Assembly: GCF_007556775.1 (NCBI RefSeq)
Contig: NZ_CP041742.1
Coordinates: 1 to 64,000 of the forward strand
Length of the DNA stretch: 64,000 nt
Source: Lysobacter lycopersici
GTDB lineage: Bacteria > Pseudomonadota > Gammaproteobacteria > Xanthomonadales > Xanthomonadaceae
Reading direction: 5' to 3'
Part shown: one piece after another, positions 1 through 64,000 of the stretch
How positions within the stretch are numbered: position 1 is the first letter of the stretch
Layout: each line of letters begins with the position of its first letter
Program-made: the position numbers and the translations under genes
The notes under the pieces: generated by a model
What the model saw: the letters and a program-made list of their open reading frames with translations, nothing else
Told to the model about the DNA's origin: nothing
Databases searched by the model: none

Positions 1-125
1 GCGACAACATCAAGATGGTGGTGAGCCTGATCAACCCCGTCGCGATGGACGAGGGCCTGCGCTTCGCGATCCGCGAGGGTGGCCGCACCGTCGGTGCCGG
101 CGTCGTCGCCAAGATCCTGAAGTAA
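1..125 (+). CDS. tuf: Elongation factor Tu, C-terminal end (partial)
   Basis: This is the last 40 codons of EF-Tu, the GTPase that delivers aminoacyl-tRNA to the ribosome. The reading frame enters at base 3 and ends with the conserved beta-barrel domain III tail, including [12 protein letters not shown] and the final KILK before TAA. EF-Tu sits immediately upstream of the S10 operon in many gammaproteobacteria, which fits here. The 5' part lies outside the window, so nothing can be said about its promoter or start. Confidence 0.97.
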
Positions 126-133
126 GGGCGTCT

Positions 134-157
134 GGCAGGGGTGCTTGCGCCCCTGCC
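134..157 (+). terminator. Hairpin after tuf, possible weak terminator
   Basis: An 8-bp perfect stem, GGCAGGGG with CCCCTGCC, encloses an 8-base loop just after the tuf stop. There is no T-run directly behind it, so it is at best a weak or Rho-assisted terminator. Its 3' half overlaps the likely -35 region of the S10 promoter. Confidence 0.45.
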
Positions 158-174
158 GGAACTCCCGCTATAAT
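145..174 (+). promoter_or_regulatory. Candidate sigma70 promoter of the S10 operon
   Basis: A perfect -10 hexamer TATAAT (169-174) has TTGCGC (145-150) 18 bases upstream. It lies between tuf and rpsJ, so the ribosomal operon can be transcribed independently of tuf. The alpha operon promoter at 11382 has the same GGCTATAATTTC-like surroundings. The -35 match is only partial. Confidence 0.65.
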
Positions 175-471
175 TTCCAGCTCACCGCGGCCGACTCCTT
201 CTGGAACCGGCCGCGACCAGCGAAATGAGGGGCAGGACGCACCTCGTTTTCGCCAGACAGGGACATGTCGCACGGCAGCGCTCCGCCCGTTCCGAAACAT
301 AGTTCGGAACATCTTGGCAGGAGCGGTTTCGTGCGTTCGCGACTCAGTCTGGCAGGTCGGGCAACCGGCCTGCCTTCGTTTTTCGGGCCTGAAGGCCTTA
401 GTTCGTGCGGTTGCAACCCGGTCCGGCGCACCCAGCCGTCGAACCGTCGCTCTTTAATCGAGGAAACCCTC
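175..471 (+). promoter_or_regulatory. S10 operon 5' leader (no gene)
   Basis: About 295 bases separate the -10 element from rpsJ and contain no credible gene. The reading frames that cross it are non-conserved. It holds a terminator-like hairpin with a T-run (351-383) and a second small hairpin GGCC-TGAA-GGCC just after it. It ends in an AGGAAA ribosome-binding site 5 bases before the rpsJ ATG. In E. coli a leader of comparable position is the target of L4 autoregulation. That this leader works the same way is inference. Confidence 0.6.
351..383 (+). terminator. Intrinsic terminator/attenuator-like hairpin in S10 leader
   Basis: GGCAGGTCGG and CCGGCCTGCC form a 10-bp stem (one T-G wobble) capped by GCAA, a GNRA-type tetraloop. 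TTCGTTTTT follows. It lies inside the leader and upstream of rpsJ, so it looks like a regulated attenuator and not an end-of-operon terminator. Confidence 0.6.
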
Positions 472-783
<312 letters not shown>

Positions 784-794
784 GGACGAGAACG

Positions 795-1448
795 ATGAGC
801 GCGAAGAAGCATTCGCTCGGCATCGTCGGTCGCAAGGCCGGCATGAGCCGACTGTTCACCGAAGACGGCAAGTCCGTGCCGGTGACCCTGATCGAAGCCA
901 CCCCGAACCGCATCACCCAGGTGAAGACGGTCGAGACCGACGGCTACAACGCCGTGCAGGTCGCGGTCGGCGGCAAGCGCGCCGCGCTGGTCAACAAGCC
1001 TGAAGCCGGCCATCTCGCAAAGGCGAAGGTGGAAGCGGGCCGCGGCCTGTGGGAACTGCGCGTCGAGGCCGACAAGATCGGCGACTTCCAGGTCGGCGGC
1101 GAAATCAAGGCCGACATCTTCGAGGTCGGCCAGATCGTCGACGTCCAGGGCGTGACCAAGGGCAAGGGCTTCCAGGGCACGATCAAGCGCTGGAACTTCC
1201 GCATGGGCGACGCGACGCACGGCAACTCGCTGTCGCACCGCGCGCCGGGATCGATCGGCCAGCGCCAGACCCCCGGCCGCGTGTTCCCGGGCAAGAAGAT
1301 GTCCGGCCACATGGGCGCCGAACAGCAGACCACGCAGCGCCTGCAGGTCGTCAAGGTCGACGCCGAGCGCGGCCTGATCGCGATCCGCGGCGCGGTCCCG
1401 GGTGCACCGGGCGGCGACGTGATCGTGCGTCCGTCGAGCAAGGTTTAA
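795..1448 (+). CDS. rplC: 50S ribosomal protein L3
   Basis: L3 initiates 50S assembly near the peptidyl-transferase centre. The ATG at 795 gives 217 residues starting [19 protein letters not shown]. The conserved loop [19 protein letters not shown], which contains the glutamine methylated by PrmB in E. coli, is present. A longer in-frame reading from 405 would cross rpsJ in another frame and is not real. Confidence 0.98.
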
Positions 1449-1461
1449 GGAGACGATGACG

Positions 1462-2064
1462 ATGGAACTCGCCATCAGCAACGGCAAGACGCTGTCGGTC
1501 TCCGACGCCGTCTTCGGCCGTGAATTCAGCGAAGACCTGGTCCACCAGGTCGTCGTTGCCTACCGCAACGCGGGTCGCGCCGGCACCAAGGCGCAGAAGA
1601 CGCGTTCGGAAGTCAACGGCACCACCAAGAAGTCGAAGAAGCAGAAGGGCGGCGGCGCGCGCCATGGCGCGTTGACGGCCCCGATCTTCGTCGGCGGCGG
1701 CGTGACCTTCGCGGCCAAGCCGCGCAGCTTCGAGCAGAAGGTCAACCGCAAGATGTACCGCGCCGCGATCGCTGCGATCCTGTCCGAGCTGAACCGCCAG
1801 GGCCGGCTCAAGGTCGTCGACGCGTTCGACGTCGATGCGCCCAAGACCAGTGGCCTGGTGGCCAAGCTCAAGGGCCTCGACGTTGGCCAGCGTCCGCTGA
1901 TCGTCACCGAGGACGCGTCCGAATCGTTGTACCTGTCGGCGCGCAACCTGCCGTACGTGGAAGTGCGCGACGTGCAGGGCCTGGACCCGGTCGCGTTGGT
2001 CGGCGCCGATACCGTCGTCGTCACCTCCGATGCGGTGAAGAAGATCGAGGAGTGGCTGGCATGA
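1462..2064 (+). CDS. rplD: 50S ribosomal protein L4
   Basis: L4 is an early-assembly 50S protein lining the exit tunnel. In E. coli it is also the autogenous repressor of the S10 operon. There are two ATGs, at 1456 and 1462. I prefer 1462 (MELAISNGK, 200 residues) because the AAGGAG site at 1447-1452 is then 9 bases away and other L4 proteins start at this Met. The tunnel-loop motif [20 protein letters not shown] is intact. The stop overlaps the rplW start (ATGA). Confidence 0.97.
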
Positions 2065-2360
2065 GCGCCGTGAACGTGTTCGAAGTGCTGCGCGCGCCGC
2101 GCGTGTCGGAAAAGACCGCGCGCCTGCAGGAACTCTCCAACCAGTACGCTTTCGAGGTTTCGCGCGAAGCCAGCAAGGCCGACATCAAGGCTGCGGTCGA
2201 GCAGTTGTTCGACGTCAGCGTGAAGTCGGTGAACGTGGTGAACGTGAAGGGCAAGAGCCGCGCGTTCCGCAACCGTGCCGGTCGCCGCGGCGACTGGCGC
2301 AAGGCGTACGTGACCCTGGCCGATGGCCAGTCGATCGACGTCACGTCGGCCAAGGCCTGA
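2061..2360 (+). CDS. rplW: 50S ribosomal protein L23
   Basis: L23 lies at the tunnel exit and is the docking site for trigger factor and SRP. The ATG at 2061 overlaps the rplD stop and gives 99 residues ([19 protein letters not shown]), the normal size. The overlap suggests translational coupling to rplD. rplB starts 10 bases after the stop. Confidence 0.97.
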
Positions 2361-2370
2361 GGACAGTCCG

Positions 2371-3198
2371 ATGCCATTGATGAAGTTCAAGCCCACTTCC
2401 CCCGGCCGCCGCAGCGCGGTCCGCGTGGTCACGCCCGACCTGCACAAGGGTGCGCCGCACGCGGCCCTGGTCGAGAAGCAGGGCAAGACCGGCGGCCGCA
2501 ACAACCACGGCCGCATCACCACCCGCCACATCGGCGGGGGGCACAAGCAGCATTACCGCCTGATCGACTTCAAGCGCGACAAGGAGAACATCCCGGCGCG
2601 CGTGGAGCGCATCGAGTACGACCCGAACCGCACCGCGCACATCGCGTTGCTGTGCTACGTCGACGGCGAGCGCCGCTACATCATCGCGCCGAAGGGCCTG
2701 AAGGCCGGCGACCAGGTGATCGCGGGCAGCAACGCGCCGATCAAGGCCGGCAACACCCTGCCGCTGCGCAACATCCCGGTCGGTTCCACCGTGCACTGCA
2801 TCGAGATGAAGCCGGGCAAGGGCGCGCAGATCGCCCGCGCCGCCGGCGCCGGCGTGCAGCTGATCGCCCGCGAAGGCGTGTACGCCACGCTGCGCCTGCG
2901 TTCTGGCGAGATGCGTCGCGTCCCGGCCGAATGCCGCGCGACCGTCGGCGAAGTCGGCAACGTCGAACACAACCTCGAGAAGCTCGGCAAGGCCGGCGCC
3001 AAGCGCTGGCGCGGCATCAAGCCGACCGTCCGCGGCGCGGCCATGAACCCGGTCGATCACCCGCACGGCGGTGGCGAGGCCAAGGCCGGCCAGGGCAATC
3101 CGCACCCGGTCACCCCGTGGGGCGTGCCGACCAAGGGTTACAAGACCCGCAAGAACAAGCGCACGCAGCAGTTCATCGTGCGCGATCGCCGGAGCTAA
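2371..3198 (+). CDS. rplB: 50S ribosomal protein L2
   Basis: L2 is needed for subunit association and peptidyl-transferase activity. The 275-residue protein from ATG 2371 begins [17 protein letters not shown]. It contains the conserved [19 protein letters not shown] loop with the functionally important histidine, and ends in a basic tail. The length matches the family (about 275). rpsS follows after 6 bases. Confidence 0.98.
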
Positions 3199-3204
3199 TC
3201 AGAG

Positions 3205-3480
3205 ATGGCACGTTCGCTCAAGAAAGGTCCGTTCGTCGACCACCACCTCATCAAGAAGGTGGAGGCCGCGGGCGGCAGCAAGAAGCCGATCAAGACCTGG
3301 TCGCGCCGCTCGATGATCATGCCGGAGATGGTGGGTTTCACCATCGCCGTGCACAACGGCAAGAACCACGTGCCGGTGCTGGTCAACGAGAACATGGTCG
3401 GGCACAAGCTCGGCGAATTCGCCATGACGAGGACCTTCAAGGGCCACGGTGGCGACAAGAAGGCCGAAGGCAAGAAGTAA
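3205..3480 (+). CDS. rpsS: 30S ribosomal protein S19
   Basis: S19 is a 30S head protein that contacts S13 and the A-site tRNA region. The 91-residue product starts [15 protein letters not shown], with the typical [20 protein letters not shown] core and the [15 protein letters not shown] segment. The next gene, rplV, lies 10 bases downstream. Confidence 0.98.
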
Positions 3481-3490
3481 GGAGATGACG

Positions 3491-3826
3491 ATGGAAGCGA
3501 AGGCAATCCTGCGCACCGCGCGCATCTCCCCGCAGAAAGCCCGCCTGGTCGCGGACCAGGTGCGCGGCTTGTCGGCCGAACGCGCCGTCAACCTGCTGAA
3601 GTTCTCGGACAAGAAGGCCGCGCACCTGATCAAGAAGGTGGTCGAGTCGGCGATCGCGAACGCCGAGAACAACCAGGGCGCCGATGTCGACGAGTTGCGC
3701 GTCAAGACCATCATGGTCGACGAAGGCCCGTCGCTGAAGCGTTTCATGGCGCGCGCCAAGGGCCGCGGTACCCGCATTCTCAAGCGCACCAGCCACATCA
3801 CCGTGGTCGTGGGCGAGGGCAAGTAA
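3491..3826 (+). CDS. rplV: 50S ribosomal protein L22
   Basis: L22 is a tunnel-constriction protein; mutations in its beta-hairpin give macrolide resistance in other bacteria. ATGs occur at 3485 and 3491. The second ([19 protein letters not shown], 111 residues) is chosen because it places the AAGGAGA site at a normal distance and matches the family N-terminus. The hairpin tip [18 protein letters not shown] is intact. The stop is 2 bases from rpsC. Confidence 0.97.
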
Positions 3827-3828
3827 CC

Positions 3829-4572
3829 ATGGGTCATAAAGTCAATCCGATCGGCATCCGCCTGGGCATCGCCAAGGACTGGAACTCGAAGTGGTACGCC
3901 GGCAAGAAGCACTTCGCCGAGTTCCTCGCCGCCGACCTCAAGGTCCGCGAGATGCTGCGCAAGAAGCTGGCCCAGGCCGGCATCAGCAAGATCAGCATCG
4001 AGCGTCCGGCGAACAACGCGCGCGTCACGATCCATACCGCCCGCCCGGGCGTGGTGATCGGCAAGCGCGGCGAGGATATCGAGAAGCTGCGCAAGGAAGT
4101 GAGCGACCTGATGGGCGTCCCGGCGCACATCAACGTCACCGAAGTGCGCAAGCCCGAACTCGACGCGCAGCTGGTCGCCGAGTCGATCGCGCAGCAGCTC
4201 GAGCGCCGCATCATGTTCCGCCGCGCGATGAAGCGTGCTGTTGGCAACGCGATGCGACTGGGCGCGCTGGGCATCAAGGTCAACGTCGCCGGCCGCCTCA
4301 ATGGCGCCGAGATCGCGCGTTCGGAGTGGTACCGCGAAGGCCGCGTGCCGCTGCACACCCTGCGCGCGGACGTCGACTACGGTTTCGCCGAGGCGCACAC
4401 CACCTACGGCGTGATCGGCATCAAGGTCTGGGTCTACAAGGGCGAAATCTTCGATTTCAGCCAGGTCGGCCAGGAAAAGCAGGACGACAGTCCGCGCGGC
4501 GATCGTGGTGATCGCGGCGACAGGGCGGATCGTCCGCGCGGTCCGCGCCGCGAGCGCGAGGCGAGGGAGTAA
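3829..4572 (+). CDS. rpsC: 30S ribosomal protein S3
   Basis: S3 binds the 30S head at the mRNA entry channel and contributes helicase activity. It has 247 residues, somewhat longer than the E. coli 233. The type II KH motif [18 protein letters not shown] is clear near residues 65-85. The C-terminal 25 residues are a low-complexity, highly charged RGD/RPR-rich tail that accounts for the extra length. rplP begins 4 bases after the stop. Confidence 0.97.
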
Positions 4573-4575
4573 GTC

Positions 4576-4989
4576 ATGCTGCAACCCAAGCGAACCAAAT
4601 ACCGCAAGATGATGAAGGGCCGCAACGAGGGCCTGAGCTGGAACGGCAATGCCGTCAGCTTCGGCGAGTACGGCCTGCGCGCCACCGCGACCGGCCAGCT
4701 GACCGCGCGCCAGATCGAGGCGGCCCGCCGTTCGATCAGCCGCTACGTCAAGCGCGGCGGCAAGATGTGGATCCGCGTGTTCCCCGACAAGCCGATCACC
4801 CAGAAGCCGATCGAAGTCCGCATGGGCTCGGGCAAGGGCAACGTGGAGTACTGGGTCGCCCAGATCCAGCCCGGTCGCATGATCTACGAGATCGAGGGCG
4901 TCGACGAGGCGACCGCGCGCGAGGCGTTCCGCCTGGCCGCCGCCAAGCTCTCGGTCACCACCCAATTCGTGACCCGGACGGTGCGCTGA
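4576..4989 (+). CDS. rplP: 50S ribosomal protein L16
   Basis: L16 organises the A-site region of the 50S subunit. The 137 residues start [19 protein letters not shown] and contain the conserved [20 protein letters not shown] segment, including the arginine that is hydroxylated in E. coli by RoxA/YcfD. The stop TGA overlaps the rpmC ATG (TGATG), so the two are probably translationally coupled. Confidence 0.98.
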
Positions 4990-5174
4990 TGGACATCAAG
5001 CAACTGCGTCAGAAGTCGGCGGACGAGCTCCAGTCGCACCTGCAGGACCTGCGCAAGGAGCAGTTCGCCCTGCGCATGCAGAAGGCGACCGGCCAGCTGG
5101 CCAAGACCCACGAGGCCCGCCGGGTGCGCCGCGAGATCGCGCGCGTCAACACCGTGCTCGGCCAGCAGAAGTAA
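4989..5174 (+). CDS. rpmC: 50S ribosomal protein L29
   Basis: This small 61-residue protein ([18 protein letters not shown]) folds as a helical hairpin and sits at the tunnel exit next to L23. The sequence has the standard motif [20 protein letters not shown]. The start codon overlaps the rplP stop. A longer in-frame reading that begins inside rplP (4767) is rejected. Confidence 0.97.
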
Positions 5175-5186
5175 GGACTGCCGACG

Positions 5187-5450
5187 ATGAGCGAAAACAC
5201 CAAGAAGCTGCGCACGGTCGAAGGCCGCGTCGTCAGCAACAAGATGGACAAGACGGTCACCGTGCTGGTGGAACGCCAGGTGCAGCACGCGCTGTACGGC
5301 AAGTACATCCGCCGTTCGACCAAGCTGCATGCGCACGACGCCGACAACGCCTGCCAGATGGGCGACATGGTCCGCGTCGCCGAATGCGCGCCGCTGTCCA
5401 AGACCAAGAACTGGCGCGTGGTCGAGATCGTCGCCCACGCGGCCGAATAA
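5187..5450 (+). CDS. rpsQ: 30S ribosomal protein S17
   Basis: S17 is an early-binding 30S protein with an OB fold. The 87-residue product includes [19 protein letters not shown] and the C-terminal [18 protein letters not shown] segment typical of the family. The spacing to rpmC is 12 bases and to rplN 14 bases. Confidence 0.98.
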
Positions 5451-5464
5451 GGGGAGGCTGAACC

Positions 5465-5833
5465 ATGATCCAGATGCAAAGCCACCTCGACGTGGCCGAC
5501 AACTCCGGCGCCAAGGAAGTGATGTGCATCAAGGTGCTCGGCGGCTCCAAGCGCCGCTACGCCAACATCGGCGACATCATCAAGGTGTCGGTGAAGGATG
5601 CCATCCCGCGCGGCAAGGTGAAGAAGGGCGATGTCTACGACGCCGTCGTGGTCCGCACCCGCAAGGGCGTCCGTCGCCCGGACGGTTCGCTGATCCGCTT
5701 CGACGCCAACGCGGCCGTGCTGCTGAACAACAAGCAGGAACCGATCGGCACCCGCATCTTCGGGCCGGTGACGCGCGAACTGCGCTCCGAGAAGTTCATG
5801 AAGATCGTCTCGCTCGCGCCCGAAGTGCTGTGA
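5465..5833 (+). CDS. rplN: 50S ribosomal protein L14
   Basis: L14 lies at the subunit interface, forms bridges with 16S rRNA and is the docking site of the silencing factor RsfS. It has 122 residues, the invariant length, beginning [19 protein letters not shown] and containing [13 protein letters not shown] near the end. This is the first gene of the spc block. Confidence 0.98.
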
Positions 5834-5848
5834 GCGGAGGACACTGAC

Positions 5849-6184
5849 ATGGCAAACAACCGCATCAAGAAGGGCGACACCGTCATCATCATCGCCGGTG
5901 GCAACAAGAAAGCTGGCAAGGTGCTCAAGGGCCAGACCGGCGAAGTGCTGCGCGTCGAAGGCGATCGCGTGTACGTCTCCAATTTGAACATGGTCAAGCG
6001 CCACACCAAGCCCAACCCGCAGGCCGGCCAGCCCGGCGGCGTGGTCGAGCGCGAGGCGTCGATCCACATTTCCAACGTGATGCCGTTCAACCCTGCCTCC
6101 GGCAAGGGCGAGCGCGTCAAGACCAAGGTCCTGGAGAATGGAGAGCGCCTGCGCGTCTTCCGCTCCAGCGGCGAGGCGATCTGA
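5849..6184 (+). CDS. rplX: 50S ribosomal protein L24
   Basis: L24 is one of the two 50S assembly initiators. The 111-residue protein opens with the KOW motif ([20 protein letters not shown]). It has the expected [20 protein letters not shown] stretch. Its stop is one base from the rplE start. A slightly longer C-terminus than E. coli (104 aa) is usual for this family of bacteria. Confidence 0.97.
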
Positions 6185-6185
6185 C

Positions 6186-6728
6186 ATGACGACCCGACTC
6201 GAGAAGTTCTACAAGGAAGAAGTGGTGCCGAAGCTGATGAAGCAGTTCGGCTACACCAATCCGATGGAAGTGCCGAAGCTGACCAAGATCACGCTCAACA
6301 TGGGCGTGGGCGAGGCCGCTGCGAACAAGAAGGTGCTGGAGAACGCGGTGGCCGACATGGCCAAGATCGCGGGCCAGAAGCCGCTGGTGACCAAGACCCG
6401 CGTCTCGGTGGCCTCGTTCAAGATCCGCGACGGTTGGCCGATCGGCGCCAAGGTGACCCTGCGCCGCGCCAAGATGTACGAGTTCCTCGACCGCCTGGTC
6501 AACATCTCGCTGCCGCGCGTGCGCGACTTCCGCGGCGTGTCCGGCCGTTCGTTCGACGGCCGCGGCAACTACAACATGGGCGTGAAGGAACAGATCATCT
6601 TCCCGGAAATCGACTTCGACCAGGTCGACGCGATCCGCGGCATGGACATCGCCATCACCACCACCGCCAAGACCGACGCCGAGGCGAAGGCCTTGCTGGA
6701 AGCGTTCCGCTTCCCGTTCCGCAACTGA
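6186..6728 (+). CDS. rplE: 50S ribosomal protein L5
   Basis: L5 belongs to the 5S rRNA particle and contacts P-site tRNA. The ATG at 6186 gives 180 residues ([18 protein letters not shown]). The conserved [30 protein letters not shown] and C-terminal [20 protein letters not shown] segments are all present. The earlier in-frame ATG at 6138 lies inside rplX and is not used. Confidence 0.97.
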
Positions 6729-6750
6729 TCATCGAGGATCGAGACAGACC

Positions 6751-7056
6751 ATGGCCAAGACTTCCATGATCAACCGCGAGACCAAGCGCGCGAAGCTCGC
6801 GAAGCAGCACGCCGCCAAGCGCGAGGCGCTGAAGAAGGTCATCGCCAGCCACGACGCCTCCTACGAGGACAAGATGGCCGCGGCGACCAAGCTGCAGAAA
6901 CTCCCGCGCGATTCCTCGCCGAGCCGCCAGACCAGCCGTTGCGCCCTGACCGGCCGCCCGCGCGGCGTGTACGCCAAGTTCGGCCTGGGCCGCAACGCGC
7001 TGCGCAAGGCGACGATGAACGGCGACGTCCCCGGCCTGCGCAAGGCGAGCTGGTAA
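6751..7056 (+). CDS. rpsN: 30S ribosomal protein S14 (zinc-independent form)
   Basis: S14 is a 30S head protein. The 101-residue length and the absence of the paired CxxC motifs identify the long, zinc-independent form; the short form needs zinc. The [20 protein letters not shown] segment near the end is diagnostic. This genome region also encodes a Zur system, but nothing here shows a zinc-dependent S14 swap. Confidence 0.97.
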
Positions 7057-7119
7057 CAAGTTCTTCCAACCCAAGATTTTCGCGAAAGCGGATATCGGTG
7101 CACTCAAAGGTAACTTTCA

Positions 7120-7515
7120 ATGAGCATGACTGATCCCATCGCCGACATGCTGGTCCGCATCAGGAATGCGGCGGCGGTCGGCAAGCAGACGGTGAAGATG
7201 CCGTCGTCCAAGACCAAGGTCGCGATCGCCAACGTCCTCAAGGACGAGGGCTACATCGGCGAGCTGCGCGTGACCGAGAACGGCGCCAAGGCCGAGCTCA
7301 AGATCGTGCTGAAGTACTTCGAAGGCAAGCCGGTGATCGAGAAGCTGCAGCGCGTGTCGCGCTCGGGCCTGCGCCAGTACCGCGGCAAGGATGCCTTGCC
7401 GAAGGTGCTCGGCGGCCTCGGCGTCGCCATCATTTCCACCTCCAAGGGCATCATGACCGACGCTCGCGCTCGCCAGGAAGGCGTGGGCGGCGAAGTCCTG
7501 TGCTTCGTGGCCTAA
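7120..7515 (+). CDS. rpsH: 30S ribosomal protein S8
   Basis: S8 binds the central domain of 16S rRNA and in E. coli represses the spc operon by binding near the rplE start. The 131-residue product begins [17 protein letters not shown] and ends with [11 protein letters not shown], both standard. A 63-base spacer separates it from rpsN, larger than elsewhere in the operon. Confidence 0.97.
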
Positions 7516-7528
7516 GGGAGTAGCGCAC

Positions 7529-8056
7529 ATGTCCCGCGTCGCCAAGAAGCCGATCGCCCTGCCCAAGGGCGTCGAGTTCAACATCCAGTCCGACAGCGTC
7601 AGCGTCAAGGGCCCGAAGGGTACCTTGTCGATCGCCAAGCCGAACGGCATCGAAGTCAAGCTCGAGGACGGCAACGCCCAGTTGTCGGCCAACGACGACA
7701 ACCTCGTTCCGCTCGCCGGTACCCTGCGTGCGATCCTCGCCAACATGGTGAAGGGCGTGTCCGAAGGCTTCGAGCGCAAGCTCGAGTTGGTCGGCGTCGG
7801 TTACCGCGCCGCCATGCAGGGCAAGGACCTGAACCTGTCGCTCGGGTTCTCGCATCCGGTGCTGTTCACGGCGCCGGAAGGCATCACCATCGCCACCCCG
7901 ACCCAGACCGAGATCGTGGTCAGCGGCGCCGACAAGCAACGCGTCGGCGAAGTCGCGGCCAAGATCCGCGGTTTCCGCCCGCCGGAACCGTACAAGGGCA
8001 AGGGCGTGAAGTATTCCGACGAGACCATCATCCGCAAGGAAGCCAAGAAGGCGTAA
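7529..8056 (+). CDS. rplF: 50S ribosomal protein L6
   Basis: L6 lies near the factor-binding site of the 50S subunit. The 175 residues form two similar halves. The start [17 protein letters not shown] and the C-terminal [20 protein letters not shown] motif are typical. rpsH lies 13 bases upstream and rplR 32 bases downstream. Confidence 0.98.
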
Positions 8057-8088
8057 TCGCTCGCTTTCAGCTTCCGGAGAACAGAACC

Positions 8089-8442
8089 ATGGACAAGAAA
8101 ATCGCCCGCCTGCGCCGCGCCAAGTCCACCCGCGCGCATATCCGCGAACTCGGCGTGCCGCGCCTGTCGGTGCTGCGCACCGGCCAGCACGTGTACGCGC
8201 AGCTGTTCAGTGCCGACGGCTCCAAGGTGCTGGCCGCGGCCAACACCACCCAGGCCGACGTGCGCGACGGCCTGAAGAACGGCCGCAACAGCGATGCCGC
8301 GGCCAAGGTCGGCAAGGCGATCGCCGAGAAGGCGCGCGCCGCCGGCATCGAGAAGGTCGCGTTCGACCGTTCGGGTTACCGCTTCCACGGCCGCATCAAG
8401 GCGCTGGCCGAAGCCGCGCGCGAAGGCGGCCTGCAGTTCTGA
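8089..8442 (+). CDS. rplR: 50S ribosomal protein L18
   Basis: L18 binds 5S rRNA together with L5. The 117-residue protein ([19 protein letters not shown]) contains [20 protein letters not shown] at the end, the standard L18 signature. It is followed by an unusually long 166-base spacer before rpsE. Confidence 0.97.
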
Positions 8443-8608
8443 TGCTTGAACGCATGGAGCTTCGGCCCCATGCATTCGGCACGTTGTTGCTCGCCGATGC
8501 GAGGTGCATCGGACGCCGTGGCCGGTTGCGGCCATTGCGGAACACCCGAACCACTCCACAACCATAAGCGGCGAAGCCGCAATTCCCTTTCACAGACGAG
8601 ACAACGCA
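8443..8608 (+). other. Long rplR-rpsE spacer with short hairpins
   Basis: This 166-base gap interrupts an otherwise tightly packed operon. It contains GCATGGAGC/CCCCATGC-like complementary stretches and GCGGC-GAA-GCCGC close to the rpsE start. No T-run terminator or good -10/-35 pair is visible. A 66-codon reading frame across it has no recognisable similarity. Confidence 0.5.
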
Positions 8609-9151
8609 ATGGCAGAACAACGCGAATCCCGCGGCCGCGACCGTAATCGCGACCGCGAAGAGATCGACGATGGCATGGTCGAGAAGCTGGTCGCGGTCAA
8701 CCGCGTCAGCAAGACCGTCAAGGGCGGCCGCCAGTTCACCTTCACCGCGCTGACCGTGGTCGGCGACGGCAATGGCAAGGTCGGCTTCGGCTACGGCAAG
8801 GCGCGCGAAGTGCCGGTCGCGATCCAGAAGTCGATGGAATACGCGCGCAAGAACATGGTCAGCGTCGACCTGAACAACGGCACCCTGTTCCACCAGGTGA
8901 AGGCCGGCCACGGCGCGGCCCGCGTGTTCATGCAGCCCGCGTCCGAAGGTACCGGCGTGATCGCCGGCGGCGCGATGCGCGCCGTGCTCGAAGCGGTGGG
9001 CGTGAAGAACGTGCTGGCCAAGGCGGTCGGTTCGCGCAACCCGATCAACCTCGTGCGCGCCACGGTCAAGGGCCTCGAGTCCATGCACTCGCCGGCCAAG
9101 ATCGCGGCCAAGCGCGGCAAGAAGGTCGAGGAGGTGCTGCATGTCGCCTAA
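8609..9151 (+). CDS. rpsE: 30S ribosomal protein S5
   Basis: S5 is important for decoding accuracy and is the site of spectinomycin-resistance mutations in other bacteria. The ATG at 8609 gives 180 residues with a charged, arginine-rich N-terminus ([20 protein letters not shown]). The conserved [20 protein letters not shown] loop follows. The 3' end overlaps rpmD by 11 bases. Confidence 0.97.
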
Positions 9152-9341
9152 GTCCGGGAACAACGGCGGAACCGTCAAGGTCCGTTTGGTCAAGGGCCTG
9201 CGTGGTTCGCAGGCCAAGCACCGCCTTTCGGTGCGCGCGCTGGGCCTCAACAAGCTCAACGACGTGCGCGAACTCAAGGACAGCCCGCAGGTCCGTGGCC
9301 TGATCAACAAGGTCCACTACCTGGTCCAGGTCGAGGAATAA
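9141..9341 (+). CDS. rpmD: 50S ribosomal protein L30
   Basis: This 66-residue L30 has a conserved core ([19 protein letters not shown], then [20 protein letters not shown]). The ATG at 9141 lies inside the end of rpsE, giving an 11-base overlap in another frame. No later ATG or GTG would keep the conserved N-terminal strand, so the overlap is probably real. Confidence 0.93.
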
Positions 9342-9346
9342 GCATC

Positions 9347-9784
9347 ATGAAGCTCAATACGCTCAAGCCTGCCGACGGCGCCCGCGAAGATCGCAAGCGC
9401 GTCGGACGCGGCATCGGTTCCGGCCTCGGCAAGACTGCCGGCCGCGGACACAAGGGTTCGTTCGCGCGTTCGGGCAAGGGCAAGATCAAGGCCGGCTTCG
9501 AAGGCGGCCAGATGCCCATGCAGCGTCGCCTGCCCAAGATCGGTTTCGCTTCGCACAAGAAGAGCGACACCGCCGAAGTGCTGCTGTACCAGCTGGACAA
9601 GCTGGACGCCGGCACGATCGACTTCGCTGCGCTGCGCGCCGCCAAGCTGGTGCCGAGCACCGCGAAGCAGGCCAAGGTGGTGAAGAAGGGCGAGATCAGC
9701 AAGAAGTTCGTGCTGAAGGGCGTGCTGGCCACGGCCGGCGCACGCGCCGCGATCGAAGCCGCCGGCGGCCAGGTCGGGGAGTAA
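9347..9784 (+). CDS. rplO: 50S ribosomal protein L15
   Basis: L15 is a late-assembly 50S protein. The 145 residues start [20 protein letters not shown] and carry the glycine/basic-rich segment [18 protein letters not shown] that penetrates the 23S rRNA. It sits 5 bases after rpmD and 7 before secY. Confidence 0.98.
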
Positions 9785-9791
9785 GCGACGC

Positions 9792-11150
9792 ATGGCGCGA
9801 AGCGCTCAGGCAATGGGTTCCCTCGGCGGAGTCGGCAAGTTCACCGAACTCCGCCAGCGGCTGTTGTTCCTGGCCGGCGCCATGGTCGTGTACCGCATCG
9901 GCTGCTACATCCCGGTGCCGGGCGTCAACCCGGAAGCGATGTTGCACCTGATGGATGCGCAGAAGGGCACCATCGTGGACATGTTCAACATGTTCTCCGG
10001 CGGTGCGCTTCGGCATTTCAGCCTGTTCGCGCTCAATGTCGTTCCCTATATCTCCGCCTCGATCATCATCCAGCTGTTGGTGCAGATCCTGCCCAGCCTG
10101 AAGGCGATCCAGAAGGAAGGCGAATCCGGTCGCCGCAAGATCACCCAGTGGTCGCGCATCGGCGCGATCCCGCTGGCGGTGTTCCAGGCCGCCGGCATCG
10201 CCACGGCACTGCAGCATCAGGGCGCGCAGAACGGCATACCCGTCGTCTATGCGCCGGGCATGGGCTTCGTCCTGACCGCGGTCGTCGCGCTGACTGCCGG
10301 CACCATGTTCCTGATGTGGCTGGGCGAGCAGATCACCGAGCGCGGCATCGGCAATGGCGTGTCCATGATCATCTTCGCGGGCATCGTCGCCGGACTTCCC
10401 GGCGCGACGCTGAACACGCTGGAGCAGGCGCGCAACGGCGACATGAGTCCGCTGGCGGTGATTGCCATCCTCGTGATCGTGTTGGTGTTCACCCTCTTCG
10501 TGGTGTTCATGGAAAGCGGCCAGCGCCGCATCACCGTGAACTACGCGCGCCGCCAGGGCGGCCGCAGCGCGTACATGAACCAGTCGTCGTTCCTGCCGCT
10601 CAAGCTCAACATGTCGGGCGTGATTCCGCCGATCTTCGCGTCGTCGATCGTGATGTTCCCCGCGACCGCCTCGCAGTGGTTCGGGCAGGGCGCTTCGGGC
10701 TCGACCCTGCAGACCACGCTGCAGAAAGTCAGCCAGGCGTTGTCGCCGGGCGAGCCGCTGCACATGATCCTGTACGCGGCGCTGATCATCGGCTTCGCGT
10801 TTTTCTATACCGCGCTGGTGTTCAACTCGCAGGAGACCGCCGACAACCTGAAGAAGTCGGGTGCGCTGATCCCCGGCATCCGCCCGGGCAAGGCCACCGC
10901 CGACTACATCGACGGCGTGCTGACCCGGCTGACCGCCGCAGGCGCGATCTACCTGGTCATGGTCTGCCTGTTGCCGGAGATCATGCGCACCAAGCTCGGT
11001 ACCTCGTTCTATTTCGGTGGCACGTCGCTGCTGATCGTGGTGGTCGTGGTGATGGACTTCATCGCCCAGATCCAAGCCCACCTGATGTCGCACCAGTACG
11101 AGAGCCTGCTGAAGAAGGCGAATCTGAAAGGCGGCTCGCGAGGCCGTTGA
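9792..11150 (+). CDS. secY: Protein translocase channel subunit SecY
   Basis: SecY is the membrane pore of the Sec translocon, working with SecE, SecG and the motor SecA. The 452-residue protein has the usual ten hydrophobic segments. Plug and gate features are visible: [11 protein letters not shown] after the first helix, [17 protein letters not shown] in the plug region, and the cytosolic loop [20 protein letters not shown] near residue 365. It is the last gene of the spc block. rpmJ (L36), found after secY in many bacteria, is not here. Confidence 0.98.
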
Positions 11151-11310
11151 CGAACAATCGCCGGATCGGGCTTCAAGCCCCGACCGGCAAGATGGGCGAC
11201 CCCCGCAGCGATTCCGGGCGTGGGTGGCAACGAACCGATCCGCGCGCCGGAGTAGCGCGCGGGCAGGCCGGGGAACAGTCCGGTACTGCCAGTTCGAAGC
11301 CGTCGCCGGA

Positions 11311-11331
11311 GCATGGGCACACTCCCCATGC
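11311..11331 (+). terminator. Hairpin in the secY-rpsM spacer
   Basis: GCATGGG and CCCATGC form a 7-bp perfect stem with a 7-base loop, about 160 bases after secY and 115 before rpsM. No T-run follows. It may be a partial terminator or processing signal. The rest of the 296-base spacer (11151-11446) contains the alpha-operon promoter and leader and no gene. Confidence 0.35.
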
Positions 11332-11358
11332 CGGGTCCATGCCCTCCGGGGCAGGGGC

Positions 11359-11387
11359 TTCCTGAACCACCGGAATCTGGCTATAAT
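11359..11387 (+). promoter_or_regulatory. Candidate promoter of the alpha operon
   Basis: A perfect TATAAT (11382-11387) has TTCCTG (11359-11364) 17 bases upstream. The flank (GGCTATAATTTCATG) closely resembles the S10 promoter (CGCTATAATTTCCAG). It would start transcription about 55 bases upstream of rpsM. Confidence 0.65.
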
Positions 11388-11400
11388 TTCATGTTCACCG

Positions 11401-11422
11401 CGCCGGATTGCCAAATCCGGTG
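11401..11422 (+). promoter_or_regulatory. Structured alpha-operon leader, candidate S4 target
   Basis: CGCCGGATT pairs with AATCCGGTG (9 bp, one wobble) around a GCCA loop, between the -10 element and the rpsM ribosome-binding site (GGAG at 11435-11438). In E. coli, S4 represses the alpha operon through a pseudoknot at this position. Whether this hairpin plays that role is inference. Confidence 0.4.
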
Positions 11423-11446
11423 CCATTTCGTATCGGAGATCGCCTT

Positions 11447-11803
11447 ATGGCGCGTATTGCGGGCGTCAACCTGCCTGCCCAGAAGCACGTCTGGGTCGGC
11501 CTGCAGAGCATTTACGGCATCGGCCGCACCCGTTCGCAGAAGGTCTGCGAAGCGGCGGGCGTGCCGTCGACCACCAAGATCCGCGACCTGTCGGAGCCGC
11601 AAGTCGAGGCGCTGCGCGCCGAGGTCGGCAAGTACGTGGTCGAAGGCGATCTGCGTCGCGAAGTCGGCGTGGCGATCAAGCGCCTGATGGACCTGGCCTG
11701 CTATCGCGGCCTGCGCCATCGCCGCGGCCTGCCGTTGCGCGGCCAGCGCACCCGGACCAATGCCCGGACCCGCAAGGGCCCGCGCAAGGCCATCAAGAAG
11801 TAA
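11447..11803 (+). CDS. rpsM: 30S ribosomal protein S13
   Basis: S13 forms the inter-subunit bridges with the 50S central protuberance and contacts P-site tRNA. The ATG at 11447 gives 118 residues ([20 protein letters not shown]). The basic C-terminal tail [16 protein letters not shown], which touches tRNA, is complete. The GGAG site is 8 bases upstream. It is the first gene of the alpha operon. Confidence 0.98.
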
Positions 11804-11815
11804 GGAACCCAGACC

Positions 11816-12211
11816 ATGGCCAAGCCGGCAGCCGCCAACAAGACCAAGAAGAAGATCAAGCGCGTCATCACGGACGGCATCGCGCACGTCCACGCGTCCT
11901 TCAACAACACCATCATCACGATCACGGACCGCCAGGGCAACGCGCTGTCGTGGGCGACTTCGGGCGGCGCGGGCTTCCGCGGTTCGCGCAAGTCGACCCC
12001 GTTCGCCGCGCAGGTCGCCGCCGAGAAGGCCGGCAAGGCCGCGCTCGACTACGGCGTGAAGTCGCTGGAAGTGCGCATCAAGGGCCCGGGTCCGGGCCGC
12101 GAATCGGCCGTGCGTTCGCTCAACAACGCCGGCTACAAGATCACCAACATCATCGACGTGACGCCGATCCCGCACAACGGGTGCCGTCCGCCGAAGAAGC
12201 GTCGCGTCTGA
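11816..12211 (+). CDS. rpsK: 30S ribosomal protein S11
   Basis: S11 lies on the 30S platform beside the E site. The 131-residue protein starts [18 protein letters not shown] and carries [20 protein letters not shown] and the C-terminal [20 protein letters not shown] signature, whose asparagine is the isoaspartyl-prone position in E. coli. Spacing to rpsM is 12 bases. Confidence 0.98.
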
Positions 12212-12230
12212 CGCCGGGGAGCAATAGAAC

Positions 12231-12860
12231 ATGGCTCGTTATCTCGGTCCCACCTGCAAGCTCGCGCGCCGCGAAGGCGCCGATCTTTCCCTCAAGTCGC
12301 CGGCCCGCGCGCTGGACTCCAAGTGCAAGCTGGAGCAGAAGCCCGGCCAGCACGGCGCGACCGCGCGCAAGGGCAAGCTGTCCGACTACGCCACCCAGCT
12401 GCGCGAGAAGCAGAAGGTGAAGCGCATCTATGGCCTGCTCGAGCGCCAGTTCCGCAACTACTACAAGAAGGCGTCGAACCGGAAGGGCAACACCGGCGAG
12501 AACCTCCTGCAGATGCTGGAGACCCGCCTCGACAACGTCGTCTACCGCATGGGTTTCGCGGTCACCCGTCCGGCCGCGCGCCAGCTGGTGTCGCACCGCG
12601 GCGTCACCGTGAACGGCAAGCCGGTCAACCTGCCGTCGTACGCGGTCAAGGCCGGCGACGCGATCGCCCTGTCGGAAAAGGCGCAGAAGCAGCTCCGCGT
12701 GCAGGAATCGCTGGCCGTCGCCAAGCAGATGGACCTGCCGCCGTCCTGGGTCGAAGTCGATTCGAACAAGTTCGCCGGCGTGTTCAAGGCCGTGCCGGAC
12801 CGCGCCGACCTGCCCAGCGACATCAACGAAGCGCTGATCGTCGAGCTGTACTCGAAGTAA
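12231..12860 (+). CDS. rpsD: 30S ribosomal protein S4
   Basis: S4 is a primary 16S rRNA binder and the usual autogenous regulator of the alpha operon. The 209 residues begin [19 protein letters not shown] and contain an S4 RNA-binding domain around residues 95-160 ([20 protein letters not shown] and [18 protein letters not shown]). It is full length for the long proteobacterial form. It is followed by a 57-base gap to rpoA. Confidence 0.98.
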
Positions 12861-12917
12861 TTTTCTTTGCGTCACGCGCCCGGCGTCATGAACCGGGTGC
12901 ATCAGGAGACCCCACGA

Positions 12918-13916
12918 ATGACGGTTACCGCCAACCAGGTCCTGCGTCCCAAGGCCCCCCAGATCGAGCGCCTGGCCGACAACCGCGCCAAGGTCGTGAT
13001 CGAACCGCTGGAGCGCGGCTACGGCCACACCCTCGGCAATGCGTTGCGCCGCGTGCTGCTGTCGTCGATCCCCGGCTACGCCATCACCGAGGTCGACATC
13101 GACGGCGTGCTGCACGAATACAGCACCATCGAGGGTCTGCAGGAAGACGTGCTGGAAGTGCTGCTGAACCTCAAGGACGTCGCCATCCGCATGGGCACCG
13201 GCGACAGCTCCACCCTGAGCCTGACCAAGCAGGGCCCGGGCGTCGTCACCGCCGGCGACATCAAGACCGACCACAACGTCGAGATCCTGAACCCCGACCA
13301 CGTGATCGCGCACCTGACCAAGGACGCGACCCTCGACATGCGGCTCAAGATCGAGCGCGGCTTCGGCTACCAGCCGGCCGCCGCCCGCCGCCGCCCCGAC
13401 GAGGAAACCCGCGCGATCGGCCGCCTGATGCTCGATGCCTCGTTCTCGCCGGTGCGCCGCGTGGCCTACGAAGTCGAGGCCGCACGCGTCGAACAGCGCA
13501 CCGACCTGGACAAGCTGGTCCTCGACATCGAGACCAACGGCACCATCGACGCCGAGGAAGCCGTGCGCACCGCCGCCGACATCCTCAGCGAGCAGCTCAG
13601 CGTGTTCGGCGACTTCACCCACCGCGAGCGCGGTGCGGCGAAGCCGGCGGCTTCGGGCGTCGACCCGATGCTGCTGCGCCCGATCGACGACCTCGAGCTG
13701 ACCGTGCGTTCGGCCAACTGCCTCAAGGCCGAGAGCATCTACTACATCGGCGACCTGATCCAGAAGACCGAAGTCGAGCTGCTGAAGACGCCGAACCTCG
13801 GCAAGAAGTCGCTCACCGAGATCAAGGAAGTGCTCGCTTCGCGCGGCCTTTCGCTGGGCATGAAGCTCGAGAACTGGCCGCCGGCCGGCATCGCCTCGCA
13901 CGGGATGATGGGCTGA
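12918..13916 (+). CDS. rpoA: RNA polymerase alpha subunit
   Basis: RpoA drives assembly of core RNA polymerase and its C-terminal domain binds UP elements and activators. The ATG at 12918 ([20 protein letters not shown]) gives 332 residues. The N-terminal dimerisation domain has [19 protein letters not shown]. The alpha-CTD includes LRSANCLK-like helices ([19 protein letters not shown]) and ends [18 protein letters not shown] lies 9 bases upstream. A 299-base spacer separates it from rplQ. Confidence 0.98.
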
Positions 13917-14057
13917 GGCAACGCGCTCAGGCGATGCCCTATCGGCATCGCCTGCGTTGACTCGGCGCCCGGCCATGGATGGACGGGCAGGGCGTTCCGA
14001 AGCCCTCGAAACACCGCCATGGATGGCAGCAGCGAATTGAAAAAGAAAGACACTGGA

Positions 14058-14077
14058 TTCCCGCTTTCGCGGGAATG
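14058..14077. repeat. dRS3-like inverted repeat unit
   Basis: ATTCCCGCTTTCGCGGGAAT is a 20-base ATTCCC-N8-GGGAAT palindrome in the rpoA-rplQ spacer. It has the same form as the dRS3 repeats described in Neisseria. Its minus-strand translation gives the familiar [10 protein letters not shown] string. Only one copy is seen in this window. Confidence 0.6.
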
Positions 14078-14215
14078 ACGAACGAAAGCCGACGAACCCA
14101 GTTCGCGGCGCGCCGGTCACGGAGGATCGGCCAGGGCCAGCGTAGCCCGAAGCTCCAACGCCACGATGGCGACAGCGAAGTCCAACAGCTCCAGCATTCA
14201 ACAGGAACCAACGCC

Positions 14216-14599
14216 ATGCGCCACCAGAAATCCGGACGCAAGTTCAGCCGCACCAGTTCGCATCGCGATGCGATGTTCTCGAACATGGCCGCCTCGCTGA
14301 TCAAGCACGAACTCATCCGCACCACGCTGCCGAAGGCCAAGGAACTGCGCCGCGTCGCCGAGCCGCTGATCACCCTCGGCAAGGTCGACGGCGTCGCCAA
14401 CCGCCGCCTCGCGTTCTCGCGCCTGCGCGACAAGCAGGCCGTGGGCAAGCTCTTCGTCGAACTCGGCCCGCGCTACGCCACCCGCCCGGGCGGCTACCTG
14501 CGCATCCTCAAGTGCGGCTTCCGCGCCGGCGACAACGCGCCGATGGCCTACGTCGAACTGGTCGACCGCCCCGACGTTTCGGCCGTCGACGCCGACTGA
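14216..14599 (+). CDS. rplQ: 50S ribosomal protein L17
   Basis: L17 is a 50S protein near the tunnel exit. The ATG at 14216 gives 127 residues ([20 protein letters not shown]), with conserved [20 protein letters not shown] and [20 protein letters not shown]. Upstream in-frame ATGs from 13979 run through the repeat-bearing spacer and are rejected. It is the last gene of the alpha operon, followed by a strong terminator. Confidence 0.97.
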
Positions 14600-14626
14600 T
14601 CTTCGGTCCGATCCGGATCAACGAAG

Positions 14627-14650
14627 CCCCGGCCATGAGCCGGGGTTTTT
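14627..14650 (+). terminator. Rho-independent terminator of the alpha operon
   Basis: CCCCGGC-CATGA-GCCGGGG is a 7-bp GC-rich stem followed at once by TTTTT. It lies 28 bases after rplQ and ends the ribosomal superoperon. Confidence 0.9.
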
Positions 14651-14704
14651 CGTTTGCGGGGCAGGGCGCGATAATCGCGGCAACTTCCGCAAGCGAGCGC
14701 GCAC

Positions 14705-15202
14705 GTGAACCCATTCCGTTGGAGCTTCCGCAAGCAGTTCCTCCTCGGCTTCGCCTGCTGCGCAGCGTTGCTCGGCTACGCGTTCTACGTACAGTTCCAC
14801 CTGCGCATACAGCCGTGCCCGTTCTGCATCTTCCAGCGCATCGCCTTCGCCGCGCTGGGGCTCGTGTTCCTCGTCGGCGGGCTCGCCGCACCGCGTTCGC
14901 AGGGCGCACGCAAGGCGTGGTCGCTGTTGGCGCTGGTGCCCGCCGTCGTTGGCATCGGCTATGCAGGCCGCCATTCCTGGGTGCAGTTGTATCCGCCGGA
15001 AATGCCGAGCTGCGGCCCTGGCCTGAACTTCATGCTCGAACGGCAATCCTGGCTCGGCGTCGCGCGCAAGGTGCTGATGGCCGATGGCGATTGCAGCAAC
15101 ATCAATTGGCAGTTCCTCGGCTTGAGCATGCCGATGTGGTGCCTGTTGTGGTTCCTGGCGCTCGCGGCATGGGCGTTGCTGGCCGGTTTCCGCCGTCGCT
15201 GA
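14705..15202 (+). CDS. dsbB: Disulfide bond formation protein B
   Basis: DsbB is the inner-membrane quinone reductase that reoxidises periplasmic DsbA. The 165-residue protein has four hydrophobic segments. The redox pairs are in place: C38-P-F-C41 after the first membrane segment, and C103 with C130 in the second periplasmic loop, close to E. coli numbering (41/44/104/130). It stands alone after the ribosomal terminator with a GATAAT -10-like element at 14670-14675. The short leader has no strong ribosome-binding site. Confidence 0.95.
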   Translation: MNPFRWSFRKQFLLGFACCAALLGYAFYVQFHLRIQPCPFCIFQRIAFAALGLVFLVGGLAAPRSQGARKAWSLLALVPAVVGIGYAGRHSWVQLYPPEMPSCGPGLNFMLERQSWLGVARKVLMADGDCSNINWQFLGLSMPMWCLLWFLALAAWALLAGFRRR

Positions 15203-15283
15203 ATCGGTTCCGTGGCGAGGCTTGCGGCTGGTGCCGCGGGCGCGGATGATGGGTGATGCGTTGCAGTGCAGCATGAGCCGACG

Positions 15284-16669
15284 ATGAGCCTTCCCGAACA
15301 CCACCTGCGCTCGGTCAACCTGCCCGAAGGCTGGACGCCGGATAGTTGGCGCGCGCGGCCCGCGCTGCAACAGCCGCAATACCCGGACGCTTCAGCGCTG
15401 GCCGGGGTGCAGGACGAATTGCGCGCGTTGCCGCCACTGGTGACCTCGTGGGAAATCCTGTCGTTGAAGCGGCAGGTCGCGGAGGCGCAGGAAGGACGGC
15501 GTTTCCTGTTGCAGGGCGGCGACTGCGCCGAGCGTTTCGTCGAATGCACGCCGGACGTGATCAGCAACCGCTTGAAGGTGTTGCTGCAGATGAGCCTCGT
15601 GCTCGTCCACGGGCTGCGCCTGCCGGTGGTGCGCGTCGGGCGTTTCGCCGGGCAGTACGCCAAGCCGCGTTCGGCGGACGTCGAAACCCGCGACGGCGCG
15701 ACCTTGCCCTGCTATCGCGGCGACATCGTCAATGGCCCCGAATTCACGACCCTGGCGCGCACGCCGGACCCGCGCCTGATGGTGAAGGCGCACGCGCGTT
15801 CGGCGATGACGATGAACTTCGTGCGTTCGCTGATCGACGGCGGTTTCGCCGACCTGCACCATCCGGAGTATTGGGACCTCGGCTGGGTCCAGCACTCGCC
15901 GCTCGCCGACGAATACCACCGCATCGTCGCCGGCATCGGCGACGCGGTGCGTTTCATGGAAACGATCTCCGGCAACGAGGTGCACAACCTCAACCGGGTC
16001 GATTTCTACACTTCGCACGAAGCCCTGCTGCTACCCTACGAAGAAGCGCAGACGCGGCAGGTCCCGCGGCAATGGGGCTGGTTCAATTTGTCCACGCACT
16101 TCCCGTGGATCGGCATGCGCACCGCCGCGCTCGATGGCGCGCACGTCGAATATTTCCGCGGCATCCGCAACCCGATCGCGCTCAAGGTCGGGCCCTCGAC
16201 CACGCCGGAGCAGTTGCTGCGCCTGGTCGACGCGCTCAATCCGGACGACGAGCCCGGCAGGCTGACCCTGATCCACCGCATGGGCGCGGGGAACATCGCG
16301 GCCAGGCTGCCCGCGCTGCTGGATGCGGTGAAACGCGACGGCCGGCGCGCGCTCTGGGTCTGCGACCCGATGCACGGCAACACCGAGACCAGCGCGAACG
16401 GCTACAAGACGCGCCGCTTCGGCAACATCCGCGCCGAACTGGAAACCGCATTCGAGCTGCATGCGGCGGCAGGCACGCGCCTGGGCGGCGTGCACCTCGA
16501 ACTCACGGGCGAGGACGTCACCGAGTGCACCGGCGGTGCGCGCGACCTGACCGACGCCGACCTGGAGCGCGCCTACCGTTCGACCGTGGATCCGCGGCTC
16601 AACTACGAACAGGCGCTGGAACTGGCGATGCTGGTGGTGCGCAAGCGCGGGATCGTCGCCCGCGCCTGA
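15284..16669 (+). CDS. 3-deoxy-7-phosphoheptulonate synthase, class II
   Basis: This is a plant-type (class II) DAHP synthase, which condenses phosphoenolpyruvate and erythrose 4-phosphate in the first shikimate step. The ATG at 15284 (MSLPEHHLRSVNLPEGWTPD) gives 461 residues; a GTG at 15266 is an alternative. Family motifs include LLQGGDCAERF, RVGRFAGQYAKPRS, YRGDIVNGP, VWCDPMHGN-like (LWVCDPMHGNTETS) and LTGEDVTECTGGA. Class II enzymes are unrelated in size to the E. coli AroF/G/H enzymes. No other aromatic-pathway gene is adjacent. Confidence 0.93.
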   Translation: MSLPEHHLRSVNLPEGWTPDSWRARPALQQPQYPDASALAGVQDELRALPPLVTSWEILSLKRQVAEAQEGRRFLLQGGDCAERFVECTPDVISNRLKVLLQMSLVLVHGLRLPVVRVGRFAGQYAKPRSADVETRDGATLPCYRGDIVNGPEFTTLARTPDPRLMVKAHARSAMTMNFVRSLIDGGFADLHHPEYWDLGWVQHSPLADEYHRIVAGIGDAVRFMETISGNEVHNLNRVDFYTSHEALLLPYEEAQTRQVPRQWGWFNLSTHFPWIGMRTAALDGAHVEYFRGIRNPIALKVGPSTTPEQLLRLVDALNPDDEPGRLTLIHRMGAGNIAARLPALLDAVKRDGRRALWVCDPMHGNTETSANGYKTRRFGNIRAELETAFELHAAAGTRLGGVHLELTGEDVTECTGGARDLTDADLERAYRSTVDPRLNYEQALELAMLVVRKRGIVARA

Positions 16670-16675
16670 GCGCGT

Positions 16676-17173
16676 TCAGTGCTTGCGCTTGAACAGGTCG
16701 CGGGCCAGCACCCAGACCACGATCAGGTTCACCACCACCACCACCGCCTCCATCCAGTGGCGGTGGCGCGCGAACGCGTAGATGTCGAAGGGGAGGTAGA
16801 GCGCCGCGGTGACGCAGCCCAGCCACGAGGCCCAGGCCTTCGCCCGCCACAGGCCCCAGCCCTCGAGGAGGTGCAGCGCGCCGTAGACCGCGACGATCGC
16901 CGCGGCGAAATGCACGGTGCCGGGGCCGATGGCATTCGCCAGCCATGCCATCGCGCCGTGTTCGGGATCGAGCTGGAAGCGCGCGATCAGCAGGTGCACC
17001 CAGTGTTGCAGAGGAGCGGGGCCGATCAGCGCCAGACCGCTCGCGGCCAGCCACGCGAGCAGGCCCTTGCCGGCCTCGAAGATCGCGATGACGTGCAGGC
17101 CCGGATGCGCATGCGGATCCGGGTTGTAGTGCGGATGCGTCTCGTCCTGCACTTGGCTGGGCTGGTTTGGCAT
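16676..17173 (-). CDS. DUF2127 family membrane protein
   Basis: A 165-residue integral membrane protein of unknown function. It has an N-terminal histidine/proline-rich polar segment (HPHYNPDPHAHPG), then four hydrophobic stretches. The DUF2127 hallmarks are present: an early IAIFEAGKGLLAW helix, ALHLLEGWGLWRAKAWASWL and YLPFDIYAFARH. It is convergent with the DAHP synthase gene, whose stop is only 6 bases away. The histidine-rich start might bind metal, but this is only a guess from composition. Confidence 0.75.
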   Translation of the reverse strand: MPNQPSQVQDETHPHYNPDPHAHPGLHVIAIFEAGKGLLAWLAASGLALIGPAPLQHWVHLLIARFQLDPEHGAMAWLANAIGPGTVHFAAAIVAVYGALHLLEGWGLWRAKAWASWLGCVTAALYLPFDIYAFARHRHWMEAVVVVVNLIVVWVLARDLFKRKH

Positions 17174-17326
17174 CCGGCGAGGCTACCCGCCGCGGCGGGC
17201 AGTGTCGACCTCGGGCGGAGTGGCGAGCTTGGCGTGGTGGTGGGATCGTCGGCGGGTTGGCGGCGCTTGCGCTATCGTGAACAAAGCCAACGAGGCGGCG
17301 CCTGCGGGATCGAAGGAGATGCGCCC

Positions 17327-18460
17327 ATGGTCGTCAAGTGCGTAATTGCAATCCTGGCGATTGCCGCAGGTACTTCGCATGCATTCGCCAGCGGAGTTCG
17401 GCTCACCGCGGAGCAAGCCAAGGACGCCGCCATGGCGTCGTTGCGCCTGATCCCGGGCAGCAATATCGATCCCAACTTCGATATTCGTGATGCCGGGAAC
17501 GTCGATCTCGACGGCGATGGCGTGAACGAGGTCGTATATCGGTACTCGGCGACATGCCCGGATACGGATTACGACTGCCCCAATGAAATCATGGTCATGA
17601 CGTCGAAGGTGCCTCGCGAGCGACCGTCGCCCATGCCGTATGTGGGGATGCCGAGCGCGCTGGAGACGCACGGGCCTGCGGTCGTTGTGCATGGCTATGC
17701 CAATGATGCAGGCGCTCACATTCCAGGCGAGATCAAGGCGCTTGCGATCCAGGGCAACGAGTTGAGCGTGACCTTCGTGAATACCGGGGATTCACCGCGC
17801 TGCCGGCACTCGATCCCGACGAGGTATTACGCAAAGCCGTTCAAGCGCTGCCCGGCGCCCGGGCGATATACATGGCACTACCGGTGGACGCCGGGGTTCC
17901 TGACGCGGACGGAAATCCCTTCAGCCGCGCAAAAACGCCCGATTACGCAGCAAGCTGCCCAACGCGCGGCCGAGGCGTCGTTGAGGGCAAACGATCCGGG
18001 AGACGGCGAGGTCGAGTACGACTATCGCGCCCGGCATGTCCAGACGGTCGATCTGGACGGCGATGGCGCGCAGGAAATCGTCTATCTGTTGACCTCCACC
18101 AATACTGGATTCGGTCCGGGGGACGCGACCAATGCCTTGATCGTGATGACCTGGCTCAAGCCCGATGATTTGCGGGGCGTGGCACCGTATCCGGAGAGCC
18201 ACAGCTACGATGTCGAAACCTACGACAAGATCCGCGCCAGCGGTTATGCCGATGATGCGGGCGTGCATATTCCCGGCGAGGTCGAGCGTATCCGGATCGA
18301 TGGCACGACGCTCATCGTGACGTTCCTGAGCAAAACGGGTTCACCCATTTGCCTGCCCCGTGACGAAAAGTCACGGGGCTATCCGTGCCCGCCGCCGGGG
18401 AAGCACACATGGCGGTATCGGTGGACGCCGGAACACATCGTGCGGGTGGAGCATCCGTAG
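17327..18460 (+). CDS. Secreted protein with a duplicated DLDGDG-containing domain
   Basis: Not recognised as a named family. The ATG at 17327, with GAAGGAG upstream, gives 377 residues: a signal peptide (about 1-24, ending SHAFASG) and two similar halves of roughly 165 residues. Each half has, in order, a helical AAxxASLR segment, DLDGDG followed by NEVVYR or QEIVYL (a calcium-loop-like or FG-GAP-like motif), NxxIVMTxxKP-type strands, GYANDAGAHIPGE or GYADDAGVHIPGE, a TFVNTGDSPRC or TFLSKTGSPIC strand, and YRWTP near the end. Cysteines are paired between equivalent positions, consistent with an extracytoplasmic location. The duplication is direct observation; calcium binding is inference. 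Confidence 0.7.
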   Translation: MVVKCVIAILAIAAGTSHAFASGVRLTAEQAKDAAMASLRLIPGSNIDPNFDIRDAGNVDLDGDGVNEVVYRYSATCPDTDYDCPNEIMVMTSKVPRERPSPMPYVGMPSALETHGPAVVVHGYANDAGAHIPGEIKALAIQGNELSVTFVNTGDSPRCRHSIPTRYYAKPFKRCPAPGRYTWHYRWTPGFLTRTEIPSAAQKRPITQQAAQRAAEASLRANDPGDGEVEYDYRARHVQTVDLDGDGAQEIVYLLTSTNTGFGPGDATNALIVMTWLKPDDLRGVAPYPESHSYDVETYDKIRASGYADDAGVHIPGEVERIRIDGTTLIVTFLSKTGSPICLPRDEKSRGYPCPPPGKHTWRYRWTPEHIVRVEHP

Positions 18461-18528
18461 CGACCAGCCGGCAAGCCGCTTCGGATGCCTTGCGGTGCGG
18501 TTGGAGCCGCAACCGCGCCGCGTCGACC

Positions 18529-18569
18529 ATGGATCGCACGGCATGATGAGCCGGAAAGGCGCGATCCAT
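18529..18569. terminator. Inverted repeat between convergent genes
   Basis: ATGGATCGC (18529-18537) and GCGATCCAT (18561-18569) form a 9-bp stem with a 23-base loop, between the plus-strand secreted-protein gene and the minus-strand typA. Further complementary GTCGAC ends flank it. No T-run follows on either side, so terminator function is uncertain. Confidence 0.35.
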
Positions 18570-18592
18570 CGGTTGCCGAAGGCGCGTCGACC

Positions 18593-20422
18593 TCAGGCCG
18601 CGCGGCTGGCGCGCTTGCGATCGCTTTCCGTGAGGAACTTCTTGCGCAGGCGGATTTCCTTGGGCGTGATCTCGACCAGTTCGTCGTCGTCGATGAAGTC
18701 CAGCGCCTGTTCCAGCGTGTACTTGATCGCCGGCGTCAGCTGGATCGCATCGTCCTTGCCGGAAGCGCGCATGTTGGTCAGCGGCTTGGTCTTGATCGCG
18801 TTGACCGTGAGGTCGTTGTCCTTCGAATGGATGCCGACCAGTTGGCCTTCGTACACCTGGTCGCCTTCGGCGGCGAACAGCTTGCCGCGCTCCTGCAGCG
18901 GGCCGAGCGAATACGCCGGCGTCGCGCCCGGGGCGTTGGCGATCATCACGCCGTTGAGGCGCTTGGCGATCGGGCCGGTTTCCTTCGGGCCGTAATGGTC
19001 GAACACGTGGAACAGCAGGCCCGAGCCCTGGGTCAGGGTGCGGAATTCGTTCTGGAAACCGATCAGGCCACGCGCCGGGATCATGTAATCGAGGCGCACG
19101 CGGCCCTTGCCGTCGGATTCCATGTTCTTCAGCTGGCCCTTGCGCGTACCCAGCTTTTCCATCACGCCGCCCTGGTGGACTTCCTCGATATCGACCACGA
19201 GCTGTTCGATCGGCTCCATCAGCTGGCCGTCGATTTCCTTGATGATCACTTCCGGGCGCGACACGGCCAGTTCATAGCCTTCGCGACGCATGTTCTCGAT
19301 CAGCACCGACAGGTGCAGTTCGCCGCGGCCGGAGACCAGGAACTTGTCGGCGTCTTCGAGCTGCTCGACCTTGAGCGCGACGTTGTGCACGGTCTCGCGC
19401 TCGAGGCGATCCTTGATCTGGCGGCTGGTGAGGAACTTGCCGCCGCTCAGGTCCTTGTTCCCGGCGAACGGCGAATTGTTCACCTGGAAGGTCATGCTGA
19501 TGGTCGGCTCGTCGACGGTCAGTGCCGGCAGCGCTTCCGGGAAATCGAGCGCGCAGATGGTGTCGGAGATCGACAGGTCGGCGACGCCGGAGATGGCGAC
19601 GATGTCGCCGGCTTCCGCGCTGTCCTGCTCGATGCGCTCCAGGCCCATGAAGCCGAGCACCTGCAGCACCTTGCCTTGGCGCTTCTTGCCTTCGCGGTCG
19701 ATCACCGCCACCGGCATGTTCTTCTTCAGCGTGCCGCGCTGGATGCGGCCGATGCCGATGACGCCGACGAAATTGTTGTAATCCAGCTGGCTGATGCGCA
19801 TCTGGAACGGACCGTCGGTGGCCACCGGCGGGGCGGGAACGTGCTGCATGATCGCTTCGTACAGCGGGGTCATGTCGCCTTCACGCGCGGCGTCGTCGAG
19901 GCTGGCGTAACCGTGCAGTGCCGAGGCGTAGACGATCGGGAAGTCGAGTTGCTCGTTGGTGGCGCCGAGCTTGTCGAACAGGTCGAACACCTGGTCGATC
20001 ACCCAGTCTGGGCGCGCACCGGGGCGATCGACCTTGTTCACCACCACGATCGGCTTGAAGCCCATCGCGAACGCCTTCTGCGTCACGAAGCGCGTCTGCG
20101 GCATCGGGCCGTCCATCGCGTCGACCAGGATCAGCACCGAATCGACCATCGACAGCACGCGCTCGACTTCGCCGCCGAAGTCGGCGTGGCCGGGGGTGTC
20201 GACGATGTTGATGCGGTTGCCCTGCCAGGTGATGGCGGTGTTCTTGGACAGGATGGTGATGCCGCGTTCCTTCTCCTGGTCGTTGCTGTCCATCGCGCGC
20301 TCGGCCAGGACCGTGCGTTCGCCGAGGGTGCCCGACTGCTTCAAGAGGCAGTCGACGAGGGTGGTCTTGCCGTGGTCGACGTGGGCGACGATGGCGATGT
20401 TGCGGAGGCGTTCGATGGACAT
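18593..20422 (-). CDS. typA: Ribosome-associated GTPase TypA/BipA
   Basis: TypA/BipA is a translational GTPase of the EF-G class, used in 50S assembly and stress or low-temperature growth. The 609-residue protein starts [20 protein letters not shown] with the P-loop. It has [15 protein letters not shown] (switch I/G2), [14 protein letters not shown] (G3) and NKVDRPGAR (G4). The C-terminal BipA-specific part includes [19 protein letters not shown]. It is full length and monocistronic. A TATAAT -10 on its strand lies 80 bases upstream. Confidence 0.97.
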
Positions 20423-20502
20423 GGATTCGGGGATCGTCGAATCGCACCCGGATACCGCCTACGAGGCGGCAGGGCACGAGGGAAGGGGAAAGGAAGCGGG
20501 CT

Positions 20503-20508
20503 ATTATA
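20503..20508 (-). promoter_or_regulatory. -10 element for typA within a palindrome
   Basis: GCTATTATAGC (20500-20510) is nearly palindromic. Read on the minus strand it gives a perfect TATAAT, oriented toward typA. Read on the plus strand it gives TATTAT, oriented toward the cyclophilin gene. Neither direction has a good -35 hexamer. Confidence 0.5.
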
Positions 20509-20554
20509 GCCGGCCCCGGCGTTCGCCGCCCGTTCGCATCCCGCAGGAAACCCC

Positions 20555-21049
20555 ATGTCCCTGTTCGCCACTTTCGACACCGACCGCGGCCCGATCAAGC
20601 TCGAGCTGTACCCCGACAAGGCGCCGCTGACGGTCGCCAACTTCGTGAACCTTGCCAGGCGCGGCTTCTACGACGGCCTGAACTTCCACCGCGTCATCGC
20701 CGATTTCATGGTCCAGGGCGGTTGCCCGGAAGGCAGCGGCCGCGGCGGTCCGGGCTATCGCTTCGAGGACGAGACCAACAACGGCGTGCGCCACGAGCGC
20801 GGCGTGCTGTCGATGGCGAATGCCGGCCCGAACACCAACGGCAGCCAATTCTTCATCACCCACGTCGCCACGCCGTGGCTGGACGGCAAGCACACCGTGT
20901 TCGGCAAGGTGGTCGAAGGCCTGGACGTGGTCGATGCGATCCGCCAGGGCGATGCGATCAAGTCGGTCAGGATCGAGGGCGACGCCGACGCCGCGCTGGC
21001 GGCCAGGGCCGATCGCGTCTCGGAGTGGAACCGGCTCTTGTCGGCATGA
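20555..21049 (+). CDS. ppiB: Cyclophilin-type peptidyl-prolyl isomerase
   Basis: A cytoplasmic proline isomerase of the PpiB group. It has 164 residues and no signal peptide ([20 protein letters not shown]). The active-site segment [20 protein letters not shown] and the substrate-pocket motif [16 protein letters not shown] are intact, followed by [14 protein letters not shown]. It is divergent from typA, with a 132-base shared upstream region. A strong hairpin follows the gene. Confidence 0.95.
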
Positions 21050-21079
21050 TCCTCGCGGCCTGAGTTTTTGCTCCATATG

Positions 21080-21108
21080 GCACCCGGCGGCGGCGATGCG
21101 CCGGGTGC
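21080..21108. terminator. Strong hairpin after ppiB
   Basis: GCACCCGGCG and CGCCGGGTGC form a perfect 10-bp stem around a 9-base loop, 30 bases after ppiB. The sequence after it is TAAAATTA, not a T-run. The TAAAAT (21109-21114) that abuts it could serve as the -10 of the following aminotransferase gene. Confidence 0.5.
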
Positions 21109-21169
21109 TAAAATTACGGGGCTTTCCCCACTGCCTGCCGCGCCATGCGGCCACGTACGAGGTCCTGCG

Positions 21170-22369
21170 ATGCCTCAGTTCGCTGCGCGAATCGGTCGCG
21201 CCAAGCCCAGCGCCATCATGGCGGTCGCCGAAAAGGCCAAGCGCCTCAAGGCCGAAGGCCACGACATCATCAGCTTCTCCATCGGCGTTCCGAATTTCCT
21301 GCCCGGCGAGCACGTCTACGCCGCGGTGCGCGAAGCGCTCACGAAGGACAGCGGCCAGTACGGCAGCAACCGCGGCAGCGACGCGCTGCTGGATGCGTTC
21401 ATCGAGCACATGGCGCAGGTCGGCCTGACCGGCTACGGCCGGGTGAATTGCGCGACCGGCATCGGTGCCAAGCACGTGATCTACAACCTCGCCGAGGCAT
21501 TGCTCGACGAAGGCGACACCATCGCCTTCGCGGTGCCGTACTGGACCAGCTACCTCGACATCGCCGACATCGTCGGCGCGCGGATCGACCTGCTGCCGTG
21601 CCCGCCGGAACAGCACTACAAGCTCACCCCGGCGCAGCTCGACGCGGCGCTGGCGAAGAAGCCGAAGGTGTTCCTGTTCAACAACCCGAACAACCCGACC
21701 GGCATGGTCTACACCAGGGCCGAGATCGACGCGCTGGCGGATGTCATCGCGAAGTATCCGGATACCTGGGTGATCACCGACGACATCTACAACCGAATGG
21801 TGTTCGACGGCATCGGCTACCACAACTTCGTGCACAGCCGGCCGGAACTGCGCGACCGCGTGATCTTCATCGATTCGCTCAGCAAGACCTACGGCATGCC
21901 GGGTTGGCGCGTGGGCTTCATGGCCGGGCCGGAATCGGTGGCGGCCGCGGTCACCACGATGAATTCCAACCACATCACCAACCTGCCGGAAATGGTCGTC
22001 GCCGCGGCGATCGCCGCGCTCGACGGCCCGCAAGCCATCCCTGCGGCGAAATGCGCGGAATTCCAGGCCAAGCGCGACCAGGTGATGGCGGTGATGGATT
22101 CCATTCCCGGCATCGTCTGCCCGAAGCCGCAGGGCGCGTTCTACGTGTTCCCGGACGTCAGCGCGTACTTCGGCAAATCGCACGACGGCAAGAAGATCGC
22201 CAACGACATCGACCTGTGCAACGCGTTGCTCGAAAGCAAGGGCGTGGCCTGCGTGCCGGGTTCCGCGTTCGGCGAGCCGCGCGCGCTACGCATCAGCTAC
22301 ACCTGCCCGACGCCGCAACTCGCGCCGGGTCTCGAGCGTTTCCGCGAATTCTTCGCCGAGTTGAATTGA
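21170..22369 (+). CDS. Class I pyridoxal-phosphate aminotransferase (aspartate aminotransferase-like)
   Basis: A fold-type I aminotransferase of the AspC/AatA I-gamma-like group that probably interconverts aspartate and oxaloacetate. The ATG at 21170 gives 399 residues (MPQFAARIGRAKPSAIMAVA). The cofactor site is evident: VPYWTSYLDI stacks on the ring, NNPNNPTGMVYT holds the conserved Asn, and SLSKTYGMPGWRVGF contains the Schiff-base lysine. Arg near FGEPRALRISY binds substrate carboxylate. An in-frame extension from 21068 crosses the hairpin and is rejected. The next gene is mdh, so the enzymes act around oxaloacetate, but a repeat separates the two genes. Substrate is inferred from family. 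Confidence 0.88.
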   Translation: MPQFAARIGRAKPSAIMAVAEKAKRLKAEGHDIISFSIGVPNFLPGEHVYAAVREALTKDSGQYGSNRGSDALLDAFIEHMAQVGLTGYGRVNCATGIGAKHVIYNLAEALLDEGDTIAFAVPYWTSYLDIADIVGARIDLLPCPPEQHYKLTPAQLDAALAKKPKVFLFNNPNNPTGMVYTRAEIDALADVIAKYPDTWVITDDIYNRMVFDGIGYHNFVHSRPELRDRVIFIDSLSKTYGMPGWRVGFMAGPESVAAAVTTMNSNHITNLPEMVVAAAIAALDGPQAIPAAKCAEFQAKRDQVMAVMDSIPGIVCPKPQGAFYVFPDVSAYFGKSHDGKKIANDIDLCNALLESKGVACVPGSAFGEPRALRISYTCPTPQLAPGLERFREFFAELN

Positions 22370-22376
22370 ACGATTC

Positions 22377-22459
22377 GTAGGGTGGGTTAGCGGCAACGCC
22401 GCGTAACCCACCATCGCAAACACGGTGGGTTACGACGCTGCGCGTCTAACCCACCCTAC
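22377..22459. repeat. Twin-hairpin REP-like element (GTAGGGTGGGTTA type)
   Basis: The 83-base element is bounded by a perfect 14-bp inverted repeat, GTAGGGTGGGTTAG and CTAACCCACCCTAC. Inside are two independent hairpins: GTGGGTTA-GCGGC pairing with GCCGC-G-TAACCCAC, and GGTGGGTTA-C-GACGC pairing with GCGTC-TAACCCACC. It fills the spacer between the aminotransferase and mdh genes. The layout is that of a paired REP/BIME-like element. Confidence 0.75.
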
Positions 22460-22481
22460 AAAGACCCCAGGAGTCGTCGAA

Positions 22482-23465
22482 ATGAAAGCCCCCGTCCGTG
22501 TCGCAGTCACCGGTGCCGCCGGCCAGATCGGTTACGCGCTGCTGTTCCGCATCGCCTCCGGCGAAATGCTGGGCAAGGACCAGCCGGTGATCCTGCAGAT
22601 GCTGGAACTGCCGCTGGAGAAGGCGCAGGCCGCGCTCAAGGGCGTGATGATGGAACTCGAGGACTGCGCGTTCCCGCTGCTCGCCGGCATGGTCGGTACC
22701 GACGATCCCAAGGTCGCGTTCAAGGACGCCGATTACGCGCTGCTGGTCGGCGCCCGCCCGCGCGGCCCGGGCATGGAACGCAAGGACCTGCTGCTGGAGA
22801 ACGCCAAGATCTTCACCGAGCAGGGCAAGGCGCTCAATGAAGTCGCTTCGCGCAACGTCAAGGTGCTGGTGGTCGGCAATCCGGCCAATACCAATGCCTA
22901 CATCGCGATGAAGTCGGCGCCGTCGCTGCCGGCGAAGAATTTCACCGCGATGCTGCGCCTGGACCACAACCGCGCGCTGTCGCAGCTCGCGAACAAGGCC
23001 GGCGTGGCCGTCGCCGACATCGAGAAGCTGGTCGTGTGGGGCAACCATTCGCCGACGATGTATCCCGATTACCGTTTCGCCACCGTCGATGGCCAGTCGC
23101 TGAAGGACAAGATCAACGACGCCGACTGGAACGCGAACGTGTTCATCCCGACCGTAGGCAAGCGCGGTGCCGCGATCATCGAGGCGCGCGGCCTGTCGTC
23201 CGCGGCATCGGCCGCCAACGCGGCGATCGACCACATGCACGACTGGGCGCTGGGCACCAATGGCAAATGGGTGACGATGGGCGTGCCTTCGGACGGCAGC
23301 TATGGCATCCCGGAAACGGTGATGTATGGCGTGCCGGTGACCTGTGCGAACGGCGAATACACCCGCGTCGAGGGCCTGCCGATCGACGATTTCAGCCGCG
23401 CGGCGATGGACAAGACCCTTGCCGAGCTGGAAGAGGAGCGCGCCGGTGTGGCGCACCTGCTCTGA
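22482..23465 (+). CDS. mdh: Malate dehydrogenase
   Basis: NAD-dependent malate dehydrogenase of the TCA cycle. The ATG at 22482 gives 327 residues ([20 protein letters not shown]), with CAGG-like spacing upstream. The nucleotide fold GAAGQIGY, the substrate loop [15 protein letters not shown] and the catalytic histidine region [15 protein letters not shown] are all present. It belongs to the LDH-like MDH subgroup of about 328 residues found in Xanthomonas and actinobacteria, not the 312-residue E. coli type. Confidence 0.96.
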
Positions 23466-23515
23466 CGTCCCGGAGCTCGCGCTGGCGTTGTTGCAACCCC
23501 GTTCGCAAATGCTCA

Positions 23516-23531
23516 TTGACACCTGAGTCAA
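23516..23531. promoter_or_regulatory. Palindromic operator-like site upstream of prpB
   Basis: TTGAC-ACCTGA-GTCAA is a perfect 5-bp inverted repeat with a 6-base spacer, 75 bases upstream of prpB. Its left half also forms a TTGACA hexamer that could act as a -35, but no clear -10 follows at 17 bases. A dimeric regulator (GntR-like or PrpR-like) is possible. Confidence 0.4.
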
Positions 23532-23606
23532 CTCCGCTTTGCTCACGGGGCCGCGCCTAGCCAGCGCATCGCCCGGAACGTCAGACGGTTTACTGCAGGA
23601 GCGAGC

Positions 23607-24488
23607 ATGTCCGAATCGAAATCCGCAGGCGCACGCTTCCGTGCCGCATTGAAGGAAGAATCGCCGTTGCAGGTGATGGGCGCGATCACGGCCTACGCCG
23701 GCTTGATGGCGAAGCGCACCGGCTACAAGGCGCTGTACCTGTCCGGTGGTGGCGTCGCCGCCAATTCGCTGGGCATGCCGGACCTCGGCATCTCGACGAT
23801 GGAAGATGTGCTGACCGACGCGCGCCGCATCGTCGACGCGACGGGCATGCCGCTGCTGGTCGACATCGACACCGGCTGGGGCGGCGCCTTCAACATCGGC
23901 CGCACCATCCGCAATTTCGAACGCATCGGCGTCGCCGCGGTGCACATGGAGGACCAGGTCGGGCAGAAGCGCTGCGGCCATCGTCCCGGCAAGGAAGTGG
24001 TGCCGAAGGACGAGATGGTCGATCGGGTGAAGGCCGCGGTCGATGCGCGCACGGATCGCGATTTCGTGGTCATGGCGCGCACCGACGCTGCCGCGGTGGA
24101 AGGCATCGACAGCGCGATCGAACGCGCGATGGCCTACGTCGAGGCCGGCGCCGACATGATCTTCCCCGAGGCGATGAAGACGCTGGACGATTACCGCAAA
24201 TTCAAGGCCGCGGTGCAGGTTCCGATCCTCGCCAACCTGACCGAATTCGGTTCGACCCCGTTCTTCACCACCGACGAATTGCGCGACGCCGGCGTCGACA
24301 TCGCCCTGTACTGCTGCGGCGCCTACCGTGCGATGAACAAGGCGGCACTCGGTTTCTACGAGGCCGTGCGCCGCGATGGCACGCAGAAGAACATCATCGG
24401 CACCCTGCAGACCCGCGACGAGCTGTACGACTTCCTGGGCTACCACGCCTACGAGGACAAGCTCGACGAACTCTTTGCGAAGAAGTGA
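23607..24488 (+). CDS. prpB: 2-methylisocitrate lyase
   Basis: PrpB splits 2-methylisocitrate to pyruvate and succinate in the methylcitrate cycle of propionate breakdown. The 293 residues include the isocitrate-lyase-family loop [13 protein letters not shown] with the catalytic cysteine, the metal site [12 protein letters not shown], and [12 protein letters not shown]. Family length is about 295. The GCAGGAGC site lies 5-10 bases upstream. prpC follows after 10 bases, forming an operon. Confidence 0.96.
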
Positions 24489-24498
24489 GGCAAGAAGA

Positions 24499-25644
24499 AT
24501 GAGCGAACAAGTCCTTCCCAAGGCCAAGAAGTCGGTCGCGTTGAGCGGAACCGCGGCCGGCAACACCGCGTTGTGCACCGTTGGTCGGAGCGGCAACGAC
24601 CTGCATTACCGCGGCTACGACATCCACGATCTCGCCACGAAGTCGACCTTCGAGGAAGTCGCGCACCTGCTGGTGCATGGCACGCTGCCGACCGCGTCGC
24701 AGCTCGCGGCCTACAAGACCAAGCTCAAGCGCCTGCGCGGCCTGCCGGCGATCGTGTCCGAGGCGCTGGAACTGGTGCCGGCGAACGCGCACCCGATGGA
24801 TGTGATGCGTACCGGTTGCTCGGTGCTGGGCACGGTGCTGCCCGAACGCGACACCCATCCGGAGAGCGAGGCGCGCGACATCGCCGACCGCCTGGTCGCC
24901 AGCTTCGGTTCGATGCTGCTGTACTGGTGGCACTTCACCCGCAGTGGCCGGCGCATCGACGTCGAGACCGACGACGATTCGGTCGCCGCGCACTTCCTGC
25001 ACCTGCTGCACGGCGAACCGCCGTCGAAGCTGCACGCCGATGCGCTCGACAAGTCGCTGATCCTGTACGCCGAGCACGAATTCAACGCCTCGACCTTCAC
25101 CGCGCGCGTGATCGCGGGCACCGGTTCGGACATGCATTCCTGCATCACCGGCGCGATCGGTGCGTTGCGCGGCCCCAAGCATGGCGGTGCCAACGAAGTG
25201 GCGATGGACATCATCAGTCGCTACGACAGCGCCGACGAGGCGGAAGCCGACATCCGCGCGCGCATGGAGAAGAAGGAAATCATCATCGGCTTCGGCCACC
25301 CGGTGTACACCATCGGCGACCCGCGCAACCCGATCATCAAGGAAATCTCGCGCAAGCTGTGCATGGACGGTGGCAACCAGGTGCTGTTCGACGTGTCCGA
25401 ACGCATCGAGAACCTGATGATGGATACCAAGAAGATGTTCCCGAACCTCGATTGGTACTCGGCGTCCGCCTACCACATGCTGGGGATCCCGACGCCGATG
25501 TTCACCCCGCTGTTCGTGATCGCGCGCACCACCGGCTGGAGCGCGCACGTGATCGAGCAGCGCGAGGACGGCAAGATCATTCGCCCGAGCGCCAACTACA
25601 CCGGCCCCGAAGACCGCGCGTACGTGCCGATCGACAAGCGCTGA
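24499..25644 (+). CDS. prpC: 2-methylcitrate synthase
   Basis: PrpC condenses propionyl-CoA and oxaloacetate. The ATG at 24499 gives 381 residues, the short citrate-synthase type. Motifs include [14 protein letters not shown] at the start, the catalytic [22 protein letters not shown] region, and [20 protein letters not shown]. It follows prpB directly. acnD, prpF and a regulator gene, often linked to these two, are absent from the window; a small membrane-protein gene follows after 4 bases. Confidence 0.95.
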
Positions 25645-25648
25645 CGCG

Positions 25649-26095
25649 ATGGGCAACCTGCCGGGCTACGTCGTGGCGATCCTCGGCACGCTGACCGCCG
25701 CGATGCTGTGCGTGCTGCTGCACTACGAAGGCCTGTATCGCATGGAGCGTCGGTTCCGCGCCGGCGCCACCAGCGCCGGGCGCAGGCAGATGCTGCTGGC
25801 CATCCTCGGCGTGCTGGCGTTGCACATGGCGCAGATCTGGATCTTCGGCGTGGCGTGGTGGACCTTGCTGCACTTCCCCGACGCCGGCTCGATCGCCGGC
25901 ACGGCGCACGTGCAGTGGCATGGTGCGTTGTTCCTGTCGGCGCTCGCGTTCACCTCGCTGGGCTTCGATGCATGGGTGCCGGTGGGCGCGATCCGCATCC
26001 TCGCCGGCGTCGAGGCGCTCACCGGCCTGGTGCTGGTGGCGTGGTCGGCGTCCTTCGCGTTCCTGCAGATGCAGCGGCACTGGAAGCAGGACTGA
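25649..26095 (+). CDS. Small membrane protein resembling an ion-channel core
   Basis: A 148-residue protein with three hydrophobic segments: residues 6-26, 47-68 and 118-138. The C-terminal part, LAGVEALTGLVLVAWSASFA, closely resembles the second helix of two-helix (Ion_trans_2-type) potassium channel-like proteins of proteobacteria. In true channels a TVGYGD filter precedes that helix; here the equivalent stretch reads TSLGFDAWVP. It is thus channel-like but probably not potassium-selective. It starts 4 bases after prpC and ends at a strong terminator, so it is the third gene of the prp transcript. Function is unknown. Confidence 0.6.
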   Translation: MGNLPGYVVAILGTLTAAMLCVLLHYEGLYRMERRFRAGATSAGRRQMLLAILGVLALHMAQIWIFGVAWWTLLHFPDAGSIAGTAHVQWHGALFLSALAFTSLGFDAWVPVGAIRILAGVEALTGLVLVAWSASFAFLQMQRHWKQD

Positions 26096-26113
26096 CTGCT
26101 GGTTGTCCCGACG

Positions 26114-26141
26114 AAAAAAGCCGCGCGATGCGCGGCTTTTT
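26114..26141. terminator. Bidirectional Rho-independent terminator
   Basis: AAAAAA-GCCGCGC-GAT-GCGCGGC-TTTTT is a 7-bp GC stem flanked by an A-run and a T-run. It can end both the prp operon on the plus strand and the convergent GST gene on the minus strand. Confidence 0.9.
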
Positions 26142-26162
26142 CGTTGTTGAATGCGCGATTGC

Positions 26163-26771
26163 TCAGATCAGCCCTTCGTCCTTCATCGCGGCCTGCACGC
26201 CGGGATCGGCGGCCATGCGCTTGTCGAAGGCGGCGAGGTTGTCGAGGCCGGAGAGATCGACGCCCAGCTTCTTCGCCCACTGGGTGACGACGAACAGGTA
26301 GGGATCGGCGATCGAACGACTGCCGGTGAGCCAATCCTTGCCGACGAGCTGGGCATCCGCGCGCTGGAAGTAGCCACGCAGTTTCGCCATCGCCTGTTCC
26401 TTCGCCTTCGCTTCGGCCTCGGCACCGAGCGACCCCGCGCTGCCGAACAGAGGATGGAACGCCGGGTGCACGTCGGCGTTGAGGAAGCCGAGCCAGCGGT
26501 TCACGTCGGCGCGGCCCTCGGGCGTACCGTCGCCGCCGAGCTTGGCCGCCGGGAACTTGTCGGCGATGAAGTTGAGGATCGCCGAATTCTGGGTGAGCAC
26601 CCAGTCGCCTTCGGTCAGCACCGGCACCGCGCCGGCGGGATTGAGCGCGTGGAACCATGGTTGCTTGCGATCGTCGCGCGAAACGATCTGCGCTTCGTAC
26701 GGTGCGCCGGTCCACTGCAGCGCGATGTGGTCCGCGAGCGAGCAGGCGCCGGGGGAGGTATAGAGCTTCAT
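26163..26771 (-). CDS. Glutathione S-transferase, beta class
   Basis: A cytosolic glutathione transferase of 202 residues (MKLYTSPGACSLADHIALQW). The beta-class catalytic residues are exactly placed: C10 in PGACSLA and H106 in VHPAFHPLF. The G-site TQNSAILNFIA follows the cis-proline loop AVPVLTEGD. Longer in-frame reading from 27032 overlaps the next gene and is rejected. Likely role is detoxification or redox protection; the substrate cannot be predicted. Confidence 0.92.
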   Translation of the reverse strand: MKLYTSPGACSLADHIALQWTGAPYEAQIVSRDDRKQPWFHALNPAGAVPVLTEGDWVLTQNSAILNFIADKFPAAKLGGDGTPEGRADVNRWLGFLNADVHPAFHPLFGSAGSLGAEAEAKAKEQAMAKLRGYFQRADAQLVGKDWLTGSRSIADPYLFVVTQWAKKLGVDLSGLDNLAAFDKRMAADPGVQAAMKDEGLI

Positions 26772-26862
26772 GCGTGGGCCTCGATGGAAAGGGCAGACAG
26801 CATGGCAGCCCCGCGGTGAAGCGGGGCGCATCGCGGTGGAACGATCCGTTCCCGCGGAGCAG

Positions 26863-27306
26863 TCAGAGGCGATCGACCTTGAAGAAGGTGTGCCCACCGA
26901 TGGTCGCCACCTGGTACGCGTTGCGCCAGCTCGGGTTGGCGATGCCCAGCGCGGCGAAATGGCTGGCGCCCGGCACGATTTCCTTGCGCTCGCCCTTGGG
27001 CAGTTCCCAGTTGCGCTCGGCTTCGAGCGCAATGGTCACCGCCTGCGACCACGCCTCGTTGTTGCTCAGGCGCGTGCCCGGCGGGACGAGGGTGGGGGCG
27101 AACTGCTTGCGCGCGGTGACCACGTCGCACATGGAATCGCCCCAGCGCCCGCTGTCCTGGCGGCGCAGGGCGACCTCGGCGACGGCCTGCTGGCCGCGGA
27201 CCGGCTGGTCGCGGGCCTCGAGGTAGAGGGTGGTGCTGAGGCACAGCGAGTCCGCCGCCTGCGGCGGGAGGATGGAGGCCAACCACAGGATCCAGGCCAG
27301 TTTCAT
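26863..27306 (-). CDS. Secreted cell-wall hydrolase (SleB/CwlJ family)
   Basis: A 147-residue protein with an N-terminal signal peptide (MKLAWILWLASILPPQAA) and a Hydrolase_2/SleB-like domain. The family core is visible as LCLSTTLYLEARDQPVRGQQ, with the likely catalytic glutamate in LYLEAR, then AVAEVALRRQ and the SHFAALGIANPSWRNAYQVA segment. Such enzymes cleave peptidoglycan glycan strands. Two cysteines (C22, C59) could form a disulfide. The gene is an isolated minus-strand unit. An unrelated, much longer reading frame running from 30540 through this gene is not used as a start. Confidence 0.85.
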   Translation of the reverse strand: MKLAWILWLASILPPQAADSLCLSTTLYLEARDQPVRGQQAVAEVALRRQDSGRWGDSMCDVVTARKQFAPTLVPPGTRLSNNEAWSQAVTIALEAERNWELPKGERKEIVPGASHFAALGIANPSWRNAYQVATIGGHTFFKVDRL

Positions 27307-27590
27307 CGTCGTGCTCCTTGCTCCGTTGCGGCACAGCGCGACGTCCGCGCGGGGCGGGCATTGCTCTGCGTCATGGCGTACTGGGGAGGGCGGCGTCTCT
27401 ATGGCGCCTTTGCCCGGCGCGACCCGCTCAAGGGATGTCCGGATCGCTCGTGCGCGGCCGCGGGCCGCTGGAAAGTGCGCGCAAGGTAGCGTCGAAAAAC
27501 CGAACGGAAGCTGAATGCGTGCTCGGAAATGCCTGATTCTTTTGGAGTTTTTACTTCGGAATCTGGATTTTATTGCGATGCAACAATAGC

Positions 27591-29663
<2,073 letters not shown>

Positions 29664-30452
29664 TCAGCCGAAGGCGAAGGCGTCCAATGCGAGCGAACCG
29701 TATTCGTGCGAATCGTGGAGATGGCGGACGCCGGCGCGTTCGCCGGCCGCACCCATGGCCACGAACAGCGGCAGCAGGTGTTCGGTGGTCGGGTGTGCAT
29801 GGCGTGCCTGCGGTGCCTGCCGTTCCCAGTCGAGCAATGCGTCGACGTCCCTTGCGAGCACCCGGTCGCGCATCCAGTCGCGGAAGTCGCGGGCCCAGTC
29901 GGGCATGGGCGCATCCGGCTGGCCCCAGGTGAGTTCGCCGAGGTTGTGGACGAACCCGCCGGAGCCGATGACCAGCACGCCCTCGTCGCCCAACCCCGCC
30001 AAGGCCTGTCCCAGCCGGTAATGCACGGCGGCATCCGCCTGGGGCTGGACCGACAACGGCACCACGGGGATGTCGGCCTGCGGGTACATCCGGCGCAGCG
30101 GAACCCAGACTCCGTGGTCGAGCCCATGGCCCTCGCGAACCTTGACCGGCAGGCCCGCGACAGCGATTCGCCCTGCGATGTCCTCGGCCAGACCCGGGTC
30201 GCCCGGTGCCGGGTAGCGAATGGCATATAGCGGCTCCGGAAAGCCGCCGAAGTCGTGCACGGTATGCGGATGCGGATGGCCACCCAGCATCGGCCGGTCG
30301 GTCATGAAGTGGGCCGAAGCCACGACGATGGCACGCGGCAGGGGGGTCGTGCCGCCGAGGGCGTCGAGGAACCGGCCCGCGGGCGAGGCCTCGATTGCCA
30401 GCATCGGCGAGCCGTGGGAAAGGAAAAGCGCGGGCAGCGAATCGGATTCCAT
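29664..30452 (-). CDS. ygiD: LigB-type extradiol dioxygenase (4,5-DOPA dioxygenase-like)
   Basis: A class III ring-cleaving dioxygenase-like protein of the YgiD group. The ATG at 30452 gives 262 residues (MESDSLPALFLSHGSPMLAI). Metal-binding histidines typical of the family appear in LSHGSPML, ASAHFMTDRP, the HTVHDFGGFPEPLY segment and HPTTEHLLPLF. Catalytic activity on DOPA is inferred from family. An upstream extension to 30530 is not needed. It lies 33 bases upstream of fadH on the same strand and may be cotranscribed with it. Confidence 0.9.
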   Translation of the reverse strand: MESDSLPALFLSHGSPMLAIEASPAGRFLDALGGTTPLPRAIVVASAHFMTDRPMLGGHPHPHTVHDFGGFPEPLYAIRYPAPGDPGLAEDIAGRIAVAGLPVKVREGHGLDHGVWVPLRRMYPQADIPVVPLSVQPQADAAVHYRLGQALAGLGDEGVLVIGSGGFVHNLGELTWGQPDAPMPDWARDFRDWMRDRVLARDVDALLDWERQAPQARHAHPTTEHLLPLFVAMGAAGERAGVRHLHDSHEYGSLALDAFAFG

Positions 30453-30674
30453 TCCGCCACCTTGGATCCTGGATCGAGGCTTGCCAAGCGCCGGGACCTG
30501 AACGCATTGTTCCCTTCGCGGTCCTTGCATGGCTTGGCAACCGTTTAACTGTTATGGTAGCGTTAACACGGCTTTCACGGGGCCGGCCATACTCTGGATG
30601 GGATGGCGCGCGTCGGGCCGTCTGAATTCGTGTCCACGCTGTAATGCGTTACCTACTTGATCAAGGAGCTGAAG

Positions 30675-31760
30675 ATGAACAAGAAACTGCTCTGCGCTGC
30701 GCTGCTGGGCGGACTGGGCGTGGCTCAGGCTGCTTCTGCGCAGACCTTCGACGACCGTTGGTACCTCACCGGCGACGTTGGCTACAACTACCAGGACAAT
30801 AGCCGTGACACCGAAAACGCGATGTTTGCGGCAATCGGCGTCGGCAAGTTCATCAACCAGAACTGGTCGCTGGATGGACAGCTGAATTGGCAGAACCCGA
30901 AGCAGAATCAGGATGAGGATCTGTGGTGGAGCCAGTACGGCGTCTCCCTTGATCTTCGCCGCCACTTCATCGCCGAAGGCCGTACCTGGAATCCCTACAT
31001 CTTGATGGGGCTGGGCTACCAGCGCCATGAAGAGGAATACCAGAATTTTGCTGACCCGCTGAATTCGCCTGGGCAGCGCGAGGGCGGCAATCTGGCCGGC
31101 AAGTTCGGCCTTGGTCTGCAGGGCGACCTCGGTCGCGTCGGTCTGCGTACCGAACTTGCCGTGCGCTTCGACATGGACGGCGATGCCGTCAATGCGGCAG
31201 GCGGCGATCTGGGCTCGGACAACTTCAGCGACGTGCTGGCCTCGGTCGGCGTCGTGATCCCGCTGGGTCCGGAGCCGGTTGCCCCGACCCCGGCCGCCCC
31301 GAGCTGCTCCGACATGGACAGCGACGGCGACGGCGTGAACGATTGCGACGACAAGTGCCCCGGTTCGCAGGCTGGCCAGACCATCGGTCCGGACGGCTGC
31401 CCGGTGCAGGTGTCGATCGACCTGAAGGGCGTGAACTTCGACTTCGACAAGTCGACGCTGCGTCCGGACGCGATCGCGATCCTGAACGAGGCCGTGGACA
31501 TCCTGAAGCGCTACCCCGACCTGCGCGTCGAAGTGGCCGGCCACACCGACCTCTGCGGTACCGACACCTACAACCAGAGCCTGTCCGAGCGTCGCGCCCG
31601 CGCCGTGTACGACTACATGACCAGCAATGGCGTCGATGCCGGTCGCCTGGTGGGCCCGAACGGTTACGGCGAGAGCCGCCCGCTCGTGCAGACCCCGCAG
31701 ACCTTGCCGGACTGCAAGAACGAGACCAACCGTCGCACCGAGCTGAACGTCCAGAACTGA
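30675..31760 (+). CDS. OmpA-family outer-membrane protein
   Basis: An outer-membrane structural protein of 361 residues. A signal peptide (MNKKLLCAALLGGLGVAQAASA) precedes an eight-strand barrel (about 25-205), then a proline-rich hinge. A calcium-loop thrombospondin type 3-like segment (DMDSDGDGVNDCDDKCPGS) follows. The C-terminal OmpA peptidoglycan-binding domain has VNFDFDKSTLRPDA, VEVAGHTDLCGT and NQSLSERRARAVYDYM. AAGGAG sits 8 bases upstream. The 5' region (30540-30674) is AT-richer than its surroundings and includes TGTTA/TAACA arms. A terminator follows. Confidence 0.93.
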   Translation: MNKKLLCAALLGGLGVAQAASAQTFDDRWYLTGDVGYNYQDNSRDTENAMFAAIGVGKFINQNWSLDGQLNWQNPKQNQDEDLWWSQYGVSLDLRRHFIAEGRTWNPYILMGLGYQRHEEEYQNFADPLNSPGQREGGNLAGKFGLGLQGDLGRVGLRTELAVRFDMDGDAVNAAGGDLGSDNFSDVLASVGVVIPLGPEPVAPTPAAPSCSDMDSDGDGVNDCDDKCPGSQAGQTIGPDGCPVQVSIDLKGVNFDFDKSTLRPDAIAILNEAVDILKRYPDLRVEVAGHTDLCGTDTYNQSLSERRARAVYDYMTSNGVDAGRLVGPNGYGESRPLVQTPQTLPDCKNETNRRTELNVQN

Positions 31761-31785
31761 TCGGACGCCAGTTCCAGCAACAAGC

Positions 31786-31816
31786 GAAGCCCGGCCAAGT
31801 GCCGGGCTTCGTGTTT
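31786..31816 (+). terminator. Terminator of the OmpA-family gene
   Basis: GAAGCCCGGC and GCCGGGCTTC form a perfect 10-bp stem with CAAGT loop, followed by GTGTTT. It lies 26 bases past the stop codon. Confidence 0.8.
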
Positions 31817-31902
31817 CCGGAGCAATCGAAACCGGAGCTTCGCTTGTCCGCCTGCGCACGCACGCCTACACTCGGGCCGGGTTTTCATCACGGATGACGG
31901 AC

Positions 31903-32406
31903 ATGCGCCTCGCGCCATTCGCCGCACTGCTGCTGCTTCCAGGCTTCGCGCACGCGGAGGTGATTTCCGGTGGTTGCACCGCCGCCGCACCGGTGTCGCA
32001 AGCCAACACGATTTCGCTGGCGCCCGTGGCGAGCGAACTCGTGCCGGCCTACACCGATCTCGGCGCGACCGGCGCGGTGCTGTCGCAGGCCTATGACGCC
32101 AGCCAGTCGGTCGACCAGGTGCTTCTGCGCTTGCGCTTGGCCAGCTGCGGCAACATCGCCAACGCGATGCGGCCGGGCGCGTCGGGTAGCGTGGATCCCA
32201 ACGATCCGGCGGCGTACAAGCCACAGACGCAGTGGGATAACACGCCGTGGCGGTTCAACATGACCCAGAACGGCAAGCACATGACCGCGGACGAGTTCGA
32301 TGCCTGGATGAAGGCGCGCGGCGTGCGCGTCGTGGGTCGCAAGCCCGACCCAGCACCGGCCGCGATTCCAGAATCCCCGCCGGCCGAGGCGCCGAAGGGC
32401 AACTGA
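31903..32406 (+). CDS. Secreted protein of unknown function
   Basis: Not recognised. The ATG at 31903 (an earlier one is at 31894) gives 167 residues with a signal peptide (MRLAPFAALLLLPGFAHAE). The mature part has two cysteines (SGGCTAA and ASCGNIA), a WDNTPWRFNMTQNGKHM segment and a short MTADEFDAWMKARGV helix. It ends in a proline-rich tail. The cysteines may form a disulfide in the periplasm. It precedes a pseudouridine-synthase gene by 8 bases, so the two are probably in one transcript. Confidence 0.65.
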   Translation: MRLAPFAALLLLPGFAHAEVISGGCTAAAPVSQANTISLAPVASELVPAYTDLGATGAVLSQAYDASQSVDQVLLRLRLASCGNIANAMRPGASGSVDPNDPAAYKPQTQWDNTPWRFNMTQNGKHMTADEFDAWMKARGVRVVGRKPDPAPAAIPESPPAEAPKGN

Positions 32407-32414
32407 ACCGGATC

Positions 32415-33134
32415 GTGGCCACGCGCCACGGACTCGCCCGCGCGCTGTCCAAACGCGGGCTCTGTTCGCGCACGCAGGCGGCCGAATGGGTTCGTGCAGG
32501 GCGCGTGCGAGTCGATGGCCGCATCGTCCGCGATCCGGAATTCCCCACCATCCAAGGCGTCTCCCGCATCGTAGTCGATGGGACGAATCTCGATTCGTCC
32601 GCGGCGACGCGCCGTTACCTGATGCTCAACAAGCCGCGTGGTCTGGTGACGACCGCGCGTGACGAGCAGGGGCGCGACACGGTCTATCGCTGTTTCGATG
32701 AAACGGACTTCGGCTGGATCGCGCCGGTTGGACGCCTCGACAAGGCCAGCGAAGGCCTGCTGTTGTTCTCGAACGATCCCGCCTGGGCCGCGCGCATCAC
32801 CGATCCAGGCACCGGGCCGGACAAGACCTACCACGTGCAGGTCGACCGCATTCCCGTCGAAGCCGAATTGCAGTCCATGCGCGATGGCGTGGAATGCGAA
32901 GGCGAAGGGCTGCGCGCTGAATCCGCTTCGTTGCTGCGCACCGGCGACAGGAACGCCTGGCTGGAAATCGTGCTGGACGAAGGCCGCAACCGGCAGATCC
33001 GGCGCCTGCTGGAAGCACTCGACATCCGCGTGCTGCGGCTGGTGCGCGTCGCGATCGGCGGCCTGCGGCTCGGTGAACTGCCGAAGGGACAGTGGCGTGA
33101 ATTGACCGCCGAGGAAATCGAAGTCCTGTCATAG
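32415..33134 (+). CDS. 23S rRNA pseudouridine synthase (RsuA/RluE type)
   Basis: An RNA pseudouridine synthase with an S4 RNA-binding domain at residues 1-60 (ALSKRGLCSRTQAAEWVRAG) and the catalytic domain after it. The catalytic aspartate is in PVGRLDKASEGLLLF. Further motifs are YLMLNKPRG and the binding segment EGRNRQIRRLLEAL. The start is a GTG at 32415 (239 residues). A longer in-frame frame from 32247 overlaps the previous gene. Which rRNA position is modified cannot be told; RluE (U2457) and RluF are candidates. Confidence 0.88.
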   Translation: MATRHGLARALSKRGLCSRTQAAEWVRAGRVRVDGRIVRDPEFPTIQGVSRIVVDGTNLDSSAATRRYLMLNKPRGLVTTARDEQGRDTVYRCFDETDFGWIAPVGRLDKASEGLLLFSNDPAWAARITDPGTGPDKTYHVQVDRIPVEAELQSMRDGVECEGEGLRAESASLLRTGDRNAWLEIVLDEGRNRQIRRLLEALDIRVLRLVRVAIGGLRLGELPKGQWRELTAEEIEVLS

Positions 33135-33166
33135 GGGCACGGCATGCCGTGCCCTACAAGCGCGTC

Positions 33167-34354
33167 TTACACGACGCCAAGTTCCTTGCCGATGCGGGTG
33201 AACGCATCGATGCAGCGATCGAGGTGCTCGCGCGTATGCGCCGCGCTCATCTGCGTGCGGATGCGGGCCTGGCCCTTCGCCACCACCGGGAAGAAGAAGC
33301 CGATGGCGTAGATGCCTTCTTCCAGCAGCCGCTCGGCGAAGCGCTGCGCCAGCGGCGCGTCGTACAGCATCACCGGGCTGATCGGGTGCACGCCCGGTTT
33401 GATGTCGAAGCCGGCGGAGGTCATGCGTTCGCGGAAGTATTTCGTGTTGTCGGCGAGGCGTTCGCGCAACTCACCGGCGGACGACAGCATCTCGAATGCC
33501 TTGATCCCGGCGGCGACCACGTGCGGGGGCAGCGAGTTGGAAAAGAGATACGGGCGCGAACGCTGGCGCAGCAGTTCGATCACTTCGCGCCTGGCGGTGG
33601 TGAAGCCGCCGAGTGCGCCGCCCATCGCCTTGCCGAGCGTGCCGGTGAAGATGTCGATCCTGTCCAGCACGCCCTTCACTTCGGCGGAGCCGCGGCCGGT
33701 TTTGCCGAGGAAGCCGGTGGCGTGGCACTCGTCGATGTGCACCAGCGCGCCGTACTGCTTAGCCAGCACGGTGATCTCGTCCAGCGGCGCGATGAAGCCG
33801 TCCATCGAGAACACGCCGTCGGTGGTGATCATGATCGTGCGCGCGCCGTCCGCTTTCGCCTGTTTGAGCTGCGTTTCCAGGTCGGCCATGTCGCAGTTCG
33901 CGTACCGATACCGCTTCGCCTTGCACAGGCGCACGCCGTCGATGATCGAGGCATGGTTGAGAACGTCGGAGATGATCGCGTCGTTCTCGTCCAGCAGCGG
34001 TTCGAACAGGCCGCCATTGGCGTCGAAGCAGGCGGCATAGAGGATCGTGTCCTCGGTGCCGAAGAAATCGGCGATGGTCTTTTCCAGTTGCTTGTGCAGG
34101 TCCTGCGTGCCGCAGATGAAGCGTACCGAGGCCATGCCGAAACCGTGGGTATCCAGCGCCGCCTTCGCCGCCGCGATCACGTCCGGATGGTCGGCGAGCC
34201 CGAGGTAGTTGTTGGCGCAGAAGTTCAGCACCTTGCGGCCGTCGGCGAGCTCGATCTCGGCCGATTGCGGACTGGTGATGATGCGCTCGGACTTGAACAG
34301 GCCGGCGTCGCGGATTTCGTCGAGGGTGCTTGCGTAGCGTTCGGTGAGGGACAT
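33167..34354 (-). CDS. kbl: 2-amino-3-ketobutyrate coenzyme A ligase
   Basis: Kbl cleaves 2-amino-3-ketobutyrate with CoA to glycine and acetyl-CoA, the second step of threonine catabolism. The 395 residues start [18 protein letters not shown]. They contain the PLP-lysine motif [15 protein letters not shown], the [17 protein letters not shown] segment and [20 protein letters not shown]. It is downstream of tdh, the previous enzyme in the pathway, with a repeat element between them. Confidence 0.96.
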
Positions 34355-34369
34355 GGAGTGAGTGCTCTT

Positions 34370-34425
34370 GTGGGAGCGGCTTCAGCCGCGATCAGACTTG
34401 GGGTCGGGGCTGAAGCCCCTCCCAC
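34370..34425. repeat. Short palindromic repeat pair (GTGGGAGCGGC type)
   Basis: The 56-base element is bounded by GTGGGAG and CTCCCAC. It contains two small hairpins, GCGGC-TTCA-GCCGC and GGGGC-TGAA-GCCCC, in opposite orientation. It sits in the 75-base space between tdh and kbl and starts 5 bases after the tdh stop. It belongs to the same type as the elements at 41847 and 54656. Confidence 0.7.
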
Positions 34426-34429
34426 GGAC

Positions 34430-35464
34430 TCAGTTCCAGCTCAACACCACCTTGCCCGACTTGCCGCCTTCCATCAGGTCGAAGCCCTTCTGGAAATCGT
34501 CGATGGGAAGCTGGTGGGTCAGCACCTTGCCGAGCGGGAATCCGCTCAGCACCAGCTGCGTCATCTTGTACCAGGTCTCGTACATCTTGCGGCCGTAGAT
34601 GCCATGCAGGGTCAGGCCCTTGAAGATGATCTTGTCCCAGTCCACGCCGGCGCCCTTGGGCATGATGCCGAGCATCGCGATCTTGCCGCCGTTGTACATG
34701 CAGTCGAGCATGTCGGCGAAGGCGCGCGGGTTGCCGCTCATTTCCAGGCCGACGTCGAAGCCTTCCATGTGCAGGTCGGCCATCACGTCCTTGAGCGAGG
34801 TGTTGGACACGTTCACCACGCGCGTCGCGCCCATGTCCGCGGCGAGCTTGAGGCGATAGTCGTTGACATCGGTGACGACCACGTTGCGCGCGCCGATGTA
34901 CTTGCAGATGCCGGCTGCAATGATCCCGATCGGGCCGGCGCCGGTGATCAGCACGTCTTCGCCGACCACGTCGAATTCCAGCGCGCAGTGCGCGGCATTG
35001 CCGTAGGGATCGAAGAACGCGGCCAGCTCGCTGGGGATCTGGTCGGGGATCGGCCACAGGTTCGAGGCCGGCATGACGATGAATTCGGCGAAGGCGCCAT
35101 CGCGGTTCACGCCGATGCCGACGGTGTTCGGACACAGGTGCTGGCGGCCGGCGCGGCAATTGCGGCAATGGCCGCAGACGATGTGGCCTTCCGCCGACAC
35201 GCGTTGCCCGACCTTGTAGCCGGTCACGCCCGGGCCGAGGTCGACGATGCGGCCGACGAATTCGTGGCCGATGACCAGGCCGGGCTTGATCGTGCGCTGG
35301 CTCCACTCGTCCCACAGGTAGATGTGCAGGTCGGTGCCGCAGATCGCGGTCTTCTCGAGCTTGATCAGGACTTCGTTCGGGCCCGGCACCGGCACCGGCA
35401 CCTGTTCCATCCAGATGCCCTTGGCGGCTTCGCGCTTGACCAGCGCTTTCATCATCTGCGTCAT
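34430..35464 (-). CDS. tdh: L-threonine 3-dehydrogenase
   Basis: Tdh oxidises threonine to 2-amino-3-ketobutyrate with NAD. The 344 residues form a zinc-dependent medium-chain dehydrogenase: catalytic zinc at [27 protein letters not shown] and the structural zinc loop [15 protein letters not shown]. The nucleotide fold is [16 protein letters not shown]. It heads the tdh-kbl pair. A -10 hexamer TATAAT (minus strand) lies 28 bases upstream, so the leader is short. Confidence 0.97.
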
Positions 35465-35491
35465 GGCGGCTGCCTTCGTGGTGGAACGCGA

Positions 35492-35497
35492 ATTATA
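35492..35497 (-). promoter_or_regulatory. -10 element of the tdh-kbl operon
   Basis: On the minus strand GCGTATAATTC contains a perfect TATAAT 28 bases before the tdh start. The region 17 bases further upstream (CGGGGC) does not look like a -35, so the promoter may depend on an activator. Confidence 0.5.
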
Positions 35498-35525
35498 CGC
35501 GCCGGGTCCGCGCCGCCCCGTGCCG

Positions 35526-35942
35526 TCAGTCCCTATCGGCCGCAGGATCGGGCAGTTCGTAGTCGAAGGTGTAGAAATGCGCGCCGTCGACGATGTCGAT
35601 GGCCATGCGCCCGCGCAAGCTGGCGAGTTCGCCCGTGCCCGAATCCGGGACCACGGTCAGGGACAGGGTCGCCTGGCCGCGGTCGAGGGTCCCGTTGTGC
35701 TGGGCCAGGAAGATGCCGCTGCGCCCGTCCAGCGTTCCGGCAATGCGTTCGATCGCCACGTAGGCCGCCGAACCCGGCACGTCGGTGCCGACCGCGAGCA
35801 TGTGCACCACGCTGGTGGCGTCCAGCGCGCCGTGGAAGCGCTTGTCGAAGCGGACGTGGCCGATCTGCGCGCCGTCGCCGGCGTCGAGCGCGTCCTGTGG
35901 CGTGCGCTTCACCTCGAAACCGCCCTTGGCCTGCTTTTGCAT
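35526..35942 (-). CDS. DUF3224 family protein
   Basis: A 138-residue soluble protein of the DUF3224 family, a small beta-barrel of unknown function. The features are the [20 protein letters not shown] motif, [20 protein letters not shown], then [20 protein letters not shown] and the end [10 protein letters not shown]. The spacing to tdh is 62 bases in the same orientation. No signal peptide. Family annotation is from remembered motif similarity. Confidence 0.75.
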
Positions 35943-36038
35943 CGGTCGCTCCTCAAACCCGGGCGGGCAGTGTGCCCCAGTCGCGCGGCGCTCGCCGATA
36001 CACTACGCAACCCCTCGCGACGGCACCCCACGAACCGC

Positions 36039-36683
36039 ATGCGCATCCTGCTCGCCCGCCACGGCGAAACGCCGTGGAACGCCGAAGGCCGCTACCAGGG
36101 CCAGGAGGACATCCTGTTGTCGCCGACCGGCGAGGCGCAGGCGCGTTCGCTCGGCGAGCGCCTGCGCGAGGTGCGCATCGACCGTGCCGTCGCCTCGCCG
36201 CTGGCGCGCGCGCGCCGCACCGCGGAACTGGCGCTCGGTGAAGCGCGCGTGCCGATGCTCGCGTTCGACGAGGGCCTGATGGAAATCGCGCACGGCGAAT
36301 GGGAAGGCCTGCTCGCCAGCGAGATCCGCCAGCGCGACGGCGAACGCCTGCGCGCCTGGCGCGAAGCGCCGGACACGGTGCAGATGCCCGGCGGCGAATC
36401 GCTGCCGCAAGTGTTGCAGCGCGCATGGCCGGCGTTCGAACGCGCGGCATCCGGGCTCGGTGCGGACGACACGCTGCTGCTCGTCGCGCACGACGCGGTG
36501 AATCGCGTGCTGTTGTGCCGCATGCTCGGTATTCCCTTGTCGCGGTTGTGGGGCTTCCGCCAGGCACCGGCGACGTTGAATTTGCTCGAAGGCGCGGACG
36601 TCGAGCATCTCGATGTCGTCCGTCTCAACGACGCCGGCCATCACACCGCGCTGTTCGGCGAAGCGGTGCACCGCGCGCTGTGA
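36039..36683 (+). CDS. Histidine phosphatase family protein
   Basis: A phosphoglycerate-mutase-like phosphatase of 214 residues. The phosphohistidine motif LLARHGETPWNAEGR is at the N-terminus, the second conserved arginine is in SPLARARRTAE, the glutamate is in FDEGLMEIAHGEWEG, and the second histidine is in LLVAHDAVNRVLL. It overlaps the folC start by 4 bases (GTGA), so the two are translationally coupled. Its substrate is unknown. CobC-like alpha-ribazole phosphatase or a broad-specificity sugar phosphatase are possible. Confidence 0.88.
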   Translation: MRILLARHGETPWNAEGRYQGQEDILLSPTGEAQARSLGERLREVRIDRAVASPLARARRTAELALGEARVPMLAFDEGLMEIAHGEWEGLLASEIRQRDGERLRAWREAPDTVQMPGGESLPQVLQRAWPAFERAASGLGADDTLLLVAHDAVNRVLLCRMLGIPLSRLWGFRQAPATLNLLEGADVEHLDVVRLNDAGHHTALFGEAVHRAL

Positions 36684-37954
36684 ACCGGCGAACGCTGGAC
36701 GACTGGCTGGCGCGGCTTGAACGCCAGCACCCCAGGGCCATCGATCTCGGCCTCGAACGCGTGCGCGAAGTCGAGCAGCGCATGGGTCTCGGCAAGCCGG
36801 CCGCTTGCGTCATCACCGTCGGCGGGACGAATGGCAAGGGTTCGACCGTCGCCTTCGTCGAAGCCATCGCCCGTGCCTCCGGACTGCGCGTCGGTGCCTA
36901 CACTTCGCCGCACCTGCTGGCCTACAACGAACGCGTGCGCATCGATGGTCGCGATGTTGGTGATGCGGAGTTAGTCGAGGCGTTCGAAGCGGTGGAGGCT
37001 GCGCGCGGCGACACATCGCTAACCTATTTCGAACACGGCACGCTGGCGGCCTTGTGGTTATTCGAACGCGCGGACCTCGACTTGGCGGTGCTCGAAGTCG
37101 GCCTCGGCGGACGGCTCGATGCCGTCAACATCGTCGATGCCGATGTCGCCGTGGTCACGACCGTGGACATCGACCACACCGACTGGCTCGGCGAAGATCG
37201 CGAAGCCATCGGCTTCGAGAAGGCCGGCATCGCGCGGGCGTGGACGCCGCTGGTGCTGGGCGAGGACGATCCGCCGGCGAGCGTGCTGCGCCACGCCTAT
37301 GCCATTGGCGCGAGCGCGATCCGCGCGAATTGCGATTTCCTGTTCGACACCATCGACGACACGCACTGGCGTTGGCGCGAACCGGGTTTCGAACTTGCAT
37401 TGCCGATGCCGCGACTGGCGGCGCCGGCGCAGGTCCGTAATGCCGCGACTGCGATCGCCGCGTTGCGTGCTTCCGATCTCGCGATTGCGGACGACGCCTG
37501 GACGCGCGGTGTCGCCGCGGCGAACGTGCCGGGGCGGCTGCAAGTCTTCGAGCGCGATGGAATCAAAATCGTCGTCGACGTCGCCCACAACCCGCAGGCC
37601 GCGGGCGAGCTCGCCGCGTGGCTGGCCGCACATCCGCCGTCGGGACGCGCGTTCGCGGTGTTCGCCGCGCTCGCGGACAAGGATGTCGCAGGCATCGTCG
37701 CCCGGCTCGCCGCGCGCGTGGATCGCTGGTGGATCGCGGGCCTGGAAGACGCGGGCCCACGCGGACAGGGCGTCGATGCGCTCGCCGCGATGCTCGCCGA
37801 CACGGCGGCTTCGACGGCGATTCGCAATCGCGATGTCGCCGCCGCGCTCGCCGCCGCGCGCGCGCAAGCGCGGCCCGGAGACCGCGTGCTGGTGTTCGGT
37901 TCGTTCCACACCGCGGCCGCTGCGTTGCGGGCGCTGGACGCCTCCGGTTCATGA
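36680..37954 (+). CDS. folC: Dihydrofolate synthase / folylpolyglutamate synthase
   Basis: FolC adds glutamate to dihydropteroate and folates. The GTG at 36680 overlaps the preceding stop and gives 424 residues (MNRRTLDDWLARLERQHPRA with M read from GTG). The Mur-ligase-like P-loop is VITVGGTNGKGSTVAF. The second motif is LEVGLGGRLDAVN, with DIDHTDWLGEDREAI, and the C-terminal domain has VDVAHNPQAAGELAAWL. Folate-pathway and purine genes often lie near dedD and purF, and here they do. Confidence 0.95.
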   Translation: MNRRTLDDWLARLERQHPRAIDLGLERVREVEQRMGLGKPAACVITVGGTNGKGSTVAFVEAIARASGLRVGAYTSPHLLAYNERVRIDGRDVGDAELVEAFEAVEAARGDTSLTYFEHGTLAALWLFERADLDLAVLEVGLGGRLDAVNIVDADVAVVTTVDIDHTDWLGEDREAIGFEKAGIARAWTPLVLGEDDPPASVLRHAYAIGASAIRANCDFLFDTIDDTHWRWREPGFELALPMPRLAAPAQVRNAATAIAALRASDLAIADDAWTRGVAAANVPGRLQVFERDGIKIVVDVAHNPQAAGELAAWLAAHPPSGRAFAVFAALADKDVAGIVARLAARVDRWWIAGLEDAGPRGQGVDALAAMLADTAASTAIRNRDVAAALAAARAQARPGDRVLVFGSFHTAAAALRALDASGS

Positions 37955-37972
37955 CCAACGCAGGACGCGGCG

Positions 37973-37978
37973 TATAAT
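37973..37978 (+). promoter_or_regulatory. -10 element upstream of the SPOR-purF genes
   Basis: CGTATAATCCGCGGGCCC includes a perfect TATAAT, 19 bases after the folC stop and 29 before the SPOR-protein ATG. A GC-rich stretch follows directly. Upstream TTCATG at 37948 would need a 19-base spacer. Confidence 0.5.
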
Positions 37979-38007
37979 CCGCGGGCCCACGACGCCGGTT
38001 TTCCCCG

Positions 38008-38982
38008 ATGGATACCTCCCTGAAACAGCGCCTTTGGGGCGCCGCCGTCCTGATCGCGTTGGCGGTGATCTTCCTGCCCATGCTGGTGCAGGGTCCGGCA
38101 CCGGACAGCGGCGCGGCGGACGTGCCGTTGAACATGCCGGCAACGCCAGACACGGGCATGGAAACGCGCGAACTGCCGCTCGCGGGCCCGGTCGATGCGC
38201 CGGCCGGCGGCGCGACCGGAATGCCGGTCAACGACGACGCGGCGAACCCGGCGGATTCGCAGGACTTCCCGGCCACGACCGCCGGCGGCGACTACGCCGT
38301 GCACTTCGGCAGCTATGCCAGCGCGGATGCGGCGCAGTCGATGGTCGCAGCGCTGGCGAAATCGCAACTCGCCGCCTACAGCGAAGCAGTCCAGCTCAAC
38401 GGCAAGCCCGCGTGGCGCGTGCGCATCGGGCCGTTCGCGACCCAGGCCGACGCCGAGGCCGCACGCCTGCGCGCGACCCAAGTGCGCAGCGACGTGAACG
38501 CACGCGTGGTGGTGCTCGATGCCGAAACCGCGTCGCCCGCGCCCGCACCGGCAGCGACCGCGCCGATCGCCGATACATCCAAGCCGGCGGCGACGCCGCT
38601 TCCGCCCGAACCCAAGCCGGTCGCGACCAAGCCAGCGCCGGCCACATCGCCTGCGACCGCGAAAACCGAAACACCGAAGCAGCGGCCCATGGCGCCCGCG
38701 CCCCCGGCCGCAAAGCCCATGCCCACGCCCGCGCCGGCCGCCGCGAATGTCGGTTTCGTGGTGCAGCTCGCGGCATTCGCCAAACCTGCCGATGCCGAGG
38801 CCTTGCGCGATCGCGCTCGCGCCGCCGGCTTCAGCGCGTTCACCGAAAGCGTCAAGACCGACAAGGGCACGCTGACCCGCGTGCGCATCGGCCCGGTCGC
38901 CGATCGCGCCGCGGCCGACCAGCTGAAAACCCAAGTGCAGGCGAAGCTCGGCGTGGCCGGCATCGTCCGCCCGCATCCTTGA
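38008..38982 (+). CDS. Membrane protein with two SPOR domains (DedD-like)
   Basis: A division-associated membrane protein of 324 residues. Residues 10-28 form a single N-terminal transmembrane helix ([19 protein letters not shown]), giving a periplasmic body. SPOR domain 1 is at about 93-168 ([20 protein letters not shown] then [20 protein letters not shown]). A proline/alanine/lysine linker of about 70 residues follows, then SPOR domain 2 at about 245-322 ([20 protein letters not shown] then [17 protein letters not shown]). SPOR domains bind denuded peptidoglycan at the septum. DedD in E. coli has one. The order folC-SPOR-purF is as usual, but cvpA is missing between it and purF. Confidence 0.88.
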
Positions 38983-39001
38983 TCGAAGCAGGAATCGCGA
39001 C

Positions 39002-40474
39002 ATGTGCGGCATCGTCGGAATCGTCGGCCAGAGCGAAGTCGCGGCCCAGCTGTACGACGGCCTGACCGTGTTGCAGCACCGCGGCCAGGACGCGGCCGGG
39101 ATTGCCACCGCGGAAGGCGGGAAGTTGCGCGTGCACAAGGGCAATGGCCTAGTGCGCGATGTGTTCGACGCGGAATCGATGGTCGAACTCGAAGGCCGCG
39201 TCGGCATCGCCCATTGCCGCTACCCGACCGCGGGCAGCGAGGGCAGCGACGAAGCGCAGCCGTTCTACGTCAATTCGCCCTACGGCATCGCGCTCGCGCA
39301 CAACGGCAACCTGATCAACACCGACGCGCTGCGCCGCGAGGTGTTCGAGCAGGACCGCCGTAACGTCAACACCGAATCCGACAGCGAAGTGCTGCTCAAT
39401 GTGTTCGCGCACGAACTCGACCTGCAGAAAGCGCTGACGCCTGACGCCGCGTTCCGCGCGATCGAGGGCGTGAACCGCCGCGCGAAGGGCGGCTACGCGG
39501 TCGTGTGCACGGTGCTCGGCCTTGGCCTGGTAGCGTTCCGCGACCCGCACGGCATTCGCCCGCTGGTGCTCGGAAAGCGCGTGTCCGCGGGCGGCGACGA
39601 ATACATCGTCGCGTCCGAATCCGTCGCGCTGGATGTGCTCGGCTTCGAGCGCCTGCGCGACGTGGCCCCTGGCGAGGGCATCGTCATCACCGCGCGCGGC
39701 GAATTGTTCGCGCGCCAGTGCGCGCCCGCCGAAGCGCACGCGCCATGCATCTTCGAATACGTGTACTTCGCGCGCCCGGACTCGATGATCGAGGAAATCT
39801 CGGTGCACAAGGCGCGCATGCGCATGGGTGTGACGCTGGGCGAGAAGATCCTGCGCGAACGCCCGGATCACGACATCGACGTGGTCATCCCGATTCCCGA
39901 CACCAGCCGCGATTCCGCGCTGGAAATCGCCAACGTGCTGAACGTGAAGTACCGCGAGGGCTTCATCAAGAACCGCTATGTCGGCCGCACCTTCATCATG
40001 CCGGGGCAGGGCGAGCGCGCGAAGTCGGTGAAGCGCAAGCTCAACCCGATCCCGCTGGAATTCCGCAACCGCGTGGTGCTGCTGGTCGACGATTCCATCG
40101 TGCGCGGCACCACCTCGCGCCAGATCGTGCAGATGGCGCGCGACGCCGGCGCGAAGAAGGTCTACCTCGCTTCCGCGGCGCCGCCGGTGCGTTACCCGAA
40201 CATCTACGGCATCGACATGCCCACGCCCGAGGAATTGATCGCGCACGGGCGCACCGAGGCCGACATCGAACGCATGATCGGCTGCGACTGGCTGGTCTAC
40301 CAGGACCTCGCCGACCTCGAGGCCGCGGTCGCGGGACCGAAGTTTCCGGGACGCAAGTTCGACAGTTCCTGCTTCAGCGGCGAATACGTGACCGGCGTCG
40401 ATCCGGGTTATTTCGAGCGGATCCGCCAACTGCGTTCCGACGACGCCAAGCACCAGCGCCGTCTGGCGTTGTGA
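39002..40474 (+). CDS. purF: Amidophosphoribosyltransferase
   Basis: PurF makes phosphoribosylamine from PRPP and glutamine, the first committed purine step. The 490 residues begin [20 protein letters not shown], where Cys2 becomes the N-terminal nucleophile. The glutaminase domain has THGRYPTAG-like [20 protein letters not shown]. The PRPP loop is [20 protein letters not shown]. It lies 19 bases after the SPOR gene. The stop overlaps the start of the next gene by 4 bases. Confidence 0.97.
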
Positions 40475-41283
40475 CTGCCGTGGCGTCGCTGTTCGACGCC
40501 GCGCGCGCCTGCCTCGACGCGGCATTGCCCGAGGCCAAGCTCGAACGCACGTTCGAAGCGGCCTCCGCGTTCGCGCACGGCGAACTCGCGATTCCCGACG
40601 ATGCGCCCGCGCCGGAACCGATCCGCATGCCCGGGCGTCCCGTGAAGCCGAAACTCGTGCATCCGCGCGAACTTCCGCGCCGCGGTTTCGGCAGCGACGA
40701 GGGCCGCGCGGCGTTCATCCACGCGGTGGCGCACATCGAATTCAACGCCATCGACCTCGCCTGGGATGCGGTCTATCGCTTCCGCGGCATGCCCGGTGCG
40801 TACTACGCCGATTGGGTGTCCGTCGCGAACGACGAAGCCCGGCATTTCGCGATGTTGCGCAAGCGACTGAACGATTTCGGCCACGATTACGGCGATTTCG
40901 ATGCGCACAACGGCCTGTGGGAAATGGCCGAGAAGACCGCGCACGACGGCCTGGCACGCATGGCCTTGGTGCCGCGCGTGCTCGAGGCGCGCGGGCTGGA
41001 CGTGACGCCGGGTATGATCGTGAAACTGCGCGCGCTCGGCGACGAGGCGACCGCCACCATCCTAGACATCATCCTGCGCGAGGAAGTGGCGCACGTCGCC
41101 GCGGGTTCGCGCTGGTACCGCTGGCATTGCGAACGCGCCGGCGTCGATCCACGCATGCGCTTCCGCGAGCTGTTGCGCGAACACGCCGGTGGCGTGCTGC
41201 ACGGGCCGTTCAATACCGAAGCGCGCTTGGCCGCGGGTTTCGACGCGGACGAACTGGAAAGCCTGCTGGCCGAGGCCGATTGA
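40471..41283 (+). CDS. DUF455 family ferritin-like protein
   Basis: A protein of 270 residues of the DUF455/COG2833 family, probably a ferritin-like four-helix di-metal protein. The GTG at 40471 overlaps the purF stop (GTGA). Candidate metal ligands are in [20 protein letters not shown] (His-x2-Glu helix), [18 protein letters not shown] (Glu-x2-His) and [20 protein letters not shown]. That is two E-x2-H pairs plus additional Glu/His residues, as in ferritin-like oxygenases. The catalytic role is unknown. Confidence 0.8.
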
Positions 41284-41303
41284 TGTTCCTTCGGAGGGTT
41301 GAC

Positions 41304-41729
41304 ATGAAAACGCATCGCTTCGCCATCGCCATCGCCATCGCACTCCTCGCGCTCGCGGCCTGCGCCACGTCGGAATCGCCGGCATCGACCGATGCGCCGA
41401 TGGCCAAGCGTCCGGCCGGGCAGGAAAACGTGCCGCTGCTGGCGTGGCGCGCGTTCGGTACCGAGCCGTTCTGGAACGTGCGCGTGGACGGCGACACGCT
41501 GGTGTTCACCACGCCGGACGAGCAGTCCGGGCGCACGCTCAATGGCACCTATGCACTGCAACGGGACGGTAGCGTTTATTACACGGGTACCGACGGCGCC
41601 ATCGCCTTCAATCTCCACATCGCCAAGGGCGAATGCAGCGACGGCATGTCCGACAACGTATACGAGCTGATTGCGGAGTTCCGCTACGGCGTCATGGACT
41701 ACAAGGGTTGCGCCGAAGCGGCGAAGTGA
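41304..41729 (+). CDS. Lipoprotein, COG3650-like
   Basis: A 141-residue lipoprotein: signal peptide and lipobox LALAAC (cysteine about 20), then a short linker. The mature domain carries GTEPFWNVRVDGDTLVFTTP, the motif of COG3650-like putative membrane proteins, and ends ELIAEFRYGVMDYKGCAE. Cys residues at GECSDG and KGCAE could pair. GGAGG lies 8 bases before the ATG at 41304. Function unknown; it is 20 bases downstream of the DUF455 gene. Confidence 0.7.
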   Translation: MKTHRFAIAIAIALLALAACATSESPASTDAPMAKRPAGQENVPLLAWRAFGTEPFWNVRVDGDTLVFTTPDEQSGRTLNGTYALQRDGSVYYTGTDGAIAFNLHIAKGECSDGMSDNVYELIAEFRYGVMDYKGCAEAAK

Positions 41730-41732
41730 CGC

Positions 41733-41819
41733 GTAGGGCGGAACCTCCCACAGGGAGATTCCGCCATCGCATCGTGATATCGACCATTGGCGGAATCGCC
41801 TTCTGCGGTTGCACCCTAC
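41733..41819. repeat. Composite inverted repeat (GTAGGGCGGAA type)
   Basis: The element starts GTAGGGCGGAA and ends CACCCTAC. Inside, GGCGGAA (41737-41743) pairs with TTCCGCC (41759-41765) and encloses a second stem CTCCC-ACA-GGGAG. A further inverted GGCGGAATCGCC-like unit follows toward the right end. It resembles the twin-hairpin element at 22377 in plan but not in sequence. Confidence 0.6.
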
Positions 41820-41846
41820 GGTATTGCACTAATGCCTCGACAGACC

Positions 41847-41870
41847 GGTCGCGCTCAAGCGCGCTCCTAC
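41847..41870. repeat. GTAGGAGCGCGC repeat overlapping the lpxH stop
   Basis: On the minus strand the unit begins GTAGGAGCGCGCTTGAGCGC. The TAG of this motif is the lpxH stop codon (41867-41869). A self-complementary GCGCT-CA-AGCGC core is present. It is the single-arm form of the elements at 34370 and 54656. Confidence 0.65.
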
Positions 41871-42589
41871 AGTTTCTCCAGCTTCGCGTTCGTCGCATCC
41901 ATCCGCAGCACCGATCCCTGTTCGTACCAGTCGCCGAGCACGATGCGGGTGTTGCCGTCGCCTTCGTCGTGGATCGCGGGGCGGTGGGTATGCCCGTGGA
42001 TCATGCGACGGATGCCGTAGCGCTTGAACCATTCCTGCACCGTGGCAGGCGTGACATCGGTGATCGTTTCCGATTGCCCGCTCGCGACCAGTTCGCCATA
42101 GCGCGCCTTGCTCGCCGCGCGCGCCTGTTCGGCGAAGGCGAGCCGCGCGGCCAGCGGTTGCGCGAGGAATTGTTCCTGCCAGCGCGGATCGCGGGTCTGT
42201 GCGCGGAATTGCTGGTAGGCGGTGTCGTCGGTGCACAGCAGGTCGCCGTGCAGGATGAGCGTCGGTTCCCCGTGCAGCATGATGACGGCGGGGTCGGGCA
42301 GGATCGTCATGCCCACGCGTTTCGCGTATTCCTCGCCGAGCAGGAAATCGCGGTTGCCGCGGATGAAGGACACCGGCACGCCCGAATCCGCGAGTGCGCG
42401 CAGCCTGCCGGCGACGAACGCGCCGGCCTCGGAGGGATCGTCGTCGCCGACCCAGGCCTCGAACAGGTCGCCGAGGATGTAGAGCGCATCCGCGTTCCGC
42501 GCTTCGCCGTCGAGGAATCGACCGAACAGCTCCGTCGCTGCCGGGCGTTCCGGGTCGAGGTGCAGGTCGGAGATGAAGAGCGTGGCCAT
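41867..42589 (-). CDS. lpxH: UDP-2,3-diacylglucosamine diphosphatase
   Basis: LpxH hydrolyses UDP-2,3-diacylglucosamine to lipid X in lipid A synthesis and is peripheral at the inner membrane. The 240 residues start [20 protein letters not shown]. The metal sites match E. coli positions: D8 and H10, D41 ([10 protein letters not shown]), N79 (RGNRDFLL) and H114 (LILHGDLL), plus the HGHTH cluster near residue 198. It is divergent from gltX with only 16 bases between. The stop codon is inside a repeat unit. Confidence 0.96.
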
Positions 42590-42593
42590 GCCC

Positions 42594-42599
42594 TAAAAT
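42594..42599 (+). promoter_or_regulatory. -10-like TAAAAT next to the gltX start
   Basis: CCCTAAAATATACAG lies in the 16-base gap between the two divergent starts. TAAAAT ends 6 bases before the gltX ATG, so an RNA starting at the usual distance would be leaderless. No Shine-Dalgarno motif precedes gltX. Confidence 0.4.
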
Positions 42600-42605
42600 A
42601 TACAG

Positions 42606-44012
42606 ATGACGACCCGCACCCGCTTTGCCCCCAGTCCCACCGGCTACCTGCACATCGGCGGCGCGCGCACCGCGCTGTACTGCTGGCTGGAATCGCGCCA
42701 CAAGGGCGGGCAGTTCATCCTGCGCATCGAGGACACCGATCGCGAGCGCAGCACGCAGGCGGCGATCGACGCGATCCTGCAGGCGATGGACTGGCTGGGC
42801 CTGGATTACGACGAAGGCCCGATCTACCAGACCCATCGCCTCGACCGTTACCGGGAAGTCGCCGAGCAACTGGTCGCGTCCGGGCATGCGTATTACGCCT
42901 ACGAGACGAAAGAGGAGCTCGAGGCGATGCGCGAGGCGGCGATGGCCGCGAACGAGAAGCCGCGCTACAACGGTGCATATCGTGATGCGAACGCGGGCTT
43001 CCGCGACGATCCGAATCGCGTCATTCGTTTCCGCAATCCACTCGATGGCATCGTGGCGTGGGACGACAAGGTCAAGGGACGCATCGAGATCGCGAATTCG
43101 GAACTCGACGACCTCGTGATCTTCCGCAGCGACGGCTACGCCACCTACAACTTCGCCGTCGTTGTCGACGACATCGATATGGGCATCACCGACGTGGTGC
43201 GTGGCGACGACCACGTCAACAACACGCCGCGCCAGATCAACATCTACCGCGCGCTGGGCGCGGAGGTGCCGCATTTCGCGCACCTGCCGATGATCCTCGA
43301 CGAACACGGCGCGAAGCTTTCCAAGCGCACCGGTGCCGCCGACGTGATGCAGTACCGCGATGCCGGCTACCTGCCGCACGCCCTGCTGAATTACCTCGTG
43401 CGGCTGGGCTGGTCGCATGGCGACCAGGAAGTGTTTTCGATTGCCGAGATGCAATCGCTGTTCGACCTCGCCGACGTCAACGCCAAGGCCTCGCGCCTGG
43501 ATCCGGCCAAGCTCGGCTGGCTCAACCAGCAGTACCTGAAGTCGGACGATCCCGAATCCGTCGCGAAGCACCTTGCCTGGCACCTCGAACAGTGCGGCTA
43601 CGACCTCGCGAACGGTCCAAAACCGGCCGATATCGTGGTCGCGCTGCGCGAACGCGCGCAGACGCTGAAGGAAATGGCGGAGAAATCGGCGGTGTGGTTC
43701 CAGCCGCTCATGCACTATGACGAAGCGGCGGTAGCCAAGCACCTGACCGCGGCCGCGCGCGCGCCGCTGGAAGATGCGAAGTCGCGGCTGGCGGCATTGC
43801 CGGCATGGAACGTCGAAGCGATTTCCGCCGCCTTGCATGCGATTCCCGAGGCGCTGGGCATCGGCATGGGCAAGGTCGCGCAGCCGCTGCGGGTGGCGAT
43901 CACCGGCACCCAGGTCAGCCCGGACATCGGCTGGACCGTCTACCTCGCCGGCCGCGAACAGGCGCTGGCGCGGATCGATGCCGCCCTTGCAAAACTTCCT
44001 GCTGGCGCCTAA
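42606..44012 (+). CDS. gltX: Glutamyl-tRNA synthetase
   Basis: GltX charges tRNA-Glu. The 468-residue class I synthetase has the HIGH-like motif [19 protein letters not shown] and the KLSKR motif at [20 protein letters not shown]. Family length is 465-470. It starts 16 bases from the divergent lpxH start. zur follows after 9 bases, so gltX and zur may share a transcript. Confidence 0.97.
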
Positions 44013-44021
44013 ATCACGCCT

Positions 44022-44531
44022 ATGGCCCACGACCACGCCTGTACCGATCCCAAGCACCACGTCCACGACGCCCAGGGCTTCGTGGCCGCGGTCGAAGCCG
44101 CCTGCCGCGAGCGCGGCCTGCGGCTGACCCCGATTCGCGCCCGCGTGCTCGGCCTGGTCGCCGAGGCCGGCCAGCCGGCGAAGGCCTACGACCTGCTGGA
44201 ACAATTGCGCAACGACCGCGACGCGGACGGCGAGGGCAGCGGCGCGGCGGCGCCGCCGACGGTCTACCGCGCGCTGGATTTCCTGCTCGCGAACGGCTTC
44301 ATCCACAAGCTGGAATCGGTGAACGCCTTCGTCGCCTGCCACCATCCGAACGCGAACCAGCATTCGGTGCCGTTCCTGATCTGCGACCGCTGCCATTCGG
44401 CCACCGAGCTGGAGGATGCGAGCATCGTGGCCAAGCTGGAAGCCGCGGCCCGGGGGCTGGGTTTCGCCCCGCAGGCGCAGACGCTGGAAGTGCACGGGCT
44501 TTGCGCCCGCTGCAGTGCCAAGCCGCGCTGA
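44022..44531 (+). CDS. zur: Zinc uptake regulator (Fur family)
   Basis: Zur represses zinc uptake genes when zinc is bound. The 169-residue protein has an N-terminal histidine-rich start (MAHDHACTDPKHHVHDAQGF), a winged helix with LRLTPIRARVLGLVAEAGQP and TVYRALDFLLANGFIHKLE, and the structural zinc cysteines CDRCHSATELE and CARCS near the C-terminus. The length is typical for Xanthomonas Zur. Its stop is 3 bases from the end of the convergent TonB-receptor gene, and Zur-box-like sites lie in that locus. Confidence 0.93.
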   Translation: MAHDHACTDPKHHVHDAQGFVAAVEAACRERGLRLTPIRARVLGLVAEAGQPAKAYDLLEQLRNDRDADGEGSGAAAPPTVYRALDFLLANGFIHKLESVNAFVACHHPNANQHSVPFLICDRCHSATELEDASIVAKLEAAARGLGFAPQAQTLEVHGLCARCSAKPR

Positions 44532-44534
44532 TCC

Positions 44535-46625
44535 TCAGAAGAACACGCGCACGCCGACATCGAAGCTGCGACCTGGCAGCTCGACATCGTCCTTGAGGAA
44601 CGAGGTGTGGACGCGCCCGACCTGGTTGGTCAGGTTGGTGCCGTCGACGAACAGCTCCCAGCCGACGTTGCCGGTGTCGAAATGCCGTGCCGCGTGCGCA
44701 TCGATCATGGTGTAGCCGGCGGTCGGGGTTTCGTTCGTCGCCACCTTGTCCTGCCGGTTCACGCGCGTCGCGCCGAGCGAAGCGCGCCAGTCGCCGTTCT
44801 CCCAGCGCAACTGCGCGCCGAGGCGCGAGGGCGGGATGCGCGGCACGTTGCCGCCGCCGTCGGCCAGCGTCGCGCGGACCGTGTCGCCGAACGCGCGCAG
44901 GTCCCATCGGCCGCTGTCGTTGTCGGCAAGATGGAACGTCGCCTCGCCCTCGAATCCGCGGAAGATCGCATTCGACTGCGACCACTGCCGGATCGGCAGG
45001 TAGTCGTTTTCTTCGTCCCAATACCATTGATCGCCGGTGTCGACGAGGTAGATGAAATCCTTGAAGCGGTTGTAGTACGCCGAGACCTTCGCATCGACCA
45101 GGGAAGACTTGTACTGCAACCCGAGTTCCAGCTGGTTCGCGGCTTCCTTGTCGAGGTTCGGGTCGCCGACTTCGTAGGCGAGGGTGGCGATGTGCGGGCC
45201 GTTCGCGAACAGTTCCTCCTCCACCGGCGCGCGTTCGGCGTGGTCGAGGTTCGCGGTCAGCCGCCAGTTTTCGCCGAGTTTCCAGCCGCCGGACAACGAC
45301 AGGCTCAACGGGGTGAAATCGCGGCTTGCCATCGCGTCGGGTTCGGACTTGACCTTGTCCACGCGCGCGCCGAAGTCGAGCTGGAAATCGCCCCACGAAC
45401 GGCGCGCGATGCCGAACGCGCCGTAACCGCGCGTGGTGGTTTGCGGCACGAACGATTCCTCGCCGACCGCGGCGAACGTGCTGTCCGTGCCCTGCACGCC
45501 GACCGCGCCCTGCCATGCATCACGGTTGCCGAACGTCGCCTCGACGCGGCCTTCGTTGGCGTTCTTGGTGAAGGTCGTGCCCGGTTCGTCGCCTTCGAAT
45601 TCGATGTGGTCGTAGTCGGTGTGGCCGAAGCTGAAGCGCAGGCCGTTGCCTTCGCCCCACAGATCCTTGAGCCCGCCCTTGAGGTCGTAGCGGTTCTGGC
45701 GCAATTGCAGGTGCACGCCGCGCTCGCCCGCCGACAGGTCGCCGGGTTCGCCCGGATTGCCGTAGCCGTCTTCGAAGCGCGACGCGGACAGGCCGACGAA
45801 ACCCCAGTCGCCGAGCAGCGAACCGCCGACCGCGCCGGATTTGGTGTCGATGAACGAATTCGCCTGCACGCCGTCGGGCGTGTCGTAGTCCTTCGCGTTG
45901 CGATACACCGCATCCGCGTGCAGCGCGAAGCGGTCGGTGCCGCCGTCGATGCGCGCCATGTCGGTGGTGCCGTCCTGGTCGCCGCCGAAGAAACGCGCTT
46001 CGGCGCGGCCGCCGAAACCGTTCTCGATCGCTTCCTCGGGGATCCTGCCGTCGACGACGTTGACCACGCCGCCGATCGCGCCGCTGCCGTAGAGCAGGGT
46101 GGACGGCCCCTTCAGTACTTCGATCTGGTCGGCGAGGAAGGGCTCGATCGCCGGCGAGTGGTCCTGGCTCACGGTAGACACGTCCTCGGTCGACAGTCCG
46201 TCGGACAGTACCGACACGCGCGGACCGTCGAGGCCGCGGATGATCGGCCGGCCCACGCCCGGCCCGAAGTTGGAGCTCTGCACGCCGGGAATGCTCGAAA
46301 CCGTTTCGCCGAGGCTGGAGGCGCGGTCCTCGTCGAGGCGCTCGCCGGCCAGCACGGCGGCAGGCTTGCCGAGGTCGCCCGCGGTGGTGCGCAGCGGGCT
46401 GGCGGTCACGACGACCGTATCCAGATCGACGGCGCGCTTGGATTTTTCCGCGTGTTCGGCATGGCGCGTATCGCTGGCGGGCGGGTGCGCCGCATCGTCG
46501 GAGGTTTCCGTCGCGGCCGACGAATCCGCGGCGATGGCGGATTGGGCGGCGAGGGCGCCGGCAATCGCGAGGCAGAGAGAGAGCAAGCGGGGAGAGGATC
46601 GGCGGCAGGTCATGGGTAGGCTCAT
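44535..46625 (-). CDS. TonB-dependent outer-membrane receptor, likely zinc-regulated
   Basis: A TonB-dependent receptor of 696 residues. There is a signal peptide (after MTCRRSSPRLLSLCLAIAGA), a histidine-rich linker (HPPASDTRHAEHAEK) and a TonB-box-like VDLDTVVVTASPLR. The plug has LGETVSSIPGVQSSNFG and GVGRPIIRGLDGPRV, with QIEVLKGPSTLLYGSGAIGG. The barrel ends in the usual aromatic C-terminus VRVFF. The His-rich start and Zur context suggest zinc, in the manner of ZnuD of Neisseria. Starts at 46625 or 46613 are both possible. Zinc as substrate is inferred. Confidence 0.85.
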   Translation of the reverse strand: MSLPMTCRRSSPRLLSLCLAIAGALAAQSAIAADSSAATETSDDAAHPPASDTRHAEHAEKSKRAVDLDTVVVTASPLRTTAGDLGKPAAVLAGERLDEDRASSLGETVSSIPGVQSSNFGPGVGRPIIRGLDGPRVSVLSDGLSTEDVSTVSQDHSPAIEPFLADQIEVLKGPSTLLYGSGAIGGVVNVVDGRIPEEAIENGFGGRAEARFFGGDQDGTTDMARIDGGTDRFALHADAVYRNAKDYDTPDGVQANSFIDTKSGAVGGSLLGDWGFVGLSASRFEDGYGNPGEPGDLSAGERGVHLQLRQNRYDLKGGLKDLWGEGNGLRFSFGHTDYDHIEFEGDEPGTTFTKNANEGRVEATFGNRDAWQGAVGVQGTDSTFAAVGEESFVPQTTTRGYGAFGIARRSWGDFQLDFGARVDKVKSEPDAMASRDFTPLSLSLSGGWKLGENWRLTANLDHAERAPVEEELFANGPHIATLAYEVGDPNLDKEAANQLELGLQYKSSLVDAKVSAYYNRFKDFIYLVDTGDQWYWDEENDYLPIRQWSQSNAIFRGFEGEATFHLADNDSGRWDLRAFGDTVRATLADGGGNVPRIPPSRLGAQLRWENGDWRASLGATRVNRQDKVATNETPTAGYTMIDAHAARHFDTGNVGWELFVDGTNLTNQVGRVHTSFLKDDVELPGRSFDVGVRVFF

Positions 46626-46633
46626 GGCTATCG

Positions 46634-46656
46634 GAAATAATATGTTATAACATTAC
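46634..46656 (-). promoter_or_regulatory. Candidate Zur box upstream of the TonB receptor
   Basis: The 12-base core ATGTTATAACAT is a perfect palindrome. Read on the minus strand, the 23-base site matches the gammaproteobacterial Zur consensus half-sites GAAATGTTATA and TATAACATTTC at 18 of 22 fixed positions by my manual alignment. It lies 9 bases upstream of the receptor start, where a bound dimer would block transcription. Confidence 0.7.
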
Positions 46657-46741
46657 ATTTAAGATGAATCCGCCATAAGTCATGCCCGCCCGAAACGCGG
46701 AATCGGCAGCCGGCCCTTTGCGCCAGCGAGGATTTGTCCTC

Positions 46742-46764
46742 AAAATGCAACGTTATAACTTCCG
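46742..46764 (+). promoter_or_regulatory. Weaker candidate Zur box upstream of the porin-like gene
   Basis: A right half-site CGTTATAACTTCC and a left AAAATGC align with the Zur consensus at 13 of 22 positions. It ends 16 bases before the ATG at 46781. It could give separate Zur control of the plus-strand operon, but on its own the match is modest. Confidence 0.4.
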
Positions 46765-46780
46765 ATTATCTGGCCCTCCC

Positions 46781-48178
46781 ATGCGCCTTTCCCCCCTCGC
46801 GCTCTGCGTCCTTGCCTGCCTTTCGTCGCCCGTCTGGGCGGGAACGCCCGACGACCACCAACGGATCGAAGCCCTTGAAGCCCAGGTCCAGGCGCTGACG
46901 GCCGAATTGCAGGCGATGAAGGCGCAGCAGGCCACGCCCGCAGTCGCCGCTGCTCCGGTCGCGGCGATGCCCGCGCAAGGCGCCGAAGCCGAGGCCGATG
47001 CGCTCGCCGCCGACGCAAGTGATGTCGCCGCGGTCGCGCCGGATGCGGGTTCGGACCAGAACGCGGTCGCGGCGGTGGCCGCGCCGTCGGGCGATGCCGG
47101 CGGCGGTAGTGGCCCCAATGCATTCAACCCGGCGATCAGCATCATCTTGAACGGCAGCTACTCGCACCATTCGCTGGATCCGGCCGCGTTCGCGCGCACC
47201 GGCTTCCCGCTGGTGGGCGAGGGTGCGCCGAGCCCGAACGGATTCTCGCTGGGCGAAAGCGAGGTCTCGTTCGCGGCGAACATCGACGACAAGTTCTACG
47301 GCCAGCTGACCGCGACGGTCGAAAGCGAGGACGGCGAGGACCACCTCGGCATCGAGGAGGCCTACATCAGCAGCACCGTGTTGCCGGACGGCCTGAGCCT
47401 GCGCCTCGGTCGCTTCTATTCGAACATCGGCTACCTCAACAGCCACCACGCGCACACCGACAACTTCTTCGACCGCCCGCTGCCCTACCAGGCCTTCCTC
47501 GGCAACCAGTACGGCGACGACGGCGTGCAGCTGCGTTGGGTCGCGCCGACGTCGCTGTATTTCGAAATCGGTGGCGAGGCGTTCCGCGGGCAGAACTATC
47601 CCAGCGGCGGCGCGCAAAACGGCGGCCTCGGCACGAAGACGCTGTTCGCGCACGTCGGCGGCGATGCCGGCACCGACAACGAATGGCTGGTCGGCGTTTC
47701 GGCGCTGAAGACGCGCACCGAAGGCGGCGAGGACGGTTTCAGCGGCGACGACACGCTGGCGATTTTCGACGGCACCTGGAAGTGGGCGCCGCAGGGCAAC
47801 TTCAAGGACGGCGGCATCACCCTGCGCACCGAGTACATGGTCGACAAACGCGACGGCAGTTACATCGACCCGAACGACCCGTCGTTCACCGCGCTTTGGA
47901 ACGGCAGTCGCCGCGGCGCCTACCTCGAGGGCGTGTACCGCTTCAACCGCACCTGGGACGCGGGTTACCGTTACGACAAGCTGTGGGGCGACGACGACCT
48001 GCCGTTCGCGAGCTTCGACCCGTACCGCCACAGTGCCGAACTGACGTGGCGCAACAGCGAGTTCAGCCTGTTCCGGCTGCAGTTGAGCCACGAGAAACCC
48101 AATCCCGACGATGCCGACAACGCCGTCACCGTGCAATACCAGACGGCATTGGGCGCCCACGGCGCGCATGCGTTCTGA
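46781..48178 (+). CDS. Coiled-coil outer-membrane porin-like protein
   Basis: Not recognised as a named protein. The ATG at 46781 gives 465 residues: a signal peptide (MRLSPLALCVLACLSSPVWA), a short coiled coil (RIEALEAQVQALTAELQAM), a long alanine-rich stretch of about 65 residues, then a beta-strand-rich body. That body carries FNPAISIILNGSYSHHSLDP, LRLGRFYSNIGYLNSHHAHT and repeated aromatic-ended strands. The first part resembles trimeric porins with an N-terminal coiled coil, and the body resembles OprP/OprO-like or zinc-regulated porins. It is divergent from the TonB receptor. znuA-like follows after 19 bases. A role in zinc passage is inferred. Confidence 0.65.
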   Translation: MRLSPLALCVLACLSSPVWAGTPDDHQRIEALEAQVQALTAELQAMKAQQATPAVAAAPVAAMPAQGAEAEADALAADASDVAAVAPDAGSDQNAVAAVAAPSGDAGGGSGPNAFNPAISIILNGSYSHHSLDPAAFARTGFPLVGEGAPSPNGFSLGESEVSFAANIDDKFYGQLTATVESEDGEDHLGIEEAYISSTVLPDGLSLRLGRFYSNIGYLNSHHAHTDNFFDRPLPYQAFLGNQYGDDGVQLRWVAPTSLYFEIGGEAFRGQNYPSGGAQNGGLGTKTLFAHVGGDAGTDNEWLVGVSALKTRTEGGEDGFSGDDTLAIFDGTWKWAPQGNFKDGGITLRTEYMVDKRDGSYIDPNDPSFTALWNGSRRGAYLEGVYRFNRTWDAGYRYDKLWGDDDLPFASFDPYRHSAELTWRNSEFSLFRLQLSHEKPNPDDADNAVTVQYQTALGAHGAHAF

Positions 48179-48197
48179 CTTTTTCCCGGAGCCATCC

Positions 48198-49097
48198 ATG
48201 AAGCGTTTCGCGATTCCCCTGATCCTCGCTGCGGTGTTCGTCGCGGCGCCCGCGCAGGCCAAGCTGCGCGTGTTCGCCTGCGAACCCGAATGGGCTTCGC
48301 TGCTGAACGAGCTGGCCGGCGACAAGATCGACGTCGACGTCGCCACCACCGCGCTGCAGGACGTGCACGTGGTCGAGGCGAAACCGAGCCTGATCGCCAA
48401 GGTGCGCGACGCCGACCTCGCGGTCTGCACCGGCGCGGAACTCGAAGTGGGCTGGCTGCCGCAGCTGATCAAGCAGTCCGGCAACACCAGGATCGCTGGC
48501 GGCGCCGGTTCGTTCCAGGCGGCGATGCAGGTCAAGCGGCTGGAAGTGCCGAGCAGCGTCGATCGCGCCAACGGCGATGTGCATCCGGAAGGCAATCCGC
48601 ATGTCCAGATGGATCCGCGTCGCATCCTCGTGATCGCCAAGGCGCTGGATGCGCGCCTGGTGCAGCTCGATCCGGCGAATGCCGCGACCTACCAGTCCCG
48701 GCTCGCCGACTTCAGCAACCGCTGGCTCGCGGCGATGGTGAAATGGAAGGCCGAAGCCGCGCCGCTGAAGGGCCGCAAGGTCGTCGTCCACCACATCAGC
48801 TGGGTGTACCTGTGGGATTGGCTCGGCATCGACGAAATCGGCGCGCTCGAACCCAAGCCCGCGGTGCCGCCGACCGCCGCGCACATGGCTTCGCTGGTCG
48901 ACATCACCAAGGGGAGCAACACGCTCGCGATCGTGCGTGCCGCCTACCAGGATCCGAAGCCGGCCGACTGGCTGTCCTCGCGCACCGGCGTGCCCGCGGT
49001 GACGCTGCCGTTCACCGTCGGCGGCGATGCGCAGTCCAAGGACCTGTTCGGCCTGTTCGATTCCACCATCGGCAAACTCGTGGCGCTGACCAAATGA
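48198..49097 (+). CDS. Metal ABC transporter substrate-binding protein (ZnuA-like)
   Basis: A periplasmic metal-binding protein of the cluster A-I family, 299 residues, with signal peptide MKRFAIPLILAAVFVAAPAQA. The three histidines of the metal site are recognisable: DVHVVEAKPS, GNPHVQMDPRRIL and VVHHISWVYLWDW. A carboxylate would come from the C-terminal part (VGGDAQSKDLFGLFD). It lacks the histidine-rich loop of E. coli ZnuA. The stop overlaps the permease start (ATGA). Zinc is the likely metal from the neighbouring zur; manganese cannot be excluded. Confidence 0.85.
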   Translation: MKRFAIPLILAAVFVAAPAQAKLRVFACEPEWASLLNELAGDKIDVDVATTALQDVHVVEAKPSLIAKVRDADLAVCTGAELEVGWLPQLIKQSGNTRIAGGAGSFQAAMQVKRLEVPSSVDRANGDVHPEGNPHVQMDPRRILVIAKALDARLVQLDPANAATYQSRLADFSNRWLAAMVKWKAEAAPLKGRKVVVHHISWVYLWDWLGIDEIGALEPKPAVPPTAAHMASLVDITKGSNTLAIVRAAYQDPKPADWLSSRTGVPAVTLPFTVGGDAQSKDLFGLFDSTIGKLVALTK

Positions 49098-49891
49098 CAC
49101 TGAACCTCGAAGGACTCGACGCCGGCATCCTCGGCCCCGCCTGCGCGGCGGGCCTGCTGGTGCTGGCCACGCACGTGCCGCTCGGCAAGCAGGTGTTGTC
49201 GCGCGGCATCATCTTCATCGACCTCGCCATCGCCCAGATCGCAGGTCTCGGCGTGATCCTCGCGCAGGCGATCGGCGTGGACGAACACGGTTTCGGTGCG
49301 CAGTTCGCGGCCGCGGCCGCTGCGCTGCTCGGCGCCGGCCTGCTGGCCTGGACCGACAAGCGCTGGCCGGAACGCCAGGAACCGCTGATCGGCACGCTGT
49401 TCGTGCTCGCCGCGACCGGCGGACTGCTGCTGCTCGCGAACAATCCGCAGGGTGGGGAGCACCTCAAGGACTTGCTGGTCGGGCAGATCCTGTGGGTGAA
49501 CTACGTGCAGCTGATCCCGGTGCTGATTCTCTCGGCCGCGATCCTCGGCCTGATGTGGTGGCGGCGCGGGCGTTTCGGCGGGCTGTGGTTCTACGGCCTG
49601 TTCGCGCTGGCGATCACCGCCTCGGTGCAACTGGTCGGCGTGTACCTGGTGTTCGCCAGCCTGATCGTTCCGGCACTCGCGACCATCGGCATGTCCGGAC
49701 GAAAGGGCCTCGTCGCGGCCTACGCCATCGGTGCGCTCGGCTACGTCGGCGGGCTGGTGCTGTCGGCGGTGTTCGATCTGCCCAGTGGCGCGCTGATCGT
49801 GTGGACGCTGGCCGGTTTCGCGCTGCTGGCGCAGGCCTTACCGGCACTGCGCCGCGGGCGCTCGCCCGCATTGGCGGCGGAGGCAGCCTGA
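49094..49891 (+). CDS. Metal ABC transporter permease (ZnuB-like)
   Basis: A 265-residue membrane permease of the ABC-3 group with about eight hydrophobic segments. It includes LSRGIIFIDLAIAQIAGLGV, the loop that contacts the ATPase in such permeases, and SVQLVGVYLVFASLIVPALAT. It overlaps the binding-protein gene by 4 bases. An ABC ATPase gene, znuC, is not present up- or downstream in this locus. The next gene on the same strand is a MerC-family gene after 58 bases. Confidence 0.85.
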   Translation: MTLNLEGLDAGILGPACAAGLLVLATHVPLGKQVLSRGIIFIDLAIAQIAGLGVILAQAIGVDEHGFGAQFAAAAAALLGAGLLAWTDKRWPERQEPLIGTLFVLAATGGLLLLANNPQGGEHLKDLLVGQILWVNYVQLIPVLILSAAILGLMWWRRGRFGGLWFYGLFALAITASVQLVGVYLVFASLIVPALATIGMSGRKGLVAAYAIGALGYVGGLVLSAVFDLPSGALIVWTLAGFALLAQALPALRRGRSPALAAEAA

Positions 49892-49933
49892 CATGGCGCG
49901 CGCTGCGAACGTTCATGGGCTCGCGGGCGCTGG

Positions 49934-49950
49934 TCGTTACAATGTAACGA
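49934..49950. promoter_or_regulatory. Perfect palindrome overlapping the merC-like start codon
   Basis: TCGTTAC-AAT-GTAACGA is a 17-base perfect palindrome whose last base is the A of the ATG at 49950. The GTTACAATGTAAC core agrees at 10 of 12 positions with the Zur core GTTATA-N-TATAAC. It could be an operator that blocks transcription or translation initiation. Confidence 0.5.
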
Positions 49951-50378
49951 TGAAGCCGGATCCACGCCCCGAAGGCAAGCCGCCCAGCGCGCTGCTCGAC
50001 CGCATCGGCGCGACCGGTTCGCTGGTCTGCGCCGTGCACTGTGCGTTGCTGCCGCTGCTGATCGCACTGCTGCCCTCGCTTGGCATCGCCGCGTGGCTGG
50101 GCGACGATTTCGAACGCGGCTTCGTCATCTTTGCGACCCTGTTCGGCCTCGCCATCCTCGCCTGGAGCTACCGTCGCCACCGCACCCTGCGTGCGCTCGC
50201 ACTGTTGCTGCCGGGGCTCGTGGCGCTGTGGGCCGGGATTCTGGTCGCGCCGCTGCACCACTCGTTGGTGCCGCATGCGCTGGTGATGACCCTGGGCGGC
50301 ACCCTGGTCGGCCTCGCGCACCTCGCCAACCTGCGCCTCAACCACGGGCACGTGCACGACGCCTCGTGCGTCCATTGA
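49950..50378 (+). CDS. MerC-family membrane protein
   Basis: A 142-residue membrane protein of the MerC group, which in mercury operons moves metal ions inward. It has about four hydrophobic segments. The first carries GATGSLVCAVHCALLPLLI, with a C-x3-C cysteine pair characteristic of MerC-like proteins, and the C-terminus is histidine-rich (HGHVHDASCVH). Zinc-linked MerC proteins are known beside Zur-controlled genes, and the palindrome at its start supports this here. Function and metal are inferred. Confidence 0.78.
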   Translation: MKPDPRPEGKPPSALLDRIGATGSLVCAVHCALLPLLIALLPSLGIAAWLGDDFERGFVIFATLFGLAILAWSYRRHRTLRALALLLPGLVALWAGILVAPLHHSLVPHALVMTLGGTLVGLAHLANLRLNHGHVHDASCVH

Positions 50379-50469
50379 TGCCCCTCCCCGCGTTACTCGC
50401 GCCATCCATGGCGCTCGCCCTGCGGGCCAGCTTCGCTGTTCTCGGGCGCTCCTGCGCCCGTGATCGGCA

Positions 50470-50495
50470 CCCTCTCCCTGCTCGCGGGGAGAGGG
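50470..50495. repeat. CCCTCTCCC hairpin repeat
   Basis: CCCTCTCCC and GGGAGAGGG form a perfect 9-bp stem with an 8-base loop (TGCTCGCG). The unit CCCTCTCCC-loop-GGGGAGAGGG is a widespread intergenic palindrome in pseudomonads and xanthomonads. It lies between the merC-like gene and the THX gene; the 211-base spacer holds no gene. Confidence 0.6.
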
Positions 50496-50512
50496 AAAAG
50501 CCAGCTTGGTGC

Positions 50513-50518
50513 TAGAAT
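50513..50518 (+). promoter_or_regulatory. -10-like element upstream of the THX gene
   Basis: GCTAGAATCCGCGGCC contains TAGAAT, one mismatch from TATAAT, followed by a GC-rich stretch like the one at 37973. No convincing -35 hexamer is present 17 bases upstream. Confidence 0.4.
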
Positions 50519-50589
50519 CCGCGGCCTCGCGCGCGACGCGATCCACGCTTCAAAACAATACATTCTCGAATCGGTTCAGGAGCAACACG

Positions 50590-50781
50590 ATGGGCAAGGG
50601 CGACCGCAAGACGGCCAAAGGCAAGCGCTATTCCTCCAGCTACGGCAACGCCCGTCCGAAGGCCGCGGCCAAGGCCGCCGGCACGGTGAAGGCGCCGGTC
50701 GCGAAGAAGGCCGCCACCAAGACCGTGGCCAAGGCTCCGGCGAAGAAGGCCGTGGCGAAGAAGGCCGCCGCGAAGGAGTAA
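50590..50781 (+). CDS. 30S ribosomal protein THX-like with histone-like tail
   Basis: A 63-residue, very basic protein. The first 25 residues (MGKGDRKTAKGKRYSSSYGN, then ARPKA) match the THX family, small proteins that bind in the 30S head of Thermus and its homologues. The rest is a lysine/alanine/proline repeat tail (KAPVAKKAATKT, KAPAKKAVAKKAAAKE) like those of bacterial histone H1-like proteins. The ATG at 50590 follows an AGGAGCAACACG site. A terminator ends the gene. The fusion of a THX core with a histone-like tail is what I see; its role is unknown. Confidence 0.72.
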   Translation: MGKGDRKTAKGKRYSSSYGNARPKAAAKAAGTVKAPVAKKAATKTVAKAPAKKAVAKKAAAKE

Positions 50782-50808
50782 TCCTGCCGCGCCGTCCGTT
50801 CGCGAAAA

Positions 50809-50831
50809 GCCCCGCCGATGCGGGGCTTTTT
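50809..50831 (+). terminator. Rho-independent terminator of the THX gene
   Basis: GCCCCGC-CGAT-GCGGGGC is a 7-bp stem with TTTTT behind it and AAAA in front. It also faces the minus-strand hutI gene, which ends 12 bases later. Confidence 0.88.
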
Positions 50832-50842
50832 CGTTACCGGTA

Positions 50843-52057
50843 TCAGGCGATTCGTTTCCCGCCCGCGAACACGCCGTCGGCGAGGTTTCCGCCCAGCCAG
50901 TAGCACAGCTCCGCCGGACGACGGATCCGCCAATGCACGAAATCCGCGCGCATGCCCACGCGGAGCACGCCGCGGTCGCGCAGGCCCAGCGCCTTCGCCG
51001 CATCGGTCGTCGCGCCGCGCAGCGATTCCTCGGGCGTCAGCTTGAAATGCGTGCAGGCCAGTTGCATCGCCTGCCGCAGCGATTGCAATGGCGAAGTGCC
51101 CGGGTTGCAGTCCGTGGCCACTGCCATCGGCACGCCATGCGCGCGCAACAGGTCGAGTGGAGGAAGTTTCGTTTCGCGCAGCACGTGGAACGCGCCCGGT
51201 AGCAGCACCGCGACGGTGCCGCGTTCGGCCATCGCGCGCACGCCATCTTCGGAGGTGTGCTCGATGTGGTCGGCCGAAAGCCCGTCGAATCCCGCCGCCA
51301 GCGCCGCGCCGCCGAGGTCGCTGAGCTGGTCGGCGTGCAGTTTCACTGGCAGGTCCAGCGCGCGCGCGGCCTCGAACATGTGCAGTGTCTGCGCCGGCGA
51401 GAAACCGATGCCTTCGCAGAATGCATCGACCGCGTCGACCAGGCCTTCGGCGTGCAATCGCGGCAGCCACTCGATCGCCGCGTCGATGTAGCCATCGGCG
51501 TTGCCGGCGAATTCCGGAGGCAAGGCATGTGCGGCGAGATACGTGGTGCGGATGCCGACGCCGAGTTCCTCGCCGATGCGGCGCGCGACGCGCAGCATCT
51601 TGCGCTCGTTGTCGAAATCGAGGCCGTAGCCCGACTTGATTTCCAGCGTGGTCGCGCCATCGGCGATCAGCGCTTTCGCGCGCGGCAGCGATTCGGCCAG
51701 CAGCGCGTCTTCGCCCGCTTCGCGCACCGCACGCACGGTCGAAAGAATGCCGCCGCCAGCGCGCGCGATCTCTTCATAGCTCGCGCCCTGCAGTCGGTGT
51801 TCGAATTCCGCCGCGCGGTCGCCGGCGAACACCAGGTGGGTGTGGCAATCGACCAGGCCGGGCGCGATCACGCCGCCGTCGAAGCGGCGCACTTCGGCCG
51901 CGGCCGATTCCAGCGCGGGATCGTGCGGGCCGAGGTAGGCGATGCCGCCGTCTTTCCACGCAAGAGCGGCGTTTTCGACGATGCCGTAGCCCGCGTCCGC
52001 GTCCAGCGTCGCCAGGGTCGCGCCGACCGCGATGCCGTCGAATCGTGGAGCGCTCAC
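50843..52057 (-). CDS. hutI: Imidazolonepropionase
   Basis: HutI hydrolyses imidazolonepropionate to N-formimino-glutamate in histidine breakdown. The GTG at 52057 gives 404 residues. Metal and catalytic residues are in APGLVDCHTHLVFAGDRAAE, the TTLEIKSGYGLDFDNERKML region, KLHADQLSDLGG, SADHIEHTSEDG and ATDCNPGTSP. It overlaps clcA by 4 bases (GTGA), so it is translated with the chloride-channel gene. hutF and hutU lie nearby on the plus strand. Confidence 0.94.
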   Translation of the reverse strand: MSAPRFDGIAVGATLATLDADAGYGIVENAALAWKDGGIAYLGPHDPALESAAAEVRRFDGGVIAPGLVDCHTHLVFAGDRAAEFEHRLQGASYEEIARAGGGILSTVRAVREAGEDALLAESLPRAKALIADGATTLEIKSGYGLDFDNERKMLRVARRIGEELGVGIRTTYLAAHALPPEFAGNADGYIDAAIEWLPRLHAEGLVDAVDAFCEGIGFSPAQTLHMFEAARALDLPVKLHADQLSDLGGAALAAGFDGLSADHIEHTSEDGVRAMAERGTVAVLLPGAFHVLRETKLPPLDLLRAHGVPMAVATDCNPGTSPLQSLRQAMQLACTHFKLTPEESLRGATTDAAKALGLRDRGVLRVGMRADFVHWRIRRPAELCYWLGGNLADGVFAGGKRIA

Positions 52058-53376
52058 GCGGCTTCCCCCGGTGGCTTCGATGGTTGCGGCAACAGGCGTT
52101 GCGCCAGCGCCTTGTACACCGGCGTGCGGCAGACCAGCGCGGATGCGCCGCGCGCGATCAGCACGGTGGCGAGGATCGGCAAGAGCATGCCGTCGCTGTT
52201 GGTGAGTTCCATCGAGATCACCGCCGAGGTCAATGGCGCCTGGGTCACGCCGGTGAGGTAGCCGCACATGCCGAGCAGGACGATGGCATTGGCCGGGGCC
52301 TCCGGCATCAGCGTGGCGATGTCGTTGCCGAGTCCCGCGCCGACCGCGAGCGCGGGCGAGAACAGGCCGCCGGGAATGCCGGCGAGGTAGGAGGCGAGGT
52401 TGGCGACGAACTTGACGATGCCGAATTCGTGGCCGACCACCGCATGGCCCTGCACCAGGCTGCGCGCCTGTTCGTAACCGGTGCCGAACGCGCCCGGGCC
52501 GAAGGCAATGCCGAGGCCCGCGAGCAGCAGCCCGCAGCCCATGGCGAACAGCACCGGGTGTCCGCCGCGCAAGGTTCCCAGCCAGCGCGGCTTGCCCTCC
52601 ACTGCCGCGAGCAGCAGGCGACTGAACACGCCGCCAGCAAGGCCGCAGGCGATGCCGCACGCCAGCACCGCCAGCCAGGCCTGGCGCAAGGGCAGGGCAA
52701 TTTCGACGCGACCGAAATAGGTGTAGCTGCCGAGCAACGCGAGCGACACCACGCCGCCTACGATCACGGAAGTGAGCAACGTGCCGGAGAAACGATGCTC
52801 GAACGCGCCGCCGAGTTCCTCGATGGCGAACACCACGCCGGCGAGCGGGGCATTGAACGCCGCCGCGATGCCGGCCGCGCCGCCGGCGAGCAGCAACCGG
52901 CGCGCCTGCACGTCGCCGCGCAGGCCGAACCGGCGGCCGATGGCGAGCATGACGCCGGCACCGACGTGCACGGTCGGGCCTTCGCGGCCGATCGAGGCGC
53001 CGCCGAGCAGGCCGGCCACAGTCAGGCCGAGTTTCGCCAGCGAGACCTTCAACGACAGGTGGCGTTGGCGCTCCGCCTCCGGCGTGCGCAGCGCCGCGAT
53101 CACCTGCGGGATGCCGCTGCCGCGCGTGGATTCGAGTCCGCGCGTGGTGATCCACGCCAGCAACGCGAACATGCCCGGCGTGAGCAGCAGCGCCCACCAC
53201 GGCGAGAATGCGATGACGCGCTTGAACAGGGAGAAGGCGAGGTCGCTGGCGCGGGCGAAGGCGATGGCCGCGAGCGCCACCGCGATCGCGCCGCCCCAGA
53301 GCACGGCGCGGCGCTTCCATATGTCCGGGGACAGCAGGGCGCCGAGGCCGGCTTCTTGCTCGTCGTGCGTCGCCAT
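52054..53376 (-). CDS. CLC chloride channel/antiporter
   Basis: A CLC-family membrane protein of 440 residues from the ATG at 53376 (an earlier in-frame ATG at 53445 is rejected). The signature sequences are GSGIPQVIAALR, GREGPTVHVGAGVMLAIG and GGLFSPALAVGAG. The gating glutamate is in GREGP, and the internal proton glutamate is in FAIEELGG, so it is likely a chloride/proton antiporter and not a passive channel. Its gene overlaps hutI on the same strand. The link to histidine degradation is positional only. Confidence 0.93.
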   Translation of the reverse strand: MATHDEQEAGLGALLSPDIWKRRAVLWGGAIAVALAAIAFARASDLAFSLFKRVIAFSPWWALLLTPGMFALLAWITTRGLESTRGSGIPQVIAALRTPEAERQRHLSLKVSLAKLGLTVAGLLGGASIGREGPTVHVGAGVMLAIGRRFGLRGDVQARRLLLAGGAAGIAAAFNAPLAGVVFAIEELGGAFEHRFSGTLLTSVIVGGVVSLALLGSYTYFGRVEIALPLRQAWLAVLACGIACGLAGGVFSRLLLAAVEGKPRWLGTLRGGHPVLFAMGCGLLLAGLGIAFGPGAFGTGYEQARSLVQGHAVVGHEFGIVKFVANLASYLAGIPGGLFSPALAVGAGLGNDIATLMPEAPANAIVLLGMCGYLTGVTQAPLTSAVISMELTNSDGMLLPILATVLIARGASALVCRTPVYKALAQRLLPQPSKPPGEAA

Positions 53377-53426
53377 CGCCGCATTCTCGCATGCCCGCCG
53401 CGGCCGGGCTCGGGCAGAATGGCGCC

Positions 53427-54659
53427 ATGTCCGCATCGAACGCACCCGACGACGCCCGCTGGCGCCTGCCCGGCATCGCCAACCTGCATTCGCACGCCTT
53501 CCAGCGCGCGATGGCGGGCATGGCCGAACGCCAGGGCGATCCGAACGACTCGTTCTGGACCTGGCGCGAAGCCATGTACCGCATCGCCGCGCGCTTCGAT
53601 CCGGAATCGCTGCATGCGGTCGCGGCGCAGCTGTACGCGGAAATGCTCGAGGCCGGCTACACCCGCGTCTGCGAATTCCATTACCTGCACCACGCGCCCG
53701 ACGGCAAGCCGTATGAGGATCCCGCGGCCATGTCGAACGCGCTGGTGCGCGCCGCGCGCGACACCGGCATCCGCATGACGTTGTTGCCGGTGCTGTACAT
53801 GACCGGCGGTTTCGACGGGCGCCCGCTGTCCGCGCGGCAGCGGCGCTTCGGTTTCGACGTCGACGGCTATCTGCGCCTGTTCGAATCGCTGCGCGCGCCG
53901 GAGGACGACATGCTGCGCGTCGGCTGCGCGCTGCACAGCCTGCGTGCGGTGCCGGCGGGCGCGATGCGCGAAGTGCTCGATGCGCTGCCGCAAAACGCGC
54001 CGGTGCACATCCACATCGCCGAACAGATCGGCGAAGTGCAGGACTCGCTCGCGTTGCGTGGCGCGCGCCCGGTCGAATGGCTGCTGGCGAACGCGAACGT
54101 CGACGAACGCTGGACGCTGGTCCACGCGACCCACCTCGACGATGGCGAAATCGCCGGCATCGCGCGCAGCGGCGCCACCGTCGCGCTATGCCCGACCACC
54201 GAAGCCAACCTCGGCGACGGCCTGTTCCCGATGCGCGATTTTCTCGCCGCGAACGGCCGCTGGGGCATCGGTTCGGATTCTCACATCTCGGTATCGCCGG
54301 TCGAGGAACTGCGCTGGCTCGAATACGGCCAGCGCCTGCTCAGCCGGCATCGCAACGTGATCGCCGATGCCGGCGAACCCAGTGTCGGCGCGATCCTGCT
54401 TCGCGGCGTCGCGGAAAGTCGCGCCAGTGCGACCGGTTTCGACGACGGCGACGACGAATGGCTGCTGCTCGATGCCGATGCGCCGCAGTTCGCCGGCGCG
54501 ACCGACGCCGACATCGCGGATCGCTGGATCTTCAGCGGCAACCGGCCGCTGGTGCGCGAAGTGCGGATTGGCGATGAATTGCTGGTCGCCGATGGCCGCC
54601 ACCGCGATCGCGATGCGATCGCGAAGCATTATCGCGAGGCCATTTCGAAATTGCTGTAG
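53427..54659 (+). CDS. hutF: Formimidoylglutamate deiminase
   Basis: HutF deaminates N-formimino-glutamate to formylglutamate, in the Pseudomonas/Xanthomonas histidine pathway. The 410 residues carry IANLHSHAFQRAMAGMAE, the metal ligands in VHIHIAEQIGEV and VHATHLDDGEI, and GIGSDSHISVSPVEELRWLE. Compared with P. aeruginosa HutF (about 453 residues) the first ~35 residues are missing; only 18 residues precede NLHSHAFQ. The start is ATG 53427. Its stop is inside a repeat arm. hutG and hutH are not in the window. Confidence 0.9.
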   Translation: MSASNAPDDARWRLPGIANLHSHAFQRAMAGMAERQGDPNDSFWTWREAMYRIAARFDPESLHAVAAQLYAEMLEAGYTRVCEFHYLHHAPDGKPYEDPAAMSNALVRAARDTGIRMTLLPVLYMTGGFDGRPLSARQRRFGFDVDGYLRLFESLRAPEDDMLRVGCALHSLRAVPAGAMREVLDALPQNAPVHIHIAEQIGEVQDSLALRGARPVEWLLANANVDERWTLVHATHLDDGEIAGIARSGATVALCPTTEANLGDGLFPMRDFLAANGRWGIGSDSHISVSPVEELRWLEYGQRLLSRHRNVIADAGEPSVGAILLRGVAESRASATGFDDGDDEWLLLDADAPQFAGATDADIADRWIFSGNRPLVREVRIGDELLVADGRHRDRDAIAKHYREAISKLL

Positions 54660-54726
54660 GAGCGCCCTTCAGGGCGCGATTCGCGGGCGCGATATTCCAC
54701 GGTCGCGCCCAAATGGGCGCTCCTAC
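54656..54726. repeat. Paired GTAGGAGCGCCC element between convergent genes
   Basis: Two inverted arms of a 71-base element. The left reads GTAGGAGCGCCC-TTCA-GGGCGC, the right GCGCCC-AAAT-GGGCGCTCCTAC. Each arm forms its own 6-bp hairpin. The TAG of the left arm is the hutF stop, and the TAG of the right arm on the other strand is the stop of the pyrophosphatase-like gene. Confidence 0.8.
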
Positions 54727-55958
54727 CGGCTTAACGCCGGCAACAACGGCGCGATGTCGCCGTCGTTCGGCAACGCGGGCACGCCGAGCAGGCGCGTGAG
54801 CAACGGATACACGTCGACGTTGTCGAACGGCGGCAATTCCACGCCGCGGCGGAAGTCCGGGCCTTCGGCGACGAAGGTCGCGTGCATCGAAGGCGATTCC
54901 GGCGCATAGCCGTGTTCGCCCTTCACCGGCTGGGCGAAGGGCTTGTCGCCATGCAGTTCCAGCAGCCAGCCTTCGTCGGCCTGGCAGACGATGGCGGGGA
55001 TGCGCGGGTTGCTGCCGTAATGCCAGGCGGGCGGCAGCGATTCGCGCCGCCAGCATTCGGAATGGTCGTGGCGCCCGACCAGCTTCATCGCTTCCGCTTC
55101 ATGGCCGGCGCGCGGCGCGACCAGCACGATCGGGCCATCGTCCTGGATGTCGATGGCATCGGCCGGGACGATGTCGTCGAGGTAGCGGATGTTGCCGTTC
55201 GCGACGTCGGCCATGCCGTGGTCGGAGACGACGACGAGGTCGATGCGCTGTCTGCCGGAACGCGCGGCGATGCCCGCGCGCAGTTTCGCCAATCCATCGT
55301 CCACGGCGCGTTCGGCGGCGATCGCGTCCGGGCAATGCGCGCCGCACTGGTGCGCGGCGACATCGTACTGGTCGAAGTAGGCGGCGATGAAGCGCGGGCG
55401 CTTCGCGACGGGCTGGTCCAGCCAGTCCAGCACCTGTTGCACGCGCGCGTCCACCGTCATGGTCTTGTCGAACGGGAGCCATTGCGACGGGCGTTCGCCG
55501 TGGATTTCGACCGCGGACCCGGGCCAGAACAGCACCGCCGTCGGCGTGCCCTCGCGTTCCATCGTCGCCCACAGCGGTTCGCCGCCCGACCACCACTGCG
55601 CATCGACCGTGTCGTATTGCTTGGAAACGAAACTGCCGAGTTCCGCGTCGCGCATCTGGTTGTGGACCACGCCGTGGTGGTCCGGGCGCAGGCCGGTGAC
55701 CAGCGTGTAGTGGTTCGGGAAGGTGAGCGTCGGGTAGGACGGGTTCATCCAGCGCGCGTGCACGCCGTTCGCGGCGATGGCGTCGAGCGCCGGCATGTCG
55801 CCGCCGCCCAATGCATCGGCGCGCAGCGCGTCGATCGACACCAGCACGATCGTCGTTTTTTGCGACGCGGGCGAGGGCGCGGTACGCAGGCCGGCGCAGC
55901 CGGCGAGCAGGGAAACGAGAAGGAGGATTGTCGCGGCTTGGCGTATTCGCATGCGCAT
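54723..55958 (-). CDS. Nucleotide pyrophosphatase/phosphodiesterase-family lipoprotein
   Basis: An alkaline-phosphatase-superfamily enzyme of the NPP type. The ATG at 55958 gives 411 residues with lipobox SLLAGC, so it is a lipoprotein of the cell envelope. The metal and nucleophile sites are in VLVSIDALRAD, the nucleophile threonine in SYPTLTFPNHYTLVTGLRPD, YFDQYDVAAHQCG, VVSDHGMADV and GEHGYAPESP. NPP enzymes hydrolyse pyrophosphate or phosphodiester bonds; the substrate here is unknown. It is convergent with hutF. Confidence 0.9.
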   Translation of the reverse strand: MRMRIRQAATILLLVSLLAGCAGLRTAPSPASQKTTIVLVSIDALRADALGGGDMPALDAIAANGVHARWMNPSYPTLTFPNHYTLVTGLRPDHHGVVHNQMRDAELGSFVSKQYDTVDAQWWSGGEPLWATMEREGTPTAVLFWPGSAVEIHGERPSQWLPFDKTMTVDARVQQVLDWLDQPVAKRPRFIAAYFDQYDVAAHQCGAHCPDAIAAERAVDDGLAKLRAGIAARSGRQRIDLVVVSDHGMADVANGNIRYLDDIVPADAIDIQDDGPIVLVAPRAGHEAEAMKLVGRHDHSECWRRESLPPAWHYGSNPRIPAIVCQADEGWLLELHGDKPFAQPVKGEHGYAPESPSMHATFVAEGPDFRRGVELPPFDNVDVYPLLTRLLGVPALPNDGDIAPLLPALSR

Positions 55959-56048
55959 ACCCAATGTTAGCCGCAAGCCGTGGCCATCGACGCATGCGGG
56001 AAGGCATAGTGCGGGCGACGCCCTTCAGACCGCCATGCCGGGGATTCC

Positions 56049-56591
56049 ATGACTTCGACCCGTTTCTTCGCCGCAGTGCTTGGATTGGCGTTGTCGCCGC
56101 TCGCCGTCGCGCAAACGAGCACGTCGCCGGAACCGAAGTTGTCCGCCGCCGAATGCGAGGTGTGGGCGCGCGAGCTGGGCTTCGCGCGTTCGGTGGCAGA
56201 ACACGATGGCGACGCGTTCGCCGGCTTCATCGCCGAAGGTGCGGTGTTCGGCGCCAAGCGACCGAACCCGCGGCGCGGTCGCGATGCGGTGGTCGCGGCC
56301 TGGTCCGGCCTCGTCGCCGGCAAGGAGCTGCGGCTGTCGTGGTACCCGGCCATGGTCGCCATCGGCGGCGAGGCCGACGTCGCCTCTTCGAGCGGCCCGG
56401 CGCTGTACGAGGACCTCAGTCCCGGCACCAAGCAGCGCTTCCTGCTCGGCGCCTTCCAGTCGATCTGGCACCGCGACGCCGACGGCGCCTGGCGGGTGCT
56501 GTTCGACGACGGCATCGAGCCGCAGCCGGCCAGCGAGGCCGAAGTCGCGGCGTTCCGGGCCGGGCGCCGCGAGTCCTGCTCGCGCGGCTGA
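56049..56591 (+). CDS. Secreted NTF2/SnoaL-like protein (DUF4440-like)
   Basis: A 180-residue protein with a signal peptide (MTSTRFFAAVLGLALSPLAVA). The mature domain resembles NTF2-like small cone folds of the DUF4440 type: helix LGFARSVAEHDGDAFAGFI, RRGRDAVVAAW, then YEDLSPGTKQRFLLGAFQSI and the last strand WRVLFDDGIEP. No catalytic residues can be assigned. Two cysteines, one near the N-terminus (AAECEV) and one near the end (ESCSRG), could form a disulfide. Function unknown. Confidence 0.65.
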   Translation: MTSTRFFAAVLGLALSPLAVAQTSTSPEPKLSAAECEVWARELGFARSVAEHDGDAFAGFIAEGAVFGAKRPNPRRGRDAVVAAWSGLVAGKELRLSWYPAMVAIGGEADVASSSGPALYEDLSPGTKQRFLLGAFQSIWHRDADGAWRVLFDDGIEPQPASEAEVAAFRAGRRESCSRG

Positions 56592-56654
56592 CAGCGCCCT
56601 AAACGTGCACGAAACGCGCAAGGCGACGGCGGGTCCGGGACGCCGCGAAAGGCG

Positions 56655-56660
56655 TATAAC
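56655..56660 (+). promoter_or_regulatory. -10-like element upstream of the 56686 gene
   Basis: GGCGTATAACGGAG contains TATAAC, one mismatch from TATAAT, 25 bases upstream of the ATG. GGAGG follows at 56674, forming the ribosome-binding site. Confidence 0.35.
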
Positions 56661-56685
56661 GGAGACGTAAACCCGGAGGTGCCCC

Positions 56686-57024
56686 ATGAAACGACTGTTG
56701 CTCGCCAGCCTGCTCGCCGGCCTTGCGTTCGCCGCGTCGGCCCAGTCGGTCGGCACGACCGTGCAGCCCACCGTGCAGGACGACATCCACTCCGACGTCG
56801 CCACCCGCGACGTGCGCGACCACACCTGCCTGCGCGAGACCGGTTCGCTGATCACCACCGCGCAGAACAAGCGCGCCATGCGCCAGGCGCGCGCCAACGG
56901 CGACGCGACCGTCGAGGTGAAGTGCTCGGCCTACGGCCGCGCCTACACCCAGGACGACATCCGCCGCACCGGCGCGATCGACCTCGCCGACGCCCTGCGC
57001 AACCTCGATCCCGCGGCGCACTGA
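56686..57024 (+). CDS. Small secreted protein of unknown function
   Basis: Not recognised. The ATG at 56686 gives 112 residues with a signal peptide (MKRLLLASLLAGLAFAASAQ). The mature part (about 92 residues) has two cysteines (DHTCLRETGS and EVKCSAYGRA) likely disulfide-bonded, and a TRDVRDHTCLRETGSLI segment. CCGGAGG lies 8 bases upstream. It is convergent with ogt, which ends 15 bases later. Similar short cysteine-pair secreted proteins are common in xanthomonads. Confidence 0.6.
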   Translation: MKRLLLASLLAGLAFAASAQSVGTTVQPTVQDDIHSDVATRDVRDHTCLRETGSLITTAQNKRAMRQARANGDATVEVKCSAYGRAYTQDDIRRTGAIDLADALRNLDPAAH

Positions 57025-57039
57025 CGCCGCGTCGCGGCC

Positions 57040-57552
57040 TCAGCCGAACAGGTCGCCCGTTTTCGGCGCGACCTCTGCCGGGGCCAGCGCGCCTTCCAGC
57101 CGCAGCAACGCGGCCTTGATCGGCAAGCCGCCGCCGAAACCCGTCAGCCCGCCGTCCGCGCCGATCACGCGATGGCAGGGCAGCACGATCGGCAGCGGGT
57201 TGCGTCCGTTCGCCGCGCCAACCGCGCGCACCGCATCCGGCGCACCGATGCGTTGTGCCTGTTCGGCATAGCTGCGGGTTTCGCCGTAGGGGATTTCGGC
57301 CAGCGCCCACCAGGCCTTGAGCTGGAACGCGGTGCCGGCCGGCTTCAACGGCAGCTCGAACGTGCGGCGTTCGCCCGCGAAATATTCCATGAGTTGCCGA
57401 CGCGCCTCGGCGAGGCGCCCGGGCGAATGCAGCCACGCCGCCTGGCCATGCACTTCGTGCCGATTGGTGGCGAACAGCACGTGGCGCAGGCCGTCGACGT
57501 CGGTGGCGACTGTCAGCGGACCGATGGGCGTGTCGAAACGGTCGTACCACAT
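57040..57552 (-). CDS. ogt: Methylated-DNA--protein-cysteine methyltransferase
   Basis: A suicide repair enzyme that removes O6-alkyl groups from guanine in DNA. The ATG at 57552 gives 170 residues ([20 protein letters not shown]). The active-site loop [15 protein letters not shown] contains the acceptor cysteine C126. The helix-turn-helix [19 protein letters not shown] and G(R)NPLPIV loop are normal. No AraC-like Ada domain is fused, hence Ogt-type. An in-frame extension to 57741 lies in the hutU start region and is rejected. Confidence 0.94.
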
Positions 57553-57600
57553 GTTTTTAGTGTGCCCGATTCGTGCCGATGACGTCGCCCGGTGCGGTGC

Positions 57601-57606
57601 GATAAT
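57601..57606 (+). promoter_or_regulatory. -10-like GATAAT upstream of hutU
   Basis: GCGATAATCGCGGC (57599-57612) contains GATAAT, 28 bases upstream of the hutU ATG. The same 14 bases occur upstream of dsbB at 14668-14681. No good -35 hexamer is seen. Confidence 0.45.
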
Positions 57607-57634
57607 CGCGGCTTCGCTTCCGGAGCCGCGCCCC

Positions 57635-59302
57635 ATGCCAAGCCGCCACGACCCGTCCCGCAAGATCCGCGCGCCGCGCGGCGCCACGTTGAACTGCAAG
57701 TCGTGGCTGACCGAAGCGCCGTTCCGCATGCTGCAGAACAACCTCGACGCGGAAGTCGCGGAACGCCCGGAAGACCTCGTCGTCTACGGCGGCATCGGCC
57801 GCGCCGCGCGCGACTGGGAGTGCTACGACAGGATCCTCGAAACGCTGAAAACCCTCGGCGACGACGAAACCCTGCTGATCCAGTCCGGCAAGCCGGTCGG
57901 CGTGTTCCCCACGCATCCGGACGCGCCGCGCGTGCTGCTCGCCAATTCCAACCTCGTGCCGCACTGGGCGACGTGGGAGCACTTCAACGAACTCGATAAG
58001 AAGGGGCTGATGATGTACGGCCAGATGACGGCCGGTTCGTGGATCTACATCGGCTCGCAGGGCATCGTGCAGGGCACCTACGAAACCTTCGTCGAGATGG
58101 GTCGCCAGCATTACGGCGGTTCGCTCAAGGGCAAGTGGATCCTGACCGCGGGCCTCGGCGGCATGGGCGGCGCACAGCCGCTGGCCGCGTCACTCGCGGG
58201 CGCGTGTTCGCTCAACATCGAATGCCGGCAGTCGAGCATCGATTTCCGCCTGAAGACGCGCTACGTCGACGAACAGGCGAACGACCTCGATGACGCGCTC
58301 GCGCGCATCGCCAAATACACCGCTGCCGGTGAAGCGAAATCCATCGCGCTGCTCGGCAATGCCGCCGACGTGCTGCCGGAACTGGTGCGTCGCGGAGTCA
58401 AGCCCGATTGCGTCACCGACCAGACCAGCGCGCACGATCCGGTGCACGGCTACCTGCCGGTCGGCTGGACGGTGGAACAGTGGGAAGCCGAGCAGAAGGC
58501 GAATCCGGACAAGGTGCGCGATGCGGCGAAGAAGTCCATGCGCACGCATGTCGAGGCGATGCTGGCCTTCCATGCGGTCGGCATCCCGACCGTCGATTAC
58601 GGCAACAACATCCGGCAGATGGCCTTCGACGAAGGCCTCAAGAACGCCTTCGATTTCCCCGGCTTCGTCCCGGCCTACGTGCGTCCGCTGTTCTGCCGCG
58701 GCGTCGGTCCGTTCCGCTGGGTCGCGCTCAGCGGCGATCCGGAGGACATCTACAAGACCGACGCGAAGGTGAAGGAGCTGATTCCCGACGATGCGCACCT
58801 GCACAACTGGCTGGACATGGCGCGCGAACGCATTTCCTTCCAGGGCCTGCCGGCGCGGATCTGCTGGGTCGGCCTCGGCCAGCGCCACAAGCTCGGGCTC
58901 GCGTTCAACGAGATGGTGCGCAACGGCGAACTGAAGGCGCCGGTCGTCATCGGTCGCGATCATCTCGATTCCGGTTCCGTCGCGTCGCCGAACCGCGAAA
59001 CCGAATCCATGCGTGACGGCAGCGATGCGGTTTCCGACTGGCCGCTGCTCAATGCGATGCTCAACACCGCCGGCGGCGCGACCTGGGTGTCGCTGCACCA
59101 CGGCGGCGGCGTCGGCATGGGCTATTCGCAGCACAGCGGCGTGGTGATCGTCTGCGACGGCACGGAAGCCGCCGACAAGCGCATCGCGCGGGTGTTGTGG
59201 AACGACCCGGGCACCGGCGTGATGCGCCATGCGGATGCGGGTTACGACATCGCCAAGCAGTGCGCGAAGGAGCAGGGGCTGAAGCTGCCGATGCAGGGCT
59301 GA
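57635..59302 (+). CDS. hutU: Urocanate hydratase
   Basis: HutU hydrates urocanate using tightly bound NAD. The ATG at 57635 gives 555 residues ([20 protein letters not shown]). It carries the NAD-binding segment [20 protein letters not shown], the [15 protein letters not shown] region, [17 protein letters not shown] with the conserved cysteine, and [20 protein letters not shown]. Family length is about 556. Upstream in-frame codons (57317) run through ogt. An ATP-grasp gene follows after 10 bases. Confidence 0.96.
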
Positions 59303-59312
59303 GGAACACCGC

Positions 59313-60185
59313 GTGCATCGCGTCGCCATCCTCACGCCCGATCCGACGGAAGGCGACAATGCTACGTTGTGGCCGAAGGTGCTGGCGCGCCTGCAAACGG
59401 CGCTGGATGGCGCGGGCATCGAGGCGGTGCCGACGCCGTGGACCGCGCATGTCGATGATGCGTCGGGCTTGCGGGATTTCGACCGCGTGCTGCCGTTGCT
59501 GGCCTGGGGTTACCACTTCCAGCACGCGCGCTGGTTGCGTGCCTGCGCGACATGGCAGCGCGAAGGCCTGCCGGTGGCGAATCCCGCGAGCATGCTGGCG
59601 TGGAATTCGGACAAGCGCTACCTCGCGCGGCTCGCCGAACGCGGTGTCGCGATCCCGCCGACGACGTTCACCGACGCGTTGTCGCAGGCCGTCGTCGAGC
59701 GCGCATTCGACGGCACGGGCGCCGACGAATTGATCGTCAAGCCCGCGGTATCGGGCGGTGCGTGGAAAACCCGGCGCGTTCGTCGCGGCGATGTCGTCGA
59801 GGATGCGCCTGGCACGACGATGCTGGTGCAGCCCTACATGCCGACGATAGAAACCGAGGGCGAAACCTCGTTGTTGTATTTCGGCGGGCGTTTCAGCCAT
59901 GCGGTGAACAAGCGCCCGGTCGCCGGCGAGTTCCGCATCCAGGAGGAATTCGGCGGACTGTATGCGTTGTTGCCGTCGCCGCCGGCAGGTGCGGTGGCGC
60001 TGGCGGAGCAGGTGTTGGCCGCAGTCGACGAGCCGCTGTTGTACGCGCGCATCGACATGGTGCCGGACGCGGATGGGCGATGGCTGTTGATGGAAGCCGA
60101 GTTGATCGAGCCGGATTTCTACCTGGGGGTGGATCCGGGGAAGGGTGCGGGCTTCGCGCGGGCGTTGGTTGAAATGGTGGGGTGA
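59313..60185 (+). CDS. ATP-grasp domain protein of unknown function
   Basis: A 290-residue protein starting at GTG 59313. The ATP-grasp fold is indicated by the first lysine in ELIVKPAVSGGAWKTRRV, VQPYMPTIETEGETSLLYFG, and a C-terminal MEAELIEPDFYLG containing the glutamate and asparagine-like ligands. The N-terminal domain carries LLAWGYHFQHARWLRACATW. This is the family often called RimK-like or hypothetical cyanophycin/glutathione-synthetase-related. It is likely in the same transcript as hutU. A peptide-ligation product is plausible but unknown. Confidence 0.75.
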   Translation: MHRVAILTPDPTEGDNATLWPKVLARLQTALDGAGIEAVPTPWTAHVDDASGLRDFDRVLPLLAWGYHFQHARWLRACATWQREGLPVANPASMLAWNSDKRYLARLAERGVAIPPTTFTDALSQAVVERAFDGTGADELIVKPAVSGGAWKTRRVRRGDVVEDAPGTTMLVQPYMPTIETEGETSLLYFGGRFSHAVNKRPVAGEFRIQEEFGGLYALLPSPPAGAVALAEQVLAAVDEPLLYARIDMVPDADGRWLLMEAELIEPDFYLGVDPGKGAGFARALVEMVG

Positions 60186-60396
60186 TTGCGAAACCGGAGC
60201 GGCGCAGCAGCAGGCATCCGAATGTCGTTCGCGTCGGAAATCCGTGGAACTCCAGCGAAATTCGCCGATCGGATGCAGCGCCGGATTCAACAGCGCATTT
60301 AGGTCGAAATTCCCGCCCGTTTCCGCATCTTCACAATTCGTCCACGTACTCCAACGTCAGCTGAAGCCGGGCGGTCGCGCAGGCTGAAAAGATCGC

Positions 60397-60402
60397 TATA
60401 TT
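60397..60402 (+). promoter_or_regulatory. -10 element of the lipoprotein gene
   Basis: GATCGCTATATTCC contains TATATT, one mismatch from TATAAT, 33 bases before the ATG at 60436. The 250-base spacer upstream (60186-60435) has no gene. GAAGGAGAG (60421-60429) is a strong ribosome-binding site. Confidence 0.5.
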
Positions 60403-60435
60403 CCGACCTCCCCCGACGATGGAAGGAGAGTTGCC

Positions 60436-60696
60436 ATGTTCCTGACCAAGAAACACCTGGCCCGCGCGCTCGGCGTGGCGATCGCTGCCCTGGCCCTGAC
60501 CAGCTGCGCCACCTACAAGGACGAGTTCGCGAACATCAACACGCGCCTCGATTCGCTCGACACCAAGGTCCAGGCCGCGGCCCAGAGCGCCGACGCCGCC
60601 AACCAGTCCGCGACGCAGGCCAACCAGCGGCTGGACCAGATCGAAGGCCGCGTGCAGCAGCTCGAGATGGCGAAGGGTCGCCAGCCGCGCGGCTGA
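60436..60696 (+). CDS. Alanine-zipper murein lipoprotein (Lpp/OprI-like)
   Basis: An 86-residue outer-membrane lipoprotein. The signal peptide ends in a lipobox LALTSC. The mature chain is a heptad-repeat coiled coil with alanine at core positions (LDSLDTKVQAAAQSADAANQ, then SATQANQRLDQIEGRVQQL), the arrangement of Lpp and OprI. The C-terminus reads KGRQPRG instead of the terminal lysine used by Lpp for covalent attachment to peptidoglycan, so a bound form is uncertain. A terminator follows. Confidence 0.85.
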   Translation: MFLTKKHLARALGVAIAALALTSCATYKDEFANINTRLDSLDTKVQAAAQSADAANQSATQANQRLDQIEGRVQQLEMAKGRQPRG

Positions 60697-60735
60697 TCGC
60701 TGTTGCGCGATTCGCGACCACTGGTTTGAACCGGA

Positions 60736-60775
60736 GACTGGTGGCCTTGCCGGCCACCGGTCTTCGCTTTTCTTT
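60736..60775 (+). terminator. Terminator of the lipoprotein gene
   Basis: GACTGGTGGCC and GGCCACCGGTC form an 11-bp stem (one wobble) around TTGCC, followed by TTCGCTTTTCTTT. Confidence 0.8.
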
Positions 60776-60790
60776 CAGGCCTCGATTCCG

Positions 60791-61543
60791 ATGAACCGTC
60801 CCATCCGCATGCGCATATTCCCTGCAATCGCTCGTGGTGCGCTGGCGTTGAGCTTGGCGTTCGCTGGCGTTGGCGTGGCCAGCGCGAAGGATGTCGACGC
60901 GAAAGAGGCCAGCGCGAAACCGGTGGCCGCCCTCGACCAGTTGCCGCCGGACCAGCCGGTGTCGGACACGGTGACCGAGCTCGCGGGCTGGGTGGTCGCA
61001 AGCAAGGACAGCGAAGGCTATCCGTTCGCGGTCATCGACAAGGCCGCGGCGCAGGTGCTGGTGTTCGGCGGCGACGGCAAGCTTCGCGGCGCGGCGCCCG
61101 GGCTCTTCGGTTCGGCGAAGGGCGATCATTCGGCCCCCGGCGTCGCCGGTCTCGCGCTGCGCGAGATCCCGGGCCGGGATCGCACGACGCCCGCGGGTCG
61201 ATTCGTGGGCGGTTTCGGGCCGTCGATCGACGCAGGGCGGGTGCTGTGGGTGGATTACGATTCCTCGGTGTCGATGCATCCGACGGCGACGGGCGTCGCG
61301 AGCGAGAAGCGCCCAGAACGCCTCGCATCGCCTTCGCCGGACGACAACCGCATCACGCATGGATGCATCAACGTTTCGCCCGAGTTTTACGAGCAGGTGG
61401 TCGCGCCGACGTTCGCGCATGGCGGGGTGTTCTACATCCTGCCGGACAAGGCGTCGCTGGCGGAGACTTTCCCGGAGTTCGCGCAAAGTCGCGCCGCGAC
61501 TGCGCAACGCAAGGCCGGAAAACACTCACAACGCGCGCGCTAG
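60791..61543 (+). CDS. L,D-transpeptidase family protein
   Basis: A 250-residue secreted protein with a signal peptide (after MNRPIRMRIFPAIARGALAL). The YkuD/ErfK-like catalytic motif is at DDNRITHGCINVSPEFYEQV, with the histidine and the nucleophilic cysteine in THGCINV. An upstream histidine lies in VSMHPTATG. Preceding segments are FAVIDKAAAQVLVFGGDGKL and PAGRFVGGFGPS. It could crosslink peptidoglycan or attach proteins to it, and the lipoprotein gene just upstream may be related. Confidence 0.83.
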   Translation: MNRPIRMRIFPAIARGALALSLAFAGVGVASAKDVDAKEASAKPVAALDQLPPDQPVSDTVTELAGWVVASKDSEGYPFAVIDKAAAQVLVFGGDGKLRGAAPGLFGSAKGDHSAPGVAGLALREIPGRDRTTPAGRFVGGFGPSIDAGRVLWVDYDSSVSMHPTATGVASEKRPERLASPSPDDNRITHGCINVSPEFYEQVVAPTFAHGGVFYILPDKASLAETFPEFAQSRAATAQRKAGKHSQRAR

Positions 61544-61566
61544 CGAAGGCTGCGTTGGCGAGAACT

Positions 61567-62835
61567 TCAGGCGGTCTTTTCCGCCTTAGGTGTCTTTTCT
61601 ACCGCAGGAATGTCGAAGACGAGTACTGTCAGTATCAGCTCGCGATTTGCATCTGCTGGATGGTGCATGACATATCGATATCCTGATTGATGCTTCCAGT
61701 TGAGCGTACGTTTGTAGAATTCGTGCGTCTCGCTTGTTGCCTTGATTTCTTCCAGAACTTTGCTCGTGTTTTTGTTCTTGTTGAATATCAAAATAGCGGT
61801 CTTTGTGTCACGCCATGAAGAATAGCCAAGGAGCTGATCGATGGTTTCTTGGTAGACCTTCTTGCCTTTCCAAAATTTGCACTCACCAATGAACACGTTT
61901 TTTCCGTCGATACGCAACAAAATATCGGTTTTTCCTCCAGCATTGAACGTTTCGCCGGTTGCTTGTCCCTCAAACTGTCCGTTGAGTTGCACGAGGTAGT
62001 GATCTCGCAGCGCTTCTTCGCCCATTGTCGCGAATGTGGATGGGCTTCGTTCCATCACTTGCGTCATGTTCTGAATCACGGTGAGCACGTGCTCGTAGTG
62101 CTCCACACTCATAGTTGGTTCTGGTTCGAAGGGCGCTGCTGATGCCTTTGGAAGAGTTGGTGCAACCTTCTTACGTATCGTTGGGGCGGCGAAGGTTTGC
62201 GGAGCATGGGAGCGTACTTTTAACGGTATACCAAGCGCAGCAACTCGACCTTGATTCGCGAGCAATCGCTCCTTGCGCTTTCGGACCGCGGTTTCGGCAA
62301 CGGCATAAATACCATTGTTGAAGCCACTCATATCTTTTCTAACCCAATCCAAGTGTCGATCAATCTCATCAAGTTGACGATCCAGCGAAGGTCTGATGTC
62401 CGTATTCATGTCATGCGGGATTTCAAACGACAGGATGAGGTGCTGGCCAACCACTTTTCCTCTTGGCGGCGACATAGTAAAAGTGCTCGCTCTTGCCTTG
62501 AAAAGATCGCCTTCTCCAGCAAAAGGGACATCAATGTCGATCTGTTGACCGGGAATGTATACCGGGCGGCTTTCGTCTCTGATCCAACGATTTCCGTGAT
62601 ATCGGGCGTCAACTTGCGTTTCGCGTTGATCTGCCGTCATTTCATCGCGTAGTAGGCTCGGTGGCTCAATGGTGTACTTTTCGACAAAGTATTGGACCAA
62701 GTCATCTTCCGACGTATTGAGTAAGCGGTTGGCCTCAAGCCCTTCGATTTCCCTAATAATCTGATCGCGTTGATGGTCAATCACGTTCCGCAATTCGAGA
62801 TCGGAAAATAGGTACCCCTTGTCATACGCGCTCAT
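61567..62835 (-). CDS. PD-(D/E)XK nuclease-like protein, AT-richer island gene
   Basis: Not a named family member. The 422-residue protein has two parts. The N-terminal 220 residues carry VIDHQRDQIIREIEGLEANR, LVQYFVEKYTIEPPSLL and ILSFEIPHDMNTDIRPSLDR, probably a helical partner or recognition domain. The C-terminal 150 residues carry a nuclease core: GKTDILLRIDG, then VFIGECKFWKGKKVYQETID, which fits D-(x)n-ExK with Q further on. GAGGTTTGTTATG gives a good ribosome-binding site. The gene has clearly lower GC than its neighbours, with T-rich codons, suggesting horizontal transfer. Phage-defence or restriction function is possible. Confidence 0.62.
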   Translation of the reverse strand: MSAYDKGYLFSDLELRNVIDHQRDQIIREIEGLEANRLLNTSEDDLVQYFVEKYTIEPPSLLRDEMTADQRETQVDARYHGNRWIRDESRPVYIPGQQIDIDVPFAGEGDLFKARASTFTMSPPRGKVVGQHLILSFEIPHDMNTDIRPSLDRQLDEIDRHLDWVRKDMSGFNNGIYAVAETAVRKRKERLLANQGRVAALGIPLKVRSHAPQTFAAPTIRKKVAPTLPKASAAPFEPEPTMSVEHYEHVLTVIQNMTQVMERSPSTFATMGEEALRDHYLVQLNGQFEGQATGETFNAGGKTDILLRIDGKNVFIGECKFWKGKKVYQETIDQLLGYSSWRDTKTAILIFNKNKNTSKVLEEIKATSETHEFYKRTLNWKHQSGYRYVMHHPADANRELILTVLVFDIPAVEKTPKAEKTA

Positions 62836-62999
62836 AACAAACCTCGATCACTAAGTGCGTCTTTAATTTATTTTCCCAGTTCACGTATCAATATGTGAGA
62901 CTGATTCACAATGTTGACATTTCCAGCGAGCGCAGCTCGTCTAAGGTCAATTACCGCAACTAGGCGTGTGCCGCTTACCCGACTTTTGTCAGCACGACA

Positions 63000-63761
63000 T
63001 CACGCCTTCAACTTGTACCCCGTCCTGAAAATCCACCACACCGCCAGCAGGCACAGCGCCAGGAAGCCCAGCGTCGCGGCGACGCTGATCCCCACGTTCA
63101 CGTCCGACAACCCATAGAAACTCCAGCGGAACCCGCTGATCAGGTACACCACCGGATTGAACAGCGCGATCTTCTGCCACACCGGCGGCAGCATCGAGAT
63201 CGAATAGAACGCACCACCGAGGAACGTCAGCGGCGTCACGATCATCAACGGGATCACTTGCAATTTCTGGAAATCGTCCGCCCACAGCCCGATGATGAAA
63301 CCGAACAGGCTGAAACTCACCGACGTCAGCAGCAGGAACGCCAGCATCCACAGCGGATGCGCGATGTGGTACGGCACGAACAACCGCGCCGTCACCAGGA
63401 TCAGCACGCCCAGCATCACCGACTTGGTCGCCGCGGCGCCGACATAGCCCAGCACCACTTCCAGCGGCGACACCGGTGCGGACAGCAATTCGTAGATCGT
63501 CCCGGCCCACTTCGGCATGTAGATGCCGAAGGACGCGTTCGAAATGCTCTCGTTGAGCAGCGACAGCATCAGCAGGCCGGGGATGATGAAGGCGCCGTAG
63601 CTGACGCCGTCCACGTCGCCCATGCGCGAGCCGATGGCCGCGCCGAACACCACGAAATACAGCGAGGTCGAGAGCACCGGCGAGGCGATGGACTGGGTGA
63701 TGGTGCGGAAGGTGCGCGCCATCTCGAAGCGGTAGATCGCCTTGATCCCGTGGACGTTCAT
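63000..63761 (-). CDS. ABC-2 type transporter permease
   Basis: A 253-residue membrane protein of the ABC-2 family, with six hydrophobic segments. It has the MSMTTS-like reentrant region [20 protein letters not shown] and the signature [17 protein letters not shown] followed by a last helix pair. It overlaps the ATPase gene by 4 bases. Substrate unknown; daunorubicin or polysaccharide-type exporters share this arrangement. Confidence 0.9.
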
Positions 63762-64000
63762 GCGCGCGCCTCCTTGCCGCCGCCGCGCGACTCGTCGTGC
63801 ACCAGGCTGACGAAGATCTCCTCCAGCGAGCTTTCGCTGGAATGCAGGTCCTTGAAGCCGATGCCGAGGTCGCCGAGCCGGCGCAGCAATGTGGCAATCC
63901 CGGTGCGTTCGGCCTGCGTGTCGAAGGTGTAGACCAGCGCGTTGCCGCCGTCGGCCAGTTCCAGCGGTTCGCCGGTCAGTTCCTGCGGGATCGCCTGCAA
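63758..64000 (-). CDS. ABC transporter ATP-binding protein, C-terminal end (partial)
   Basis: The 3' 80 codons of an ABC ATPase, cut by the window end. The visible part is the C-terminal domain of ABC-2 exporter ATPases ([21 protein letters not shown]). Walker motifs lie beyond the window. It overlaps the permease start, so the pair forms one transcript. The 164-base spacer at 62836-62999 separates them from the nuclease-like gene. Confidence 0.88.

Follow-up and report, generated by a model that had tools for sequence, protein, structure and literature searches.

A candidate single-gene anti-phage nuclease of the PDC-S54 family, probably horizontally acquired, in Lysobacter lycopersici

The first 64,000 nucleotides of the Lysobacter lycopersici contig NZ_CP041742.1, referred to here as the window, carry a gene of the PDC-S54 family close to their right-hand end. 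The gene probably represents a horizontally acquired, candidate single-gene anti-phage nuclease, in which an N-terminal sensor would gate a DNA-cutting nuclease domain. The domain build, the conserved active site, the mobility and the modularity of the protein are drawn from sequence or from structure prediction. The family was previously listed as a defence candidate, the corresponding preprint being Payne et al. 2024 as referenced in PMC12988326, and the window gene is an additional member of this predicted kind.

The gene and its base composition

The gene is an intact open reading frame with an ATG start at exactly 61,567-62,835 of the minus strand, the stop codon lying within these coordinates, and its product is 422 amino acids in length. 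Its GC content is 48.9%, against a mean of 66.7% (sd 2.0%, minimum 62.3%) in equal-length stretches of the window outside 61.3-63.1 kb. The GC3 value is 0.52, against 0.82-0.93 in four genes nearby. The island of deviating base composition described in the initial annotation is therefore real. A GC profile places the AT-richer stretch at 61,560-62,985 (approximately 1.4 kb, with approximate ends), and the PDC-S54 gene is the sole gene inside it. Judged from this composition, the stretch is probably a transferred piece of DNA. There is no tRNA gene within the 64,000-nt window and no clear boundary repeat at the edges of the stretch.

The flanking genes encode an ABC-2 permease and a protein whose match to YkuD (L,D-transpeptidase) is weak and below the cut-off, as identified in a Pfam scan that covered four proteins only in this part of the window. 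No defence genes were found among these flanking proteins on either side. The host genome (G000; 2.6 Mb, one contig) contains a single copy of the gene. When each of the two flanking genes was searched for on its own in 60 relatives, no clean empty site for the window copy was found. The distance between their homologues is approximately 50 kb in G012, 256 kb in G015 and 1.1 Mb in G032; in other relatives the two are on different contigs.

Family assignment and domain architecture

The protein has one match in PADLOC-DB, namely PDC-S54 (E 6.9e-167), with residues 6-411 of the protein aligned to positions 4-408 of the 410 in the model. The same model also matches 18/18 homologues of the alignment used for structure prediction (A1). 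In PADLOC-DB 2.0, PDC-S54 is listed as a single-gene phage defence candidate. The single-gene arrangement proposed in the initial annotation is thus supported. Searches of Pfam (0 families at E <= 1), NCBIfam and PDB sequences returned no match for the whole protein, the N-terminal half included, and only PADLOC names it; the earlier description of this half as unrecognised still holds. Residues 254-388 are also covered by PHROG 9664, a family of unknown function (E 2.4e-08).

The two-part layout proposed earlier is reproduced in an AlphaFold model built from A1 (mean pLDDT 77.6, pTM 0.44). The N-terminal domain spans residues ~1-200 (62,236-62,835, minus strand) and is closed by a predicted helix of about 50 residues (residues 148-200; 62,236-62,394, minus strand). 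This is followed by a low-confidence linker (residues 201-243; 62,107-62,235, minus strand; pLDDT under 50 at 198-239) and an alpha/beta C-terminal domain, the predicted PD-(D/E)XK nuclease domain (residues 244-412; 61,600-62,106, minus strand), which was delimited from VIA-align scores and motif conservation. The linker measures 34-44 residues across 51 homologues, mostly 40-41. The median identity in the 51-row alignment is 20% for the N-terminal domain and 44% for the nuclease domain. The former is the more diverged in 1275/1275 pairs, which are not independent of each other. This faster divergence fits the expectation for a sensor.

The 51-row alignment consists of 52 chosen loci minus L017, with plasmid records included only where regions had been fetched. 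Two homologues are each split over two reading frames (L017:6605-7848 and L022:9983-11197), and are either decaying copies or assembly errors; both were excluded from A1 and from the 51-row alignment. The homologue at L016 is cut by a contig end.

The nuclease domain and its active site

The D-ExK-Q core read from the sequence in the initial annotation, comprising GKTDI, GECKFW and a later glutamine, proved to be real and is retained almost without exception. The predicted catalytic aspartate D304 of GKTDI (61,924-61,926), E318 and the conserved glutamine after the core, Q334 (61,834-61,836), are present in 51/51 homologues, as is E295 of a (G/A)E(T/A)FN motif (61,951-61,953). K320, which with E318 and C319 forms the predicted catalytic ExK (ECK; 61,876-61,884), is present in 50/51, as is E274 (62,014-62,016), likely the active-site helix glutamate according to its role in the superfamily. 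All of these codons lie on the minus strand.

Comparison of the model with PDB chains by VIA-align placed OkrAI at the top (Z 9.9, 3.5 A, 142 residues), followed by BamHI and BglII (both Z 9.2), McrC (8.3) and then Can2, NucC and SduA (6.0). The identity to OkrAI, BamHI and BglII is only 9-11%, and this method commonly gives a best Z of 7-8 even to models that have no clear match. Foldseek alone gave no structural match at E <= 0.001. The fold call is therefore based on the VIA-align ranking and the motifs together: a D...ExK core with an upstream glutamate and a later glutamine, and an endonuclease-like fold in the predicted model, as in the PD-(D/E)XK superfamily. The C-terminal domain is thus predicted to be a PD-(D/E)XK endonuclease with an OkrAI/BamHI-like fold, and the protein is probably DNA-cutting. 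The initial annotation had asked for structure prediction of both halves; the predicted C-terminal fold is that of restriction endonucleases, and a non-nuclease fold, which would have spoken against the proposal, did not emerge.

Comparison with known systems

The protein resembles PDC-S54 in its full-length profile match, in being a single gene and in the location of other copies inside or beside defence systems. No difference was found, the window copy merely standing alone, and the family is itself a prediction. The description of the gene as restriction-like holds in part: the predicted endonuclease fold agrees with it, but a strict site-specific enzyme with a protecting methylase does not, as no methylase flanks the gene in the window. 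OkrAI, BamHI and BglII share the predicted nuclease fold (Z 9.9-9.2), whereas the window protein has an extra N-terminal domain and lacks the adjoining methylase of type II restriction-modification, its flanking genes being those for the permease and the weak YkuD protein.

Shedu has been described as a single protein with a variable N-terminal part and a PD-(D/E)XK nuclease, forming a tetramer with an N-terminal clamp on DNA ends, as summarized in a review (PMC12904381). The window protein has the same combination of parts in one chain, and SduA is among the structural matches. Membership of Shedu was rejected, as the SduA_C domain (PF14082) is absent from the window protein and from the whole genome, and hhalign against three Shedu-type loci gave a probability of 0.2%. 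The working principle may nevertheless resemble that of Shedu. The canu (caspase-nuclease) system, reported to use an MBL-fold nuclease activated by proteolysis (PMC12799240), is similar in that defence parts are reused across systems with a caspase among the partners. It differs in that the nuclease here is a predicted PD-(D/E)XK enzyme with no caspase encoded by its flanking genes, and in that the caspase-helicase described below is paired with a separate N-terminal domain and not with the nuclease. There is no helicase (HamB) among the genes on either side of the window copy, as would be expected of Hachiman (HamAB).

The N-terminal domain as a separable module

Folded alone by AlphaFold, the N-terminal domain reached a pLDDT of 85.3 and a pTM of 0.76. 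Neither Foldseek nor VIA-align (best Z 5.2) yielded an outstanding known fold for it, an absence that is not evidence that the fold is new. A type III secretion chaperone or START-like fold was considered and set aside (Z 3-4.5, within noise). Profile hits to an inner dynein arm light chain and to a membrane protein were likewise dismissed, as they look like long-helix artefacts. Weak Pfam and PADLOC matches appear for single alignment members only.

Plasmids of Bosea vestrisii and Rhodopseudomonas sp. BAL398 also encode the domain as a stand-alone protein of 201 amino acids. The N-terminal profile matches the two proteins at E 1.2e-29 and 2.8e-30, respectively, and hhalign gave a probability of 99.5% for the Bosea protein. 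Within a few bases downstream of both genes, a gene for a DEAD/DEAH-helicase protein begins. The Bosea helicase protein combines a caspase domain (Peptidase_C14, E 4.5e-12) with a DEAD helicase (E 6.4e-21), and its Rhodopseudomonas counterpart is 78% identical to it over its length. As the N-terminal proteins themselves are 70% identical, the pair (L107:5974-9691 and L108:5953-9665) is conserved between these two alphaproteobacterial plasmids. TIR-domain genes are located close by on both. The N-terminal domain protein and the caspase-DEAD/DEAH-helicase likely form a two-gene defence system. Obligate pairing was rejected, as 2/6 plasmid loci with the caspase-helicase have the N-terminal domain and 4/6 do not, the six having been examined out of 14 plasmid records. 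A third stand-alone version, of 191 amino acids, occurs on Aminobacter plasmids (L116:6998-7573; three records, two of them examined), where a ParB-like gene lies upstream of its gene and a very large helicase-related gene adjoins it on the opposite strand.

The nuclease domain, in turn, is found under a different N-terminus in 344-amino acid proteins of an E. coli plasmid (L105:7782-12207) and of a Pantoea plasmid (L111:5668-6702). The E. coli gene is followed by a gene for a 1020-aa helicase, with retron St85 and ptuA genes beyond; megablast against E. coli complete genomes revealed no near relatives of this alternative nuclease. Matches to the nuclease part only in three genomes of the family (L030, L031 and L032 in G292, G102 and G257; E ~3e-4 to 6e-4) make it likely that the nuclease family is wider and includes other N-termini.

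Since the N-terminal and nuclease domains are found apart, the two halves are separable modules. This is the main support for assigning a sensing or docking role to the N-terminal domain and an effector role to the nuclease, and it suggests that the sensor is exchangeable. It can be tentatively proposed, with rather less confidence than the reading of the gene as a defence nuclease, that one portable infection sensor serves two killing devices: a fused PD-(D/E)XK nuclease and, on the Bosea and Rhodopseudomonas plasmids, a caspase-helicase encoded directly downstream. A single trigger would then result in the cutting of DNA by the first device and of protein by the second.

Distribution and mobility

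The gene is rare and patchy. It was found in 3/100 relatives and in 9/395 genomes of the family, of which six have full-length matches and three the weak nuclease-part matches given above. Across the phylum, N-terminal domain profiles detected it in 2/398 genomes, each of these counts including the host genome itself. Such rarity rules out a housekeeping gene, and the comparison across relatives called for in the initial annotation did not reveal a gene that is fixed among them. A total of 19 loci were collected in named genome contigs, which represent several bacterial phyla and a single Woesearchaeota bin. The nearest homologue among the tree rows is from a Dokdonella MAG and is 80% identical.

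Plasmid carriage was seen in 25 records, 14 of them with 80% or more of the protein covered at a single place, and the carriers include haloarchaeal, cyanobacterial and Streptomyces plasmids. There are two phage records. Viral contigs numbered 14 in an alignment search and 0 in a single-sequence search.

In place of an empty site for the window copy, a plasmid site was used. The gene is whole on the Rhizobium plasmid pMK-2 (L090:9974-11224), and two Agrobacterium plasmids lack 1263 bp at this site, where their flanks match those of the full version at 99.5-99.7% identity. The remnants are annotated as 130 and 91 amino acids (L109:5974-6366 and L110:6007-6282). Deletion is the simplest interpretation, since the first 120 codons are still in place, and it indicates that the gene is dispensable to those plasmids.

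Neighbouring genes and alternative readings

Type I restriction genes adjoin the PDC-S54 gene in 5/19 loci, with hsdM at L011 and L013 and hsdR at L014, L017 and L021. L011 and L014 share one gene order: hsdM, an hsdS-like gene, one open reading frame, PDC-S54 and hsdR, all in one direction; the L011 hsdR was assigned through its 83% identity to that of L014, and the L014 hsdM by length and motif only. Among 125 neighbouring open reading frames of the 19 loci, six match type I specificity models and six match type I methylase models, within the best 25 of 384 models. Other loci have single defence neighbours: a type IV-like enzyme (L018), a type II methylase (L019), AriA (L020), GajB (L034), a SEFIR/TIR protein (L007), an Mrr-like nuclease (L010) and a MADS2-like methylase below the curated cut-off (L015). 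A retron Ec67 gene is directly upstream in Rhizobium indicum, and a restriction subunit S and a toxin-antitoxin pair are near the gene on a Thauera plasmid. No defence family was found among the scanned neighbours at L016, L005, L009, L022 and L038. These identities cover selected proteins and serve as examples, not as a rate. In six Lysobacterales genomes, 61 neighbour proteins matched 86 PADLOC families, including Gabija proteins and PD-T4-6, against 58 families from 54 random-stretch proteins (1e-15). This represents no clear excess near the gene in these genomes; seven loci were fetched besides the window, and L040 was left out. The neighbours vary from locus to locus among the plasmids and genomes examined and no partner is constant, in keeping with the single-gene definition of PDC-S54.

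The anticodon nuclease PrrC is encoded inside a type I operon and guards type I restriction. A PrrC-like role, in which a standby nuclease is unleashed when a phage disables the resident type I enzyme, is the main rival to the preferred reading because of the operon position seen in some genomes, where the gene sits between the hsdM and hsdS-like genes and hsdR. It is nonetheless unlikely. Most loci, the window included, show no type I genes among those neighbouring proteins that were scanned or annotated, so a type I partner is not obligatory, and the lone window copy would have to be a stray or the guard of a distant system.

It is a little harder still to see in the protein a lone restriction-type enzyme, whether type II solitary or type IV-like, that recognizes a fixed or modified DNA sequence through its N-terminal domain and needs no further trigger. 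The nearest structural matches are indeed type II enzymes and McrC, and the N-terminal domain is the variable part; but no methylase gene adjoins it in the window, and a mere reader of DNA sites poorly explains a separate N-terminal domain beside a caspase-helicase. Carriage on plasmids and viral contigs could also point to a nuclease that serves the element itself through element competition, DNA repair or exclusion of related phages. This is very improbable in view of the chromosomal copies that lie within or next to restriction, Gabija and retron genes and of the deletion on the Agrobacterium plasmids; moreover, protection from a rival phage would still amount to defence.

Proposed mechanism and significance

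For the preferred reading as a sensor-gated defence nuclease, the following scheme can be envisaged. The N-terminal domain would assemble the protein, presumably as an oligomer, and would sense or dock on something made during infection. This signal would free the gated nuclease, which may then cut DNA, either that of the phage or all DNA in the cell. The trigger could be a DNA replication or repair intermediate, as hinted by the helicase partner of the stand-alone N-terminal domain, and this is the weakest step of the scheme.

PDC-S54 is not named in the main texts of the open-licence literature searched, and a search of open-licence texts with few terms found no link between the N-terminal domain and a caspase-helicase. 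According to PMC13092281, 13/31 further validated systems have PD-(D/E)XK domains, and a relative may already be among these.

With the window gene, a predicted single-gene defence family gains a chromosomal member, and its likely catalytic residues are defined. Should the N-terminal domain prove to be an exchangeable sensor, the two systems in which it occurs would provide a direct route to what this domain senses.
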